From: Hydrogenophaga sp. A37
GTDB taxonomy: Bacteria > Pseudomonadota > Gammaproteobacteria > Burkholderiales > Burkholderiaceae_C
Assembly (NCBI RefSeq): GCF_002001205.1
Contig: NZ_MUNZ01000150.1
Span: forward strand, 1 to 64,000
Length of the DNA: 64,000 nucleotides
Reading direction: 5' to 3'
Positions 1 to 64,000 of the stretch are shown here, piece after piece. The notes beneath the pieces were generated by a model that made no database searches, was not told the origin of the DNA, and was given only the letters and a program-made list of their open reading frames with translations. Position 1 is the first letter of the stretch. Each line of letters begins with the position of its first letter. Made by a program: the position numbers and the translations under genes.

Positions 1-2
1 CC

Positions 3-422
3 CCAACAACCGCCCCAACAACCGCTGCGGCACCGCTGCCAGCGTCGCCACCAGTCACCGCGCCCCTCACACCGCCGGCCGCCACCCCCAGCGATGCGCC
101 AGCCGTCGACCCGGCCAGCGCCGCGATGAAGATCGCGCAGGCCCAGATCGACGCCGCTGTGGCCAGCGCCGCCGCAGCCGCCCAGGCGGCCGTGGCCGCC
201 ACCTCCAACGCCGCCGGGTCGCAGGCCGCAGCGCAGGCGGTCGCCCAGGCCGAGGGTGCGCTGCAATCCAACGTATCGGCCATGCAACAAGCCATGCAGC
301 AAGCCATCGATGCGCAAACCCAGGCGGTTGCCCAGGCCCAGGCGCAGGTGCAGGCGGCGATGGCGGCGGCCAGCGCGTCGCTGGCCAACAAACCGCCAGC
401 GCCACCCGCCGCGGGCAGTTGA
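3..422 (+). CDS. Ala/Pro/Gln-rich protein, C-terminal part (start lies left of the window)
   Basis: The reading frame is open from the first bases to the TGA at 420-422, so this is the end of a larger gene. The visible part begins with a Pro/Thr/Ala-rich stretch, followed by about 90 residues of Ala/Gln-rich sequence (for example AQAVAQAEGAL and QAQAQVQAAM) that would form an amphipathic helix or coiled coil, then a Pro/Ala tail. An internal ATG at 126 exists, but the frame stays open upstream. It lies 22 bases before the next gene in the same direction, so the two are probably co-transcribed. I do not recognise a family; low complexity makes any homology call unsafe. Confidence 0.5.
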   Translation, partial: PTTAPTTAAAPLPASPPVTAPLTPPAATPSDAPAVDPASAAMKIAQAQIDAAVASAAAAAQAAVAATSNAAGSQAAAQAVAQAEGALQSNVSAMQQAMQQAIDAQTQAVAQAQAQVQAAMAAASASLANKPPAPPAAGS

Positions 423-444
423 TCGCCCACACCAGGGACACCCC

Positions 445-2295
445 ATGCCGGAATCCCCACTGGTTCGATCCATCCGCCGCGACCTGAGCCGTCAACTCAC
501 GGGCGCCATCAACGATGCCGCCACCTACCCCGCGGTGCGGATCACCGTGCTGCAGTCCCTGTCGACGCTCTGGGGACGGTTGCTCTCATTAAAGGACGCG
601 CTCTACCAAGACCTCGGCCTGAACCCGGAACAGCCCCTGTTCTACTTCTACATGAAGGGTGGCAATGCCTTTGACTGCGTCATCAACCCGGCCGGCCCGG
701 CGGTGACGCAGCAAGGGGGCGGAAAGTCCGACTGGGACACCCAGATCGTGGTCGACCCCTGGGCACCGATCCCGATCCAGAACCACATCTACGCGGTGAT
801 CGAAGACCTGATCCTCGATGAACTGCGCAACTGCGCCGTTGAAATCGCCCGCTGGAAACCAGAGATCACGTCACCGGATCAGCGCCGGAGCCAGCAGTCG
901 GCGCTGCTGTACCTGTACGAGGTCACCCGCGACGAGCAGCAGACCATCCGCCAGGTCTTCGATCACAACCGAACCGGTCTGTGGCTGAACATGCAACGCA
1001 AACTCACCGACACATCGATGCCCGGAGCGGAGCTTCCCGGCATGATCTTCAACGACGGCATCGAACCGTTTCTGCTCTTCAGGCTGGGCTACACCTGGCA
1101 CGCGAAACCGCTCGAATGGCCGGCGCCCTTGCTCCCGGGTCAGGCGACGGGGCCGCAAATCGAGCGCCCGCTGCTGATGGAACTGATCGACGTGACGCTG
1201 CCACGCATGAACACGGTGGAGGCCGTTGAAGTGTGGGAAGACCTGCGCTCGGGCCACATGCAAATCGACCCCATCGGCGTCTCGCTCCTGTACCAGGGGA
1301 CGACGATCACGCAAACCCTGCCCCTGCCCTCGCTGGTCTACCACTTCGACGAGCAGGTGCTCATGTTGTGCGAGGTGGCCGCGGGCGTGTCCAAGAGCGT
1401 TGACAAGGTGTCCAGACGCTTTGCCCGCCTGGCGCTGATCTACAACGCGGGCACGCCGCTGCAGCAGGCGGACTATCAGGCGCGCATGGCGGCCAGCGCC
1501 GGCATCCCGGTGGCGCAGCTGCCGGTTCGTCCGCCCGTGGTGGGGGCGGTCAATACGCTGCTCATCAACAACGGTGCCGGTGCCGACCTGGCCACTGGCC
1601 CAGGCACGCCGGAATACCTGGCGGTCAACATGATGTACCTGGTGGCGAGCCGGCAGATGCCGTACGACGGCGCGCAGGCGCTCGCGGGTCGGCAGACGAT
1701 GGGCCTGATGATCGCCGGCCTACTGCCCCCCCTGACCATCAGTGATGTCGGGGCCAGCGACGACCTGGCGCTCTATTCCACCATCGTGCGCAACGGCTAC
1801 ATCTCGACCGACGCATTCCCCGGTTCCGGCATCGACATGGCGGCGTGGTTGCGGGTCCGTGATGCCAGCAAGCTGGAAGACACCGCACACCTGCTGCGCG
1901 ACAACCTGCCCCGCTGGCTCGCCAACCGGGCGACACAGGCGAATGTTCCTCCGCTCACGCCGCTCAACCAGTGGATCACGCAGACGTTTTTCGGCAAGGT
2001 CATCCGGGTTGAACTGCGCGAGCACACCACGCTGCGCCAGCCAGGGACGAGCCGTGAACAAACCCTGGTGGTTTTTTGCGACGACCGGGCTGTCGCCTGC
2101 ATCACCCTGACCACCGCCATCGCCTCACAGGCGCCGTTCATACCCGATCCGCTGATGCCCACGGTCTATCTGGCATCTGTGCTGGACATGACCGAACAAC
2201 ACAAAGTCGCCGCCGCAGCCATCAAGGACTTCTGCATCCGCAATGCGCTGTCCAAGCAGTTCAACATGCTCAACCGACTCTTCCCCAGGGTCTGA
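445..2295 (+). CDS. Large protein of unknown function with a possible nucleotidyltransferase-fold motif
   Basis: 616 residues from the ATG at 445; the open frame reaches further upstream but would overlap the previous gene. I do not recognise a named family. Around residues 70-105 a segment reads MKGGNAF, then about twenty residues later KSDWDTQIVVDPW. A G-G followed by an acidic D-x-D strand is the pattern of polymerase-beta type nucleotidyltransferases (hG[GS]...DxD), so a minimal NTase domain is possible. The remaining 500 residues show no signal peptide, membrane segment or repeat that I can identify. It is followed after 6 bases by a GH25 lipoprotein gene, suggesting one operon with the lysozyme and PI-PLC-like genes. 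Function is inference only. Confidence 0.6.
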   Translation: MPESPLVRSIRRDLSRQLTGAINDAATYPAVRITVLQSLSTLWGRLLSLKDALYQDLGLNPEQPLFYFYMKGGNAFDCVINPAGPAVTQQGGGKSDWDTQIVVDPWAPIPIQNHIYAVIEDLILDELRNCAVEIARWKPEITSPDQRRSQQSALLYLYEVTRDEQQTIRQVFDHNRTGLWLNMQRKLTDTSMPGAELPGMIFNDGIEPFLLFRLGYTWHAKPLEWPAPLLPGQATGPQIERPLLMELIDVTLPRMNTVEAVEVWEDLRSGHMQIDPIGVSLLYQGTTITQTLPLPSLVYHFDEQVLMLCEVAAGVSKSVDKVSRRFARLALIYNAGTPLQQADYQARMAASAGIPVAQLPVRPPVVGAVNTLLINNGAGADLATGPGTPEYLAVNMMYLVASRQMPYDGAQALAGRQTMGLMIAGLLPPLTISDVGASDDLALYSTIVRNGYISTDAFPGSGIDMAAWLRVRDASKLEDTAHLLRDNLPRWLANRATQANVPPLTPLNQWITQTFFGKVIRVELREHTTLRQPGTSREQTLVVFCDDRAVACITLTTAIASQAPFIPDPLMPTVYLASVLDMTEQHKVAAAAIKDFCIRNALSKQFNMLNRLFPRV

Positions 2296-2301
2296 TGCCC
2301 G

Positions 2302-3126
2302 ATGAACCCACACGCCCAAGACGCAGTTCCAACCCCACAACGCCACGCAGCGCTGCGCAGGCTCTGCATCCCCTTGCTGCTGGTGGCCCTCAGCGCCTGC
2401 GAGCCGCGCGCACCCTCGGTGGCTGAACCGGTGAGCGCCCCTACTGCCCCTATTGCCCCTGCGGCGCCGGCACCGCTGCCACTGGCTTCCACGCCTGCGC
2501 CAGCGCCCGCCAGCGTGGCCGAGGGTGTCGACGGGGTGGACCTGTCCAACTGGCAAGGCGGTGAAGTGAACTTTGTGCAGATCAAACAGGCCGGCAAGCA
2601 CTTCGTGTTCGTCAAGTCGAGTGAAGGCGCCACAGTCGTCGACCCCGACCACGCCCGCAACGTGCAGCGGGCCCGCGCCGCGGGCCTGGCGGTGGGCAGC
2701 TACCACTTCTACGAGAGCGACGACACGCCGCAGGCCCAGTTCCGCAACTTCGCCGCGCAGCTGAGCCTGAAACCGGGCGATCTGCCCCCGGTGGTGGACA
2801 TTGAGCGGCTGAGCAAGGGCGACGCCCAAGCCCTGGCGCCGGCACTGCAACAGTTCCTTGGCCTGCTCGAACAACAGGTCGGCGTCAAACCCATCCTCTA
2901 TTCGGGCGAGCACTTTGCCAACGAGTACCTCTCTGTCTTTGCCGACTACCCGCTCTGGCTGGCCGAGTACAACAGCAACGCCAGCCCGCAGCTGCCCAAG
3001 GGCTGGACGCGCTGGACCTTCTGGCAGCACAGCCAGAGCGGCAGCGTGGCCGGTGTGCCAGGCCCGGTGGACCTGAACCGCTTCAATGGCGGTCCGGCCC
3101 AGCTCCAGGCGCTCACGGTCCGATAG
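2302..3126 (+). CDS. GH25-family muramidase (lysozyme) lipoprotein
   Basis: 274 residues. The N-terminus has a basic and then hydrophobic signal ending in a lipobox-like LSAC near residue 34, followed by a Pro/Ala linker, so the protein is probably a lipoprotein. The catalytic domain starts near residue 75: GVDLSNWQG gives the first catalytic-site Asp of GH25, FVFVKSSEG and GSYHFY follow, and PPVVDIE carries the conserved DxE pair. WTFWQHS and VDLNRF near the end match the family's last strands. GH25 enzymes cut the beta-1,4 bond between MurNAc and GlcNAc in peptidoglycan. It could act in cell-wall turnover or as a weapon against other bacteria; the neighbours do not decide. Confidence 0.88.
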   Translation: MNPHAQDAVPTPQRHAALRRLCIPLLLVALSACEPRAPSVAEPVSAPTAPIAPAAPAPLPLASTPAPAPASVAEGVDGVDLSNWQGGEVNFVQIKQAGKHFVFVKSSEGATVVDPDHARNVQRARAAGLAVGSYHFYESDDTPQAQFRNFAAQLSLKPGDLPPVVDIERLSKGDAQALAPALQQFLGLLEQQVGVKPILYSGEHFANEYLSVFADYPLWLAEYNSNASPQLPKGWTRWTFWQHSQSGSVAGVPGPVDLNRFNGGPAQLQALTVR

Positions 3127-3175
3127 CCAGGAAAGCCCGGCCCAAGCGATTGCTGACACCCCGAAGGACTGAACC

Positions 3176-4360
3176 ATGCCCTGGATGACCGACCTCTTTT
3201 ACGATCCTGCGCTGGAAGGGGCTCCACTGGGCCCCTTCCAGAATCGGTCCCTGCACCAGATCACGCTGCCCGGCACCCACGACTCGGGCTGCTACCGGGA
3301 CCAGCGGATTTCCAACGTCTACTCCGCCACGCAGACCCAGGACATCTTTCAGCAACTCGCCGGTGGGGTGCGCTATTTCGACCTCCGGCCCTGCGCCAGG
3401 GGCACCGAGTTCTGGACTTACCACGGCCAGCTCTACTGGGGCGGGGAGTTGACCGGCGCCGACGGGATCCTGCAGCAGATCAGAGACTACTTTGACAGCC
3501 TGGCCCCGACCGACCGCGAGCTGGTGATCTTGAACGTGTCGCACTTCTACAAGTTCACCAACCTGATGCATGCCAACCTCGTCGCGGCCATCCGCGCCGC
3601 CTTGGGGCCTTATCTGGTCGAGTACACCCAAAACAACATCGACCTGTGCAACTGCCCCTTTTGGCAACTCCTGTCCACGCCGCCCATTGCCAACGGGCCA
3701 CCTCCAGGCGCCGTCGCCGGCGCCGTTCTGCAGTCGCGTGTGCTGGTCCTGTACGACGGCGCGCTCGACACCCCGCAGGAGGCCTATGTCACGGGCCTGC
3801 CTTTCACCGCACCACCCAATGGCATCCCGGGCTTTTTCGTCTTGGCGCCCAAGTACGCAGCACCCGCCAACCCGATTGAACTGTTTGACCAGTATTCCAA
3901 CCTGGGTCGGGTGGAAGATGGTTACGTGCTCTCCGGCATGCGCACCGACCAGCTCAACAAACTGCGCAACCGGCAAAATTTTGCCTACACCACCCAGCCC
4001 TTCAACCCGGGCAACTGGACGCCCAATGCGGTGGGCGGCGTGGCCAGCACACTGCACCTGTTGTCGTGGACGCTGACGCCGCAGTTCTCATTGACCCTCA
4101 CCGGCACTTGGGACCCGCTGGAGGCCGCGCAACAAGTCACCAACCCCTTGCTGCTGAACCTGTTCTGCGGCCCCAATCGCGGCTGGGCCGGTGTTTGCTA
4201 CAACGCGGCCCTGGACCCCCAGATCAACATCATCTATGTGGACGACTACGACTCCACCAAACACCAGAACGCCGGGTCACCCTGGAATGGCATGGCAATC
4301 CCCGTGGCCATTGCGGCGCGCATGAATGTGGGGCCGGTGGGGGAGAGAAATACTTGGTGA
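3176..4360 (+). CDS. PI-PLC X-domain-like phosphodiesterase
   Basis: 394 residues from ATG 3176. It has the hallmark LPGTHDSG near residue 38 (first catalytic His), GVRYFDLRP about 40 residues on, and YHGQLYWG carrying the second His region, all typical of the TIM-barrel PI-PLC X-domain fold. Bacterial members cleave glycosyl-phosphatidylinositol or other phosphodiesters, often outside the cell, but no clear signal peptide is visible here. It is the last gene of the short plus-strand run after the GH25 lipoprotein. Substrate is unknown; several proteins of this fold are secreted effectors or hydrolases of other phosphodiesters. Confidence 0.8.
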   Translation: MPWMTDLFYDPALEGAPLGPFQNRSLHQITLPGTHDSGCYRDQRISNVYSATQTQDIFQQLAGGVRYFDLRPCARGTEFWTYHGQLYWGGELTGADGILQQIRDYFDSLAPTDRELVILNVSHFYKFTNLMHANLVAAIRAALGPYLVEYTQNNIDLCNCPFWQLLSTPPIANGPPPGAVAGAVLQSRVLVLYDGALDTPQEAYVTGLPFTAPPNGIPGFFVLAPKYAAPANPIELFDQYSNLGRVEDGYVLSGMRTDQLNKLRNRQNFAYTTQPFNPGNWTPNAVGGVASTLHLLSWTLTPQFSLTLTGTWDPLEAAQQVTNPLLLNLFCGPNRGWAGVCYNAALDPQINIIYVDDYDSTKHQNAGSPWNGMAIPVAIAARMNVGPVGERNTW

Positions 4361-4454
4361 TTCGGGTTCAGGGCGGGCGTCACTGAGATCCTGATCGCGG
4401 TCGTTCTTCCAAGCGACCGAAGTGACGCCGAACCCGCTTTCGCGTCGCTCAGTT

Positions 4455-4545
4455 CTACCCGATCAAAGCCACCGCCTTGATCTGCGCCCCATCGCCTGCC
4501 GCAAAAGGCTGCCCGAGCGGTTGCACCCAGCGTGCCAAAGCGCTC
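4455..4545 (-). pseudogene. Remnant 3' end of a modC-like / TOBE-domain gene
   Basis: Read on the minus strand, this segment gives LGQPFAAGDGAQIKAVALIG followed by TAG. The true modC at 9833 ends with LQPGQPVWAQIKAVALIG and TAG. The last ten residues are identical, and DNA identity continues across the last 30 or so bases. Upstream of this the similarity fades and no start or ATPase domain is present. It is therefore the tail of a lost modC paralogue or TOBE protein, or a duplicated modC end left by an insertion event. Confidence 0.6.
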
Positions 4546-4728
4546 GCACCCGAAGTGTTACGGCATTGAGCCTCGCGCTCTCGCGCTGCTGGACACCACA
4601 CACCCCCGACCGTCATCAGGCCCGAAACCCCGATCACACCAAGCATCGACTTTCTCCGCCATACATGCGCACCACTTAAGCACGGCTTAAATTCGGCAAA
4701 TTGCGCCACACAGCGGGATGAAAACCCC

Positions 4729-4786
4729 GTTCCGTGCAATCCGGCATTGAGCCATGTCAAGTTCCATGCAATCCGGCATTGAGCCA
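4729..4786. repeat. Two direct copies of a 26-base repeat
   Basis: Copies at 4729-4754 and 4761-4786 share a core tgcaatccggcattgagcca with one mismatch over 26 bases; a partial echo (acggcattgagcc) lies near 4560. Closely spaced repeats like this occur at the ends of some insertion sequences, such as the IS21 family, but no transposase is nearby. Confidence 0.7.
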
Positions 4787-5067
4787 GTCGGACTTGCGGA
4801 TTATCCTGCCGTTCGAGTTGGGGAAACACTTCGCCGTGCTGCGCACGTGCTTAACTGGATTTCCTCCATTTTCGACAAAGCATGCTCGCCACTTGGATAC
4901 CGTCTTACTTGATCACGCCTTGCCGCGCCGTTTTACGCACACGCGACACAACAAAGTGGCGACCATTAAATTCATTCAGTGCATTTCCGGCTCAGGACAC
5001 CTGCGCATGCATGAAAACAAACTCACCTGTGGAAAAAACCTAAACATTTGCAAAAGGCGAAATAGTC

Positions 5068-6090
5068 GTGAAAATTCTAGTTACCGGGACAGATGGTTAT
5101 ATTGGAAGCTTGCTGGGCTCGGTCCTGTTGGAGCGTGGTCATGACGTGGTGGGCATCGACACCGGTTTCTACCGGGATGGCTGGCTGTACAACGCAGTCA
5201 AACAATCGCCACGGTGGATAAGAAAAGACATTCGCGATATCACAGAAAAAGACCTCGAGGGTTTCGATGCGGTGGCGCACCTGGCCGAGTTGTCCAATGA
5301 CCCATTGGGAAAACTCAACAGCGACATCACATATGAAATCAATCATATGGGCTCGGTGGAGCTGGCCAAGAAATGCAAGAACGTCGGTGTCAGCCGCTTC
5401 GTCTACACCTCTTCTTGCAGTGTGTATGGCATTGGTGGTGACGATTTCAAAACCGAAGAATCTGCCACCGACCCACAAACCGCCTACGCCAAGTGCAAGG
5501 TAAGGGTCGAGCGCGATGTATCGCCACTGGCATCGGATCACTTCAGCCCGACTTTTCTGCGCAATGCCACAGCCTATGGGCCTTCGCCCCGAATGCGCTT
5601 TGACATTGTGCTGAACAACCTGTCCGGACTGGCATGGACAACCAAGGAAATCAAGATGACCAGCGATGGACAGCCGTGGCGACCGCTGGTTCATGTGCTG
5701 GATATTTGCGATGCCATTGCCTGTGTGCTGGATGCGCCGCGCGAGAAAACTCACAATCAGATTTTCAATGTGGGCGCCACATCGGACAACTACCGGGTAA
5801 AAGAGATCGCCGAGATCGTTGCCGAGACCTTCACCGGTTGCTCGCTCAGCTTTGGCACAAATGATGCCGACAATCGAAGCTACCGGGTTTCATTTGACAA
5901 GATCAGCACCCAGCTGGGCTTCAAGTGCAAGCGAAATGCCAAGATTGGTGCAGAACAACTCCACGAGGTGTTCAAGAGAATCGACATGCCGCCCGAGATC
6001 TTCAATTTCCGGGCCTTTACCCGCCTCAAGCAGATTGAATACCTGATCCGCACCCGGCAGATTGACGACAAGTTCTTCTGGAGCGTTTGA
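5068..6090 (+). CDS. NAD-dependent epimerase/dehydratase (extended SDR) for a nucleotide sugar
   Basis: 340 residues starting at GTG 5068. The N-terminus has VTGTDGYIGS, the Rossmann TGxxGxxG motif of extended SDRs. TSSCSVYG supplies the active-site Ser region, and YAKCK, near residue 145, is the catalytic YxxxK. The family modifies NDP-sugars (epimerisation, dehydration or reduction). It is the first gene of a surface-glycan island, and its stop overlaps the start of the following RmlC-like gene (TGATG). Base composition is visibly less GC-rich than the flanking nif and mod genes. The exact sugar product cannot be read from sequence. Confidence 0.85.
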   Translation: MKILVTGTDGYIGSLLGSVLLERGHDVVGIDTGFYRDGWLYNAVKQSPRWIRKDIRDITEKDLEGFDAVAHLAELSNDPLGKLNSDITYEINHMGSVELAKKCKNVGVSRFVYTSSCSVYGIGGDDFKTEESATDPQTAYAKCKVRVERDVSPLASDHFSPTFLRNATAYGPSPRMRFDIVLNNLSGLAWTTKEIKMTSDGQPWRPLVHVLDICDAIACVLDAPREKTHNQIFNVGATSDNYRVKEIAEIVAETFTGCSLSFGTNDADNRSYRVSFDKISTQLGFKCKRNAKIGAEQLHEVFKRIDMPPEIFNFRAFTRLKQIEYLIRTRQIDDKFFWSV

Positions 6091-6620
6091 TGATATTCAC
6101 CGAAACCAAGCTGGCAGGGGCATACATCATTGACCTGGAAAAGCGCGGAGATTCCCGCGGTTTCTTCGCCCGGTCTTTTTGCCAGGACGAATTTGAGCGG
6201 CATGGTCTGGTGAACAAAGTGGTGCAAACCAATGTTTCGCTGAGCAAACATCAGGGCACATTGCGTGGCATGCACTATCAGGAATCACCCTATGCCGAAA
6301 CCAAATTGGTACGATGCACCCAGGGCGCCATTTACGATGTCATTGTAGATATTCGCCCTGATTCCCCAACCTTCAAACAGTGGATTGGGGTTGAGCTCTC
6401 AAGCAGCAATCACCGCATGCTGTTTGTGCCGCAACACTTCGCGCACGGGTTCATTACGCTGATGGATGACAGCGAAGTCACCTACCAGGTTTCACAGGTT
6501 TATCACCCCGGTTCGGAGCGCGGCCTCCGGTACAACGACCCGGCCCTGGGCATCGTCTGGCCGCAAGCGGTTAATGTGATTTCCGACAAAGACGCCGCCT
6601 GGCCAGACATGAAACAGTGA
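6090..6620 (+). CDS. RmlC-like dTDP-4-dehydrorhamnose 3,5-epimerase family protein
   Basis: 176 residues. I chose ATG 6090, which overlaps the preceding stop as TGATG, rather than the adjacent TTG at 6087. The cupin protein shows RGFFARSF, GTLRGMHYQ (the conserved His region of RmlC), VVDIRPDSPTF, FVPQHFAHGF and YNDPALGIVWP, all characteristic of the family. RmlC epimerises C3 and C5 of 4-keto-6-deoxy sugars. No rmlA, rmlB or rmlD is in the window, while the island does carry rfbF, so this homologue may act on a CDP- rather than a dTDP-sugar. That assignment is inference. Confidence 0.85.
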   Translation: MIFTETKLAGAYIIDLEKRGDSRGFFARSFCQDEFERHGLVNKVVQTNVSLSKHQGTLRGMHYQESPYAETKLVRCTQGAIYDVIVDIRPDSPTFKQWIGVELSSSNHRMLFVPQHFAHGFITLMDDSEVTYQVSQVYHPGSERGLRYNDPALGIVWPQAVNVISDKDAAWPDMKQ

Positions 6621-6687
6621 GCCGGGCGCTCGCCCTATCAGCCCCACCATGCTCGGGTGACGCATTCAGAATCAACAGACAAAAATC

Positions 6688-7983
6688 ATGATCATCATTG
6701 ACAGCGCGCTGAAGAAACGCCAGGCCGAGAACAACCCGATTCGGGTGGCCATGGTGGGTGCAGGGTTCATGGGTCGCGGGGTTGCCCTGCAAATCATCCA
6801 GTCAACCCCGGGCATGAAACTGGTGGCGGTCTCCAACCGCAATATCGATCTGGCCCGGCGCGCTTACAACGAAGCCAATGTCCAGGACGTGGTGGTCGCA
6901 GAAAGCCTTTCGCAACTGGAAGATGCCATCGCAAATGACCGCTACGCGATCACCGATGACGCCTTGCTGCTTTGCCAGGCGGGGGGAATCGACGCCATCG
7001 TCGAGGTCACCGGCGCCGTGGAATTCAGCGCCCAGGTGGTGTTCAAGGCCATTCAACATGGCAAACATGTGATCATGATGAATGCCGAACTGGACGGCAC
7101 AGTCGGCCCGATTCTCAAGGTGTATGCCGACAAAGCGGGCGTGGTGCTCACCAACGTCGATGGCGACCAGCCTGGTGTCATCATGAATCTGTACCGGTTT
7201 GTCAAGGGAATCGGCGTCAAGCCCGTCTTGTGCGGAAACATCAAGGGCTTGCACGACCCCTATCGCAACCCGACCACACAAGAAGGTTTTGCCCGGAAAT
7301 GGGGGCAAAACCCCGCGATGGTGACCTCGTTTGCCGACGGCACCAAAATTTCGTACGAGCAGGCCATCGTGGCGAACGCGACCGGCATGCGGGTGGCCAA
7401 GCGCGGCATGTTCGGGCCCACGGTTGAAGCCGGCACCCCGATCACCGAGGCCGCCAACTGGTATCCGCACGAGGAACTGCTGCAAGGCCCGGGAATCGTG
7501 GACTACGTGGTGGGAGCCGTTCCGGGCCCAGGTGTATTTGTGCTGGGCACCCATGATCATTCCCAGCAAAAACACTACCTCAATCTGTACAAACTGGGCG
7601 AAGGTCCGCTGTATTGCTTTTACACGCCCTATCACCTGTGCCACTTTGAGGTGCCCAATACGGTTGCGCGGGCGGTGTTGTTTGCCGACGCTGCCATCGC
7701 ACCCATTGCGGGGCCGTGCGTTGATGTGGTCGCCACCGCGAAGATAGACCTGAAGGCAGGCCAGATCATTGATGGCATTGGCGGCTACATGACCTATGGA
7801 TTGGCCGAAAACTCGGCTGTCGTCAACCAGGACCATCTGCTCCCGATGGGTTTGGCCGAGGGATGCCGTCTCAAACGCGATGTCCCCAAGGATCAGGTGC
7901 TGTGCATGGATGACGTCATCGTGCCCGATGGCCGCCTGAGCGACAAACTCCGCGCCGAGCAAAACGCGTATTTCAGCCATTGA
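6688..7983 (+). CDS. Homoserine-dehydrogenase-like NAD(P)-binding oxidoreductase with C-terminal SAF domain
   Basis: 431 residues. VAMVGAGFMGRG near residues 19-30 is a Rossmann GxGxxG, and IDAIVEVTGAVEFSAQVV resembles the NAD-binding half of homoserine dehydrogenase/Gfo-type enzymes. The C-terminal third, with the KAGQIIDGIGGY and LLPMGLAEG segments, looks like a SAF domain as found in sugar-acid dehydratases and sialate-type enzymes. Such proteins recur in O-antigen and capsule loci. Here it sits between an RmlC-like epimerase and a glycosyltransferase, which implies a role in making an unusual deoxy or branched sugar. The reaction is not known to me. Confidence 0.75.
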   Translation: MIIIDSALKKRQAENNPIRVAMVGAGFMGRGVALQIIQSTPGMKLVAVSNRNIDLARRAYNEANVQDVVVAESLSQLEDAIANDRYAITDDALLLCQAGGIDAIVEVTGAVEFSAQVVFKAIQHGKHVIMMNAELDGTVGPILKVYADKAGVVLTNVDGDQPGVIMNLYRFVKGIGVKPVLCGNIKGLHDPYRNPTTQEGFARKWGQNPAMVTSFADGTKISYEQAIVANATGMRVAKRGMFGPTVEAGTPITEAANWYPHEELLQGPGIVDYVVGAVPGPGVFVLGTHDHSQQKHYLNLYKLGEGPLYCFYTPYHLCHFEVPNTVARAVLFADAAIAPIAGPCVDVVATAKIDLKAGQIIDGIGGYMTYGLAENSAVVNQDHLLPMGLAEGCRLKRDVPKDQVLCMDDVIVPDGRLSDKLRAEQNAYFSH

Positions 7984-8022
7984 ACCCGGGTTTCCTGCTG
8001 CACAGCCGATCTGAGGCTCCAT

Positions 8023-8958
8023 ATGAACAATACTCCGCTGGTTAGCATTGGTGTACCGGTGTACAACGGTGAAGAATCCCTGGCGCGCACCCTCGATTGC
8101 CTGCTGGGACAAACCTATCAAAATATTGAACTGGTTTTGTCTGACAACGCCTCTACCGATGCAACAGCGCAAATTTGCCAAAAATATTGCGCTCAGGACA
8201 ACAGAATCAGGTACGTGCGGCAAGAAAAGAACCTCGGGCTACACGGCAACTGGACGTTTGTTGCAGACCAGGCCCAGGGCGAATTTTTCATGTGGGCGGC
8301 GGCAGATGATTACTGGGAACCGGAATTCATAGAGGTACTGGTTAAAAAACTGCAGGCCGAACCTGAAGCCATTTCGGCATTCTGCCCCTACCGCCTTTTC
8401 AACAAAGAGACGCAGCAATATGAAGGCGAAGCGGTTCTCGAAGACTACGGGCACCGCAACGCTTGGGTGAGGGTCTACAAGCTCACCAAGCTGTTTCTCG
8501 ACCGCAGCAATCACGCACTCATCCGGCGACAGCGTGCCAAAGACATTGAATACAAGCTTTGGCTATTCCCGAAAATGACAACGGTCTACAACATCGCCTT
8601 TCCGTCGTTGTATTTTCTTGTCGCCAAGGGAAACTTCGTTTTAACTTCCCTGGACAAGCCCTTGTGGCGCAAGACCATGACCAGCAAGCCGGCTCATGAT
8701 TTGCCCCACGCCCGCAACCCTGCATTGACCTATCTGGGCCATGTCATTCGAAAAATACACCTGTTTTTTCGATCGTTGGCTTACATCAGGCGCGGGGCAG
8801 ATTCAACCCTGTTCATGCTGACGTGCGTACCGATCCTGTTTGCCAGAATGGCTTTCGACATTGTCATGCCGGTGTGGGTGGTGCTGAAAGTTCTGCTCTC
8901 AGGCAAGAGCATCAAGGGTTTGTCTCCCCATGAATTTTGGAAGATGGGCGTTCGCTGA
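8023..8958 (+). CDS. Family 2 glycosyltransferase
   Basis: 311 residues. The N-terminus reads VSIGVPVYNGEESLARTL and then SDNASTDAT, the nucleotide-binding fold of GT-A family 2 enzymes; WAAADDYWEP carries the acidic metal-binding motif near residue 90. The last 60 residues are hydrophobic (roughly residues 262-290) and likely anchor it in the inner membrane. A GAGG Shine-Dalgarno precedes ATG 8023. It probably adds the sugar made by the neighbouring enzymes to a lipid-linked glycan. Donor and acceptor are unknown. Confidence 0.88.
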   Translation: MNNTPLVSIGVPVYNGEESLARTLDCLLGQTYQNIELVLSDNASTDATAQICQKYCAQDNRIRYVRQEKNLGLHGNWTFVADQAQGEFFMWAAADDYWEPEFIEVLVKKLQAEPEAISAFCPYRLFNKETQQYEGEAVLEDYGHRNAWVRVYKLTKLFLDRSNHALIRRQRAKDIEYKLWLFPKMTTVYNIAFPSLYFLVAKGNFVLTSLDKPLWRKTMTSKPAHDLPHARNPALTYLGHVIRKIHLFFRSLAYIRRGADSTLFMLTCVPILFARMAFDIVMPVWVVLKVLLSGKSIKGLSPHEFWKMGVR

Positions 8959-9030
8959 CCACAGCGCGCTGAATTTTCAAAAGATCATTCACACAGACAG
9001 ATCAGATATCCCAACCTAGGACACATGGAT

Positions 9031-9804
9031 ATGAAAGCGGTCATTTTGGCAGGCGGCTATGGAACCCGGATCAGCGAAGAAAGCGCCACCAAACCCAAAC
9101 CCATGATTGACATTGGCGGAAAGCCCATGCTCTGGCACATCATGAAGATATATTCCAAAGCAGGAATCAACGACTTCATTATCTGCTGCGGCTACAAAGG
9201 CTATGTGATCAAGGAGTATTTCGCCAACTATTTCCTCCATACGGCCGACTTCACTTTCGATATCAAGAACAACAAGATGGAGGTGCACCATACCCAGGCT
9301 GAGCCATGGCGGGTAACGTTGGTCGATACCGGCGAAGCAACCATGACCGGCGGGAGAATCAAGAGAATCAAAGACTATGTCGCTGGTGAACCTTTCTGCC
9401 TGACCTATGGCGACGGCGTGTGCGATATGGATATGAATCAGCTGCTCGCATTTCACCGTGAGCAAAAGACGATCGCCACTCTCACCGCTGTGCAGCCACC
9501 GGGACGCTTTGGAGCTTTTACGCTAAAAGAAGACGACAGCAAAATCCACAACTTCAGTGAAAAGACAAAAGGGGACGGCGCGTGGATCAATGGTGGCTTT
9601 TTTGTCATGGAACCTGAGGTATTTGATTATTTTTCGGGCGACGAAAGTGTTTTAGAGCAAGAACCACTCATGCAGCTGGCCCATCAAGGCAAGCTGGGGG
9701 CTTATCGTCACGACGGCTTTTGGCAAAACATGGATACCCTTCGGGACAAGAACTACCTTGAAAGTCTCTGGGCTGGCACCAAAGCACCCTGGAAGATCTG
9801 GTAA
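9031..9804 (+). CDS. rfbF: Glucose-1-phosphate cytidylyltransferase
   Basis: 257 residues from ATG 9031. An ATG at 9025 also exists, but it is too close to the AGGA ribosome site and homologues begin MKAVILAGG. The nucleotidyl-transferase signature is [19 protein letters not shown], with YGDGVCDMD as the metal-binding segment and [13 protein letters not shown] in the sugar site. RfbF makes CDP-glucose from CTP and glucose-1-phosphate, the first step to CDP-3,6-dideoxyhexoses. The usual partner rfbG (CDP-glucose 4,6-dehydratase) is not next to it: the island ends here, 28 bases before the convergent modC stop. Confidence 0.92.
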
Positions 9805-9832
9805 TTGTTGCCGTCTGATCACCTGCGCAAAG

Positions 9833-10906
9833 CTATCCAATCAACGCCACCGCCTTGATTTGCGCCCAAACCGGCTGCCCCGGCTGCAACCCCAGCGCAG
9901 CCGCCGAGCGTCGCGTCAAACGCGCGAGCAGCGACGACGACGTCCCCACCTGCAAGCGGCACAAGGCCAGCGCCGGATGGTTCTCGTCGGCCAACTGGTC
10001 CACCACCACCGGCAGGCTGTTGAGCAGGCTCGTGTCGGTCGCGGGCGAGAGCGCCAGGCTCACGTCGCGCGCCAGGATGCGGATGCGCACCGTGGTGCCC
10101 TGGGTTTGCCCGCCGTCGCGCACCCAGAGGCAGCCGCCGGGGAACGCCACCCGGGCCAGGCTCCAGGCCGCGTCGCGCTCGACCACCACGCCCTCCAGCA
10201 CCACGCCCGCGTCTTCGCCCAGGCGGATCGGCAGGTCCACCCGCGACAGCACCTCGGCCAGCGGGCCTGAGGCCAGCACCCGGCCCGCCTCCATGGCCAC
10301 GATGTGGTCGGCCAGGCGCGCCACCTCGTCGGGCGCGTGGCTCACGTAGATCACCGGCACGTCCAGCTCGCGGTGCAGGCGCTCCAGGTAGGGCATGAAC
10401 TCGTTCTTGCGCGCCAGGTCCAGCGCGGCCAGCGGCTCGTCCATCAGCAGCAGGCGTGGGCTGGTGAGCAGCGCGCGCGCGATGGCGATGCGCTGGCGTT
10501 CGCCACCCGAGAGCCCGGCGGTGCGGCGCTCCAGCAGGTGGCCAATGCCCAGCAGCTCAATGGCGCGGTCCCATTCCACTTGCTGGGCGGCGCCTGCGGT
10601 GCGCTTGCGGCCGTATTGCAGGTTCGCGCTCACGCTCAGGTGTGCAAACAGCGCCGGTTCCTGGAACACGTAGCCCAGCGGGCGCTGGTGCGTGGGCAGC
10701 GCCTGGGCGCCGTCTTGCCAGACCTCGCCGTTGACCACGCAACGGCCGCTGGGCGCGGCGTTGAGGCCGGCGATGCAGCGCAGCAGAGTGGACTTGCCAC
10801 AGCCCGAGGGGCCGAACAGCGCGGTCACGCCGCGGCCGGGCAACTGCAGGTCCACGTCGAGCGTGAAGCCGGGAAACGTTTGTCGAAAACGGGCTTCGAT
10901 GGTCAT
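9833..10906 (-). CDS. modC: Molybdate ABC transporter ATP-binding protein
   Basis: 357 residues from ATG 10906; an upstream in-frame start at 11080 would overlap modB and is not used. It has Walker A GPSGCGKST, the ABC signature LSGGERQRIAIARAL and Walker B LLLMDEPLAALD, then a C-terminal TOBE domain ending AQIKAVALIG. With ModB and ModA it imports molybdate, needed for FeMo-cofactor. The 61 bases between modB and modC are a Comamonadaceae-type mini-repeat that supplies the GGAGG ribosome site. The same C-terminal ten residues recur as a scar at 4455. Confidence 0.95.
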   Translation of the reverse strand: MTIEARFRQTFPGFTLDVDLQLPGRGVTALFGPSGCGKSTLLRCIAGLNAAPSGRCVVNGEVWQDGAQALPTHQRPLGYVFQEPALFAHLSVSANLQYGRKRTAGAAQQVEWDRAIELLGIGHLLERRTAGLSGGERQRIAIARALLTSPRLLLMDEPLAALDLARKNEFMPYLERLHRELDVPVIYVSHAPDEVARLADHIVAMEAGRVLASGPLAEVLSRVDLPIRLGEDAGVVLEGVVVERDAAWSLARVAFPGGCLWVRDGGQTQGTTVRIRILARDVSLALSPATDTSLLNSLPVVVDQLADENHPALALCRLQVGTSSSLLARLTRRSAAALGLQPGQPVWAQIKAVALIG

Positions 10907-10970
10907 TGGACTGCCCTCCGTGCTGCGCACTGCGGGGCTGAGCGCCTTCGGAGCGGCCGGGCAGCGCTCA
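10907..10970 (-). repeat. Intergenic mini-repeat carrying the modC ribosome-binding site
   Basis: Read on the minus strand, it begins gagcgctgcccggccgctcc and ends cacggagggcagtcc just before modC ATG. It aligns with 23730-23795 (shared blocks GGCCGxTCC, GCAG, CGCAG, CGGAGG). The repeat's terminal GGAGG lies at the correct distance to serve as the Shine-Dalgarno sequence of modC. Confidence 0.65.
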
Positions 10971-11639
10971 TGGCGACCGGTTCCAGCCGCGGCTGTTGAG
11001 CAGCAGCAGCACGGCGAAAGAGAACACCAGCATGCCGCCGGCCAGCCAGTGGGCGTTGTCGTATTCCATCGCCTCGACATGGTTGTAGATCGCCATCGAC
11101 AGCACCTGGGTCTTGCCCGGGATGTTGCCGCCGATCATCAGCACCACGCCGAACTCACCCACGGTGTGCGCGAAGCCGAGCACGGCCGCCGTGATGAAAC
11201 CGGGCCGCGCCAGCGGCAGTGCCACGGTGAAGAACGCGTCCAGCGGCGAAGCGCGCAACGTGGCCGCCGCCTCCATGGGTGCGCGGCCGATGGCGGCAAA
11301 GGCCTGCTGCAACGGCTGGATCACGAAGGGCATGGAATACAGGCACGAGGCCACCACCAGACCAGCGAAGGTGAACGGCAGCTGCCCCAGGCCGAGCGCC
11401 TGCGTGAGCCGGCCCACCGGCCCCTGCGGCCCCATGAGAACCAGCAGATAAAAGCCCAGCACCGCCGGAGGCAAGACCAGTGGCAGCGTGACCACCGAAC
11501 CGACCAGGCCTTTCAGGCGCGAGGGCGTGCGCGCGAGCCACCACGCAACCGGCGTGCCCAGCGCGAGCAACAGCACGGTGGTGAGTCCGGCAAGTTTGAC
11601 CGTGAGCCACACGGCGGCCAGGTCGTCGTTCGACAGCAT
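10968..11639 (-). CDS. modB: Molybdate ABC transporter permease
   Basis: 223 residues with five or six hydrophobic segments. The permease EAA-type loop is visible as [15 protein letters not shown] around residue 140, followed by [19 protein letters not shown] and [14 protein letters not shown], diagnostic of ModB/CysT-type permeases. It forms the inner-membrane channel for molybdate with ModC. It lies between modA and modC on the minus strand in the order modE-nifX-like-modA-modB-modC. Confidence 0.95.
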
Positions 11640-11672
11640 GTGATTCAGCCTGTGAGCGTCAGCCGCCCCGCC

Positions 11673-12470
<798 letters not shown>

Positions 12471-12857
12471 TCAATGGCTGGAAAACAGGTCGCGCACCTT
12501 GCACAGCGCGGTGGTCACGTCGAAGCGCGTGTCGGGCAACGCCTCGCCGGCCAACACCTTCTGCAGCGCAGCGCGGGGGTCGGTCTCGCCGGTGAGCAGC
12601 ACCTGCGCACCCCAGCCCGCCATGTGGCGCAGGAAGCCGTCGCCCGCGCTGCCCGCGATCAGCAGCTGCACGCCATGCAGCGGGTGCGGGCCGTCGTCTT
12701 TGAAGTGGTGTGGCAGCTGTTCCTTGGTGAGCGTGATGCGCTGCGGCTCGGGCAGCGGCTGGTCGCTCTGGCAATGAAACAGCAGCCACTCGCGGGCCTG
12801 ACCCGCGTGGCCGCTGACCTGGCTCCAGTCTTTATGGGTGGCGATGGCGACTTTCAT
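12471..12857 (-). CDS. NifX/NafY-like dinitrogenase iron-molybdenum cofactor domain protein
   Basis: 128 residues. The start MKVAIATHKDWSQVSGHAG, followed by GVQLLIAGSAGDGFLRHMAGWG and VLAGEALPD, is the Nif11-sized fold of the dinitrogenase FeMo-co biosynthesis family (NifX, NifY, NafY and the C-terminal part of NifB). Members bind FeMo-co or its precursor NifB-co. It is placed inside the molybdate operon, 23 bases after modE and about 40 bases before modA, which points to a link between Mo supply and cofactor assembly. It is too short to be NafY, and which family member it is cannot be settled by eye. Confidence 0.8.
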   Translation of the reverse strand: MKVAIATHKDWSQVSGHAGQAREWLLFHCQSDQPLPEPQRITLTKEQLPHHFKDDGPHPLHGVQLLIAGSAGDGFLRHMAGWGAQVLLTGETDPRAALQKVLAGEALPDTRFDVTTALCKVRDLFSSH

Positions 12858-12879
12858 GAAGGGCTTTCAGAAGAAGAAA

Positions 12880-13704
12880 TCAATCGGTGGAGACGAGGAA
12901 GACGCTGGAGGCCTTGAAGATCGCGGTCGCCGGCTGGCCCACCGCGAGGCCCAGGCGCTCCACGCTCGGGTCGGTGACCACGGCGGTGAGCACGTGGTGG
13001 CCACCCGGCAGGTCCAGCGTGACCTCGGTGTTGACGGGGCCGTGGTGGATCTTCTGCACCAGGCCGCGGAAGCGGTTGCGGGCCGAGACGCGCGCGCCCT
13101 CTTCTTCCACCATCAACACGATGGACGAGGCCTTGACGAAGGCCAACACGTCGCGGCCCTCGGCCAGGCCGAGGTTCTGCACCGACTCGTTGGTGACGAT
13201 GGCGGTCAGTTCCAGCGACGGCCCCAGCTTCAAGATGACCTCGCTCTCGACCACGCCGGAGCGGATGGCGGCTATGGGGCCGGCGAACTGGTTGCGGGCA
13301 CTGGTTTTCATGGTGAGCCTCCGGAGGACTTGGCGGAATTCGGCGATGTCGGGTTCACCGCGCTGCGCGAGCTGGCCGCTCAGGCGCGCCAGCGCGGCCT
13401 GCGACTCCTGCTCCAGCGCGCGGTAGAAAGCAATGAGGCGGCGGCCAAACGCGGTCAGCTCGCTGCCACCGCCGTGGCGCCCGCCGGTGGCGCGCAGCAC
13501 CAGCGGCTCGGGCGCCACGTTGTTCATGTCGTCAACCGCGTCCCACGCAGCCTTGTAGGCCATGGGCACGGCCTTGGCGGCCTGCAGGATGGAGCCGTGT
13601 GCAGCAATGGCTTCGAGCAGGCGGATGCGCTTGTCGCCTAGGAAGCTGCCCATGGCGGTGTCGATCATCAGCTTGCCCATCAGGGGCGTGCCCGTGTTTT
13701 TCAT
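12880..13704 (-). CDS. modE: Molybdate-responsive transcriptional regulator
   Basis: 274 residues. The N-terminal winged helix-turn-helix includes HGSILQAAKAVPMAYKAAW and RATGGRHGGGSELTAFGRRL, characteristic of ModE. Two tandem Mop (TOBE) domains follow, each starting SARNQFAG or SARNRFRG, which bind molybdate. ModE-Mo normally represses mod and controls molybdoenzyme genes. It heads the minus-strand operon and faces the mop-type gene across a 137-base spacer that should hold its operator; I could not pick out a convincing ModE site there. Confidence 0.93.
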   Translation of the reverse strand: MKNTGTPLMGKLMIDTAMGSFLGDKRIRLLEAIAAHGSILQAAKAVPMAYKAAWDAVDDMNNVAPEPLVLRATGGRHGGGSELTAFGRRLIAFYRALEQESQAALARLSGQLAQRGEPDIAEFRQVLRRLTMKTSARNQFAGPIAAIRSGVVESEVILKLGPSLELTAIVTNESVQNLGLAEGRDVLAFVKASSIVLMVEEEGARVSARNRFRGLVQKIHHGPVNTEVTLDLPGGHHVLTAVVTDPSVERLGLAVGQPATAIFKASSVFLVSTD

Positions 13705-13841
13705 GCTCGTCTCCGGCCTGTCACCAGGCCCCAGCAGCGCGCCCAGAAACGGCGCTGGGCTTGAAAAAACACAGCGCCTTCAAACAGACTGCCCACAGAC
13801 GCCACCTCCGGCGTCCATCCCAACATACAAGGAAGTTCTCC

Positions 13842-14270
13842 ATGCCCATCAGCGCACGCAATGGTTTCAAGGGTTCGGTCACGGCCATCAAGGAAGGCCC
13901 GATCCACGCCGAAGTGGTGATCACCACGCCCGGAGGCGACAGCATCGTCGCCACGCTCACCGAGGCCAGCGTGGTGTCGCTGGGTTTGAAAGTGGGCAGC
14001 CCGGCCATCGCGGTCATCAAGGCGCCGTGGGTCAGCCTGATGAGCGGCGCGCCAGAGTACCGCTTCAGCGCGCGCAACCAGCTCAATGGAACGGTCAGTG
14101 CCATCCACGCGGGAGCCATCAACAGCCAGGTCACGCTCACGCTGGCCGGCGGCTCGAAGCTGGTCGCCGTGGTCACCAACGAGGCGGTCTCCGAGCTGGG
14201 CCTGAAGCCTGGCGAGGCTGCTGTGGCCTTGTTCAAGGCGGGCAGTGTGCTGGTCGGTGTGCCGGTCTGA
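13842..14270 (+). CDS. Tandem Mop-domain molybdate-binding protein (molbindin type)
   Basis: 142 residues from ATG 13842, with AAGGAAG as ribosome site. It consists of two Mop domains: residues 1-68 beginning ISARNGFKG and residues 75-142 beginning FSARNQLNG, each with the GSP/GEA turn near its end. Such di-Mop proteins oligomerise to bind several molybdate ions and serve as intracellular Mo stores. It is transcribed away from modE. A nitrogen fixer needs such buffering for nitrogenase cofactor assembly. Confidence 0.9.
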   Translation: MPISARNGFKGSVTAIKEGPIHAEVVITTPGGDSIVATLTEASVVSLGLKVGSPAIAVIKAPWVSLMSGAPEYRFSARNQLNGTVSAIHAGAINSQVTLTLAGGSKLVAVVTNEAVSELGLKPGEAAVALFKAGSVLVGVPV

Positions 14271-14288
14271 TCGCATGCTCATGTCCTT

Positions 14289-14531
14289 TCAGCGGCAGCC
14301 ACGCAGGGCCGGGTGGCGCACCTGGCGCAACACCCACTCATAGGGGTAGCGCGGCGCGCGCTGAGCCGACTGCGAGGTCATGCACAGCGACCAGGCCACG
14401 GCCCAGGTCCAGCAGGCCTTGCGCTCCCGCTCGGACAGCTCCGAGCGGTCGAGCGAGCGCATGAAATCGAACAGCCAGGCCTGGCGCTCGACGGCGCCAA
14501 CCAAACCGACCTCGCGGAACGCGGCGTTCAT
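14289..14531 (-). CDS. Small protein of unknown function in the nif/mod region
   Basis: 80 residues. Its ATG overlaps the last bases of the preceding minus-strand gene (14528-14531), so the two are translationally coupled. It is rich in Trp and Arg (WAVAWSL, YPYEWVLRQVRH) with no recognised motif. I do not know the family. Its position next to mod and nif genes suggests a nitrogenase- or molybdenum-related accessory. Confidence 0.55.
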   Translation of the reverse strand: MNAAFREVGLVGAVERQAWLFDFMRSLDRSELSERERKACWTWAVAWSLCMTSQSAQRAPRYPYEWVLRQVRHPALRGCR

Positions 14532-14920
14532 CGCGGCATGCCCCTGCTAAGCGAGAGCCGGGGAATGACGGCGCCAGCGCCAAAGCGGTTGATCACCTTG
14601 TGGCTGGCGAGCCAGCGGTTGTCGGGCAGGCGCCAGGCGGTCACGGTTTCGGCGTAGACCGGGGCCTCGTAAAAGATCTCGTCGTCGTCCGAGCGCAGCG
14701 CCGTCTGCACATAGCGGAAAGCGCAGAAGCAGGCCTGGCCTTCGGCGTCCAGGCCGAGGCTGCGGTCGGCCGCGATCTCGTGTTCCTGCTCGACAGCAAA
14801 GCTCACCGGCGCCACGACCAATCCGACCAGGTCGGACGGCAGTTCTTCCATCCACGCCACCGGCGCCTGACCACGCGCGGGGCAGGCGTTGGGTAGCGGG
14901 CTGTACAACGGTTGGGGCAT
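14528..14920 (-). CDS. Protein of unknown function upstream of the small gene, nif-linked
   Basis: 130 residues from ATG 14920. The segment DDDEIFYEAPVYAETVTAWR and the C-terminal LASHKVINRFGAGAVIP are distinctive, but I cannot assign a family. There is no signal peptide or membrane helix. About 50 bases upstream lies a TGT-N10-ACA palindrome matching the NifA binding consensus, so the pair may be nif-regulated, although no -24/-12 promoter is visible between the two. Confidence 0.6.
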   Translation of the reverse strand: MPQPLYSPLPNACPARGQAPVAWMEELPSDLVGLVVAPVSFAVEQEHEIAADRSLGLDAEGQACFCAFRYVQTALRSDDDEIFYEAPVYAETVTAWRLPDNRWLASHKVINRFGAGAVIPRLSLSRGMPR

Positions 14921-14971
14921 GACGGGCTCCTGTATCGATCACGACATAAACAACGGATCTCACGACAGCGT

Positions 14972-14989
14972 TGTGTGCTTTGCTACACA
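14972..14989 (-). promoter_or_regulatory. NifA UAS-like palindrome
   Basis: The sequence ttgtgtgctttgctacacaa has six-base perfect arms. It contains two overlapping matches to the NifA upstream activator TGT-N10-ACA (14972-14987 and 14974-14989). It sits 52 bases before the start of the 130-residue gene on the minus strand. I see no GG-N10-GC promoter in that gap, so assignment to NifA is tentative. Confidence 0.4.
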
Positions 14990-15094
14990 ACGTCCACGTT
15001 TGCGTGGTTTGTGGGTCTGGTTTGCAAAACGTGGGCCAGCTTTTGGAAGAGAAGGCTTGTTTCTTTCTCTGTGTTTTTTGGTTGAGCGCAGATG

Positions 15095-15651
15095 TCGTTC
15101 GTGGCGGTTCGCGTGCTGCGGCAGGCGCTGTGTGGTGGGGGCTTCCGGGGTGGTCGGCTGCGCCGACTTCGCTGTGTGCGCCCGTCTGGGGCCGGCGCGG
15201 CCAAACTCGCGCCGTTCGCTGCGCTCTCTCTGCTCAAACAATGGCCGCGAGTCAGACAACGATGCGCGCACTTGCGCGCCCGGCCCCAGACGGGCGCACA
15301 CAGCCACCCCGGAAAATCGCCCCCACCGCACAGCGCCTGCCGCAGCAACCAACGTGTGGGTGTTCCAACGGTGGCACGCCAACACCTTTGGTTGCCAAGG
15401 CGTGTGCGCTCAGGCCGCAGCGCGCCTTGTGAGGCGCCGAGAAGCGCAGTGGCCGTGGCCGCGCGCGCAGCGCGCTTCGTCAACTGATTCGTCGCCATGT
15501 CTGAGCAGAGAGAGCGCAGCGAACGGCGCGAGTTTGGCGACGTGGCCACGGCCGCGAGCATCGCAGGGCAGTCGGTGCGCAGCGCCGACCGCTTCACTCA
15601 AGCGCTGCGGCCTGAGCGCACACGCCTTGGCACGCGAGGTGCCACGAGTGA
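15095..15651. repeat. 557-bp element with terminal inverted repeats, copy 1
   Basis: This fills the gap 14990-15686, which holds no gene I can support. The left end reads tcgttcgtggcggttcgcgt and the right end, reverse-complemented, tcactcgtggcacctcgcgt: imperfect terminal inverted repeats. The whole element is about 95% identical by eye to the reverse complement of 35629-36184. Inside it are nested inverted modules: the stretch with gcccgtctggggcc at 15180 returns inverted at about 15280, and the stretch ccaaactcgcgccgttcgct at 15200 returns inverted near 15520. It is probably a non-coding, MITE-like or large palindromic intergenic element. Confidence 0.8.
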
Positions 15652-15686
15652 GATCGACGGCTCACCCAGAGAGAGTGCCAACGCCT

Positions 15687-16058
15687 TCAAGCCAGACTCA
15701 TGCGAAACAGCTCGGGCTGGCTCTGCCGGTACACCCGCAACCACAGCAGCGTCGCGGGCACCAGCGACTGGCTGGCGAACCACAGGGCTTCGTCCAGGGT
15801 TTCGCCGGGTGGGCCGGCGAGTTGCACTTGCATCAGCGCCCAACCCCACCAGTCGAGTTCGGGCATGGTGGCGCGCTGCTCGGGTTCGATCTGCGCCACG
15901 CTGGCGGCCAGGGTGGCGAGCTGGCGCTGCACCTCGGCGCGCGTGAGGCGCGAGCGCATCAACTCCTCGCGCGGCAACTGTTCGACCAGGATCAGCACCG
16001 ATTCGCAGGCGCCCTGGATCAGGCCCAACAAGGCGCTGTGCAACATGGGTTGGCTCAT
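15687..16058 (-). CDS. Unknown protein at the end of the nifB operon
   Basis: 123 residues. It starts 6 bases after the amine oxidase gene on the minus strand. The sequence is helical, with a Trp-rich middle (LDWWGWALMQVQLAG) and an N-terminus rich in Leu and Glu. I do not recognise the family. It is the last gene before the 557-bp repeat element, so the operon presumably ends here, though I see no strong hairpin terminator. Confidence 0.55.
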   Translation of the reverse strand: MSQPMLHSALLGLIQGACESVLILVEQLPREELMRSRLTRAEVQRQLATLAASVAQIEPEQRATMPELDWWGWALMQVQLAGPPGETLDEALWFASQSLVPATLLWLRVYRQSQPELFRMSLA

Positions 16059-16064
16059 GATCGT

Positions 16065-17675
16065 TCAGGCGCTGAGCGCCATGGGTTGGGCTTGCAGCAA
16101 CCGGGTGTTGAGCTCGATGGCGAACTCTCGCCAGGCAGCGGCCAGGTCGAGCGTGATGGCGCGCTGGGTCTCGGCGTCGGGTGCCTGGTCTTGCGCGAAG
16201 TTCGACAGCGCACACCAGCCGGCGTTGAAGGCCAGCGCGGCCTGCAGCAAGCCCTTGTTCCAGCCCGCGAACGGTGCCAACAGCTGGGGCGTGAGCGCGT
16301 GTTGGCCTTGCGCCACCGCGGCGTCGGCGGCGTCGAGCGCCGGCAACAGCGCGTCGATCTGCGCCAGGCTCTCGCTGTAGACGCGGTCCACCGTCGCCAG
16401 CAGCGCGCGCTGCGTGAGCAGATCGCGTTGCTGGCTGGAGAGGAGGCGCGTGAGGTGGCGGCGGTACTGGTCGGGTGCGGCGGCGGCGCGCGCGGACACG
16501 CCCTCGGCAAAGGCTTTCAGCGCTGCTTCGCGGTCCTGGGCCACAGGCTCGCGAGTGACGGCGGTGGGCGCCTTCTGGCGCAGCAGCGCGTGGGCGATGC
16601 GGTCGGCCGCTTCGAGCGCGCCTTCCATGTGGCCCGCACCGTGTGCCGCTGTTTCGCTGCCGCCCAGAAACACCCGGCCGCTCCACAGCGGCTGGCGCAG
16701 CAGCGGGTCGGCCAGCGGCGGTTCGGGCGGGGTGGCGCGGTCGGTGTCGCTGCAGGTCCAGGGCTCCAGCGACCAGTCTTGCAGCTGCAGCCGGCCGCTC
16801 TGCGCGGCCTGGCCGTAGAGCTGCGCGAGCTGGCTGTCGATGAGCAGCGGCAGGCCGCGCTGGAAGTGCTCGCGCTGCGCCGGGTTCAGCGCCACAAAGC
16901 CGCCCAGCGCTGCGCCGTTGGCGTCGTCGCAGGCGTCGAACACCTCGCCCAGCACGGCCTGCGGGTGGCGCACGAAGGCGTTGCCCGACTGCCCGGCTTC
17001 GCGCCAGAAGGCGTGGTCAAAAGCGACCAGGACCTTGGCGTGTGTTGCCATCCAGGTGGCGGTGTTTTCCATCGCGTCCCAGACCGTCGCCGGCATGGGT
17101 GGATCGAACAGCATGCGGTCATGCACCAGGCGCGGCGGCAGCGCCAGCACGACCTGGCGCGCACGCAGCGGTGCGCCGGTCTCCAGCATGACTTCGATGT
17201 GGGAACCGCGGTCACGCAGCACGCGCACGGGCTTGCCGAGTTGCAGGCAGCCATCGGGCAGATCGGCGGCCAGCGCGTCCACGAGCCGGGCCGCGCCACC
17301 CTGGATGCGCCGTGCGCCGGCGTGCACACCTCCCTCTTCCTGCCGCCACTCGGGCTGGCGATTCGGGTCGGTGAGCCAGAGCGAGTCGCCCGGATCGTGT
17401 TGGGCCAGCGAGGCCAGACCCAGCTCGTCCAGCAGCGCGCTGATGCGCGGCTCGGTCTCGGGCCAGTACCAGGTGGCGCCCAGGTCGAGCGTCTGGCCGG
17501 TCTGCGCATCGGTGCGGGTCAGCACCCGACCGCCGATGCGCTCGCGCGCTTCGAGCAGGGTCACGCTCAGGCCGCGCGCGACCAGGCTGCGGGTAAGCGC
17601 CAGGCCACACAGGCCCGCACCGACCACCAACACGTCGGCCACGTTCTGGGTAGGAAGTTGCAGCAGATGGGCCAT
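16065..17675 (-). CDS. Flavin-containing monoamine oxidase family FAD protein
   Basis: 536 residues. VLVVGAGLCGLALTRSL near residue 15 is the dinucleotide-binding motif, and LLEARERIGGRVLTR near 40 is the flavin amine oxidase signature. RVFLGGSETAAHGAGHMEGA, near residue 355, is the C-terminal FAD contact. About 180 further residues follow that do not belong to the core and look alpha-helical. The family oxidises amines or acts as a desaturase. Here it follows a 2Fe-2S ferredoxin in the nifB operon, so a redox role connected to nitrogen fixation is likely but undefined. Confidence 0.8.
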   Translation of the reverse strand: MAHLLQLPTQNVADVLVVGAGLCGLALTRSLVARGLSVTLLEARERIGGRVLTRTDAQTGQTLDLGATWYWPETEPRISALLDELGLASLAQHDPGDSLWLTDPNRQPEWRQEEGGVHAGARRIQGGAARLVDALAADLPDGCLQLGKPVRVLRDRGSHIEVMLETGAPLRARQVVLALPPRLVHDRMLFDPPMPATVWDAMENTATWMATHAKVLVAFDHAFWREAGQSGNAFVRHPQAVLGEVFDACDDANGAALGGFVALNPAQREHFQRGLPLLIDSQLAQLYGQAAQSGRLQLQDWSLEPWTCSDTDRATPPEPPLADPLLRQPLWSGRVFLGGSETAAHGAGHMEGALEAADRIAHALLRQKAPTAVTREPVAQDREAALKAFAEGVSARAAAAPDQYRRHLTRLLSSQQRDLLTQRALLATVDRVYSESLAQIDALLPALDAADAAVAQGQHALTPQLLAPFAGWNKGLLQAALAFNAGWCALSNFAQDQAPDAETQRAITLDLAAAWREFAIELNTRLLQAQPMALSA

Positions 17676-17711
17676 ACAGGAACCTCACTCAGTAGCGAGC
17701 ACAGCGGCGCG

Positions 17712-17804
17712 CGACACCTTCCAACCGGGAACACCGCGGAACCGGCTTTGCCGGGCCGCAGGTGTTGCCCCCTGGAGGGTGCGCCGCAGGCGCGCGGGGG
17801 GTGC
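17712..17804 (-). repeat. Operon-internal mini-repeat (family of four), copy A
   Basis: Between the ferredoxin and the amine oxidase. The core ggaaccggctttgccgggcc is shared with 24853-24953 and, in reverse complement, with 39546-39627 and 42403-42487. It can fold on itself (ccggctttgccgg). All four copies read in the same direction relative to the transcription of their operon. Confidence 0.75.
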
Positions 17805-18101
17805 TTACGTTGTCATCAAGAGCTCGACCGTGATCGGGTCTTCGCCCAGCACCGCCTGGCAAGCCAGGCGCGAGGCCGATCCGATGCCGACCATGCCGTC
17901 GAGCTTTTCGTTCTCCTTCGGCTGGATGCGCGACAGGCTCTTGCGGCCGCTGGTGACGAAGACGTGGCAGGCCTCGCACTTGGCGTCACCGCCGCATTTG
18001 CTCATGACCGGCTCGCCGACGCCGAGCAGGGCTTTGAGGATGGTGGTGCCGGCGGCGACTTCGTAGGATTTGCCGGAAGGAAGGACGGTGATCGTGGTCA
18101 T
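17805..18101 (-). CDS. [2Fe-2S] ferredoxin, nif-associated
   Basis: 98 residues. The plant-type cluster ligands are visible as C-G-G-D-A-K-C-E-A-C near residues 36-45 (CX5CX2C) and a fourth Cys in RLACQAVLG near residue 81. Single-electron carrier, cytoplasmic. It lies in the nifB operon between the SIR2-like gene and the amine oxidase, and may feed or drain electrons from the latter or serve Fe-S/cofactor assembly. An AAGGAAGGA ribosome site precedes it. Confidence 0.9.
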   Translation of the reverse strand: MTTITVLPSGKSYEVAAGTTILKALLGVGEPVMSKCGGDAKCEACHVFVTSGRKSLSRIQPKENEKLDGMVGIGSASRLACQAVLGEDPITVELLMTT

Positions 18102-18149
18102 GGTTGTGGCCTCATGGCTGGGGGTTGGGAAACGGGAAAAGTCAGTGGC

Positions 18150-18989
18150 TCAGGCGGCCAGTGCTGGCTGCATCGCGTCAATGAACGCCGCCGAAAAATC
18201 GGCCAGCGGCATGTTGATGCGCCTGATGCCCTGCTCTTGGAGAAAACGCGCTTCCATGCGGGTGGGCTCGTTGGGCAACACGGCCCAGTGCAGGTCGCTG
18301 GAGCGTTTCATGATCTGGCGCGCGAAGCAGCGCGTGAGCTGGTCGTCGAAACGGCAGCCGAGGAACAGGAAGCTGCGGCCGGTGCGCCAGGCCTGCACGG
18401 CGGCGGGGATGGGGGTCTGGATGTCGATCTCGGTCAGCACCTCGACGTAGTCGCTGTCGGACACCAGATAGTTGCCGGCCGGGCTGTGGCCGCCCCAGGG
18501 TTTGTAGTGCGTGGGCGCCACGGGCAGGTCTTCGAGCGCCTGGCCCTGGGCGTCGTAGGCGCCGGTCCACTGGCCGAAATGTTCGGACTGCGACAGGCCC
18601 TGCACCTGGTTCCAGCCATTGCCACCACGCATCCGGGTCAGCGCGTTCAGCATGGTGTCGTCGTACCAGGTGTCGACCCAGAGGCCGGCGTTGCTGCCCG
18701 CCAGGGCCAGCTGCAGGGCCGAAGGCTCGGGCGAGCTGGCAAAGGCTTCGTTCATCAGGTGCACCACCGATTTGCGGTGCTTGAAGTTCTCGATGAACTG
18801 GGCCGCCTGCGTCAGGCGGTGGCGCACCTTGTGCGGCACGCTGACCTTGGCCGTCATGAAGGTCGCCAGGTCCAGCGGCGTGGCCGGCACCTTGCCGGGT
18901 TCACACAGCGACAACATGTCCGGGCCCATGTAAGGGATGACGCTGCCGGCGTCGAGGCGGCTGGCGATGTCTTGGATCAGGTCGGTCAT
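18150..18989 (-). CDS. SIR2-like protein in nif operon
   Basis: 279 residues. The N-terminus GSVIPYMGPDML takes the place of the GAGxS loop of SIR2 NAD-binding proteins, and SFLFLGCRFDDQLTRCFARQ resembles the late Rossmann strand of the SIR2_2 family. The classical deacetylase His and zinc cysteines are not evident, so this is a divergent, possibly NAD-binding protein rather than a deacetylase. It follows the DegT-fold gene by 9 bases and is followed by a ferredoxin. Its place in the nifB operon suggests a role in nitrogenase maturation or control. Confidence 0.65.
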   Translation of the reverse strand: MTDLIQDIASRLDAGSVIPYMGPDMLSLCEPGKVPATPLDLATFMTAKVSVPHKVRHRLTQAAQFIENFKHRKSVVHLMNEAFASSPEPSALQLALAGSNAGLWVDTWYDDTMLNALTRMRGGNGWNQVQGLSQSEHFGQWTGAYDAQGQALEDLPVAPTHYKPWGGHSPAGNYLVSDSDYVEVLTEIDIQTPIPAAVQAWRTGRSFLFLGCRFDDQLTRCFARQIMKRSSDLHWAVLPNEPTRMEARFLQEQGIRRINMPLADFSAAFIDAMQPALAA

Positions 18990-18998
18990 GGGTTTTCC

Positions 18999-20162
18999 TT
19001 AGAGGTAAATGGCGGCGCCGGCACCGACGTTGGTGGCCGTGTCTTTGAGCGTCGTGACGATGTACTGCACCTGGACCGCGTCCATCTGGGTGTGCAGCGG
19101 CAGGGCCAGGGCGCGGTCGCCGATGCGGTCGGTGTCGCGCAGCAGGCCTCGCTGCTGGCCGATGGACTCGGTTGCGTTCATGTAATAGAACTGCTGGTGC
19201 AGCGGGTGGCTGTAGGCGGCGGTCTCGACGCCGCTGGACGCCATGTCGTCCACCATCTGCGCGCGGGCGCTGGCGGTGAAGCGTTTGCCCAGGTGCACCA
19301 CGTAGAGCATCCAGTGCACCTCGTCCACGTTCTCGGCCAGGTAGGGCGGCTTCACGCCCTCGAAGCTCTGCATCTGTTCGTGGTACCAGAGCTCCACCTG
19401 CTTGCGCTCCAGCAGCCGGTCGTCCAGGCTGGCGAGCTGGGCCAGGCCGAGCGCGGCGGTCATCTCGCTCATGCCGGCCTGCAGCGGCACGCGCGAACCG
19501 ACCGAGACCGAGTGCCGGTCGCTCACGCGGCGCTGGCGCAGGTAGCGCAGCTCGTGCACCAGCACGTCGTCGTCGGTGACCAGCATGCCGCCCTCGCCGG
19601 TGCACAGGGCCGAGGGCTGCGAGAAGTCGAACACCGAAACGTCGCCGAAGCTGCCCACGGTCTGGCCCTTGTAGCGCGAGCCCAGGGCTTCGGTGCTGTC
19701 TTCGATCAGGTGGATGCCGTGCGCTTTGGCGAGCGCACGCAATGGGTCCCAGTCGGCTGGGTGGCCGTTGGTGTTGCCGGCCAGGATGGCCCGGGTCTGC
19801 GGCGTGATCTTGAGCGCGGCCTTCTCGGGGCTCAGGCAGCCGGTCCAGTAGTTGATGTCGGCGAACACCGGCGTGGCGCCCGCGAGCGTGATGGCCTGCG
19901 CCACCTGGTGCCAGGCGTGGCTGCTGCAGACCACCTCGTCGCCCGGGCCGATGCCGTAGGCGCGCAACGCGATCCAGGTGCCCAGGGTGCCGCTGCCCAC
20001 CGCGACCGCATGGCGGCGCCCGGCCCAGCCGGCGAAGGCGCGCTCAAACGATTCCAGCATGGGGCCATCGCCCCAGCGGGCCGAATTCAGCACGGCGGTG
20101 ACGAGTTCAATCTCGCGCTCGCCGCACTCGGGCTCGTAGAGGGAGATGGCATCGATTTCCAT
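18999..20162 (-). CDS. DegT/DnrJ/EryC1/StrS aminotransferase-fold protein lacking the PLP lysine
   Basis: 387 residues from ATG 20162; the frame extends to 20243 through a mini-repeat, which I exclude. Fold type I features are clear: GSGTLGTWIALRA near 57, HLIEDSTEALGS near 151 (PLP Asp155), and GEGGML near 189. In active members the Schiff-base Lys stands five residues before GEGG; here the segment is DFSQPSALCTGEGG, with Ser at that place and no Lys nearby. It therefore cannot be a normal transaminase. It is in the nifB operon, before the SIR2-like gene, and not near sugar genes. Confidence 0.85.
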   Translation of the reverse strand: MEIDAISLYEPECGEREIELVTAVLNSARWGDGPMLESFERAFAGWAGRRHAVAVGSGTLGTWIALRAYGIGPGDEVVCSSHAWHQVAQAITLAGATPVFADINYWTGCLSPEKAALKITPQTRAILAGNTNGHPADWDPLRALAKAHGIHLIEDSTEALGSRYKGQTVGSFGDVSVFDFSQPSALCTGEGGMLVTDDDVLVHELRYLRQRRVSDRHSVSVGSRVPLQAGMSEMTAALGLAQLASLDDRLLERKQVELWYHEQMQSFEGVKPPYLAENVDEVHWMLYVVHLGKRFTASARAQMVDDMASSGVETAAYSHPLHQQFYYMNATESIGQQRGLLRDTDRIGDRALALPLHTQMDAVQVQYIVTTLKDTATNVGAGAAIYL

Positions 20163-20185
20163 GATTTTCAACTCGTTGAAAAGGT

Positions 20186-20262
20186 GCGAAGCGCAGGGCC
20201 GCCCCAAGCAAGCACAGCCCCCTCGGGGGGCAGCGCAGTACACGGAGTGACAAGCGTGGGGG
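20186..20262 (-). repeat. Comamonadaceae-type intergenic repeat
   Basis: Reverse complement reads ccccacgcttgtcactccgt followed by gctgccccccgagggggc and gcttgcttggggcggccc. I recall repeats of this type as common between genes in Acidovorax/Hydrogenophaga relatives (recollection, not checked). It separates the 86-residue gene from the DegT-fold gene. Confidence 0.6.
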
Positions 20263-20268
20263 TCATGT

Positions 20269-20529
20269 TCACTCCTGGGTGAGGATCAATGCATCGGCTT
20301 CTTCGGGCTGCTCGGTCACGCTCCAGCAATGGCCGTTGGAAGTGGCCAGGTAGACCTTGCGGGCGCCCAGCAGCAATGCCGGTTTTTCGTCGCGCATGTC
20401 CATCGCATCGACCAGCACCACCTTCATGTCGGGGTGCTGGGAACGCCAGATCGAGGCCGCGTCGCGCAGGGTGGCGGCAGCGCCCACGAGTTCGCCGGCC
20501 GCGCGCAGGTGTTCGGTGCTGATGGACAT
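20269..20529 (-). CDS. Small nif-associated protein of unknown function
   Basis: 86 residues. The sequence KVVLVDAMDMRDEKPALLLG and KVYLATSNGHCWSVTEQ suggests a small alpha/beta protein. It follows nifT by 5 bases in the nifB operon. No family recognised with confidence; it is conserved-looking and well placed for a ribosome site (GGACTGAGC upstream). Confidence 0.6.
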   Translation of the reverse strand: MSISTEHLRAAGELVGAAATLRDAASIWRSQHPDMKVVLVDAMDMRDEKPALLLGARKVYLATSNGHCWSVTEQPEEADALILTQE

Positions 20530-20534
20530 GGTGC

Positions 20535-20759
20535 TCAGTCCTCGGAGACCGAAGAGGCCAGGCGGCGCGCTTCGACGGTGATGGGCAGGGTTGTGCCTTC
20601 GGGCATGACCGGCAGTTCAAGCTGCCAGCCGTTGCCCAGCGTGACCAGGCCACCCCACATGCCGGGATTCACCATGTCAACGATGGGCTCCTCCAGGTCT
20701 TTCTTCGGCACATAGGCGCTCAGCACACCTTTGGCATCGCGGCGGATCATCACTTTCAT
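20535..20759 (-). CDS. nifT: NifT/FixU family protein
   Basis: 74 residues from ATG 20759, chosen because GGAG lies six bases upstream; a second ATG at 20762 is directly adjacent. KVMIRRDAKGVLSAYVPKKD, the following EEP, and MWGGLVTLGNGWQLELP match NifT. This small protein is conserved in nif clusters, usually next to nifHDK, and its loss has little effect in tested species. Here it sits behind nifS in the nifB operon instead. Confidence 0.88.
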   Translation of the reverse strand: MKVMIRRDAKGVLSAYVPKKDLEEPIVDMVNPGMWGGLVTLGNGWQLELPVMPEGTTLPITVEARRLASSVSED

Positions 20760-20785
20760 CATCGGCTCCAGTAGGCAAACAAAAT

Positions 20786-21931
20786 TCAAGACGCAGCGGT
20801 TTCGGCGCTGAGCAAGGGTTCGAGCAAGGCGGGCAGGCTGTTCAGCAGCAAGGCAATGTCTTCAGCGCGGGTTTCATCGCCGAGCGAAAAGCGGATGGCG
20901 CACAGCGCCTCGTCGCGCGGCACGCCCATGGCGGTCAACACGTGCGATGGCTCGCTGCCACCCGAGGAACAGGCCGCGCCGCTGCTGGCGGCCACGTTGA
21001 GGCGCGAGAGGCGCTGCAGCACGACGTCGGCGTCCACCTGGCCAAAGCGCAGGTAGCTGGTACCCGGCAGGCGCGGCACACCCTGGCACCACACGTGCAG
21101 GCCCGGCAGTTCGGCCAGGCCGCGTTCGAGCGCGTCGCGCAGGCCGGCCACGCGCTGGGCTGAGTCCTGCAGATCGCCCAGGCGCTGCAGCGCCGCGGCC
21201 AAACCGACGATGGCCGGCAGGTTCTCGGTGCCACCGCGGCGGCCTCGCTCCTGGCTGCCCGGCACCGGCGACACGAAGGCCAAACCCTGGCGCAGCAACA
21301 AGGCGCCCGCGCCCTTGGGGCCGTGGAATTTGTGGGCCGAGAGCGACACCGCGTCGGCCGGGTATTCGGCAAATGAAAACGGCAGCTTGCCGATCCACTG
21401 CGTGGCGTCCACGTGCATCGGTGCGCCGGCCGCGTGGGCCAAGGCGGCAACCTCGGCGACGGGCATGAGCGCACCGGTTTCGTTGTTGGCCGCCATCAGC
21501 GAGACCACGGCCAGGTCCGGGCCCATCAGGGCCGCAGCGGCGGTGAGGTCGATGCGCCCCTCGGGCGCCACAGGCATGAAGTCCACGGGCACGCCCTGCT
21601 CGGCCAGCGAACGCGCCAGGCGCAGCAGCGCCGAGTGTTCGACCGCGCCGATCAGCAGGCGGGCGCGGCCTTGCGCTTTGGCCGCCGCGAGCAGGCCGGT
21701 CAAGGCCATGTGGTTGGCCTCGGTGGCGCCGCTGGTGAAGATGAGTTCACTGGTCTTGCAGCCCAGCGCCTTGGCCGCCGTGGCGCGGGCCGCGCCGAGC
21801 ACCCGCTTGGCGTCCTGCCCCGGGCCGTGCTGCGACGAGGGATTGGCCCAGGCGGTGACAAACACCGGCCCCATCGCATCCAGCACCTCGGGCGCGGGCG
21901 GTGTCGTGGCGTTGTGGTCGAGGTAGATCAT
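20786..21931 (-). CDS. nifS: Cysteine desulfurase, NifS type
   Basis: 381 residues. IYLDHNATTPP at the start, TSGATEANHMAL near 66, SAHKFHGPKG with PLP Lys201 and the active-site Cys321 in SSGAACSSGGSEPSHVL show a class-I cysteine desulfurase. It takes sulfur from cysteine to Fe-S scaffold proteins for nitrogenase. It is more divergent from IscS than the second desulfurase at 30760, consistent with a nif-dedicated copy. Its operon has an A-type carrier but no NifU. Confidence 0.92.
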   Translation of the reverse strand: MIYLDHNATTPPAPEVLDAMGPVFVTAWANPSSQHGPGQDAKRVLGAARATAAKALGCKTSELIFTSGATEANHMALTGLLAAAKAQGRARLLIGAVEHSALLRLARSLAEQGVPVDFMPVAPEGRIDLTAAAALMGPDLAVVSLMAANNETGALMPVAEVAALAHAAGAPMHVDATQWIGKLPFSFAEYPADAVSLSAHKFHGPKGAGALLLRQGLAFVSPVPGSQERGRRGGTENLPAIVGLAAALQRLGDLQDSAQRVAGLRDALERGLAELPGLHVWCQGVPRLPGTSYLRFGQVDADVVLQRLSRLNVAASSGAACSSGGSEPSHVLTAMGVPRDEALCAIRFSLGDETRAEDIALLLNSLPALLEPLLSAETAAS

Positions 21932-22260
21932 GGCCAGAACTGGCGTTCGCTGTCCAAGCAGAGCAAGTCCAGCAAGGGTTCAATCTGGTCGGCCCGCTCT
22001 TTCTCCACCCAGGCTTGCTGTTGGTGGTCGCGTGCGCACAGCGTCCAGCAAGGGTGCTCGCCCACGGGCGGCTTCAGCAAGGCAATGGCTATGGTGCCGC
22101 CGCTCGAGTCCACGTTGCGCGAGCAGCAAGGGCTTTCAACACGGTAGCCCTGCTCGTCGATCAACACGGTGGGTTGCACGAAGCGGTAGCGCACGCGTTC
22201 CTTCAGCGCCCGCTCCAGGCGGTGCAGCGTCAGGTCACGCGGTGCGCGGGCAGCGTTCAT
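21928..22260 (-). CDS. Nif-operon protein of unknown function
   Basis: 110 residues; its start overlaps the end of the NifZ-like gene and its stop overlaps nifS ATG. A CC pair in VESPCCSRNV and further Cys in HPCWTLCARD could bind metal. The C-terminal LLDLLCLDSERQFWP is compact. I do not recognise the family. Tight coupling on both sides shows it is a real gene of the nifB operon. Confidence 0.65.
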   Translation of the reverse strand: MNAARAPRDLTLHRLERALKERVRYRFVQPTVLIDEQGYRVESPCCSRNVDSSGGTIAIALLKPPVGEHPCWTLCARDHQQQAWVEKERADQIEPLLDLLCLDSERQFWP

Positions 22261-22538
22261 GCCAGCTCGTCTTCGGTCTCGGGCAAGAGGCCGGCCGGGG
22301 CGGGCACGAGTTCGATCTCCAGGCAGCCGACCACACAGCCGGGGAACTGCACCAGGTAGACCGGTTCGTTGAGGTCCTGCGCGTGGCCGATGTTGACGAT
22401 CTCACCCACCGTGCCGCGCGCGGCGAGCAGGGCGTCGGGTTCGCGTTCGGGGTGGCTGCCGTCGTTGATCAGGTCGTCCAGCGCGATCACGCGCTGGCCC
22501 CAGGCGTAGGCGGGTTCGCGGGGTTCAATGCCGTTCAT
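22257..22538 (-). CDS. Second NifZ-domain protein
   Basis: 93 residues. YAWGQRVIALDDLINDGSHP followed by TVGEIVNIGHA and EPVYLVQFPG follows the NifZ pattern (basic start, NDG turn, G-E-I-V-N/G-Y-V, then a V-x-F strand). It overlaps the preceding nifZ stop by four bases (ATGA). NifZ helps form the second P-cluster of the MoFe protein; two adjacent NifZ-type genes may divide this job. Confidence 0.75.
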   Translation of the reverse strand: MNGIEPREPAYAWGQRVIALDDLINDGSHPEREPDALLAARGTVGEIVNIGHAQDLNEPVYLVQFPGCVVGCLEIELVPAPAGLLPETEDELA

Positions 22539-22912
22539 GGGGCCTCCGTGGCGGTGGTGGTGTGGGTGGGTGTGGCTTGGCCGAGGGTGGTGATGGAAGC
22601 GGCCTTCTCGCCGAGCTGCGCCAGCACCTCGTCGGGCAGGTTGTCCAGGGTGCAGAGTTCTTTGGCGCGCATGCCGACGCGGTGGCCGGAGTCGACGAAG
22701 TCGACGGCGTAGATGTAGAACTGCTGCAGGAAGGTGTTGATGTTGATGACGTAGCCGATCTCGCCCTTGTTCACCAGCACCTCGCCGATGTCCTTGCCGT
22801 TGTAGGTGCCGTCGTTGCGCACCACGGAGCGCGCGATCACGCGTTCGCCGTACTGGAAGCGCGGAGGGAAAGCGAGTTCGATCTCGGCGTCGTCGCGGTT
22901 GATGTCAGCCAT
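22535..22912 (-). CDS. nifZ: NifZ, P-cluster maturation protein
   Basis: 125 residues from ATG 22912, overlapping the LRV gene stop by eight bases. FPPRFQYGERVIARSVVRND, then GTYNGKDIGEVLVNKGEIGY and FLQQFYIYAVDF, match the NifZ core almost end to end. The last 40 residues are a Thr/Ala-rich tail. NifZ acts as a chaperone in maturation of the second P-cluster pair of dinitrogenase in the cytoplasm. Confidence 0.92.
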   Translation of the reverse strand: MADINRDDAEIELAFPPRFQYGERVIARSVVRNDGTYNGKDIGEVLVNKGEIGYVININTFLQQFYIYAVDFVDSGHRVGMRAKELCTLDNLPDEVLAQLGEKAASITTLGQATPTHTTTATEAP

Positions 22913-23729
22913 GGGGCGCTCCCGGAACCAGTGAAAGGGCCTGGCGCGTGTCCTGGCGTTCGAGCACGCACTGGCGCACCAGGGGGTCGTCGTCCTCGCG
23001 CAAGGGGTCGAGCAGGGACGGGTCGGCGCGCTGCGCCACTTCCCAGCGCACACGCCAGTCGGTGTCGGTCATCAGGCGCGGCAACAGGGGCGCGGGCAGG
23101 CGCTCGGCGACCGTGCGGCGCACCTCGGGCGACTTGTCGCTGAGCAGGATCTGCAGCGCAGGCATCTCCAGGCGCTGCGCCACGATCAGGCGCACGGCGC
23201 GGTCGGGGTCGCGCGCCATGGTCGGCAACAGCGCCAGCGGCAGGCGCCGCGCCACCCATTCGCGAACGCCGTAATCGGTGTCGTTGCGCATGGCGGCCAG
23301 CTCCGCCGTTTCCAGGCGCTGGGCGACGCGGATGCGCACCTCGCGGTGCGGGTCGTGTGCCATGCGGCCGAGCAGTTGCTGCGGCAGGCGCAGGGCGATC
23401 TGCAGGCGCACGGTTTCGTCCGGGTCGTCCATCAGCGAGGCCAGGCGGAACACGTTGGCGTGGCGCGCGGCGATGGCGCGCACCTCGAAGTACGCATGGC
23501 CGAGCTGGCGGTCGCCCTGCTCCGGATGCCAGCGGAAGAAGCGGTCGATGCGGCGCGCGTACACGTCCTGCATGCAGGCGTGTCCCGGTTCGCAGCCCTG
23601 TTCGGCCGGGCGTTCGCGCAAGGCCTGGTATTCGCAGGCGCTGCAGTCCACCGGGCCACCCTGCCAGTGCGAGGCCTCGATGTCACCAGCGGGGGCGCGG
23701 GTGCCGATGAAGTCGCTCAGCGCAGCCAC
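22905..23729 (-). CDS. LRV (leucine-rich repeat variant) iron-sulfur protein
   Basis: 274 residues if started at GTG 23729, which has GGAGG seven bases upstream; a longer frame to 23795 runs through a mini-repeat and is less likely. The N-terminus has a Cys cluster (CSACEY, then GCEPGHACMQDVYARRIDRF) for a 4Fe-4S centre. From about residue 75 to 270 there are repeats of about 24 residues of the type DPDETVRLQIALRLP, DPHREVRIRVAQRL, DTDYGVREWVARRL. This is the architecture of the Azotobacter vinelandii LRV protein. Function is unknown; it is found with nif genes. Confidence 0.85.
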   Translation of the reverse strand: MAALSDFIGTRAPAGDIEASHWQGGPVDCSACEYQALRERPAEQGCEPGHACMQDVYARRIDRFFRWHPEQGDRQLGHAYFEVRAIAARHANVFRLASLMDDPDETVRLQIALRLPQQLLGRMAHDPHREVRIRVAQRLETAELAAMRNDTDYGVREWVARRLPLALLPTMARDPDRAVRLIVAQRLEMPALQILLSDKSPEVRRTVAERLPAPLLPRLMTDTDWRVRWEVAQRADPSLLDPLREDDDPLVRQCVLERQDTRQALSLVPGAPHG

Positions 23730-23795
23730 CGTATGACCTCCGCCCTGCGGGCTGCGGTGCGAGCTTGCTTGGGAACGGCCCGGCGCGGCGCTCAT
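23730..23795 (-). repeat. Intergenic mini-repeat carrying the LRV gene ribosome-binding site
   Basis: Related to 10907-10970. On the minus strand it runs from gagcgccgcgccgggccgtt to gggcggaggtcatacg, and its terminal GGAGG is correctly spaced to the GTG of the LRV gene. Confidence 0.65.
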
Positions 23796-24376
23796 AACTT
23801 GGCCCCAGTCCCGCTCCAGCCGCGCACCGGGTAGGCGCTCAGCGGGTCCACTGCGTCGGGCGTGTCGGCGGCCTCGCGGCGCGCCAGCACGTGCGAGAGC
23901 AAGGCGCCACCCAGGTGGTCTTTCGGGTCGAGCTGGCGCAGCGCGGCCAGCATCAGGCGCGCCTCTTCAAAGTCGCCCAGGCGCAGGTTCAGGTAGGCCA
24001 GGCCCTTGAGCGTGAACAGGTAAAAGCGCACAGCCGGGTCGTGGCGCAGGGCGTCGTCGTTGGGCGGCTGGTCGCCAAAGTTGGGGCCGAGCGCGGCGCG
24101 TGCGATGGCCAGCGCGTCTTCACCCACCGCACGGGCCTTGTCGAGCGCGTGGCCGTAGAAATGAAACCGGTAGAGCGCGATCAGCGGGCCGGGGTGGCTG
24201 GGCGCCAGCGCCCTCGCCTTTTCCAGCAGTGCCAGGGCCTCCTCAGGCTGGTCGCGCTTAAGGCCCGCTTCTTTGATCAGCGCATCGACCTCCGGACTGA
24301 CCGCACCGCCAATCGCACCGGCGCCGAACGCGTCGAGCGCGTCGTCCAGCCCCAGGTTGACGACGGCAGCGTTCAT
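23792..24376 (-). CDS. Tetratricopeptide-repeat protein in the nifB operon
   Basis: 194 residues. Helical pairs typical of TPR are visible at EEALALLEKARALAPSHPGP, near 45, and at AYLNLRLGDFEEARLMLAAL, near 130. There is no signal peptide, so it is cytoplasmic. It lies between the A-type carrier and the LRV protein; similar TPR genes accompany nifB in other Burkholderiales nif clusters (recollection). A scaffold for protein-protein contact is the likely role. Confidence 0.75.
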   Translation of the reverse strand: MNAAVVNLGLDDALDAFGAGAIGGAVSPEVDALIKEAGLKRDQPEEALALLEKARALAPSHPGPLIALYRFHFYGHALDKARAVGEDALAIARAALGPNFGDQPPNDDALRHDPAVRFYLFTLKGLAYLNLRLGDFEEARLMLAALRQLDPKDHLGGALLSHVLARREAADTPDAVDPLSAYPVRGWSGTGAKL

Positions 24377-24386
24377 GGCCCGTGCC

Positions 24387-24794
24387 TCAGGAGGCCAGCG
24401 ATGCCGGACGGCCGCGCCCGATGGCGCCGATCTCGATCTTGGTCACCCCCACGGTGGGCGCGCTGTCGGTGGAAGCGCTGCTGCAGCCGCAAGCGGCCTG
24501 GTTCGGGTTGGTGAAGGTCAGGCCCGACTGCGTCGGCGTGTCGGCGAAATCGACGATCACGCCTTCGAGCATCAAGCGGCTCTCGGCCCCCAGGAACAGG
24601 CGCAGACCTTCGATCTCCAGCACCTGCTCACCCGGGCCGGGCGCGGCTTCGGCGCTGAATTCCGAGCTGTAGCCCGAGCAGCCACCCGGGCTGACCGCCA
24701 GACGAAAACCCGCGCCCGCCGGCAGGCCGGAGAAGCGCACGATGCGCGAAATGAACTTGACGGCGGCGGGCTTGAGGACGATGTTGGGCAGCAT
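24387..24794 (-). CDS. A-type Fe-S carrier (IscA/HesB family), nifB-linked
   Basis: 135 residues from ATG 24794. The three cluster cysteines are in SPGGCSGYSSEF and in the C-terminal AACGCSSAS, as in IscA/HesB. The protein continues about 25 residues past the CGC motif, longer than IscA. It would hold Fe or an Fe-S cluster for NifB or nitrogenase targets. It is one of three A-type carriers in the window. Confidence 0.88.
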   Translation of the reverse strand: MLPNIVLKPAAVKFISRIVRFSGLPAGAGFRLAVSPGGCSGYSSEFSAEAAPGPGEQVLEIEGLRLFLGAESRLMLEGVIVDFADTPTQSGLTFTNPNQAACGCSSASTDSAPTVGVTKIEIGAIGRGRPASLAS

Positions 24795-24852
24795 GGTGGT
24801 GGTCTCTGTGGATTGGGAACAAAGGTCTGGTTTCAAGCAACAACTGCAAGCG

Positions 24853-24953
24853 CCGCGATGCCCTTCCAAGGGCACCCGCGGAACCGGCTTTGCCGGGCCG
24901 CCAGGTGCGCCCCCTTGAGGGGGTGACGCGCCCTTAGGCGCGGCGCAGGGGTG
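24853..24953 (-). repeat. Operon-internal mini-repeat, copy B
   Basis: Same core (ggaaccggctttgccgggcc) as copy A, between fdxN and the A-type carrier gene. The right half, with the short palindromic run gcccccttgagggggtg, adds a second hairpin. Confidence 0.75.
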
Positions 24954-24954
24954 T

Positions 24955-25149
24955 TCAGACTTTTACGATGCAGCCGTCAACGGGGCAGACCGCGACGCAC
25001 TGCGGCTCGTCGTAGTGGCCTTCGCAGTCGGTGCACTTCTTGGGGTCGATGACGTAGGTGCCGCCTTTTTCGCGGATCGCGACGTTGGGGCACTCGGGTT
25101 CGCAGGCCGAGCAGGCGGTGCAGGTGGAAGCGATGATCTTCATGGGCAT
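24955..25149 (-). CDS. fdxN: 2[4Fe-4S] ferredoxin FdxN
   Basis: 64 residues from ATG 25149, preceded by AGGAG. Two cluster motifs are visible: [12 protein letters not shown] and [18 protein letters not shown], the second with the insertion between cysteines 2 and 3 usual in FdxN/NifB-linked ferredoxins. It donates electrons for NifB or nitrogenase in the cytoplasm. It directly follows nifB, the standard arrangement. Confidence 0.93.
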
Positions 25150-25189
25150 GGTGGCTCTCCTTCTGGGGGACGTCGTGGGGAAATGAGGG

Positions 25190-26791
25190 TCAGGCGGCTT
25201 CGGCGATGCCGCCGGTGAAAGCGCCCTGGCGGATCTGCGCGTCGCCGCGCGGCTGGTGCGTGATGGCGCCGCTGGCGATGCGGCTGCGGTAGTCGTTGAA
25301 CCACTCCAGTGCGGCCTTTTCGATGAACTCGCCGACGTACTGGTCCACCGGTTCGACACCGGCGGCCAGCAACTCGTCGCGCGGGCAGGCGCCGATCTTG
25401 GCGACCAGCACGGCGTGGCAGTCGTTGATGGCGTTGACCACCGAAGGCAGCTGCTCGTCGTCGCCGTGGCCACCCTGGCAATACAGGTCGACGCGGCGGT
25501 GGCCGACAAACAGGGCCTGCGCGGCCGAGACTTCAAACACCTGGAATTCGGTGACGTGGCCGAAGTGCTCGTTGACCCGGCCGCCGCCCTTGGTGGCGAC
25601 CGCGACCAGCACCTTCAGGTCGTCGTCCACGCCCACGGCGTTGGCCGCGGCGGCCAGGGCTTGATGTTTGGCGGCCTGTTGCGCCTGGCGCTCGACCTCG
25701 ACCTTGTCCTGGTAGCTCTTGCGCTTGTCCAGGTCGTAGACCACTTCCATCTGCTCCAGCTTGTCGAGCGTGAACTCTTCCGAGCGGTCTTCGCCCAGCA
25801 GGCCCACCGCGTCGGCGCGACACTGGCGGCAGTGGCGCATGAGGTTGGCGCCGCCCATGCAGGCGTCCTGCACGGCCTTCAGCTCAGAGGCGGTCGGGCC
25901 ACGCTGGCCGGTCAGGCCGAACACCGTGCCGTGTTCGGCTTCGGAGATGAGCGGCATGATGTTGTGCAGGAAGGCGCCGCGCTTCTTCACTTCGCGGTTC
26001 ACCTCGATCAGGTGCTCGTCGTTGATGCCGGGGATCAGCACCGAGTTGATCTTGGTGAGCACGCCGCGCGCGGTGAGCATTTCCAGCCCGAGCATCTGGC
26101 GCTCGTGCAGGATCTTCGCGGCCTCGTAGCCGGTCACGCGCTTGTGGTTCCAGAAGATCCAGGGGTAGATCTTTTCGCCCACGGCCGGGTCCACCATGTT
26201 GATGGTGATGGTCACGTGGTCGACGTTGTATTTGCAGATCTCGTCGACCTGATCGGGCAGCGCCAGGCCGTTGGTGGACAGGCAGAGCTTGATGTCGGGC
26301 GCCTGCTCCTGCAGCATGCGGAAGGTGTCGAAGGTCTTGGCCGGGTTGGCCAGCGCATCGCCCGGGCCGGCCACGCCGAGCACCGTCATCTGCGGGATCT
26401 CGCTCGCCACGGCGACCACTTTTTTCACGGCCTGTTCGGGCGTGAGCTTTTGCGACACCACACCCGGGCGCGACTCGTTGCTGCAGTCGTACTTGCGGTT
26501 GCAGTAGTTGCACTGGATGTTGCAGGCCGGCGCCACGGCGACGTGCATGCGCGCGTAGTGGTGGTGCGCCTCTTCGGAGTAGCAGGGGTGGTTCTTGACC
26601 TTGTCCCAGACTTCCTGTGGCATGTCGTCCGGTCCGTCCGACGTGCCGCAGCTGGCTTTGCCTTCACCGCCGGAGGTGCCGCAGCCACCACCGGCGGCGG
26701 GCAGTTCTGGCGTGGCGCCCAAGGATTTGATCTGGCCGATGCCGATGTAGGTCTTGGCCGGCAATGAACCACTGGCTGCGCTGGTTTGCAT
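25190..26791 (-). CDS. nifB: NifB, FeMo-cofactor precursor synthase (radical SAM plus NifX-like domain)
   Basis: 533 residues from ATG 26791, chosen because AGGG lies seven bases upstream and the sigma-54 promoter would leave a 37-base leader; the GTG at 26815 would be only about 13 bases from the transcript start. The radical SAM motif is C90-NIQ-C94-NY-C97. The C-terminal 150 residues ([20 protein letters not shown] onward) are the NifX-like domain that carries NifB-co. NifB converts 4Fe-4S pairs and SAM to the 8Fe-9S-C core. It leads a long operon and is driven by NifA. Confidence 0.97.
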
Positions 26792-26838
26792 GGGAACCCT
26801 TTTCGCGTCCGACACTTGGCCGCATGAGGGGACCTATA

Positions 26839-26853
26839 GCCAAATCCGTGCCA
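26839..26853 (-). promoter_or_regulatory. Sigma-54 promoter of nifB
   Basis: Minus-strand TGGCACGGATTTGGC keeps the invariant GG-N10-GC of RpoN promoters (-24 and -12). It is about 48 bases before nifB ATG and 44 bases after a NifA site, on the correct strand. Confidence 0.85.
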
Positions 26854-26896
26854 CGGAAAAATCGTTCTAAATCAACAGATCCAGAGGTTTTTCGGT

Positions 26897-26912
26897 TGTC
26901 GGATATGGGACA
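26897..26912 (-). promoter_or_regulatory. NifA upstream activator sequence for nifB
   Basis: tgtcggatatgggaca is a perfect TGT-N10-ACA. It lies upstream of the nifB sigma-54 promoter. Confidence 0.85.
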
Positions 26913-27032
26913 GGGGCGACGCACAACGCGGTGGGCGCGTCGGGGTTGCGACAAAGGGCACAGCGGCGCCGAATGCGCCACCCTCCCCCTGTAACTGCTC
27001 CACCAGGACGACCCAGCTACCTGGGCGAGGCT

Positions 27033-27398
27033 ATGTACGACTTGCTGGGGTCCATGCTGTTCGCCAACGGCACGCCGGCGCGCAGCATCGATGCGGACGT
27101 GGGCAGTGCCCGTTTGCTTGAACGCGCGGTGGCCTACATCGATACGAACCACACCGACAGCGAGTTGACCATCCAGCGCATGGCCGTCGATCTCAAGGCG
27201 TCGAGCCGCCAGCTGCAAAGGGCCTTCACCTCACTGGACATCACGCCCACCGAGTACCTCTTGCAAAAGCGCCTGGCCAGCGCCTGCGAAGCCCTGAAGC
27301 AGCAGCGCATGCGCCGATGCGGGGCCGGACTGCCTTCCGATGTGAGCCGCACCGATTCAAGCCCGAGGGCTATTTTCTTGCCGACCGAATCTTGCTGA
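27033..27398 (+). pseudogene. Decayed AraC-family regulator fragment
   Basis: About 120 residues survive. LLERAVAYIDTNHTDSELTI followed by MAVDLKASSRQLQRAF and TEYLLQKRLASACEAL is the first helix-turn-helix of an AraC-type DNA-binding domain. The usual N-terminal effector domain of about 200 residues is absent. After QQRMRR the second helix-turn-helix is deleted and out of frame: GLPSDVSRTDSSPR looks like a broken G-F-x-D-x-S-H-F motif. It ends overlapping the 3' end of the converging dctP remnant, so both are debris between nifB and nifA. Confidence 0.65.
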
Positions 27399-28334
27399 GT
27401 TCATTGGTCATGCTGATCCAGAGGCTCAGACCGGCCTGTTGAGCGATCGGCGCAATCACGCGCTCCAGCCGACGTTCGATCAGCACCCGTTCACCGATCT
27501 CAAGATCGGAAACCTTGACGCCAGCGTCCTTGATGACTTTCAGCGCCTCGTCGGTTGCCCGCTGCGACTCCGCCCGCTGAAACTGCCGGGCATCCACCAG
27601 TGCATCGCGAACGATGGTCCGGTCCGCCTCGCTCAGCGTGTCCCACCACTTCTTCGACGCCATCACGCCGTAGATGCCGTACAGGTGCTTGGTGATGGTC
27701 AGGTATTTCTGCACCTCATGCAGTTTTGCCGAAACGATGGTGGGCAAAGGATTTTCCTGCCCATCAAAAGCGCCTGATTCCAGCGCCGGTCGAAGCTGTG
27801 GAAACGGCAGAGGCTTGGCGTCGGCCCCCAGTCGCTTGAACGTGCTGATGGCCAGCTCGGTGGGCATCGTGCGCAGTTTCATCCCCTGAAGATCGGCCAG
27901 GTGGGAAACGGGGCGGAGGTTGTTGGTCAGGTTCCGGAAACCAAGCTCCCAAAATGAAAGCCCCACCAAGCCACCCACCGAGACGCCTCCCAGCAGTTCC
28001 TGGCCGACCTTGCTATCCAGCAAGGCATGCGCCTCTTCCCGACTCGCAAACAGGAATGGCGTATCGAGAATCGCCAGCGGTTTGTGAACAGGAACAATCC
28101 AATCGGTTTGAGCACCAGGCGGCCCGCCGACTCCCGGGATATGCGTTCGGCGGCCTTGGTCAACGCGCGGCCGACGTGCGAGTCATCCGACAGCGCATGG
28201 GCAACACGAATCTCCACGGCCCCCGCGGCCTGCACCGCGGTGGCAAGGGCCACAAGGCAGAAAGCGCGCGACCAATGGCGCTGCTTGAACACCACCCCAA
28301 AAAAGGCACCAAAAGTATTTATTTTTAGACTCAA
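27370..28334 (-). pseudogene. Frameshifted TRAP transporter solute-binding gene (dctP-like)
   Basis: The first 80 codons (28334 down to about 28100) encode a signal peptide and VEIRVAHALSDDSHVGRAL, the start of a DctP protein. The frame then breaks. The rest continues in another frame: upstream of position 28023 one can read LAILDTPFLFASREEAHALL joined to LDSKVGQELLGG, GFRNLTNN, GMKLRTMPTELA and a normal C-terminus to 27370. About 40 residues between the two parts are missing. So there is a deletion plus frameshift. No dctQ or dctM is adjacent. Confidence 0.75.
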
Positions 28335-28739
28335 TTACATCTCCTGATAATTACATTTATTTATTCATTTGATTAAAATCCCAAACCAATGGGATTGCCG
28401 AGGATATTGGAACCTCATGCCATTTGGAATATCGGGTGAACCCTATAGGTTTGCCATTTCACAGGCAAACATGGGCACTTCTGGAAATTGCAGGGATTTC
28501 CATCAAACAGCTTGAACCCAGGGCTTCGACAGCATGGGTGCGCCCCCAAAACGAGCCGGGGGACGGGCGTGGGGGCGATGGGTGCAAGGTGGCCTGAAAA
28601 GCGGCCAGAAGCGCATGGGGCTGCGACGAAAACCGGCGTCGAATGCGGCTTCTGCCGCACAACCGTTCAGTCGTTCAATGACGGGGCGCGTGCCTTGCGG
28701 CCATGGCACGTCCCGAAGTGCCCCGCTGGGATTCGCTGG
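28335..28739. other. Gap between the dctP remnant and nifA, AT-rich at its left end
   Basis: 28300-28400 is AT-rich (runs such as tttatttattcatttgatta), unlike the surroundings, and probably held the dctP promoter. At 28450-28469 tttgccatttcacaggcaaa forms six-base inverted arms. I see no gene and no clear terminator for nifA. Confidence 0.5.
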
Positions 28740-30428
<1,689 letters not shown>

Positions 30429-30759
30429 GGTGCGCTCCGGGTAGGTGCAAGGCAGGACCTGTGAAAGGCAACGTCGGGTCTCGCGCGGTCGGTGAGCACC
30501 AACGCTGGGATTTCTGACGCTAAAAACCACCTTCTGAACCTGGCCCACGCAAGAACCGAACCAGCGGCGCCGCTGCGAGCGCCGCCGGTCGCCTGCCACC
30601 CGGCTTTCCGACAAACCGGACAGGTCTGTCAAACCGACCGGCGGTGCACGCCAACAAAACCAACAAAGCGGGCCCAAAAACGTCGCGAACGGGCATCAAA
30701 AGGCATGGCACCGAAATTGCGGAAAGCGTTGCGGCCCCCTACTTTTTCTGGAGTCCTCC
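30429..30759. other. Divergent nifA / isc intergenic region
   Basis: 331 bases containing the sigma-54 promoter at 30706 for the isc operon. I searched for TGT-N10-ACA and found only half-matches. A palindrome gacaggtctgtc lies near 30618. The nifA promoter was not identified. Confidence 0.6.
30706..30720 (+). promoter_or_regulatory. Sigma-54 promoter of the isc/nif operon
   Basis: TGGCACCGAAATTGC is a full consensus match (TGGCAC-N5-TTGC). The transcript should start near 30731, leaving a leader of about 29 bases to iscS ATG 30760, which has GGAG six bases upstream. Confidence 0.93.
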
Positions 30760-32004
30760 ATGTCGCTCAGCAGCCGTGATCCCGCCCCTACCCGCTCTGC
30801 CGCCAGCGTCTACCTCGACTACGCCGCCACCACCCCGGTGGACCGCCGCGTGGCGAACAAGATGATTCCTTATTTGACGGAGCTTTTCGGCAACCCCGCG
30901 AGCCGCTCGCACGCCTTTGGCTGGGCCGCCGACGAGGCCGTGGAGCTGGCGCGCGAACAGGTCTGCTCGCTGATCAACGCCGACCCGCGCGAAATCGTCT
31001 GGACCTCGGGCGCCACCGAATCGAACAACCTCGCCATCAAGGGCGCGGCGCATTTCAACCGCGCCAAGGGCAAGCACCTGATCACGCTCGCTACCGAACA
31101 CAAGGCGGTGCTCGACAGCATGCGCGAGCTGGAGCGCGAAGGCTACGAGGTCACGGTGCTGCCGGTGCTCCCCAGTGGCCTGCTCGACTTCGCGGTCTTC
31201 GAGGCCGCCATTCGGCCCGACACCGTGCTGGCCTCGGTGATGATGGTCAACAACGAGACCGGTGTCATTCAAGACATCGCCGCGCTCGGCGCCCTGTGCC
31301 GCGAGAAGGGCGTGGTCTTCCACGTGGACGCCGCCCAGGCCGCTGGCAAGGTGGTGATCGATCTGGACGTGCTGCCGGTGGACCTGCTCTCACTGTCGGC
31401 CCACAAGCTCTACGGCCCCAAGGGCATCGGTGCCTTGTACGTGCGCCGCAAGCCGCGCGTGCGCATCGACGCGCAGATGCACGGCGGTGGGCACGAGCGC
31501 GGCATGCGCTCGGGCACGCTGGCCACGCACCAGATCGTGGGCATGGGCGAGGCCTTCTGGCTGGCGCGCGAAAGCATGGCCGCCGACAACGCCCGCATCA
31601 AGACCCTGCGCGACCGCCTCTGGGCCAGCTTCCAGAAGCTGGACTGTGTGGCGCTCAACGGCGACGAGACCCAGCGTGCCGTGCAGTACCTCAACTGCAG
31701 CTTCAACTACGTCGAAGGCGAGTCGCTGCTGATGGGCATCAAGGGCGTGGCGGTGTCCAGCGGCTCGGCCTGCACCTCGGCCAGCCTGGAGCCCAGCTAC
31801 GTGCTGCGCGCCATGGGCCGCAGCGACGAACTCGCGCACAGCTCGGTGCGGTTTTCCATCGGCCGCTTCACCACCGTTGAAGAGATCGATTTCACGATTG
31901 CCCAGGTCACCGAGGTGGTGAACCGCCTGCGCGCCATGAGCCCTTTGTGGGACATGGTTCAAGCCGGCATCGACCTCAGCACGATCCAGTGGTCTGAACA
32001 CTGA
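30760..32004 (+). CDS. iscS: Cysteine desulfurase, IscS type, under nif control
   Basis: 414 residues. [12 protein letters not shown] at 17, [16 protein letters not shown] near 82, PLP Lys216 in [10 protein letters not shown] and active Cys338 in [17 protein letters not shown] are those of IscS, and the tail GIDLSTIQW resembles the IscU-binding end of E. coli IscS. It supplies sulfur to the IscU encoded next. The perfect sigma-54 promoter marks this copy as dedicated to nitrogen fixation, presumably in place of nifU-nifS. The symbol reflects sequence type. Confidence 0.93.
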
Positions 32005-32049
32005 TCTGGTCCCCATTTCATTTGTCACACACCCTCCCGGAGAAGCACC

Positions 32050-32487
32050 ATGGCCTACAGCGAACAAGTCGTCGATCACTATGAAAACCCGCGCAACGTG
32101 GGCGCCTTCGACGCCAACGACGCGAGCGTTGGCACCGGCATGGTCGGCGCGCCGGCCTGTGGCGACGTGATGCGCCTGCAGATCCGCGTCAACGCCCAGG
32201 GCGTGATCGAAGACGCCAAGTTCAAGACCTACGGTTGCGGCTCGGCGATCGCGTCGAGCTCGCTGGTGACCGAGTGGGTGCGTGGCCGCACGCTGGACGA
32301 AGCGCTGGCGATCAAGAACTCGCAGATCGCCGAAGAACTGGCCCTGCCGCCCGTGAAGATCCACTGCTCCATCCTGGCCGAAGACGCCATCAAGGCGGCC
32401 GTGGCCGACTTCCGCTCGCGCCAGGCCACGGGCGAAGCCACCACCCTGGTCTCGGAGCAGCCCGCCTGCGCCTCCAGCACGCGTTAA
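32050..32487 (+). CDS. iscU: IscU-type Fe-S scaffold protein
   Basis: 145 residues. MAYSEQVVDHYENPRNVG is the classic start. Scaffold residues: Cys37 and Asp39 in GAPACGDVM, Cys63 in KTYGCGSAI and Cys106 in PPVKIHCSILAED. LPPVK is the HscA recognition motif. It has only the IscU domain, with no NifU ferredoxin or C-terminal Nfu domain, plus an extra C-terminal tail of about 18 residues. It builds 2Fe-2S/4Fe-4S clusters with IscS and HscA. Confidence 0.94.
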   Translation: MAYSEQVVDHYENPRNVGAFDANDASVGTGMVGAPACGDVMRLQIRVNAQGVIEDAKFKTYGCGSAIASSSLVTEWVRGRTLDEALAIKNSQIAEELALPPVKIHCSILAEDAIKAAVADFRSRQATGEATTLVSEQPACASSTR

Positions 32488-32517
32488 ACCCCTGTCACAC
32501 CCACCGGAGTCACCACC

Positions 32518-32895
32518 ATGCAAGTCGCTGCCGCTGCCTCAACCCCCGCCGACCCCATCGCCATGCCGCCCATGCTGGAGTTCACGCCAGCGGCCGCGGC
32601 CAAGGTGGCCGAACTGATCGTCGAAGAGGGCAACCCCAACCTCAAGCTGCGCCTGTACGTGACCGGCGGCGGCTGCTCGGGCTTCTCGTACGGCTTCGCC
32701 TTTGACGACCAGGTCAACGAAGACGACACCCTGACCGAGACCGCCGGCGTGGCCCTGGTGGTCGATGCCATGAGCCAGCAGTACGTGCTCGGCGCGCGGG
32801 TCGATTTTGAAGACGGCCTGGAGGGCTCGCGCTTCGTGATCCACAACCCGAACGCGGCGACCACCTGCGGATGCGGTTCCTCGTTCTCCGTGTGA
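32518..32895 (+). CDS. A-type Fe-S carrier, ErpA/IscA-like
   Basis: 125 residues. After a short Ala-rich N-terminus the domain begins [15 protein letters not shown]; cluster cysteines are in [14 protein letters not shown] and in the terminal [11 protein letters not shown]. The [11 protein letters not shown] stretch is closer to ErpA than to IscA. It carries clusters from IscU to target proteins. It is followed by a second A-type gene after a 93-base gap that contains a repeat. Confidence 0.9.
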
Positions 32896-32920
32896 GATGG
32901 AACAGCCCTTTGCGCCTCTT

Positions 32921-32965
32921 GCTCCCTCGCCCCTCTGGGGAGAGGGCTGGGGTGAGGGGCCAGCC
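32921..32965 (+). repeat. REP-like palindromic repeat
   Basis: ctccctcgcccctctgggga followed by gagggctggggtgaggggcc is a common proteobacterial intergenic palindrome type. It sits between the two A-type carrier genes and may stabilise the transcript. Confidence 0.6.
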
Positions 32966-32988
32966 AGCCAAAGAAGAAAGGAAACCCC

Positions 32989-33312
32989 ATGCAAGTTTCA
33001 CTGACCCCCGCCGCCGCGCGGCACGTTGAAAAATCGCTGGCCAAGCGCGGCAGCGGCATCGGTCTGCGCCTCGCCGTCAAGACCAGCGGCTGCTCGGGCT
33101 TCGCCTACGCGCTGGAGTTCGTCGACACACTGAACGCCGACGATCAGTGCTTCGAGACCCAGGGCACCAAGCTCATCGTCGACGCCAAGAGCCTCGCCAT
33201 GCTGGACGGCACAGAGCTCGACTTCGTGCGCGAAGGCCTGAACGAAGGCTTCAAGTTCAACAACCCCAACGCTAAAAATAGCTGCGGCTGCGGCGAATCC
33301 TTTGCCGTGTGA
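32989..33312 (+). CDS. iscA: IscA Fe-S cluster assembly protein
   Basis: 107 residues, the standard IscA length. [19 protein letters not shown] begins the fold; Cys ligands are in [14 protein letters not shown] and in [11 protein letters not shown] at the end. Together with IscU and HscA it forms a nearly complete ISC set. Confidence 0.93.
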
Positions 33313-33365
33313 AGGCGCTTCACTGTCTCGCCGTTCCGGCCGATCCGACCTGAGCAACAAACACC

Positions 33366-35243
<1,878 letters not shown>

Positions 35244-35250
35244 GAACCCC

Positions 35251-35586
35251 ATGCCCAAAGTCCGCCTGCTGCCCCACCCCGACCTCTGCCCCGAGGGGCG
35301 CGAGATCGAACTGCCCAAGGGCGAGTCCTTGTGCGAGGGTTTCCTGAACCACGGCATCGCCATCGAACACGCCTGCGAGATGGTGGCCGCCTGCGCCACC
35401 TGCCACGTCTACGTGCGCGAAGGCGGCGCTTCCTTGTCAAAGCCGAAAGACGACGAGGAAGACCAACTGGACCACGCCTGGGGGCTGGACGCGCAGTCGC
35501 GCCTGGCCTGCTGCGTCAAGCTGCGCGAGGCCGATCTGGTGATCGAGTTTCCGCGCCACACGCGCAACCATGCGCGCGAGCATTGA
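35251..35586 (+). CDS. fdx: Isc-type [2Fe-2S] ferredoxin
   Basis: 111 residues from ATG 35251, 7 bases after hscA. Ligands: C-E-M-V-A-A-C-A-T-C (CX5CX2C) near 42-51 and a fourth Cys in RLACCVKL. The VRLLPHPDLCPEG start and the acidic KDDEEDQLDHAWGL segment are typical of the ISC ferredoxin. It supplies electrons for cluster assembly on IscU. It is the last gene before the second 557-bp element. Confidence 0.93.
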   Translation: MPKVRLLPHPDLCPEGREIELPKGESLCEGFLNHGIAIEHACEMVAACATCHVYVREGGASLSKPKDDEEDQLDHAWGLDAQSRLACCVKLREADLVIEFPRHTRNHAREH

Positions 35587-35628
35587 TCTTGCCTTCTTGC
35601 TTTTTGCTTTATGGGTAGGCCGCAGATT

Positions 35629-36184
35629 TCGTTCGTGGCGCCTCGCGGCCAAGGCGTGTGCGCTCAGGCCGCAGCGCTTGAGTGAAGCGGCCGGCGCGGT
35701 GCGCCGACTCCCCTGCGATGCTCGCGGCCGTGGCCCCGTCGCCAAACTCGCGCCGTTCGCTGCGCTCTCTCTGCTCAGACATGGCGACGAATCAGTTGAC
35801 GAAGCGCGCTGCGCGCGCGGCCACGACCCCTGCGCTTCTCGGCGCCTCACAAGGCGCGCTGCGGCCTGAGCGCACACGCCTTGGCAGGAAAGCTGTTGGC
35901 GTGCAACCCTTGGAACACCCACACGTTGGTTGCTGCGGCAGGCGCTGTGCGGTGGGGGCGATTTTCCGAGGTGGCTGTGTCCGCCCGTCTGGGGCCGGGC
36001 GCGCAAGTGCGCGCTTCGTTGACTGACTCGCGGCCACTGTCTGAGCAGAGAGAGCGCAGCGAACGGCGCGAGTTTGGCCGCGCCGGACCCAGACGGGCGC
36101 ACACAGCGAAGTCGGCGAAGCCGACCACCCCGGAAGCCCCCACCGCACAGCGCCTGCCGCAGCACGCGAGGGGTAACGAACGAG
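35629..36184. repeat. 557-bp element with terminal inverted repeats, copy 2 (inverted)
   Basis: Its reverse complement matches 15095-15651 over the full length with few changes. Ends: tcgttcgtggcgcctcgcg on the left, and gcacgcgaggggtaacgaac (complementary pattern) on the right. The flank ccgcagat before the left end also occurs at the left of copy 1. No gene is supported inside it. It separates the isc operon from the nifV promoter region. Confidence 0.8.
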
Positions 36185-36211
36185 AGGCTCCGCATTGAGA
36201 AGCACCGCGGC

Positions 36212-36227
36212 TGTCCGAAACAACACA
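36212..36227 (+). promoter_or_regulatory. NifA upstream activator sequence for nifV
   Basis: tgtccgaaacaacaca is a perfect TGT-N10-ACA, 105 bases before the -24 element of the nifV promoter, the usual distance. Confidence 0.85.
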
Positions 36228-36331
36228 TTTCCGACAGAGGCAAAGCAAGGGCAGAACACACCCAGCAGACCAGACCCGACAAACCGGCCCCACACGCCGC
36301 GAGAAAGCGGGTTTTGAAGCGTCCAAACAGG

Positions 36332-36346
36332 TGGCACGGTGCTTGC
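36332..36346 (+). promoter_or_regulatory. Sigma-54 promoter of nifV-cysE-nifW-fixABCX
   Basis: TGGCACGGTGCTTGC matches TGGCAC-N5-TTGC exactly. Start of transcription would be near 36358, about 18 bases before nifV ATG, with AAGGA in between. Confidence 0.93.
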
Positions 36347-36375
36347 GATCAAGCCCACCAAAGGATGCTGCTCAC

Positions 36376-37533
36376 ATGCCACGCAATCTCATCATCAACG
36401 ACACCACGCTGCGCGACGGCGAACAAACCGCCGGGGTGGCGTTCACAGTGTCCGAGAAATGCGCCATCGCCACGGCCCTCTCGGCCGCGGGTGTGGCCGA
36501 GATGGAGATCGGCATCCCCGCCATGGGTGAAGAGGAAATCGCCTGCATCAACGCCATCGCCGCACTCAAGCTGCCCGCCAAGCTCATGGTCTGGGGCCGC
36601 CTGACAGAGACCGACCTGGCCAGCGCGCTGCGCTGCGACGCGCAGATCGTGCACCTCTCGATGCCGGTGTCTGACATCCACCTGCAGTACAAACTGCGCC
36701 AGTCGCGCGAATGGGTGCTGGAGCAGGTCACGCGCCTGATCAGCAAAGCCGCACAGAGCGGGCGCCAGATCTCGTTCGGCGCCGAAGACGCTTCGCGCGC
36801 CGACAGCGACTTTTTGATCGAGGTCGCGCGCCGCGCCCAGGCCTGCGGCGCCAGCCGCATCCGCTTTGCCGACACCCTGGGTGTGCTCGACCCGTTTGCC
36901 ACCTTTGATGCCATCGCCCGCCTGCGCGACGCGGTGGAGATCGACATTGAAATGCACGCCCACGACGACCTGGGCCTGGCCACCGCCAACACCCTGGCCG
37001 CCGCGCGCGCTGGTGCGAGCCACGCCAACACCACCGTCAACGGCCTGGGCGAACGCGCCGGCAACGCCGCGCTGGAAGAGGTGGTGATGGCCGCTCGCCA
37101 CCTGCAGCAGACACACACCGGCGTCGACACCCACGCTCTGCTCGGTATTTCGCAACTCGTGGCCCGCGCCTCGGGGCGCTCGGTGGCCTTCAACAAGAGC
37201 ATCGTCGGCGAAGCCGTGTTCACCCACGAGTCGGGCATCCACATCGACGGGTTGCAGAAGCACCCCTCGACCTACGAAGGTTTCGACCCAGGCGAGCTCG
37301 GCCGCGAGCGCCGCACCGTGCTCGGCAAACACTCGGGCTCGCAGGCGGTTCGCCTAGCCTTCGGCGCCATGGGCCTGACCATCGAAGACGATGCGCTGAC
37401 CGAACGCGTGCTGGCCCGCATCCGCGAACACGCCATGCGCGTGAAGCAGGAAGCCACACCCGAAGAGCTGCGCGGCTTTCTGATGGACGCGCACAACCTG
37501 GCCCACGTGGCCCCGGCCTGGGGACGGGCATGA
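36376..37533 (+). CDS. nifV: Homocitrate synthase
   Basis: 385 residues from ATG 36376, which lies just after the sigma-54 promoter. [18 protein letters not shown] near 6 is the metal/2-oxoacid-binding motif of the isopropylmalate/homocitrate synthase family; [18 protein letters not shown] supplies the metal His pair, and [10 protein letters not shown] is conserved. NifV condenses acetyl-CoA with 2-oxoglutarate to make homocitrate, the organic ligand of FeMo-co. Its last codons overlap cysE (ATGA). Confidence 0.95.
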
Positions 37534-38324
37534 ACGCACAGGGCAGCAGCGACACCACGGCCACCGGCGCAGCAGTGCCCGCAGGCTGGTGGACCCTGCT
37601 GCGTGAAGACGCGCGCTGCGTGCTGAAGCGCGACCCGGCCGCGCGCAGCCTGATCGAGGTCTGGACCATCTACCCCGGCCTGCAGGCGATCGCCCTGCAC
37701 CGCCTGGCCCACGCGCTGTGGACCCGCGGCTGGCGCTACCTGCCACGCTGGCTGTCGTTTGTGTCGCGCCTGCTGACGCAGATCGACATCCACCCCGGTG
37801 CCCGCATCGGCGCCCGCTTCTTCATCGACCACGGCACCGGTGTCGTCATCGGTGAAACGGCCGAGATCGGCAACGACGTCACGCTCTACCACGGCGTCAC
37901 GCTGGGCGGCACGAGCTGGCGCGCCGGCAAGCGCCACCCGACGCTGGGCCACCAGGTGGTGGTGGGCGCCGGCGCCAAGATCCTCGGTCCGATCAAGGTC
38001 GGCGACGGCGCCCGCGTGGCGGCCAATTCGGTGGTGATCGAGGCCGTGCCGGCCGGTGCCACCGTGGTCGGCATCCCGGGCCGCGTGGTCGCGCCGGCGC
38101 GCCGCACCACGCACGGCTTCGACCTCGAACACCACCTCATCCCCGACCCGGTGGGCAAGGCGATTGCCTGCCTGCTCGACCGCGTGGCCCAGCTGGAACG
38201 CAGCCTGGCCCACAGCCAAGGGCTCGCCAGCGCCGACAGCGCCTGCGGTCTTTGTGACGATCAATGTGCCGAACCGGGGTTCGCGACCGCGAAATCCCAT
38301 CTACAACCCGCCACCGTGGAGTAA
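37530..38324 (+). CDS. cysE: Serine O-acetyltransferase, nif-linked
   Basis: 264 residues. [20 protein letters not shown], then [20 protein letters not shown] and KRHPTLG, show the left-handed beta-helix hexapeptide repeats and catalytic His of Cys[21 protein letters not shown] and VVGIPGRVV complete it. A C-terminal tail contains [10 protein letters not shown]. It makes O-acetylserine for cysteine synthesis, feeding the desulfurases during nitrogenase assembly. A cysE copy between nifV and nifW or nifP is known from diazotrophs. Confidence 0.93.
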
Positions 38325-38330
38325 CGCCCA

Positions 38331-38669
38331 ATGGAAAACTTCGTTCAACAGCTCAAGGCCCTGTCATCGGCCGAGGACTTTCTGCAGTACTTCGGCGTGC
38401 CGTTCGAGCAGTCGGTGGTCAACGTGAGCCGGCTGCACATCCTCAAGCGCTTCTTCCAGTACATCCGCCAGCAGACCCTGCCTTCGGCCGACGACGAGCT
38501 CGCGCTCTACACCGTCTACCGCGAACAGCTGGTCAAGGCCTACGCCGATTTCGTGACCTCCACGCCGGCACAGGAAAAGGTGTTCAAGGTGTTCCAGGAC
38601 GTCGGCGGCAAACAGCACGTCACGCTGGACAGCCTGAAAACATCGCTGCCGCAACGCGCTGTCGCCTGA
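38331..38669 (+). CDS. nifW: NifW, nitrogenase-stabilizing protein
   Basis: 112 residues. LSSAEDFLQYFGVPFEQSVV followed by HILKRFFQYIRQQ and DFVTSTPAQEKVFKVFQDV is the NifW pattern. NifW associates with the MoFe protein and helps its maturation or protection from oxygen. It follows cysE by 6 bases. Confidence 0.93.
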   Translation: MENFVQQLKALSSAEDFLQYFGVPFEQSVVNVSRLHILKRFFQYIRQQTLPSADDELALYTVYREQLVKAYADFVTSTPAQEKVFKVFQDVGGKQHVTLDSLKTSLPQRAVA

Positions 38670-38689
38670 ACCCCGCAACGGAGAAAACC

Positions 38690-39538
38690 ATGCACATCGT
38701 CGTCTGCATCAAACAAGTGCCGGACTCGGCACAGATCCGGGTCCACCCGGTCACCAACACCATCATGCGCCAGGGCGTGCCGGCCATCGTCAACCCCTAC
38801 GACCTGTTCTCGCTCGAAGAAGCCCTGCGCCTGAAGGACAAGTTCGGCGGCAAGGTGACCGTGATGTGCATGGGCCCGCCACAGGCCGAAGAAGCGCTGC
38901 GCAAATGCATCAGCTTCGGTGCCGACGACGCGGTGCTCGTGACCGACCGCGCCTTCGCCGGCGCCGACACGCTGGCCACCTCCTATGCGCTGGCCGCCGG
39001 CATCCGGCAGATCGCCAAAGAGCAGGCGGTGGACATCGTCTTCACCGGCAAGCAGACCATCGACGGCGACACCGCCCAGGTGGGCCCGGGCATTGCCAAA
39101 CGCATGGGTCTGCAGCTGCTGACCTATGTGTCGCGCATCGTCGAGACCGATCTGGACGGCCGCACGATCACGGTGGAGCGCCGCGCCGAAGGCGGTGTGC
39201 AGGTGCTGAAGACCGCCCTGCCCTGCCTGATCACGATGCTGGAGAACACCAACGAGATGCGCTTCGCCAACCTGCCCGCCATGATCCACGCCGCCGCCTA
39301 CCCGGTGCGCAAATGGAGCAAGGAGGACGCCGCCATCGAAGACCTCGGCAAGATTGGTCTGAAGGGTTCGCCAACCGTGGTGAGCAAGGTTTTTGGACCT
39401 TCTCCGCGCACCGAGAAGGTGGAGATGCTGGACCTGGAAACCTCCAACCTGCGCGACATCTCGCTCAACCTGCTGCAGAAGGTTTTCACCCGCCACCCAA
39501 CACTCGAAGCCGATTTGTTGATGAAGGAAATGTCATGA
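38690..39538 (+). CDS. fixA: FixA, electron transfer flavoprotein beta subunit
   Basis: 282 residues from ATG 38690 with GGAG just upstream. [35 protein letters not shown] and [19 protein letters not shown] are typical ETF-beta/FixA segments. With FixB, FixC and FixX it forms a bifurcating NADH:ferredoxin/quinone oxidoreductase that makes low-potential electrons for nitrogenase at the membrane. Confidence 0.95.
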
Positions 39539-39545
39539 ACAAGAC

Positions 39546-39627
39546 CACCCCCGTCGCTGCGCTCCGCCCCTCAAGGGGCAACACCAGAAGCCCGGCAAAG
39601 CCGGTTCTGCGGTGTTTCCCGGTTGGC
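39546..39627 (+). repeat. Operon-internal mini-repeat, copy C
   Basis: Between fixA and fixB. Contains agcccggcaaagccggttct, the complement of the core in copies A and B, and is in the same orientation relative to transcription. Confidence 0.75.
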
Positions 39628-39653
39628 TTCCCTTCGTTCGCTGGAGATCTGAA

Positions 39654-40754
39654 ATGACCGAACCTGCTGCACCCGCCAAGCGCCCCGCCGGCCGCGGCCG
39701 CAACCTCGAACTGTCGGAAGAGCTCAAGGCCTACAAGGGCGTCTGGGTGTTCGTCGAACACGACCGCGGCCATGTGCACAGCGTGTCGTGGGAGCTGCTG
39801 GGCGAAGCGCGCAAGCTCGCCGACACGCTGGGCAGCCCGGTCGGCGCGGTGCTGCTGGGCGGCGCCGACGAGCACCTGGACAAGTTCGCGGCCGAGGCCA
39901 TCAGCTTCGGCGCCGACACCTGCTATCTGATGACCGACCCGGTGCTCAAGGGTTACCGCAACGAGCCCTTCACCAAGGGCCTCACCGACCTGGTGAACAA
40001 GTACAAGCCCGAGATCCTGCTGCTGGGCGCCACCTCACAAGGCCGCGACCTCGCGGGATCGGTGGCCACCACGCTGCTCACCGGCCTGACGGCCGACTGC
40101 ACCGAGCTCAACATCGACCCGGTCTCCAAAGCCCTGGCCGCCACACGCCCCACCTTCGGCGGCTCGCTCTACTGCACCATCATGACCCTGGCCTACCGGC
40201 CGCAGATGGCCACGGTGCGTCCGCGCGTGATGCTGATGCCCAAGGCCGACAGCAGCCGCAGCGGCACTCTGGTCCACGACATGCTGGGCATGGTGGAGAC
40301 ACAGATCGTCACCAAGCTGCTGGACTTCATCGCCGACGCCCACAGCAACAAGATCAACCTGCCCTACGCGGACGTGATCGTGAGCGGCGGCAAGGGCCTG
40401 AAGAACCCCGACAACTTCAAGCTGGTGTTCGAGCTGGCACGGGTGCTGGGCGGCGAGGTGGGTTCCACCCGGCCCTGCGTGCAGGCGGGCTGGGTCGAGG
40501 CCGAGCGCCAGGTGGGCCAGACCGGCAAGACGGTGCGGCCCAAGCTCTACATCGCCGCCGGCATCTCGGGCGCGGTGCAGCACCGCGTGGGCATGGAGGG
40601 ATCGGATGTGATCGTCGCCATCAACACCGACCCGAACGCGCCCATCTTCGAATTCGCGCACTACGGCATCGTCGGCAACGCGATGCTGGTGCTGCCGGCT
40701 TTGACGAAGGCGTTCGCCGAACACCTGTCCAAGCGCAGCGCACAAGTTGCCTGA
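39654..40754 (+). CDS. fixB: FixB, electron transfer flavoprotein alpha subunit
   Basis: 366 residues from ATG 39654 (GGAG seven bases upstream). N-terminal ETF domain begins [20 protein letters not shown]; the FAD site is in the C-terminal half, with [26 protein letters not shown] and [14 protein letters not shown]. The family holds the bifurcating flavin with FixA. Confidence 0.95.
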
Positions 40755-40778
40755 TCCCATACACCTTCGGGGAACGCC

Positions 40779-42089
40779 ATGAAAAAACCCTCTCAATTCG
40801 ACGCCATCGTGGTGGGCGCGGGGCCCTCGGGCAATGCCTGCGCCTACACCTTGGCCAAGGCCGGCCTCAAGGTCCTGCAGATCGAACGCGGCGAATACCC
40901 GGGTTCGAAGAACGTGCAGGGCGCCATCCTCTACAGCGACGCGCTGGAGAAGATCATTCCCGACTTCCGCGACGACGCGCCGCTGGAGCGCCACATCATC
41001 GAACAGCGCGTCTGGGTGCTCGACGACAACAGCTTCGTCGGCACGCACTACCGCAGCGATGAATACAACAAGCCGCCCTACAACCGCTACACCATCATCC
41101 GCGCGCAGTTCGACAAGTGGTTCAGCTCCAAGGTGCGCGAAGCCGGCGCGCTGCTGATCTGCGAGACCACGGTCAACCACCTCATCATGGACGGCGAGCA
41201 GGTGGTGGGCGTGCAGTGCGACCGCGAGGCCGGCGACGTGTACGCCGACGTGGTGATCCTGGCCGACGGCGTGAACAGCACGCTGGCGCGCAAGGCCGGT
41301 TTCCACGGCGAGATCAAGGACAGCAACGTCGCGCTCGCGGTGAAAGAGATCCTCTTCATGCCCGAAGACACGATCCGCCAGCGCTTCAACATCGGTGAAG
41401 AAGAAGGCGTGGTGATCGAGATGGTCGGCAAGATCACCGACGGCATGATGGGCACGGGCTTCCTCTACACCAACAAGGAATCGCTCACCATTGGCATCGG
41501 CTGCATGCTGGGCGATTTCAAGGGCAGCGTGAACAAGACCAGCCCCTACGCCCTGTTGGAAAAGCTCAAACAGCACCCGTCCATCGCCCCGCTAATCCAG
41601 GGCGGTGAGATGAAGGAATACGCCGCCCACCTGATCCCCGAAGGCGGCTTCTACGCCATCCCCAAGGTCTATGGCAACGGCTGGATGATCGTGGGCGACT
41701 CGGGCGGCTTCGTCAATGCGGTGCACCGCGAGGGCTCCAACCTGGCCATGACCACCGGGCGCCTGGCGGCCGAGACCGTGATCGCCGCCAAGGCCGCCGG
41801 CAAACCCATGAGCGAAGCGGTGCTCAAGACCTACAAGAACGAGCTCGACAAGAGCTTCGTCATGAAAGACCTGCACAAGTACCGCGACATGCCCGAGGTG
41901 TTCCACAAGAACAACCAGTTCTTCACCACCTACCCCGAGCTCGTGTCCAAGGCCGCGCACAAGATGTTCACGGTCGATGGCGTGGACAAGAAGACCAAGG
42001 AACGCGAGATCCTTTCCAGCTTCCGCACCTCGCGATCACTCACCGGCCTGGTGGGTGACGCCGTCAAACTCTGGAGGGCTTTCCGATGA
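40779..42089 (+). CDS. fixC: FixC, flavoprotein-quinone oxidoreductase
   Basis: 436 residues. [20 protein letters not shown] near 9 binds [21 protein letters not shown] near 155 and [20 protein letters not shown] near 310 are characteristic of the ETF-QO/FixC family. Passes electrons from FixAB to quinone together with FixX. The stop overlaps fixX start (ATGA). Confidence 0.95.
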
Positions 42090-42391
42090 GCGCCGCTGCC
42101 GTACATGTGAATGTCGAAGAGAAACTGTTTCAGAACCGCTACCGCGTGGATGCGGGCCGGCCGCACATCCAGATCAAGGATGCCAGCATCTGCGCCAACG
42201 ACTGTGCGCAGAAGTCATGCACCTATGTGTGCCCGGCCTCCTGCTACAAGACCGAAGGCAACGGCAGCGTGACCCTGATCACCGACGGCTGCCTGGAGTG
42301 CGGCAGCTGCCGGATCATCTGCTCGGAGTTCACCAACGTGAACTGGGAGTACCCGCGCGGCGGGCACGGCATCTTGTTTAAATTCGGTTGA
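42086..42391 (+). CDS. fixX: FixX, ferredoxin-like subunit
   Basis: 101 residues. Cluster ligands are seen in [19 protein letters not shown] and [11 protein letters not shown], the 4Fe-4S pattern of FixX. It completes the FixABCX complex at the membrane face. Confidence 0.94.
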
Positions 42392-42402
42392 ACAGGTTCG
42401 AC

Positions 42403-42487
42403 CCCGTTGCTTGCTCGCTGCGCGTAGCCGCATCCCCCTTCCAGGGGCAATGCCTGCGGCCCGGCGAAGCCGGTTCCGCGGCATTTC
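42403..42487 (+). repeat. Operon-internal mini-repeat, copy D
   Basis: Between fixX and the 2Fe-2S ferredoxin gene; contains gcccggcgaagccggttccg and the flanking palindrome ccccttccagggg. Confidence 0.75.
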
Positions 42488-42529
42488 TAGTTGAGACATC
42501 GGCACTTCGATCACACCAAAGGAACTCCC

Positions 42530-42853
42530 ATGCCCCGTCCTGCCCGCCACGTCTTCGTCTGCACCCAGAACCGTCCGCCGCAGCACCCGCGCGGCTCGTG
42601 CGCGAGCAAGGGCGGCACCGCCGTGCTGCAGGCTTTCTGGGCCGAACAGCAGAAGCGCCAGGCCTACGACCAGCTGTCGGTGACCTACTCGGGTTGCCTG
42701 GGCCCTTGCGATCAGGGCGCGAATGTGCTGATCTACCCGGAGGCGGTGATGTACCGCAACGTGACCGAAGCCGACGTGGCCGAGATCTTCAACAGCCACC
42801 TCGACGGCGGTGTGCCGGTCGAGCGGCTGCTGGCGCCGCAGACGGTCTGGTGA
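42530..42853 (+). CDS. Thioredoxin-like [2Fe-2S] ferredoxin
   Basis: 107 residues from ATG 42530. RHVFVCTQNRPPQHPRGSC and YSGCLGPCDQGANVLIYPEA give the four cysteines in the C-X12-C ... C-X3-C arrangement of thioredoxin-fold 2Fe-2S ferredoxins, as in the Azotobacter FeFdI known from nif clusters. Follows the fix genes and is probably in the same operon. Likely electron carrier for nitrogenase or cofactor assembly. Confidence 0.9.
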   Translation: MPRPARHVFVCTQNRPPQHPRGSCASKGGTAVLQAFWAEQQKRQAYDQLSVTYSGCLGPCDQGANVLIYPEAVMYRNVTEADVAEIFNSHLDGGVPVERLLAPQTVW

Positions 42854-42945
42854 ACCTGCTGACGGGGGGCCTGTTCGGTGGTGCGGTGTCGCCGGCCATC
42901 GAACGGCTGGTCGCCCAGCGCGCTGAAGGCCGCGTGCATGAATGA
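42850..42945 (+). CDS. Possible 31-residue small protein
   Basis: GTG at 42850 overlaps the TGA of the ferredoxin gene, and the frame gives NLLTGGLFGGAVSPAIERLV and an Arg/Glu-rich end, stopping at 42945. The coupling and sensible codon use make it plausible, but no family is known to me and it may be only an extension of the high-GC open frame. Confidence 0.35.
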   Translation: MNLLTGGLFGGAVSPAIERLVAQRAEGRVHE

Positions 42946-42983
42946 AGCACAATGCCTCATTCAGTGACCACTGCCCACCCCAC

Positions 42984-43439
42984 ATGAACCGACTGCTCGC
43001 CCTCTTCGCCGCCCTGCTCGTGACCGTGTCGGCACCCGCGTGGTCCCGCGACGAACCGCAAACCAACCTGCCGCGCGTGACATTGACCGCTGGCATGCAC
43101 CTGATCCATGCCCAGGTGGCGGCCACGCCGACACAACGCGCGATCGGGCTGATGTTCCGCCAGGACATGCCCGCCAACGAGGGCATGGTCTTTGTGTTCG
43201 ATGAGCCCGCCGGTCAGTGCTTCTGGATGAAGAACACTTTGCTGCCGCTCACCGCCGCCTTCGTTGCCGACGATGGCACCATTGTCAACCTGGCCGACAT
43301 GAAGCCGCAAACCGAGGACTCGCACTGTTCCGCCAAACCGGTGCGTTACGTGCTGGAGATGAACCAGGGCTGGTTTGCCAAACGGGGTTTGAAAGCAGGA
43401 ACGAAGCTCAGCGGGTCGCTGTTCGAGCCACGCCGCTGA
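42984..43439 (+). CDS. DUF192 family secreted protein
   Basis: 151 residues from ATG 42984. A signal peptide (MNRLLALFAALLVTVSAPA) is followed by ATPTQRAIGLMFRQDMP, GMVFVFDEP and CFWMKNTLLPLTAAFV, the hallmark of the DUF192 family. Function is not established. It is followed by a strong terminator shared with the converging icd gene. Confidence 0.9.
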   Translation: MNRLLALFAALLVTVSAPAWSRDEPQTNLPRVTLTAGMHLIHAQVAATPTQRAIGLMFRQDMPANEGMVFVFDEPAGQCFWMKNTLLPLTAAFVADDGTIVNLADMKPQTEDSHCSAKPVRYVLEMNQGWFAKRGLKAGTKLSGSLFEPRR

Positions 43440-43454
43440 CAGCACCACCTGCAC

Positions 43455-43499
43455 AACAAAACAGCCCGGATCGCTGACGCGAATCCGGGCTGTTTTGTT
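43455..43499. terminator. Bidirectional rho-independent terminator
   Basis: aacaaaacagcccggat pairs perfectly with atccgggctgttttgtt across an 11-base loop. A-rich and T-rich ends make it work for both the DUF192 gene and icd. Confidence 0.92.
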
Positions 43500-43539
43500 G
43501 GGGGGCTGCGCCGTCCATTGGGCGGTGCAGCCTGGCCGA

Positions 43540-45780
43540 TCAGGCCTTGGCTGCCGCCTCCAGGACCGCGTTGAGCGTCTGGCTGGGGCGCATCACCTGC
43601 GAAAGCTTGTCGAAATCTGGCTTGTAGTAGCCACCGATGTCCACCGGCTGGCCCTGAACGGCCGCGAGTTCGGCCACGATGGTCTTCTCGTTGTCGGCGA
43701 GTTGCTGGGCCAGTGGCGCAAACTTCGAGGCCAGCGCGGTGTCCTCGGTCTGCGCTGCCAGCTCCTGCGCCCAGTACAGGGCCAGATAGAACTGGCTGCC
43801 GCGATTGTCGAGCTGGCCGGTTTTGGGCGACGGGTTCTTGTTGTTGTCCAGCAGCTTGCCGGTGGCGCTGTCCAGCGTCTTGGCCAGGATCTTGGCCTGG
43901 TTGTTGCCGGTCTTGAGACCGAGGTCTTCGAGCGACACCGCGAGCGCGAGGAATTCACCCAGCGAGTCCCAGCGCAGGTGGTTTTCCTCCACCAGCTGCT
44001 GCACGTGCTTGGGCGCCGAGCCACCCGCACCCGTTTCGTACATGCCCCCACCTGCCATCAGCGGCACGATGGACAGCATCTTGGCCGAAGTGCCCAGCTC
44101 CATGATGGGGAACAGGTCGGTCAGGTAGTCGCGCAGGATGTTGCCGGTGGCGCTGATGGTGTCCAGCCCGCGGACCACGCGCTCCAGCGTGTAACGCATG
44201 GCACGCACCTGGCTCATGATCTGGATTTCCAGACCGGCGGTGTTGTGCTCGTGCAGGTACATCTTGACCTTGGTGATCAGTTGGGCCTCGTGCGGACGGT
44301 AGGCGTCGAGCCAGAACACGACCGGCATGCCCGAGTTGCGCGCGCGGTTCACGGCCAGCTTGACCCAGTCGCGAATGGCGGCGTCCTTGACCTGGCACAT
44401 GCGCCAGATGTCGCCCTTCTCCACGTTCTGGCTCAGCAACACTTCGCCGGTGGCGAGGTCGGTGATGTTGGCCACGCCGTCTTCGGTGATCTCGAAGGTC
44501 TTGTCGTGCGAGCCGTATTCCTCGGCCTGCTGGGCCATCAGGCCGACGTTGGGCACCGTGCCCATGGTCTTGGGGTCGAAGGCGCCGTGCCACTTGCAGA
44601 AGTTGATGATCTCCTGGTAGATGCGGGCAAAGGTCGACTCGGGCATCACGGCCTTCACGTCCTTCAGGCGGCCGTCGGCGCCCCACATCTTGCCGCCGTT
44701 GCGGATCATGGCAGGCATCGAGGCATCGACGATGATGTCGTTGGGCGAGTGGAAGTTGGTGATGCCCTTGGCAGAGTCCACCATCGCCAGCTCAGGGCGG
44801 TGCTCGTGGCAGGCGTGCAGGTCGCGCTTGATCTCGTCCTGCTTGCTTTGCGGCAGCGTGGAAATCTTGTCGTACAGGTTGGCCATGCCGTTGTTGACGT
44901 TCACGCCCAATTCTTCGAACAGCTTGGCGTGCTTCTCGAACGCATCTTTGTAGAAGATCTTGACGCAGTGGCCGAACACGATGGGGTGCGAGACCTTCAT
45001 CATGGTGGCCTTCACGTGCAGCGAGAACATCACGCCCGTCTTGTAGGCGTCGTCGATCTCTTTCTCGTAGAACTCCATGAGCGCCTTCTTGCTCATGAAC
45101 ATGCTGTCGATGACTTCGCGGTCAAGCAGCGACACCTTGGGCTTGAGCATGATGGTCTTGCCGCTGGCGGTGATGAGTTCCATCTTCACGTCGCGGGCCT
45201 TGTCCAGCGTGATGGACTTTTCGCCGTGATAGAAGTCGCCGTGGTGCATGTGCGAAACGTGCGAACGCGAAGCTTGGCTCCAATCGGCCATGCTGTGCGG
45301 GTTCTTGCGCGCAAACTCCTTCACGGCGCGCGGCGCGCGGCGGTCGGAGTTGCCCTCCCGAAGCACCGGGTTCACGGCGCTGCCGATGCAACGGGCGTAG
45401 CGGGCGCGAATGGCCTTCTCTTCTTCCGTCTTGGCCACTTCGGGGTAGTCGGGCACGGCATAGCCCTTCTCTTGCAGCTCCTTGATCGCAGCGATCAGCT
45501 GCCCCTGAGAGGCGCTGATGTTGGGCAGCTTGATGATGTTGGCACTGGACTGCAGCGTCAGCTTGCCGAGTTCCGCCAGGTAGTCAGGCACCCGCTGCTC
45601 TTCGGTCAGGAAGTCCGGAAACGTGCCGAGAATGCGCGCAGCAACCGAGATGTCGCTGGTCTCCACATTCACACCTGCCGGCGCGGTGAACGCGCGAATG
45701 ATCGGCAGAAAAGCGCTGGTGGCCAACAGCGGCGCTTCGTCGGTCAGCGTGTAAATGATGGTGGATGGTTGGGTGCTCAT
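43540..45780 (-). CDS. icd: Monomeric NADP-dependent isocitrate dehydrogenase
   Basis: 746 residues, the length of the monomeric class. [20 protein letters not shown] at the start, [19 protein letters not shown], and [15 protein letters not shown] are typical. It converts isocitrate to 2-oxoglutarate with NADPH in the TCA cycle; 2-oxoglutarate is also the NifV substrate and a nitrogen signal. Single-gene unit with its own terminator. Confidence 0.97.
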
Positions 45781-45960
45781 GAGATGGCTCCTGATGTCGT
45801 TGTTGGAGTTCCGCTGATCCGTACGAGGATCGGCCGAACCGGGAGATGGTGTGAGATTTTGCTTTCAGTCCTCTGACCTCAAACCCAAAATTCGAATCGT
45901 TATCCCATATAGCGAAAATTGCTGGCAAATAGTTGAACTTTTTTTCGCAGCGCAAAGCAA

Positions 45961-45993
45961 AAAGGGCCCGAAGGCATGGCCTTCGGGCCCTTT
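45961..45993 (-). terminator. Terminator of sodB
   Basis: aaagggcccgaaggc and gccttcgggcccttt form a 15-base perfect stem with a three-base loop, followed on the minus strand by a T run. Confidence 0.9.
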
Positions 45994-46012
45994 CAACCAG
46001 CGTGCAATCCGA

Positions 46013-46594
46013 TCAGGCGAAGTTGGCTTCGGCGAACGACCAATTGACCAGCTTGTCGAGGAAGGTTTCGACGAACTTGGGGCGCATGTTGCGGTAGTCG
46101 ATGTAGTAAGCGTGTTCCCACACGTCCACTGTCAGCAGCGCCTTGTCGGCGGTGGTCAGTGGGGTGCCGGCGGCGCCCATGTTGACGATGTCCACCGAGC
46201 CGTCGGCCTTCTTCACCAGCCAGGTCCAGCCCGAACCGAAGTTGCCCACGGCGCTTTTGACGAAAGCTTCCTTGAAGGCGGCGTAGCTGCCGAACTTCGT
46301 GTTGATGGCCGCAGCCAGTGCACCGGAAGGTTCGCCGCCGCCGTTGGGCTTCATGCAGTTCCAGAAAAAGGTGTGGTTCCAGATCTGGGCCGAGTTGTTG
46401 TACACGCCGCCGCTGGACTTCTTGATGATGGACTCCAGGTCCATGGCTTCAAACTCGGTGCCCTTTTGAAGGTTGTTGAGGTTGACCACATAGGCGTTGT
46501 GGTGCTTGCCGTGGTGAAACTCCAGCGTTTCCTGGGAGTAGTGAGGCGCCAGGGCGTCGATGGCGTATGGCAGTGGTGGCAGGGTGTGTTCCAT
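46013..46594 (-). CDS. sodB: Iron superoxide dismutase
   Basis: 193 residues. Metal ligands: His27 region in LEFHHGKHHNAYV, His in WNHTFFWNCM, and DVWEHAYYIDYRN near 160. GGGEPSGALAAAI and FGSGWTWLV are typical of Fe-SOD. Removes superoxide in the cytoplasm, useful near oxygen-sensitive nitrogenase. Confidence 0.96.
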   Translation of the reverse strand: MEHTLPPLPYAIDALAPHYSQETLEFHHGKHHNAYVVNLNNLQKGTEFEAMDLESIIKKSSGGVYNNSAQIWNHTFFWNCMKPNGGGEPSGALAAAINTKFGSYAAFKEAFVKSAVGNFGSGWTWLVKKADGSVDIVNMGAAGTPLTTADKALLTVDVWEHAYYIDYRNMRPKFVETFLDKLVNWSFAEANFA

Positions 46595-46725
46595 GTGGGG
46601 TCCTCTTGTGTGGAAAGTGAAAAAGGAGCGGTCGGTGTTGAGTCAGGCCGCAGGGTGCTGGGGCATTGTAGGCAAGACCACGCCCGGCTGCAGGCGACGG
46701 AAATTCCGGCGCCGGCACGATGGTC

Positions 46726-48018
46726 TTAATGGTCGACCGTGATGCCCAGTTCGCCGTCGGCCAGCGTGGCCCGCAGCGCTTGCCCGGGTCTGGCCTGGCT
46801 CTTGCGCATGATGGCCAGTCCTTGTGGATCGGTCAGGAACGCATAGCCGCGCTCCAGCACCAGGCGCGGATCGAGCAGCGCCAGCGCGGCGGCGCTTTGG
46901 TCGATCCGCCGCGAGTGCGCCTCCAGCGCCCGGTGCGCGCCTTGCGGCAGAGACCGCTGCAGCACATCCAGGCGGTGGTTCTGGTGTTGCCGGAACAGCA
47001 TCAACGCACTTTGTATCCGGTGCTGCACCCCAGCAAGCTGCTGGCGACTGTCGTGCAGGCGGCCAGAGGGCCGTCCCAGGCGCTGAGCCAAACGGTCCAA
47101 TCGCTGGGCGCGCTGATCGACGGCGCTGTAGACGGCCTCATCGAGGCGATCCTGAAGGTAGACCAGTTCGCCGAGCCGGGTCTCACGCGACGGTGCGCAC
47201 AGCTCGGCCGCGGCCGTCGGTGTGGGCGCACGCAGATCGGCCACGAAATCGGCCAAGGTGAAATCGGTCTCATGCCCGACACCACAAACCACCGGCATGG
47301 GCGCGCGGGCCAGGGTGCGCACCAGCGCCTCATCATTGAACGACCAGAGGTCTTCCAGCGATCCGCCGCCCCTCACCACCAGCAACACCTCGCTCTCGCC
47401 GTGCACTTGGTGGCGCTGGTAAACGGCTTCAAGAGCGCGACACAGTTCGGCGGGCGCCTGCATACCCTGCACCGCGGCGGGATAGATCAACACCGGGATG
47501 TGGGGCACGCGCCGCCGCAAGGCCGTGACCACGTCCCGGAGCGCTGCAGCCCCCAGCGAGGTGACAACCCCGATGCTGCGCGGCTGGGCTGGCAACGGGC
47601 GTTTGCGCGCCGGGTCGAACAGGCCCTCGGCTTCCAGCTTCGCCTTGAAGCGCAGGAACTGCTCGAACAGCGCTCCCTGTCCGGCGGGCTTGAGGCTCTC
47701 AACGATGAGCTGGAGATCACCCCGGGGACCATAGACATCAAGCTTGCCTTGTGCCTCGACCAACAAGCCATCGCGGGGGGTGAAGTTCAGTTGCTCCGCA
47801 GCGCGCTTGAACATGGCGCACCGCACCTGCCCGCTGTCGTCCTTCAGCGAAAAATAACAATGGCCGCTGGCTGCACGTGAAAAGCCCGAAACCTCGCCGC
47901 GCACCGCCACTGGATTGAATCGCACCGACAAGGTGTCAGCAATGGCGCGCATCAGGGGACCAACCGCCCAGACACGCCGCGTCAATGGGGTCTCCGCGTC
48001 GAAAAATGGCTCAGACAC
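46726..48018 (-). CDS. xseA: Exodeoxyribonuclease VII large subunit
   Basis: 430 residues from GTG 48018 (GGAG six bases upstream); a GTG at 48060 would add 14 residues. The OB-fold N-terminus (RGEVSGFSRAASGHCYFSLK) and catalytic core SIGVVTSLGAAALRDVVTAL, VVRGGGSLEDLWSFNDE and GVGHETDFTLADFVADLRAPTP are diagnostic; the helical C-terminus follows. Degrades single-stranded DNA with XseB, which is not in this window. Confidence 0.95.
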   Translation of the reverse strand: MSEPFFDAETPLTRRVWAVGPLMRAIADTLSVRFNPVAVRGEVSGFSRAASGHCYFSLKDDSGQVRCAMFKRAAEQLNFTPRDGLLVEAQGKLDVYGPRGDLQLIVESLKPAGQGALFEQFLRFKAKLEAEGLFDPARKRPLPAQPRSIGVVTSLGAAALRDVVTALRRRVPHIPVLIYPAAVQGMQAPAELCRALEAVYQRHQVHGESEVLLVVRGGGSLEDLWSFNDEALVRTLARAPMPVVCGVGHETDFTLADFVADLRAPTPTAAAELCAPSRETRLGELVYLQDRLDEAVYSAVDQRAQRLDRLAQRLGRPSGRLHDSRQQLAGVQHRIQSALMLFRQHQNHRLDVLQRSLPQGAHRALEAHSRRIDQSAAALALLDPRLVLERGYAFLTDPQGLAIMRKSQARPGQALRATLADGELGITVDH

Positions 48019-48369
48019 AGGCGTCTCCGGGGAGATTGTGTCCACAGACTGCGCAAACACTGAGGTTTTCGCATCCAGAAGGGCTCGAGGCCAAAGCGGT
48101 CGGGCAAGCCATTGATTTCAAACGATTTTGCACTGCCTGTTTGGTCATCGAAATGTGGAATTCCAGCCAGGCTGCGGGATTGGAGCGAATGGGGCAGTGG
48201 TTCTGCACAAAGTTATCCACAGAATCTGTGCATGACCCAAGGGTCACAAAACACATGGGCTTCGCCGAGTTAACCGGGCCTGCAGCCGACCGGACGGGGC
48301 CAGAGCCTGAGACATAATCCCACGATTGCACTGGAGCCGCGACGCGGCTGTTTGTCTGGAGCCCTGATT
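48019..48369. other. Divergent xseA / exbB spacer
   Basis: About 350 bases between divergent genes. It holds one perfect DnaA-type box (ttatccaca, 48213-48221) and a related tgtgtccaca near 48037, but not a cluster. No gene or clear -35/-10 pair was identified. Confidence 0.5.
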
Positions 48370-49011
48370 TTGTTTTCCATCATACAAGCCGCTGGCTGGC
48401 CGATCTGGCCGCTCATTTTCTGTTCCGTCGTCGGTCTGGCCTTGGTCATCGAACGGTTCATCAGCCTCAAAAGCGACAAGATCCTGCCGCCCAAATTGCT
48501 GGACGAAGCGATCATGGTGTCCCGCAACGGTGTTCCCGGGCCCGATGTGGTGACCCAGCTGGAACAGAACTCCGCCTTTGGCGAGGTGTTGGCCAGCGGT
48601 TTCCGTGCCCTCAACAGCAACCCCCGCGCCAGCGAGGAGGATCTGCGCTCCAGCCTGGAAGGCGCGGGGCGCATGGCGGCCGCCAAACTGCAGCGGTACC
48701 TGGGCGCGCTCGCGACCATCGCCTCGGCCGCGCCGCTCTTGGGTCTTTTGGGCACCGTGATCGGCATGATCGAGATCTTCGGCTCCCAGGGCGGCGACGG
48801 TGGCATGGGCACGGTGCCCGGCGGCGGCAATCCGGCTCAGTTGGCCAATGGCATTTCGATCGCGCTGTACAACACCGCCTTCGGTCTCATGGTGGCCATC
48901 CCTGCGCTGATCTTCTGGCGCTATTTCCGCGGACGGGTGGACGAGTACCTGCTGGGCATGGAGTTGGCCTCCGAACGCTTTGCGCGCCATCTTGTCACGC
49001 TGCGCAAATGA
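48370..49011 (+). CDS. exbB: ExbB/TolQ-type MotA-family proton channel protein
   Basis: 213 residues from TTG 48370, chosen because GGAG lies eight bases upstream and homologues start FSIIQAAGWPIWPL. Three membrane segments: about 8-30, 112-135 and 160-185. LGALATIASAAPLLGLLGTV followed by IGM is the conserved MotA/TolQ core. With the following ExbD it energises outer-membrane transport or similar. Confidence 0.9.
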   Translation: MFSIIQAAGWPIWPLIFCSVVGLALVIERFISLKSDKILPPKLLDEAIMVSRNGVPGPDVVTQLEQNSAFGEVLASGFRALNSNPRASEEDLRSSLEGAGRMAAAKLQRYLGALATIASAAPLLGLLGTVIGMIEIFGSQGGDGGMGTVPGGGNPAQLANGISIALYNTAFGLMVAIPALIFWRYFRGRVDEYLLGMELASERFARHLVTLRK

Positions 49012-49066
49012 TCTGCACCCACCTGCGCATGAAGACGATCAAACCACTCCCGCCAAGGACGTCAGC

Positions 49067-49507
49067 ATGAACTTCCGCCCGGGCACCCGTGATGAACCCG
49101 AGATCAACCTGATCCCGTTCATCGACATCCTGCTGGTCGTGTTGATCTTTCTGATGCTCACCACGACCTACAGCAAGTTCACACAGCTGCAGGTGAACCT
49201 GCCGGTGGCCGACGCCCAAGCGCAACGAACCACGCCCAAGGAAGTGATCGTGTCGGTGAGCAGCGACGGCCGCTATGCCCTCAACCAGGACGTCCTGGAC
49301 GGTGTGAGCGTCGAGGTCCTCACCCGCGCTTTGCAACAGGCCGCGCAGGACACGCGCGAAGTCGTGATCATCATCAGCGCCGATGCGGCCGCAACCCACC
49401 AGTCGGTCATCAACGTGATGGACGCGGCCCGGCGCGCCGGGCTGGTGCAGATCACCTTCGCCACCCAGCAGTCGGGCACGGCTCCCTCGCGCGGCAAGAA
49501 GTCCTGA
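49067..49507 (+). CDS. exbD: ExbD/TolR-type biopolymer transport protein
   Basis: 146 residues from ATG 49067. EINLIPFIDILLVVLIFLML is the single membrane helix with the key Asp; the periplasmic domain VIVSVSSDGRYALNQ and ADAAATHQSVINVMDAAR follows. Pairs with ExbB. Confidence 0.92.
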   Translation: MNFRPGTRDEPEINLIPFIDILLVVLIFLMLTTTYSKFTQLQVNLPVADAQAQRTTPKEVIVSVSSDGRYALNQDVLDGVSVEVLTRALQQAAQDTREVVIIISADAAATHQSVINVMDAARRAGLVQITFATQQSGTAPSRGKKS

Positions 49508-49523
49508 TCTTTTCAGCGCCAAC

Positions 49524-50627
49524 ATGAGTCGCGCAGAAGCACAAGCCCGCTGGCACTCGATCTGGGCGCGGCGAGGCTGGCAGGCGACGATCCTGTGGCC
49601 GCTGTCGCTGCTGTACGGGGCGCTGTCCAGCGGCCGACGAAGGCTCTACACCCTTGGCATTTTTCGCACGGAGCGTTTGCCCGTGCCGGTCATCGTCGTG
49701 GGCAATGTGGTGGTCGGAGGTGCCGGCAAAACACCCACGGTGTTGGCGCTGCTCGATCACCTCAAAGCGCGTGGCTGGACGCCCGGCGTCGTCTCGCGCG
49801 GCCATGGTCGCCAAGGCCATGACACTCGGGAGGTGCTGGCCGACACCACTGCCGACGATGGGGGCGATGAGCCGACCCTGATCCGTCGTGCCAGCGGCCT
49901 TCCGGTGTTTGTGGCGCGGCATAGGGTGCAGGCCGCGCAGGCTTTGCTGGCCGCTCACCCCGAGGTGAATGTGCTGCTCTGCGACGACGGTCTGCAGCAC
50001 CTCGCGCTGGGGCGTGACCTCGCCATCGCCGTGTTCGACGACCGGCGCACCGGCAACGGCTGGCTGCTGCCTGCTGGCCTGCTGCGCGAACCCTGGCCAC
50101 CAAAGTCCGGCCAAATCTACGCACCCGACATGGTGTTGCGACAACAGCGTGAAGGCGCTGGAGAGCCCGGCCCTTTGGCGCTGCCCGACGGTGTTGCCGC
50201 GTACTGGGCTCCACGGCGGCTGGCTGACGAGGCGCTGGGGCCCCACGGTGAGCGGTGCGCCCTGACTGCCTTGCAAGGCCAACCCCTGACGGCCGTGGCG
50301 GGCATTGCGCGACCCGAGGTGTTTTTCGAGATGCTGCGTGAACGTGGGTTGACCCTGAACCGCACGGTGGCCCTGCCCGATCACGCCGGGCCTGAGCATT
50401 TCCGCGATCTTCTGTCCACGTCGACTGGCACCTTGCTCTGCACGGAAAAAGACGCCGTCAAACTGTTCGCTTGTCTGCCAGGCTTGAGCGGAAACCAGGC
50501 GCCTGCCTGCTGGGCCGTTCCCCTGCAGCTTCGTCCCGAAGCGGCCTTCTTCGATGCCCTTGATCAACGGCTGGCGGCGCTGCCGCACGCCCGACTATCA
50601 TCGACGCATGGACACCAAACTGCTTGA
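49524..50627 (+). CDS. lpxK: Tetraacyldisaccharide 4'-kinase (lipid A)
   Basis: 367 residues. N-terminal membrane helix ([18 protein letters not shown]), [21 protein letters not shown] with the P-loop, and [20 protein letters not shown]. LpxK adds the 4'-phosphate to lipid A precursor at the inner membrane. Overlaps the next gene start by 20 bases. Confidence 0.95.
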
Positions 50628-50808
50628 ACTTCTGGTCTGCCCGGTTACCAAGGGCCCGCTGGTTTTTGATCGCGAAAAACAGGAACTGATCTCGCGCAGT
50701 GCCCGTCTGGCCTACCCGCTGCGTGATGGCATCCCCATCCTCCTCGAACACGAAGCCCGCACCTTGACCGACGAGGAAGCGGCCCGCCCGCCCGCCCCCT
50801 CCGCATGA
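50608..50808 (+). CDS. Trm112 family protein
   Basis: 66 residues from ATG 50608. [20 protein letters not shown], then [20 protein letters not shown] match the short Trm112/YcaR family, usually placed between lpxK and kdsB as here. Its stop overlaps kdsB start (ATGA). Activates methyltransferases in other organisms. Confidence 0.93.
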
Positions 50809-51593
50809 ACCGAAGCGCTGGTTTCTGCGTGCTCATCCCGGCGCGCATGGGCTCCAGTCGCCTGCCCAACAAGCCGCTGGCCGACATCGGGGGCGTGCCC
50901 ATGGTGGTTCGCGTGGCCCGGCAGGCCGAACAGAGCGGCGCGTCGCGCGTAGTGGTCGCGGCCGACGACGAACGCATCGTGCAGGCCTGTGCCACGCACG
51001 GGGTCGCTGCACTGCTCACGCGGACCGACCACGCTTCCGGCAGTGACCGCTTGGCCGAGGCCTGTGAGTTGCTGTCTCTCAGCGATGAAGCGGTGGTGGT
51101 CAATGTGCAAGGCGATGAACCTCTGATCGATCCACAGCTGATTCGGGCGGTGGCCGACGAGCTCGAACGGCGGCCCGACTGCGTGATGAGCACCGCTGCC
51201 CACGCCATTGATCGATTGGCGGACTTCATCAACCCGAACGTTGTCAAGGTGGTGACCGACCGGCATGGCACCGCGCTGTATTTCAGCCGCGCCCCCATTG
51301 CCTGGTGGCGCGATGGCATGGCCGGCGGGACGCCGTCAGATCTCCCCACCCCGGCGCCCTTGCGCCATATCGGCTTGTACGGTTACCGGGCAGGCTTCCT
51401 TCGCCGATTTCCCACCATGGAGGCGGCGCCGATGGAACGCACCGAAGCGCTGGAGCAGTTGCGCACACTCTGGCATGGCGAGCGCATCTCCGTGCATCTG
51501 GCCGCTCATGCACCCGGTCCAGGTGTGGACACCACCGAAGACCTTGAGCAGGTGCGCGCGCTGGTCGCGGGCCGTTCACGGCTTCTGCTGTAA
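50805..51593 (+). CDS. kdsB: 3-deoxy-manno-octulosonate cytidylyltransferase
   Basis: 262 residues. [20 protein letters not shown] begins the CTP-binding fold; [19 protein letters not shown] and [15 protein letters not shown] are conserved. It makes CMP-Kdo for LPS inner core. Confidence 0.96.
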
Positions 51594-51629
51594 GCCAGCG
51601 TCGAGGTCGCCCATGCTATCCTCAAATGA

Positions 51630-52361
<732 letters not shown>

Positions 52362-52375
52362 CACCGTCTTCCTTC

Positions 52376-52404
52376 AAAAAAACCCGGTCTTGGCCGGGTT
52401 TTTT
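52376..52404 (+). terminator. Rho-independent terminator after adk
   Basis: aaaaaacccgg, a six-base loop, ccgggtttttt, followed by further T. It also serves the convergent asparaginase gene. Confidence 0.9.
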
Positions 52405-52425
52405 GTTGTTGCAGATGATCTCACC

Positions 52426-53406
52426 TCATTCACTCAAAAGGTCCAGCGCCAACGCCAGGCGGGCCTTGACCGGCGACAGACCGGCCGAGTCCCGCAACGG
52501 GTTCTTGGCATCAGGGATCACGCGTCCGCGCGCGCAACGCGTGGAACGAATCACACGAACGCCGCGCAACTGCGCTTCGCGCAAGGCCGCCTCCAGGTCA
52601 CGGTGAACGGTGCCGTTGCCCGTCGCAGCGACCACCAGGCCGCGTGGCAGATGTGCAGCATCCACAGCGCTCGCGGCCAGCAGCGCGCGAACCAATCCAC
52701 CGTCGGTGTCAGCATGACTCGTCACGATGTCAACTCTGGGCAATGCATCGGCACTCAGAACCTGCTCCAGCAACGCCGTGCCGCCCGCGGCGTACGCAGA
52801 TCCCCGACGGGACGAATGAAACCAGCGCACTTCACCCTCTTCAACGCAAGCCACAGGACCGGCGTCCCCCGAGTCAAAGGCATCAACCCGATAGCTGTGC
52901 ACCTTAACCACGTGTTCCGCACGGTGAACCATGCCCGCACAAACCACCACCACCCCTGAAAGGTCGACGCATCCCGCCACATTCACGGCGTCGAGCAGGT
53001 TCTGTGGCCCATCTGGCACCAGCGCCGTGGAAGGACGCATGGCACAGGTGAGCACCACGGGCTTGTTCGGCCGCAGCACCTTTTCCAAAAAGTAGGCCGT
53101 TTCCTCCAGCGTGTCTGTGCCATGCGTGATCACCAGGCCGGCGACATCCTCTCGGGCCAAGTGGTGGGCAACCCGCTCCGCCAACCGTTTCCACAAACCA
53201 AAGTGCATGTCCTTGCTGTCAATCTGATCCACCTGCTCGACCTCCAGAGACATGTCAGACAACGCGGGAATGCGCGCCATCAGGTCTTCTACCCGCACCT
53301 CTCCGGCCACATATCCCACGTTGTCGCCCTGCCGGTCTGATCGCCCGGCAATGGTCCCGCCCGTGCCCAAAATCACCCGACGCTGCACTTCTTTTGTCCT
53401 AGCCAC
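52426..53406 (-). CDS. Asparaginase
   Basis: 326 residues if started at GTG 53406; in-frame GTG codons at 53388 and 53376 are alternatives, the former with AGGA well spaced. VILGTGGTIAGRSD contains the first nucleophilic Thr, and LVITHGTDTLEETAYFLEKV the second Thr with Asp. Hydrolyses asparagine to aspartate and ammonia. No signal peptide is visible. Its promoter shares the region with lexA. Confidence 0.92.
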   Translation of the reverse strand: MARTKEVQRRVILGTGGTIAGRSDRQGDNVGYVAGEVRVEDLMARIPALSDMSLEVEQVDQIDSKDMHFGLWKRLAERVAHHLAREDVAGLVITHGTDTLEETAYFLEKVLRPNKPVVLTCAMRPSTALVPDGPQNLLDAVNVAGCVDLSGVVVVCAGMVHRAEHVVKVHSYRVDAFDSGDAGPVACVEEGEVRWFHSSRRGSAYAAGGTALLEQVLSADALPRVDIVTSHADTDGGLVRALLAASAVDAAHLPRGLVVAATGNGTVHRDLEAALREAQLRGVRVIRSTRCARGRVIPDAKNPLRDSAGLSPVKARLALALDLLSE

Positions 53407-53423
53407 TTGCCAAGCCTTTGAAA

Positions 53424-53439
53424 CTGGTTAAAAATACAG
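53424..53439 (+). promoter_or_regulatory. LexA (SOS) box 1
   Basis: ctggttaaaaatacag fits CTG-N10-CAG with an AT-rich centre, about 59 bases before the lexA start. Confidence 0.85.
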
Positions 53440-53442
53440 ATA

Positions 53443-53458
53443 CTGGATAAGAAAACAG
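53443..53458 (+). promoter_or_regulatory. LexA (SOS) box 2
   Basis: ctggataagaaaacag fits CTG-N10-CAG, three bases after box 1. Tandem boxes are usual for autoregulated lexA. Confidence 0.85.
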
Positions 53459-53497
53459 TGATTTACCCAGCGCCATCAGTCCAACCACGAGGTTTTC

Positions 53498-54178
53498 ATG
53501 ATCGAGTCGTTTCCGCCCAAACTCACCGCCCGGCAACAGCAGATTCTGGAATTGATCCAGAACGCCATTGCTCGCACCGGCGCACCACCGACCCGTGCAG
53601 AAATCGCTTCTGAGCTGGGGTTTAAATCGGCCAATGCGGCAGAGGAGCATCTGCAAGCCCTGGCACGAAAAGGGGTGATCGAACTGGTCAGCGGCACCTC
53701 CCGTGGCATCCGCCTTCGCAGCAGTGACCTGCGAACCATCAACGAGCAACGGGCGCAGCAGCTTACACTGCCTCTGCCCAGCCTGACGCAGCTCATGCTG
53801 CCTCTGATTGGGCGTGTGGCGGCAGGCTCCCCCATTCTTGCCCAAGAGCATGTGGATCAGACCTATCACGTTGAGCGCAGCCTGTTCCAGCGAACGCCGG
53901 ACTACCTGCTGCGGGTCCGAGGCATGTCCATGCGAGATGTCGGCATCATCGACGGCGACCTTCTGGCAGTGCAATCCTGCAAGGATGCGAAAAACGGCCA
54001 GATTGTGGTCGCCCGCCTGGGGGATGACGTGACCGTGAAACGGTTCATGAGGCGCGAGCATCAGATTGAGTTGCACGCCGAAAACACCGACTACAAGACC
54101 ATACTGGTTCAACCCGGAGAGCCATTTGAAATCGAGGGTCTTGCCGTGGGCTTGATCCGCAACAGCTTCCAGATCTGA
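53498..54178 (+). CDS. lexA: LexA repressor
   Basis: 226 residues. DNA-binding winged helix 1-75 ([38 protein letters not shown]). Self-cleavage site Ala109-Gly110 in GRVAAGSPI, catalytic Ser144 in GMSMRD and Lys181 in VTVKRF. Represses SOS genes until RecA triggers cleavage. Confidence 0.97.
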
Positions 54179-54312
54179 CCCGACGGGTCGGTATTGTCTC
54201 AGCAGGTGGCGGGCGTTTGGTCCATCCGGCCTTTGTGCCGGCAGGACACATCCCTGTGGAGACAGCCATTCCGTCAATCCTGCCTGTGTTCAACCCCTAA
54301 CAGGAGTTTCGC

Positions 54313-54687
54313 ATGGGAATCCGCATCAACACCAACACATGGCGCGCGCCGCTTCAATTGATCGACAGCTGGCTGCCCGCCCCGGCACCCAGAACCGCCA
54401 CACACCGCAGCCTTCCCCAACTGGTTCAGCGTTTCACTCGTGCAGGGTGGTTGGGGCGAAACCGGATCGCATCGGGCATCAGCACCCCTGAAATGAATGG
54501 GTTACCGCCAACGACTTGTGTGCTCACGTCATCCCGCGTCGGCCGGGTACGGGTCGTTCCCGGTGGGGGCAGCGGTTTGCGCAATGACGCACGGATGGTG
54601 ATCTCCGGTCGCATGGCAGATGTGTGTGCTGAACTGGATCGACTTGCTGCGGAGGAGCACCAGTCGACCGAAACCGCTTGCAACTGA
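54313..54687 (+). CDS. Protein of unknown function downstream of lexA
   Basis: 124 residues, with AGGAG six bases before the ATG, which supports translation. The sequence is rich in Arg, Pro and Gly with a helical C-terminus (ADVCAELDRLAAEEH). I do not recognise the family. It lies 134 bases after lexA and may or may not share its transcript. Confidence 0.5.
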   Translation: MGIRINTNTWRAPLQLIDSWLPAPAPRTATHRSLPQLVQRFTRAGWLGRNRIASGISTPEMNGLPPTTCVLTSSRVGRVRVVPGGGSGLRNDARMVISGRMADVCAELDRLAAEEHQSTETACN

Positions 54688-54782
54688 AGCCAGTTGAAGG
54701 AGCTTTCAGACCTGAGCAAAGGATGTTGACCCTCCCTTGTCGCACCTGATCCTGGTAGATCCTTGCGGGCACAATAGCCCTC

Positions 54783-55790
54783 ATGAACATTGTCATTCTC
54801 GACGACTATCAGGACGCAGTGCGCAAGCTGGAGTGCGCTGCGCGCCTGGAGCCCTATCCCGCCAAGGTTTTCACGAACACGGTTAAAGGCGTTGGCCAAC
54901 TATCTGTGCGCTTGCGCGATGCAGATGTTGTGGTCTTAATACGAGAGCGGTCGCAGATTTCACGTCTGTTGATCGAAAAGCTGCCGCGCCTCAAATTGAT
55001 CGCCCAAACAGGACGTATCGGTCATCACATTGATATGAGCGCTTGTACCGAGCGCGGCATCGCAGTGGCCGAAGGCAAAAGTTCACCGATCGCCACCGCC
55101 GAGCTCACATGGTCCTTGATCATGGCCTCCATGCGGCGTATCCCCCAATATGTAGCCAACCTCAAACACGGTGCGTGGCAGCAGTCCGGGTTGAAGGCAT
55201 CATCCATGCCCGCCAACTTTGGCTTGGGATCGGTATTGCATGGCAAGACGCTGGGCATCTGGAGCTATGGTCGCATCGGGAAACTGGTGGCAGCCTATGG
55301 TCGGGCATTCGGCATGCGGGTGATCATCTGGGGAAGCGACGACACTTTGGCCTTGGCCATGTCGGACGGCTACGAAGTGGTCCAGAGCCGCCAGGCCCTT
55401 TTTGAACAATCTGATGTTCTGAGCTTGCACTTGCGTCTGAGCGAGCGCAGCTCTGGGTGCGTGACGTTGGAAGACCTGTCTCAAATGAAGCCCACTTCGC
55501 TGCTGGTGAACACCTCTCGGGCCGAACTCATCGAGGCCGAGGCGTTGTTGGCAGCGTTGAACCGGGGCCGTCCTGGAATGGCCGCCATCGACGTGTTTGA
55601 GTCAGAGCCCATCCTACAGGGTCACGCCTTGCTTCGACTCGAAAACTGCATCTGCACACCGCACATCGGATATGTTGAACTCGATAACTACGAGACCCTG
55701 TTTTCGACAGCGTTTGACAACGTCGTGAATTTTATCAAAGGGACGCCCACGAATATCGTCAATCCGGGCGCATTGCAAGTTCGCCGCTGA
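54783..55790 (+). CDS. D-2-hydroxyacid dehydrogenase family protein
   Basis: 335 residues. Catalytic Arg in LVNTSRAELI, Glu in DVFESEP and His in TPHIGYVE are present. The NAD-binding loop is GIWSYGRIGKLVAAYG, where the first Gly of GxGxxG is Ser. Family members reduce 2-oxoacids or oxidise phosphoglycerate; specificity is open. Followed by a terminator. Confidence 0.9.
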   Translation: MNIVILDDYQDAVRKLECAARLEPYPAKVFTNTVKGVGQLSVRLRDADVVVLIRERSQISRLLIEKLPRLKLIAQTGRIGHHIDMSACTERGIAVAEGKSSPIATAELTWSLIMASMRRIPQYVANLKHGAWQQSGLKASSMPANFGLGSVLHGKTLGIWSYGRIGKLVAAYGRAFGMRVIIWGSDDTLALAMSDGYEVVQSRQALFEQSDVLSLHLRLSERSSGCVTLEDLSQMKPTSLLVNTSRAELIEAEALLAALNRGRPGMAAIDVFESEPILQGHALLRLENCICTPHIGYVELDNYETLFSTAFDNVVNFIKGTPTNIVNPGALQVRR

Positions 55791-55819
55791 TTGACCTACT
55801 CGAATTTGAAAAATCAATA

Positions 55820-55845
55820 AAAAAGCCGGGCAAACCCGGCTTTTT
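55820..55845. terminator. Terminator between the dehydrogenase and fimV
   Basis: aaaaagccggg-caaa-cccggcttttt, usable from both sides. Confidence 0.9.
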
Positions 55846-55876
55846 GTTGTGGATAAAAAACTCGGGCCCTTTGCCT

Positions 55877-57967
55877 TTATTTATCGACATTCTTTGCATC
55901 AGGAATGTCATCTGGGGCCATGAAATCCAACACCTCAAAGTCGATCAAATTGCCATCCTGCACCTCCGACGACCGCGTACCTGGTGGGGGTGCCGGTTTG
56001 GCCGTGGCCTCCACAGGTACAGCCACGTCGGGCAGAGAAGCCTCAAAGGCCGACATCTCCGACAGTGCGTCCAAATCCACGTCGAGTCCAAGGTGAAGCG
56101 AGGCAGGCGGCAAATCGTCAAGCGGCTGAGTGGCGCGCCCTTCTCTTGATTCGGTGGCAACGGCAGAAGCCAAGGCTTTGTTCCCCGCGGCTTTCAATGG
56201 CTTGATGGCGGTATGCTGGAAGTCTGCCCTTTGCGACGAACTGTCGGAATCCCGATTGATCATGTCTTTGGCAATGGCGTGCAGCAGCAGCAGTTCGCGG
56301 TAGGCCTCCAAATCAAACACCTCTGCCTCAGTGTCGTTGGCATCTTTGAAAATGGACTGTTCGATGACATCCAGAACCTTGGGTTGAGGCCACAACGCCT
56401 GGATTCGCCCAAATGCAGTTTCATAGGCTTCCAAGCCACTACTCTCGTCCGTGTATTGATCGAACAGAGGCGCGCCTGCGTTGAACTGGCGGTTGAACTC
56501 TTCTCGCAGTTTCTTGTAGTCATCCCGACGCCCCAGCTTGTGATAAAGTTTGAAAAGGTCAAGATAGGCTAGCGCACTGGGTTCCTGGCTCTCGCTGAGG
56601 TGGTTCTTCAACACCTCAATGGCTTGGTCGTACTCACCCAGCGACACAAAAAAATCAGACTGCTGCTGAACATCGAACAGCTCTTCGGTGGCCACGGAAC
56701 GCGACACGCCTGGCTGACTGGATGGAAAATCGCGCCGATCTGTCGCCGACAGCACCGGGGCACGGCGCTCTGACCCACCATCGAGCAATTGCTTCAAATC
56801 ATCAAAGCCGGATTCATCATCCAGGTTCAAGTCAATATCGATGCCTCGGACAGAAGCGACCGCAGCGCCCGTCTTAAGTGAGGACACCTTGGGTTTCTCC
56901 TCCGATCCACCTGCCCACCAGTCCCTCGCCCCGGATGTGGTTGAAGAGCTCCCACGGCGACGCCATAAGAAAAAGGCTCCCAAAAGGCTCAACAACAGGA
57001 GTCCGCCCAGAAGATAGGCCAGCCACGTCATATAACGTGCCTGGTCCACCTGAGCTTGCATTTCCTGAAGTGCAGTCCTGTTATGCGTCTCCTGCTCACG
57101 CAGCCCTTTGGCCTCTGCCTCCAGAACAGACAACTTTTGTGCGTCGCGCAGCACCTCCTCTGGCGAAGCATTGAGGGCCTTCCACAGTTGCGCAGCAGCT
57201 GTGCGCTCCTGCTCGTTCGAGGTGGGCTCGCTGAGCAAGGATAGCGACAACTTCAACTCCGGATCCCGCTCAATTGCCAGGCTCAGATCCACGGGGTCAA
57301 GTTGAAGGCGTGGCGTGGCGTCCTTAGTGGGCTCTACCAGGCGCCGAACCACACTGGCAGGCTTGACGGGCTTGGCCAATTTGGCCACTCGTGCTTCTGT
57401 GCCCCCCTTCGATATCACTTCGGAAGATGGACTTCCCTCGGCCGGGGTCGCACCACGGCGCGTGGGCGTGGCTGCTGCCAAGGCGGGTAGGGGGGATTGT
57501 GTGCCCTGGCTGGCAGGTGCCACCGGTGTGCCCTGCTGCGATCCGGACACCACCGCTGGCTCGGACAACGGATCTGCCAACAACACATACCGGCGCGAAA
57601 ACGCGGAGACGCAACCAGCGCGTACCACCACGCTGACGAGGGGCTCGTTGACCGCCACGGTGGTCTGAACTCGTATAGACGCTTCGGCATCAGGTGCGCT
57701 GCGTTGGGTCGAGGTGCGCACGGAGGTTGGTGCCAACTGGGCATCTCCAAAAAACACGTCAGCCTGCACGCACAACGACCCCGTATCCTCCTCCGGACCC
57801 CCAATCGCTTGCACACGAACGTCCAGTGGTCGGCCAATCACCACTGCTCCGCTGTACCGGCCCAATGTGGCCGCGGTACTGCTCAAAGCAGTTGATAGCA
57901 AAATAGAGCCAATCCAAATCTGGCGCACGTCAAAGCCCCTTCGTTCTACGTGCGAACATTCTGTCAT
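55877..57967 (-). CDS. FimV-like inner-membrane protein
   Basis: 696 residues from ATG 57967, chosen because the ATG at 58003 directly abuts the divergent start codon. The N-terminal signal/anchor (IWIGSILLSTALSSTAATLG) is followed by VVIGRPLDVRVQAIGG, the FimV N-terminal domain. A membrane helix (TWLAYLLGGLLLLSLLGAFF) is near residue 325. The C-terminal part has FFVSLGEYDQAIEVLKNHLS, a FimV TPR. FimV homologues organise polar type IV pili and c-di-AMP or cAMP signalling. The gene is shorter than Pseudomonas FimV. Confidence 0.82.
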   Translation of the reverse strand: MTECSHVERRGFDVRQIWIGSILLSTALSSTAATLGRYSGAVVIGRPLDVRVQAIGGPEEDTGSLCVQADVFFGDAQLAPTSVRTSTQRSAPDAEASIRVQTTVAVNEPLVSVVVRAGCVSAFSRRYVLLADPLSEPAVVSGSQQGTPVAPASQGTQSPLPALAAATPTRRGATPAEGSPSSEVISKGGTEARVAKLAKPVKPASVVRRLVEPTKDATPRLQLDPVDLSLAIERDPELKLSLSLLSEPTSNEQERTAAAQLWKALNASPEEVLRDAQKLSVLEAEAKGLREQETHNRTALQEMQAQVDQARYMTWLAYLLGGLLLLSLLGAFFLWRRRGSSSTTSGARDWWAGGSEEKPKVSSLKTGAAVASVRGIDIDLNLDDESGFDDLKQLLDGGSERRAPVLSATDRRDFPSSQPGVSRSVATEELFDVQQQSDFFVSLGEYDQAIEVLKNHLSESQEPSALAYLDLFKLYHKLGRRDDYKKLREEFNRQFNAGAPLFDQYTDESSGLEAYETAFGRIQALWPQPKVLDVIEQSIFKDANDTEAEVFDLEAYRELLLLHAIAKDMINRDSDSSSQRADFQHTAIKPLKAAGNKALASAVATESREGRATQPLDDLPPASLHLGLDVDLDALSEMSAFEASLPDVAVPVEATAKPAPPPGTRSSEVQDGNLIDFEVLDFMAPDDIPDAKNVDK

Positions 57968-58003
57968 AGCTTGATGCCCTCCCCGTCCAAATAACACTTT
58001 CAT

Positions 58004-59524
58004 ATGCAACCCATCTTTCAAACCGTTGGCATCGTGGGAACAGGTGCCATGGGCCGTGGCATTGCCCAAATGGCCGCGCAGGCTGGTAGCTCAGTGTTGT
58101 TGTTTGACATGCAACCCGGCGCAGCGGACAGCGCCCGCTTGGCCTTGGCCGACACATGGCAAAAATTGTCAGTCAAAGGAAAGTTGACACCCCAAGAGCA
58201 AGTCGACCTGCTGGCCCGCGTGTCTTGCGTGGACGCGTTGTCCGCTTTGGCGCCGTGTCATTTGGTGATTGAAGCCATCGTCGAAAAAATCGAGGTCAAA
58301 CAACGCCTTTTCTCTGATCTGGAGGCCCTCCTGCCCTCCCAAGCGGTGCTGGCCACCAACACCTCGTCTCTCTCGGTGACGGCCATCAGCGCAGCGCTCA
58401 AGCGTCCTGGGCAACTCGCCGGTTTCCACTTCTTCAACCCTGTCCCTTTGATGCGGGTAGTCGAGGTGATCGCCGGGCTGAAGACAGACGCTACGGTGTG
58501 TCAACAACTGACGGAATTTGCGCGGCAATTTGGTCACACCCCAGTATCGGCGCAAGACACCCCTGGCTTTATCGTGAACCACGCAGGTCGAGGTTATGGC
58601 ACGGAGGCACTGCGCGTGGTCAGTGAGCGTGTGGCCGACTTTGCGACGATTGATCGAATCCTGAAAGACCAGATGGGCTTTAGGCTTGGGCCTTTCGAAT
58701 TGATGGACCTGACCGCGCTGGACGTGTCGCACCCCGTGATGGAGTCGATTTACCGCCAGTACTACGACGAACCGCGCTACCGCCCGAGCGTGATCACCGC
58801 ACAGCGACTGGCCGGTGGGGTGGTTGGCAAGAAAGTGGGGGAAGGTTTTTACGTCTACGATAACGGCGTGGCCCGAATACCGGCCGAGCCCTCCGTCCCT
58901 ACCGTGGCAACCCTGCCGCCTGTCTGGGTGTCGCCCAAGGCGGCACGCAGACCCGAGCTGTACCAGTTGCTCAAAGATCTCGGGGCCCATATTGAAACGG
59001 CAGCTCAGCCATCCAACCTCGCGTTGATCCTGGTGGCGCCCTTGGGCCTGGATGTGACCACACTGGCGGCTGTGGAACGGCTGGATCCCACCCGCACCAT
59101 CGGCATCGACATGATGCTGGACGACGCGAGCACGAAACGCCGCGTGCTCGCCACCAATCCCGCCACACGCCCGGACATGCGCGATGCCGCACATGCCCTG
59201 TTTGCCAAGGATGGCAAAGCGGTGAGCATGGTACGCGACAGTGGTGGCTTCGTCACCCAACGCGTGGTGGCCACCATCGTCAACATCGCGGCGGACATGT
59301 GCCAGCAAGGTGTTTGCAGCCCCAAAGATCTGGAAGTCGCGGTGACGCTCGGACTCGGTTACCCCATGGGCCCGCTGGCCATGGGCGACCGCATTGGCCC
59401 CACCAACGTGCTCGAGATTCTCTTCAACATGCAGACCGTGTACGGCGATCCGCGCTATCGCCCCTCCCCATGGCTGCGCCGCCGTGGCGCCCTGGGTCTG
59501 AGCCTGATGCATGAAGAAGACTGA
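58004..59524 (+). CDS. 3-hydroxyacyl-CoA dehydrogenase
   Basis: 506 residues. TVGIVGTGAMGRGIAQMAAQ is the NAD site, FHFFNPVPLMRVVEVI near 140 and DTPGFIVNHAGRGYGTEAL follow; a second copy of the C-terminal domain occupies 380-500 (DSGGFVTQRVVATIVNIAAD). Length and double domain match PaaH/PaaC-type enzymes of phenylacetate breakdown, but no paa genes are adjacent. Works with the enoyl-CoA hydratase encoded next. Confidence 0.92.
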   Translation: MQPIFQTVGIVGTGAMGRGIAQMAAQAGSSVLLFDMQPGAADSARLALADTWQKLSVKGKLTPQEQVDLLARVSCVDALSALAPCHLVIEAIVEKIEVKQRLFSDLEALLPSQAVLATNTSSLSVTAISAALKRPGQLAGFHFFNPVPLMRVVEVIAGLKTDATVCQQLTEFARQFGHTPVSAQDTPGFIVNHAGRGYGTEALRVVSERVADFATIDRILKDQMGFRLGPFELMDLTALDVSHPVMESIYRQYYDEPRYRPSVITAQRLAGGVVGKKVGEGFYVYDNGVARIPAEPSVPTVATLPPVWVSPKAARRPELYQLLKDLGAHIETAAQPSNLALILVAPLGLDVTTLAAVERLDPTRTIGIDMMLDDASTKRRVLATNPATRPDMRDAAHALFAKDGKAVSMVRDSGGFVTQRVVATIVNIAADMCQQGVCSPKDLEVAVTLGLGYPMGPLAMGDRIGPTNVLEILFNMQTVYGDPRYRPSPWLRRRGALGLSLMHEED

Positions 59525-59545
59525 TCCCACGCACACGGACACCGC

Positions 59546-60325
59546 ATGACCGCCAGCCTCAAAAGCCACAGCCATGGCCAGACCATGGTGCTGACCATCA
59601 GCAACCCCGAGCACCGCAACGCCCTCGGGCCCGACATCTACGCCGCAGGCGTGGAAGCGCTCAACGTCGCGGAAAACAGTCCAGACGTGCGAAGTGTGGT
59701 CGTCACCGGCGAGGGCAGCCATTTCTGCGCCGGCGGCAACCTGCAGCGGCTGCTGGCCAATCGCCAGCAGCCGCCTGAGGTTCAGGCACAGAGCATCGAA
59801 GGGCTGCACAACTGGATCGAGACCATCCGCGTGTTCCCCAAACCCGTGCTTGCCGCCGTTGAAGGCTCGTGCGCCGGTGCCGGCTTCTCGCTGGCCCTGG
59901 CCTGCGACATGGTGATCGCCGCGCGCAACAGTGTCTTCGTGATGGCCTACAGCAACGTGGGCCTGTCGCCCGACGGCGGCGCGAGCTGGAGCCTGATGCG
60001 CGCCCTGCCCCGTGCCACCGCGCTGCAGCTGCTGATGTGCGGCGATCGAATCGATCCGACGCGATTGCATGCGCTGGGCGTGATCACGGCGGTGAGTGAA
60101 CCGCAGGAAGCGTTGAGTGCAGCGTTGGCGCTGGCTGAGCGGCTCAATGCGCGCGCGCCCAACGCCATGGCCAGCATCAAGGAGCTCGCCAACGACGCCG
60201 TTGGTGCATCGCTGCACACCCAGCTGGCGTCTGAGCGAGATCATTTCGTTCGCAACCTGCACCACGCCAATGCGGGAGAAGGCATCGCCGCCTTTCTGGA
60301 CAAACGTCCGGCCGTCTACCGCTGA
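59546..60325 (+). CDS. Enoyl-CoA hydratase/isomerase family protein
   Basis: 259 residues of crotonase fold. GEGSHFCAGGNLQRLL near 50 is the oxyanion-hole loop; AVEGSCAGAGFSLALACDMV near 105 the second; the Glu/Asp acid site lies in SPDGGASWSLMRALP. Hydrates enoyl-CoA in beta-oxidation or a related path. Co-directional, 22 bases after the dehydrogenase. Confidence 0.92.
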   Translation: MTASLKSHSHGQTMVLTISNPEHRNALGPDIYAAGVEALNVAENSPDVRSVVVTGEGSHFCAGGNLQRLLANRQQPPEVQAQSIEGLHNWIETIRVFPKPVLAAVEGSCAGAGFSLALACDMVIAARNSVFVMAYSNVGLSPDGGASWSLMRALPRATALQLLMCGDRIDPTRLHALGVITAVSEPQEALSAALALAERLNARAPNAMASIKELANDAVGASLHTQLASERDHFVRNLHHANAGEGIAAFLDKRPAVYR

Positions 60326-60442
60326 GCTCCCTGCTTCGTCTCAAGCGGACGCCTGCGAGACAACCCCTCGCGCATTCCCTGATGCCCACCACGGTCCCAG
60401 TGGTGACAATCCATCGCAACCCAGTCACTCATAAGACAGCCA

Positions 60443-61162
60443 ATGGATGAACCGATTCTGACAATGGAAGAACGCGAGGCGATCAACAGTGGTCGTTGGT
60501 TCTCCAGTCTTTCTCCCTCCCTGCGACACGACATACTTCGATGCGCCTACGTCAAGCGATTCAAGGACAGCGATCTGATCGTCGCCCGTGGCGAACCGCC
60601 CACCGAGTGGACGGCCGTGGCCAAGGGGGCTGTGCGCGTGAGTTCCACGTCGCTCTCGGGCAAGCAGATCACACTGACCTATGTGGAGCCCGGTGTGTGG
60701 TTCGGCGATGTGGCGATGTTCGACGGCGACCGGCGCACTCACGACGCCTATGCGCATGGCGCCACCACCCTGCTCTGCGTGGCGCGCAACGATTTTCAGA
60801 AAATCCTCAGCACACACGTGGAGCTGTACGAGGCGCTGATGCGATTGCAAGCCCGGCGCATTCGCACGCTTTTTGGTCTGGTGGAAGACCTCAACACCCT
60901 CCCCTTGCGTGCCCGACTGGCCAAGCAGTTGCTGCATCTCGTGCGCAGCTACGGCGTGCCCTGCCTGTCGGAAGGCAACGAGATGCGCATCGGCCTTCAA
61001 TTGGCGCAGGAAGAACTGGCGCAGTTGCTCGGCGCGTCGCGCCAGCGTGTCAACCAGGAACTCAAGTCGATGGAGCGCGAGGACGCGATTCGCATCGAAC
61101 AAGGTGGGCTGGTCGTGCGCAACCGCGACATGTTGATGCGCATCGCCGAAGTCGAATCCTGA
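60443..61162 (+). CDS. Crp/Fnr family transcriptional regulator
   Basis: 239 residues. Cyclic-nucleotide-like beta-barrel about 20-140 (GKQITLTYVEPGVWFGDVAM), long helix, then helix-turn-helix IGLQLAQEELAQLLGASRQR followed by VNQEL. The Cys cluster of FNR is missing. Probably controls the neighbouring acyl-CoA genes; ligand unknown. Confidence 0.88.
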   Translation: MDEPILTMEEREAINSGRWFSSLSPSLRHDILRCAYVKRFKDSDLIVARGEPPTEWTAVAKGAVRVSSTSLSGKQITLTYVEPGVWFGDVAMFDGDRRTHDAYAHGATTLLCVARNDFQKILSTHVELYEALMRLQARRIRTLFGLVEDLNTLPLRARLAKQLLHLVRSYGVPCLSEGNEMRIGLQLAQEELAQLLGASRQRVNQELKSMEREDAIRIEQGGLVVRNRDMLMRIAEVES

Positions 61163-61226
61163 GTCTTTCGACCTGTCCCAGGTCATACCGCGCGTGCTAC
61201 AGCACGCTGCCACGGACACACCACGC

Positions 61227-62312
61227 ATGAGCAACAACCCGAACTTCACGGGCACGCGCCCGGTGTCCGATCAACATACCGTCGATCTGCCAGCCCTTGA
61301 ACGCTGGCTCGGAACCCACCTGGATGGTTTCGCCGGGCCGTTGTCGTTCGAGATGTTCAAGGGCGGTCAATCCAATCCCACCTACAAGCTCATCACCCCA
61401 CAGCACGCCTATGTGATGCGTGCGAAGCCGGGGCCCGTGGCCAGGCTGCTGCCATCGGCACACGCGGTTGAGCGCGAATTCCGGGTCATGGGCGCACTGC
61501 AGGGCACCGGCGTGCCCGTGGCGCAGATGCACGTGCTGTGCGAAGACGAATCGGTTATCGGGCGGGCGTTTTACGTGATGGACTGCGTGGAAGGTCGTGT
61601 GCTGTGGGAGCAGTCCCTGCCCGGCATGGGCAAAGCCGCGCGCGGCGCCATCTACGACGAAATGAACCGGGTGTTGGCCAAGCTGCACGGCGTGAAGCCG
61701 GCCGACATCGGCTTGGCCGACTACGGCCGGCCAGGCAACTACTTCGAACGCCAGATCGGCCGCTGGAGCAAGCAGTACGTGGCGTCCATCACACAGCCCA
61801 TTCCTGAAATGGACCGGCTCATGGAGTGGCTGCCGCAGAACATTCCAGCAATGGCGCGCGACGAATCGCTCACTTCGATCGTGCACGGCGACTACCGGCT
61901 CGACAACCTGATGTTCCACCCCACCGAGCCGCGCGTGCTGGCCATCCTTGACTGGGAACTCTCGACCCTGGGCCACCCGCTGGCCGACTTCAGCTACCAC
62001 TGCATGGCCTGGCACATCCCGCCAGGCGCGTTCCGCGGCATCGGCGGTCTGGATGTGCAAGCGCTGGGCATCCCCACTGAGGCCGACTACATCGCCCGCT
62101 ACTGCCAGCGCACCGGCTTCACCACACCCGAACAGCTCAAGGCCGACTGGAATTTCTACCTCGCCTACAACCTGTTCCGCCTGGCGGCCATCTTGCAGGG
62201 CATTGCCAAACGGGTCGAGGCGGGAACCGCATCCAGCGCGCAGGCGGTCACATCGGCTGCCGGGGCCCGACCCTTGGCCGAGTTGGCGTGGCGCTTCGCG
62301 CAGCAGGCCTGA
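61227..62312 (+). CDS. Phosphotransferase family (APH-like) protein
   Basis: 361 residues from ATG 61227; a GTG at 61194 is possible. SFEMFKGGQSNPTYKLITP near 45 is the nucleotide loop, SIVHGDYRLDNLMFHPTEP near 215 the catalytic loop and AILDWELSTLGHPLADFSYH the metal motif. These kinases usually accompany acyl-CoA dehydrogenases (ACAD10/11-like), as here, and are thought to phosphorylate 4-hydroxy acids. Confidence 0.92.
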   Translation: MSNNPNFTGTRPVSDQHTVDLPALERWLGTHLDGFAGPLSFEMFKGGQSNPTYKLITPQHAYVMRAKPGPVARLLPSAHAVEREFRVMGALQGTGVPVAQMHVLCEDESVIGRAFYVMDCVEGRVLWEQSLPGMGKAARGAIYDEMNRVLAKLHGVKPADIGLADYGRPGNYFERQIGRWSKQYVASITQPIPEMDRLMEWLPQNIPAMARDESLTSIVHGDYRLDNLMFHPTEPRVLAILDWELSTLGHPLADFSYHCMAWHIPPGAFRGIGGLDVQALGIPTEADYIARYCQRTGFTTPEQLKADWNFYLAYNLFRLAAILQGIAKRVEAGTASSAQAVTSAAGARPLAELAWRFAQQA

Positions 62313-62366
62313 CTTTTCTCTCCCACCCCATCGTCCTCATCACTGTCACCGCCACCAAGGAATCTC

Positions 62367-63626
62367 ATGAACTTCGATTACACCGACAAAGTCAAGGACA
62401 TGCGCGAGCGCTTGCTGGCGTTCATGGACGAACACATCTATCCCAACGAAGGGCGCTTCTTCGCCGAGATCGCGGCCAACCGGGCCAGTGGCAACGCCTG
62501 GCGACCGACCACCATCATCGAAGAACTCAAGCCCAAGGCGCGCGCCGCTGGCCTGTGGAACCTGTTTCTGCCGAGCAGCCCACGGGCGCCTGAAGGCCTG
62601 TCGAATCTGGAATACGCACCGATGTGCGAAATCATGGGTCGGGTGCCGTTCGCGGCCGAGGTGTTCAACTGCTCCGCGCCCGACACCGGCAACATGGAAA
62701 CGCTCGAGCGCTACGCCAGCGAGGACATCAAGGACCAATGGCTGGAACCGTTGCTCAAGGGTGAGTTTCGCTCGGCTTTCCTGATGACAGAGCCTGAAGT
62801 GGCATCGTCGGACGCGACCAATATCCAGTGCCGCATTGAGCGCGATGGCGACGAGTACGTGATCAACGGCCGCAAATGGTGGTCGTCGGGCGCCGGCGAC
62901 CCTCGCTGCGCCGTCTACATCGTGATGGGCAAAACCAACCCGGATGCGGCACGCCATTCACAGCAGAGCATGATCGTGGTGCCGTCCGGCGCCAAGGGCG
63001 TCGAGGTGGTGCGTCCGCTCTCCGTATTCGGCTACGACGATGCGCCACACGGCCACATGGAGGTGTTGCTGAAGAATGTGCGCGTGCCCGTGAGCAACCT
63101 GTTGCTCGGCGAAGGCCGCGGCTTCGAGATCGCTCAGGGCCGCCTCGGCCCGGGCCGCATTCACCACTGCATGCGCTCTATCGGGGCAGCCGAGCGCGCT
63201 CTGGAACTCATGTGCAAGCGTTTGAACAGCCGCGTTGCTTTTGGCAAGCCGGTGTCTGCCCAGTCGGTGTGGCACGAGCGCATTGCCGACGCGCGCTGCA
63301 AGATCGAAATGGCGCGCCTGCTCACGCTCAAGGCGGCCTACATGATGGACACCGTGGGCAACAAGGTGGCCAAGGCCGAGATCGCGATGATCAAGGTGGT
63401 GGCGCCCAACATGGCTTGCGAGATCATCGACATGGCTATACAGGCCCATGGCGGCGGCGGTGTGAGCGACGATTTCCCGCTCGCCTACGCCTATGCCAAC
63501 CAGCGCACCCTGCGTCTGGCCGACGGCCCGGACGAGGTGCATCGCCAGTCGATCGCCAAGCTGGAGCTGGCCAAGCACATGGCCTTGAAGACTGAGGTGG
63601 AAATGCCTATCACCCGTGGCTGCTGA
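62367..63626 (+). CDS. Acyl-CoA dehydrogenase
   Basis: 419 residues. [20 protein letters not shown] near 130 and [16 protein letters not shown] near 165 are the flavin and acyl-CoA contacts; [20 protein letters not shown] and the C-terminal [19 protein letters not shown] are typical. Forms the ACAD11-like pair with the upstream kinase for hydroxy-fatty acid breakdown. Confidence 0.94.
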
Positions 63627-63639
63627 CCGTCGGATCTGG

Positions 63640-63776
63640 GCGTAAGCGCCTAGCCAGCTGCTTGGCCTGATCGCGCTCAGGCGCTCCAGCAACTCCAGCG
63701 CCAGCAAGGTGTCAGCGCCTTTGGAGCAGCCCGACTCCAGTTTAGAAGTGACCGGATATGGGGGAGACGTCAGTAT
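63640..63776 (-). pseudogene. Possible remnant of an HTH-type regulator cut by the IS element
   Basis: On the minus strand KLESGCSKGADTLLALELLE resembles the end of an XRE-type helix-turn-helix (S-x-L-E-S-G...TLL). There is no start, and the frame then runs into the antisense of the acyl-CoA dehydrogenase gene. Weak. Confidence 0.3.
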
Positions 63777-64000
63777 TGACCTTGCCCCTGAAAAGTGGAG
63801 TTGTTGGCCTTGTTGAAAATACCGACAAGGAGTCAAGGAATGACAGCAGCAAAGCAGGTGCGTGCGCAGTACACGCAGGAGTTCAAGTTGGAGGCGGTCC
63901 GTCAAGTGAGCGCCGGTCAGGCCATTGCGGTGGTGGCCAAGGTCTTGGGCATCCCCAAGGCCAGCCTGGGTAACTGGGTTCGCCAGGCAGCCAAAGGGGT
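63777..64000 (+). mobile_element. IS3-family insertion sequence, left end (continues past the window)
   Basis: The likely end begins tgaccttgcccctgaaaagt at 63777, a typical IS3-family terminal style, 63 bases before the transposase start. Confidence 0.65.
63840..64000 (+). CDS. IS3-family transposase OrfA (partial, right edge)
   Basis: 53 residues before the window ends. YTQEFKLEAVRQVSAGQAIA followed by VVAKVLGIPKASLGNWVR is the N-terminal helix-turn-helix of IS3/IS911-type OrfA. The frame is open at the edge. GGAG-like aaggag precedes ATG 63840. Confidence 0.85.
   Translation, partial: MTAAKQVRAQYTQEFKLEAVRQVSAGQAIAVVAKVLGIPKASLGNWVRQAAKG

What the first reader, a model, noticed from the sequence alone, without database searches (positions are those of the whole stretch)
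18999..20162. DegT aminotransferase-fold protein in the nifB operon has Ser where the PLP lysine should be
The segment DFSQPSALCTGEGG aligns with the conserved K-N-x-x-x-GEGG pattern, but the Lys position is Ser184 and no Lys is near. PLP-site Asp155 and the fold are kept. Lys-to-His members of the family are dehydratases; a Ser version is unusual. The gene is not near sugar genes but between nifT and a SIR2-like gene, so it may be a scaffold or a new enzyme in nitrogenase maturation.
Basis: partly seen in the sequence, partly recalled or inferred. Interest (0 to 1): 0.65.

Follow-up and report, generated by a model that had tools for sequence, protein, structure and literature searches.

The report
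Lysine-less aminotransferase-like nitrogenase accessory protein
A gene labelled "sugar aminotransferase" in nitrogen-fixation operons belongs to a widespread protein clade that has lost the lysine and the phosphate-gripping serine its relatives need for vitamin B6 chemistry, so it is probably an undescribed helper protein for building nitrogenase.

Summary
The gene is on the minus strand, 18999-20162, 387 aa. Ser184 sits at the PLP lysine position and Asp155 is kept. It is neither an error nor a one-strain quirk: 118 of 118 family rows lack the lysine (S 94, G 15, L 4, C 2, A 2, Q 1), against K in 31 of 32 ordinary DegT rows from related genomes. All 118 also carry Asp at 179, where all 32 ordinary rows have the Ser that hydrogen-bonds the PLP phosphate in a solved relative. 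The clade is one side of a 100/100 branch, is under purifying selection and has its own C-terminal tail. It lies in the nifB operon; nifD is found in 36 of 37 carrier genomes. It co-travels with a DUF6129-like protein, a NifS-like protein, a [2Fe-2S] ferredoxin and DUF3024. The neighbouring SIR2-like protein has also lost the NADase catalytic Asn. Best reading: a PLP-independent, repurposed DegT-fold protein acting as a binding or scaffold factor in nitrogenase Fe-S/cofactor maturation. The clade, the losses and the linkage are shown; the role is inferred. The paper searches named in the report found no description of it.

The parts
18999..20162 (-). DegT-fold protein without PLP lysine (387 aa; S184, D179, D155; C-terminal tail NVGAGAAIY)
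   Evidence: (PF01041 E 1.4e-88)
20269..20529 (-). 86-aa protein (p86), DUF6129-like by its relatives
   Evidence: No Pfam hit itself. Of three relatives at the same place, L134 hits DUF6129 over cut-off (1.5e-5), L133 below cut-off (0.0028), L132 not at all. Next upstream of DegT in 92 of 105 loci
18150..18989 (-). SIR2-like protein; catalytic Asn replaced by Trp108; catalytic His position not His here
   Evidence: PF13289 8.5e-17; alignment to ThsA; W in 106 of 106 rows; SIR2 fold by Foldseek
17805..18101 (-). [2Fe-2S] ferredoxin, ISC-like
   Evidence: PF00111 4.2e-10; TIGR02007 7.3e-17, below its cut-off; present in 60 of 69 long loci
20535..20789 (-). nifT
   Evidence: TIGR02934 8.1e-30, over cut-off
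20786..21931 (-). NifS-like cysteine desulfurase (PLP Lys motif SAHKFHGPKG and Cys motif ACSSG kept; roles of these motifs recalled)
   Evidence: TIGR03402 362.6 bits, below the 530.75 cut-off; sequence
21928..22260 (-). DUF3024 protein
   Evidence: PF11225 7e-16; 65 of 69 long loci
22257..23053 (-). two NifZ-type proteins (ORFs 22257-22538 and 22535-23053; the second probably starts nearer 22905)
   Evidence: homologous to genes annotated nifZ in L132 and L133
22905..23795 (-). LRV repeat protein with Fe-S motif
   Evidence: PF05484 2.2e-19, PF01816 7.5e-27
25190..26815 (-). nifB, first gene of the operon
   Evidence: TIGR01290 8.8e-203 over cut-off at G000:C114:25301-26617
26839..26912 (-). 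possible NifA/sigma-54 promoter before nifB (TGGCACGGATTTGGC at 26839-26853; TGT-N10-ACA at 26897-26912; motifs recalled)
   Evidence: 17 and 11 matches in the window against 11.8 and 9.7 expected, so near chance; position-based inference only

Best explanation
This is a repurposed DegT-fold protein: a nif-dedicated offshoot of the sugar-aminotransferase superfamily that has given up Schiff-base PLP chemistry. The dimeric fold is kept (inferred from homology and the model). The PLP lysine is lost, the phosphate-binding Ser is replaced by an invariant Asp that would repel a phosphate, and the Asn/basic pair on the loop at 228-230 is gone. In their place a new, nearly invariant set appears (N130, N132, H134, W138, D179, H290, tail NVGAGAAIY). 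Those losses, the clade and the nif linkage are shown. Inferred: the remodelled cleft binds a different ligand or partner protein, and the protein works with the DUF6129-like protein and, in most genomes, the NifS-like desulfurase, the ISC-like ferredoxin and the SIR2-like protein, as an assembly or carrier factor for Fe-S/cofactor maturation around NifB.
For: Lys absent in 118 of 118 family rows against K in 31 of 32 ordinary rows; D179 in 118 of 118 against Ser in 32 of 32; D155 in all of both. Spr1654 paper: Ser at Lys-5 hydrogen-bonds the phosphate, Asp at Lys-29 contacts N1. Clade 100/100 with 37 against 32 rows. dN/dS 0.14-0.44 in six pairs. nifD in 36 of 37 carriers. 24 of 27 carriers have NifB over cut-off against 20 of 273 non-carriers. 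Synteny: p86 next upstream in 92 of 105 loci. Co-travelling set, each member in 60-65 of 69 long loci and in 0 of 5 comparable DegT-negative nifB-nifT-SIR2 loci. DegT fold in the model.
Against: Lys-to-Ala mutants of relatives still crystallise with PLP (3nys, 4oca; titles), so loss of Lys alone does not exclude cofactor binding, and W84, D155 and T59 of the PLP site are mostly kept. Active-site geometry could not be measured; the model has pLDDT 73. Two carrier genomes (G128, G200) show no NifB by search, and one (G135) no nifD. Nothing tests binding, partners or phenotype; operon context alone points to maturation.
Confidence: 0.57

Rival explanations
1. A new enzyme: the remodelled cleft catalyses PLP-independent chemistry (for example on a sulfur or iron intermediate), with the neighbouring [2Fe-2S] ferredoxin as electron donor.
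For: Polar residues in and near the cleft are nearly invariant rather than eroded (N130, D155, D179, H134 in 117-118 of 118), which suggests an active or binding site. A ferredoxin is in 60 of 69 long loci and next downstream in 22 of 105.
Against: No catalytic residue set, substrate or cofactor is identified. The ferredoxin was not detected in 9 of 69 long loci. No Cys among the 71 most conserved positions.
Confidence: 0.2
2. A sensor or regulator of nitrogenase: DegT-like and SIR2-like proteins, both lacking catalytic residues, form a ligand-sensing complex that tunes nitrogenase activity.
For: 27 of 27 carriers in the order sample have a close SIR2-like gene against 8 of 20 NifB-positive non-carriers. 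A SIR2 family protein next to NifT is NifA-dependent in Rhodobacter capsulatus.
Against: P. ribeironis and P. atlantica keep a full-length DegT but have no SIR2 match in the genome at E 0.001. In three of four loci from outside the window's class (L129, L131, L134; not L130) the two genes are apart.
Confidence: 0.13
3. A non-covalent PMP/PLP enzyme, as in the Lys-to-His dehydratases ColD and DdhC (recalled).
For: Asp155, the aromatic residue at 84 and T59 of the PLP site are kept in most rows; Lys mutants of relatives hold PLP in crystals (titles).
Against: Invariant Asp in place of the phosphate Ser; no His at the Lys position (0 of 118); loss of the Asn/basic residues at 228-230; no conserved Cys for a DdhC-type cluster.
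Confidence: 0.08
4. A degenerate passenger gene or a sequence error.
For: One relative, in Bradyrhizobium sp. BWA-3-5, is split between two reading frames.
Against: 118 different family rows of at least 330 aa, 71 positions identical in at least 116 of them, dN/dS well below 1, closest genomes agree.
Confidence: 0.02

Closest known systems
GDP-perosamine synthase (3bn1, 3dr4) and ArnB (1mdo), DegT/DnrJ/EryC1/StrS aminotransferases
   Same: Same family profile and fold (3bn1_D: VIA Z 38.1, rmsd 3.0 over 348 residues, 32% identity; Foldseek top hit 3dr4_A); Asp155, aromatic 84, T59 kept
   Different: No Schiff-base Lys; Ser of the phosphate site is Asp; loop 228-230 changed; extra conserved C-terminal tail; sits in a nif operon
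ColD / DdhC (E1), DegT-family Lys-to-His dehydratases
   Same: Lys lost from a DegT-fold protein
   Different: They put His there and bind PMP (recalled); this clade has S/G/L/C/A/Q, and no conserved cysteines of the DdhC kind were found
SPTLC1 subunit of serine palmitoyltransferase (recalled)
   Same: Fold-type I PLP-family protein that lost its Lys and acts as a non-catalytic partner
   Different: Different subfamily; no catalytic DegT partner gene is next to this one
Nif accessory proteins of unclear role (NifT, NifZ, NifW, nif-linked SIR2-like proteins)
   Same: Same operon or nif cluster; conserved with Mo-nitrogenase
   Different: None of them has the DegT fold (recalled for NifT, NifZ, NifW; SIR2 fold)

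Membership tests
DegT/DnrJ/EryC1/StrS superfamily by descent (PF01041) | Profile match over the whole protein and type I fold | tested here: met
   E 1.4e-88, residues 13-372; Foldseek and VIA hits
DegT-type PLP aminotransferase | Schiff-base lysine | tested here: not met
   0 of 118 family rows; 31 of 32 ordinary rows have it
DegT-type PLP aminotransferase | Phosphate-binding Ser five residues before the Lys | tested here: not met
   Asp in 118 of 118; Ser in 32 of 32 ordinary rows; role of the Ser, its conservation
DegT-type PLP aminotransferase | Asp contacting the pyridine nitrogen | tested here: met
   D155 in 118 of 118
DegT-type PLP aminotransferase | Transaminase activity on a nucleotide sugar | not testable with these tools
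   -
Lys-to-His dehydratases (ColD type) | His at the Lys position | tested here: not met
   0 of 118
DdhC (E1) [2Fe-2S] dehydrase | Conserved cluster cysteines (recalled) | tested here: not met
   No Cys among the 71 positions conserved in at least 116 of 118 rows
nif-regulon accessory protein | Located in nif operons and present with nitrogenase | tested here: met
   nifD in 36 of 37 carriers; NifB match in 68 of 69 long loci
nif-regulon accessory protein | NifA-dependent expression and a phenotype on N2 | not testable with these tools
   Only a SIR2 family protein beside NifT has NifA dependence in a paper I saw, in R. capsulatus
SIR2 NADase (neighbour gene) | Catalytic Asn and His | tested here: not met
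   Window: Trp at both positions. Relatives beside DegT: Asn position is W in 106 of 106 rows; L129, L131 and L134 keep the His

The most novel reading that the evidence does not exclude
A previously undescribed nitrogenase assembly factor: a DegT-fold dimer that lost PLP and now uses the old cofactor pocket to bind a cofactor-assembly intermediate or partner (with its DUF6129-like neighbour). It is hidden under the label 'sugar aminotransferase' in many diazotrophic Pseudomonadota, and sits beside a SIR2-fold protein that has likewise lost catalytic residues.
Probability: 0.4. Interest if true: 0.8.

Novelty: new variant of a known kind. Interest (0 to 1): 0.62.

Why it matters
If true, a gene that automatic annotation calls a DegT-family aminotransferase is really a conserved nif accessory gene in many beta- and gammaproteobacteria and at least some alphaproteobacteria. 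Several carriers are workable laboratory diazotrophs (for example Paraburkholderia xenovorans LB400, P. unamae, P. tropica, Derxia gummosa; carriers, their use as laboratory diazotrophs recalled). It would add a missing part to attempts to move nitrogenase into new hosts, and it gives a rare case where a whole PLP-enzyme clade can be followed from enzyme to apparent non-enzyme. Deletion and cofactor-binding tests are simple.

Tried and rejected
Sequencing error, single-strain oddity and pseudogene: rejected. Another Lys taking over: no Lys at 178-191 in 118 rows; of the window's own lysines only K271 (118 of 118) and K373 (116 of 118) are kept in at least 116 rows, and I could not measure their distance to the pocket. 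Lys-to-His dehydratase: rejected (0 His in 118). DdhC-type enzyme: no conserved Cys. Obligate DegT-SIR2 pair: weakened by P. ribeironis and P. atlantica, which keep DegT without SIR2. The split into 'close' and 'distant' SIR2 was made after seeing the E-values, so the Fisher p of 2.4e-6 is post hoc. The Fisher test of carriers against NifB ignores relatedness. The tree flags long branches, among them the ordinary row L002, which joins the family side at 82/8; it does not break the family branch.

Sigma-54/NifA motif scans gave counts near chance and are used only by position. Paper searches that found no description of the gene; searches for family structures or Lys-less aminotransferases. In one search (20 of 1,980 listed) the three listed papers that hold 'DegT' are on other topics by title and abstract start and were not opened. 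Passages searched in five further papers gave nothing on this gene: PMC9309667, PMC3916325, PMC12727197, PMC7341956, PMC11227200. The DegT structure used 19 sequences, the window and 18 of the 27 other family loci then in hand, and has low confidence in the C-terminal third.

Rows dropped: L095 and L134 were too short for the 118-row set; thirteen loci (L001, L004, L012, L026, L027, L112, L113, L116-L121) were left out of it as copies of the window or of other loci. In one search, of 109 SIR2 matches the two window copies and rows of 220 aa or less were dropped, leaving 105 and the window row.

Full report
WHAT IS THERE. It matches the DegT/DnrJ/EryC1/StrS family over its whole length (PF01041, E 1.4e-88), but no NCBIfam aminotransferase model reaches its cut-off. 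It is part of a run of close or overlapping genes downstream of nifB: nifB, fdxN, an IscA-like gene, a TPR protein, an LRV/Fe-S protein, two nifZ-like genes, DUF3024, a NifS-like gene, nifT, an 86-aa protein (p86), this gene, a SIR2-like gene, a [2Fe-2S] ferredoxin and a flavoprotein (fdxN-, IscA- and nifZ-like by homology to annotated genes in L132 and L133). So p86, not nifT, is directly upstream.

THE ACTIVE SITE. HMMER alignments to 3dr4, 3bn1, 4oca and 1mdo (3dr4 and 3bn1 again) place S184 on the Schiff-base lysine. In Spr1654, a solved relative, the passages I read give Lys199 as the Schiff base, Asp170 on the pyridine nitrogen, His173 near O3', Tyr84 on the ring, Ser194 and Thr59 on the phosphate, and Glu205/Gly206 by water (PMC5936713, passages). 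The spacing from Lys is the same in the window protein, so Ser194 equals D179, Asp170 equals D155, His173 equals E158 and Glu205 equals E190. In Pcryo_0638 the ligand-site residues strictly conserved among three enzymes are Thr60, Asp156, Ser180, Lys185 and Asn239 (PMC8040287, passages).

The ordinary rows are the 30 loci fetched from 20 NifB-positive genomes that lack the family, plus two from the window's own genome; one search listed more matches than were fetched. Results: position 184 is S 94, G 15, L 4, C 2, A 2, Q 1, against K 31, H 1 (the H row, L163, is a weak partial match). Position 179 is D 118, against S 32. Position 155 is D in all of both. Position 190 is E in only 96 of 118. 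Positions 228-230 are mostly Q-A-[G/A/S], against N-x-R or K-x-N type. New residues nearly fixed in the family: N130 (118), N132 (114), H134 (117), W138 (118), H290 (118), H357 (116). A C-terminal tail, NVGAGAAIY in 96 of 118 and close variants in nearly all others, is absent at positions 384-386 in 29 of 32 ordinary rows. No Lys occurs at 178-191 in any of the 118 rows. So the lysine loss is one of several coordinated changes. An Asp in the phosphate site speaks against normal PLP binding. It is not proof: K-to-A mutants of relatives crystallise with PLP (3nys, 4oca; titles), and W84, T59 and D155 mostly remain.

FOLD. The AlphaFold model from 19 sequences has mean pLDDT 73.3 and pTM 0.75, weak in the last third. 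It matches GDP-perosamine synthase best (Foldseek 3dr4_A, E 1.4e-28; VIA 3bn1_D, Z 38.1, rmsd 3.0 over 348; the next rows are tied within Z 1). No coordinates were available to me, so I could not measure whether K271 or K373 comes near the pocket.

A CLADE, NOT A QUIRK. On a tree of 37 family and 32 ordinary rows the family is one side of a branch with 100/100 support. The outgroup is limited to paralogues from the same order, and the tree flags long branches, so a closer Lys-bearing sister elsewhere may exist. Six pairwise dN/dS values are 0.14 to 0.44. In the same pairs nifB has 0.07 to 0.25 and the SIR2-like gene 0.13 to 0.49; the NifS-like gene (five pairs) has 0.16 to 0.47.

LINK TO NITROGEN FIXATION. 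In 300 genomes of the order, 27, the window's included, hold the gene (E up to 1e-60; 28 places, all at least 413 bits). NifB over its cut-off is in 44 of the same 300. 24 of the 27 carriers are among them, against 20 of 273 non-carriers (Fisher p 2e-20, relatedness ignored). The three other carriers are G122 (a NifB fragment), G128 and G200 (no NifB by two searches, though nifD is present; one search had no positive control of its own). Wider samples add 7 carriers among 369 genomes of the class sample and 3 new ones among 398 of the phylum sample. Of all 37 carriers, 36 have a nifD match, 35 over the cut-off; G030 has a fragment and G135 none. The 20 NifB-positive non-carriers have only ordinary DegT matches (best E 6.7e-49). 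A pattern scan of species genomes found 465 candidate relatives and kept the best 80, among them Hydrogenophaga, Rhodoferax, Polaromonas, Curvibacter, Cupriavidus, Derxia and many Paraburkholderia. Plasmid hits: two Paraburkholderia, one Methylococcus, one Bradyrhizobium.

SYNTENY. Of 120 loci, 105 have at least 1.4 kb on both sides. Among the genes I looked for, the next upstream is p86 in 92, nifT in 11, SIR2 in 1 and none in 1; the next downstream is SIR2 in 80, the ferredoxin in 22 and none in 3. In 69 loci with long flanks: nifT 69, nifB 68, SIR2 67, DUF3024 65, p86 64, NifS-like 60, ferredoxin 60. In five DegT-negative loci with a comparable nifB-nifT-SIR2 run (L135-L139, 10-13 kb each), DUF3024, p86, NifS-like and ferredoxin were not detected while nifT and SIR2 were; I did not look for them elsewhere in those genomes. 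So DegT travels with an accessory set (DUF3024, NifS-like, p86, ferredoxin). Of four loci from outside the window's class, three (L129, L131 and Bradyrhizobium L134) have nifT-SIR2 apart from the DegT gene, while L130 has them together. In P. ribeironis and P. atlantica the SIR2, NifS-like, DUF3024 and ferredoxin genes are not detected at the locus, and SIR2 nowhere in the genome, but p86 and a 387-aa DegT remain. p86 and DegT therefore look like the tightest pair.

THE SIR2-LIKE NEIGHBOUR. A profile of 56 rows aligns weakly (best E 3.8e-6) to ThsA and KomC-type NADases, with the catalytic Asn at position 108 and the catalytic His at 165 (that these residues are catalytic is recalled). Position 108 is Trp in 106 of 106 rows beside DegT; one close relative in a DegT-negative genome has Gly (L138). 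Position 165 is I, L or W in 81 of the 89 loci whose segment was tallied (aligned to 10 letters); L129, L131 and L134 keep His. A more distant SIR2 group in four DegT-negative loci keeps an Asn but not the His (L140-L143). The model (pLDDT 92.3) has a SIR2 fold. Of 47 genomes (44 NifB-positive plus G122, G128, G200), 46 have a SIR2 match at E 1e-20: close in 27 of 27 DegT carriers; in the 20 non-carriers close in 8, distant in 11, none in 1 (the close/distant split was made afterwards). In R. capsulatus a SIR2 family protein beside NifT was not found in a nifA mutant (PMC6925177, passages). A SIR2-domain gene is listed in the Zymomonas mobilis nif cluster (PMC8594446, passages), and nifT-SIR2 is drawn in a Rhodovulum operon (PMC9412634, one figure legend). 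The word DegT does not occur in these three main texts.

MECHANISM. Shown: descent from PLP sugar aminotransferases, loss of PLP-anchoring residues in the whole clade sampled, replacement by a new nearly invariant set, presence with nifD in 36 of 37 carriers, and location in the nifB operon. Inferred: it does not do Schiff-base chemistry (about 0.93). It is a binding or scaffold factor for Fe-S/cofactor maturation (about 0.57), rather than a new PLP-independent enzyme (0.2), a sensor with the SIR2-like protein (0.13) or a non-covalent PMP enzyme (0.08). The NifS-like protein and ISC-like ferredoxin in the co-travelling set point to sulfur or electron supply for cluster assembly, but this is context only.

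NOVELTY. Full-text searches with DegT plus nifB/nifT, nitrogenase/SIR2, nif cluster, and nifH/nifD/diazotroph terms and with SIR2 plus nif terms listed no paper on this gene, as far as listings and the passages opened show. The library holds only open-licence papers, so a description elsewhere is possible. I rate it a new variant of a known kind: a nif-dedicated, Lys-less branch of the DegT fold.

Noticed in passing
window 18150-18989 (-): The SIR2-like neighbour has Trp for the NADase Asn (106 of 106 rows) and lacks the His here. Its stretch DIQTPIP (189-195) is nearly invariant although the overlapping segment 186-190 is the least confident part of the model, suggesting a partner or ligand interface.
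   Followed up: partly
G128 (L123) and G200 (L122): Two related genomes carry nifD, nifT, the DegT-like gene and other nif genes, but two searches found no NifB.
   Followed up: partly
L093, L094, L077, L132 (Paraburkholderia ribeironis, P. atlantica, P. tuberum, P. sprentiae): The NifS-like and SIR2-like genes of this operon are not detected or only in fragments while the DegT-like gene is full length, 387 aa.
   Followed up: partly
L134:11655-13065 (Bradyrhizobium sp. BWA-3-5 plasmid): The DegT-like gene is unannotated and split between two reading frames, either decaying or a sequence error; the nearby SIR2-like gene is annotated as a full CDS.
   Followed up: yes
L140-L143: A second, distant nif-region SIR2-like group keeps an Asn (motif INRD/ANRD/VNRD) but not the His, in genomes without the DegT-like gene.
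   Followed up: partly
window 20786-21931 (-): The NifS-like gene scores 362.6 bits, well below the NifS cut-off of 530.75, yet keeps the Lys and Cys motifs; it may be a distinct desulfurase subfamily that travels with the DegT-like gene.
   Followed up: no
window 16065-17675 (-) and 15687-16058 (-): A flavin amine-oxidase-like protein and a 123-aa protein without family hits follow the ferredoxin; found in 35 and 29 of 69 long loci.
   Followed up: no
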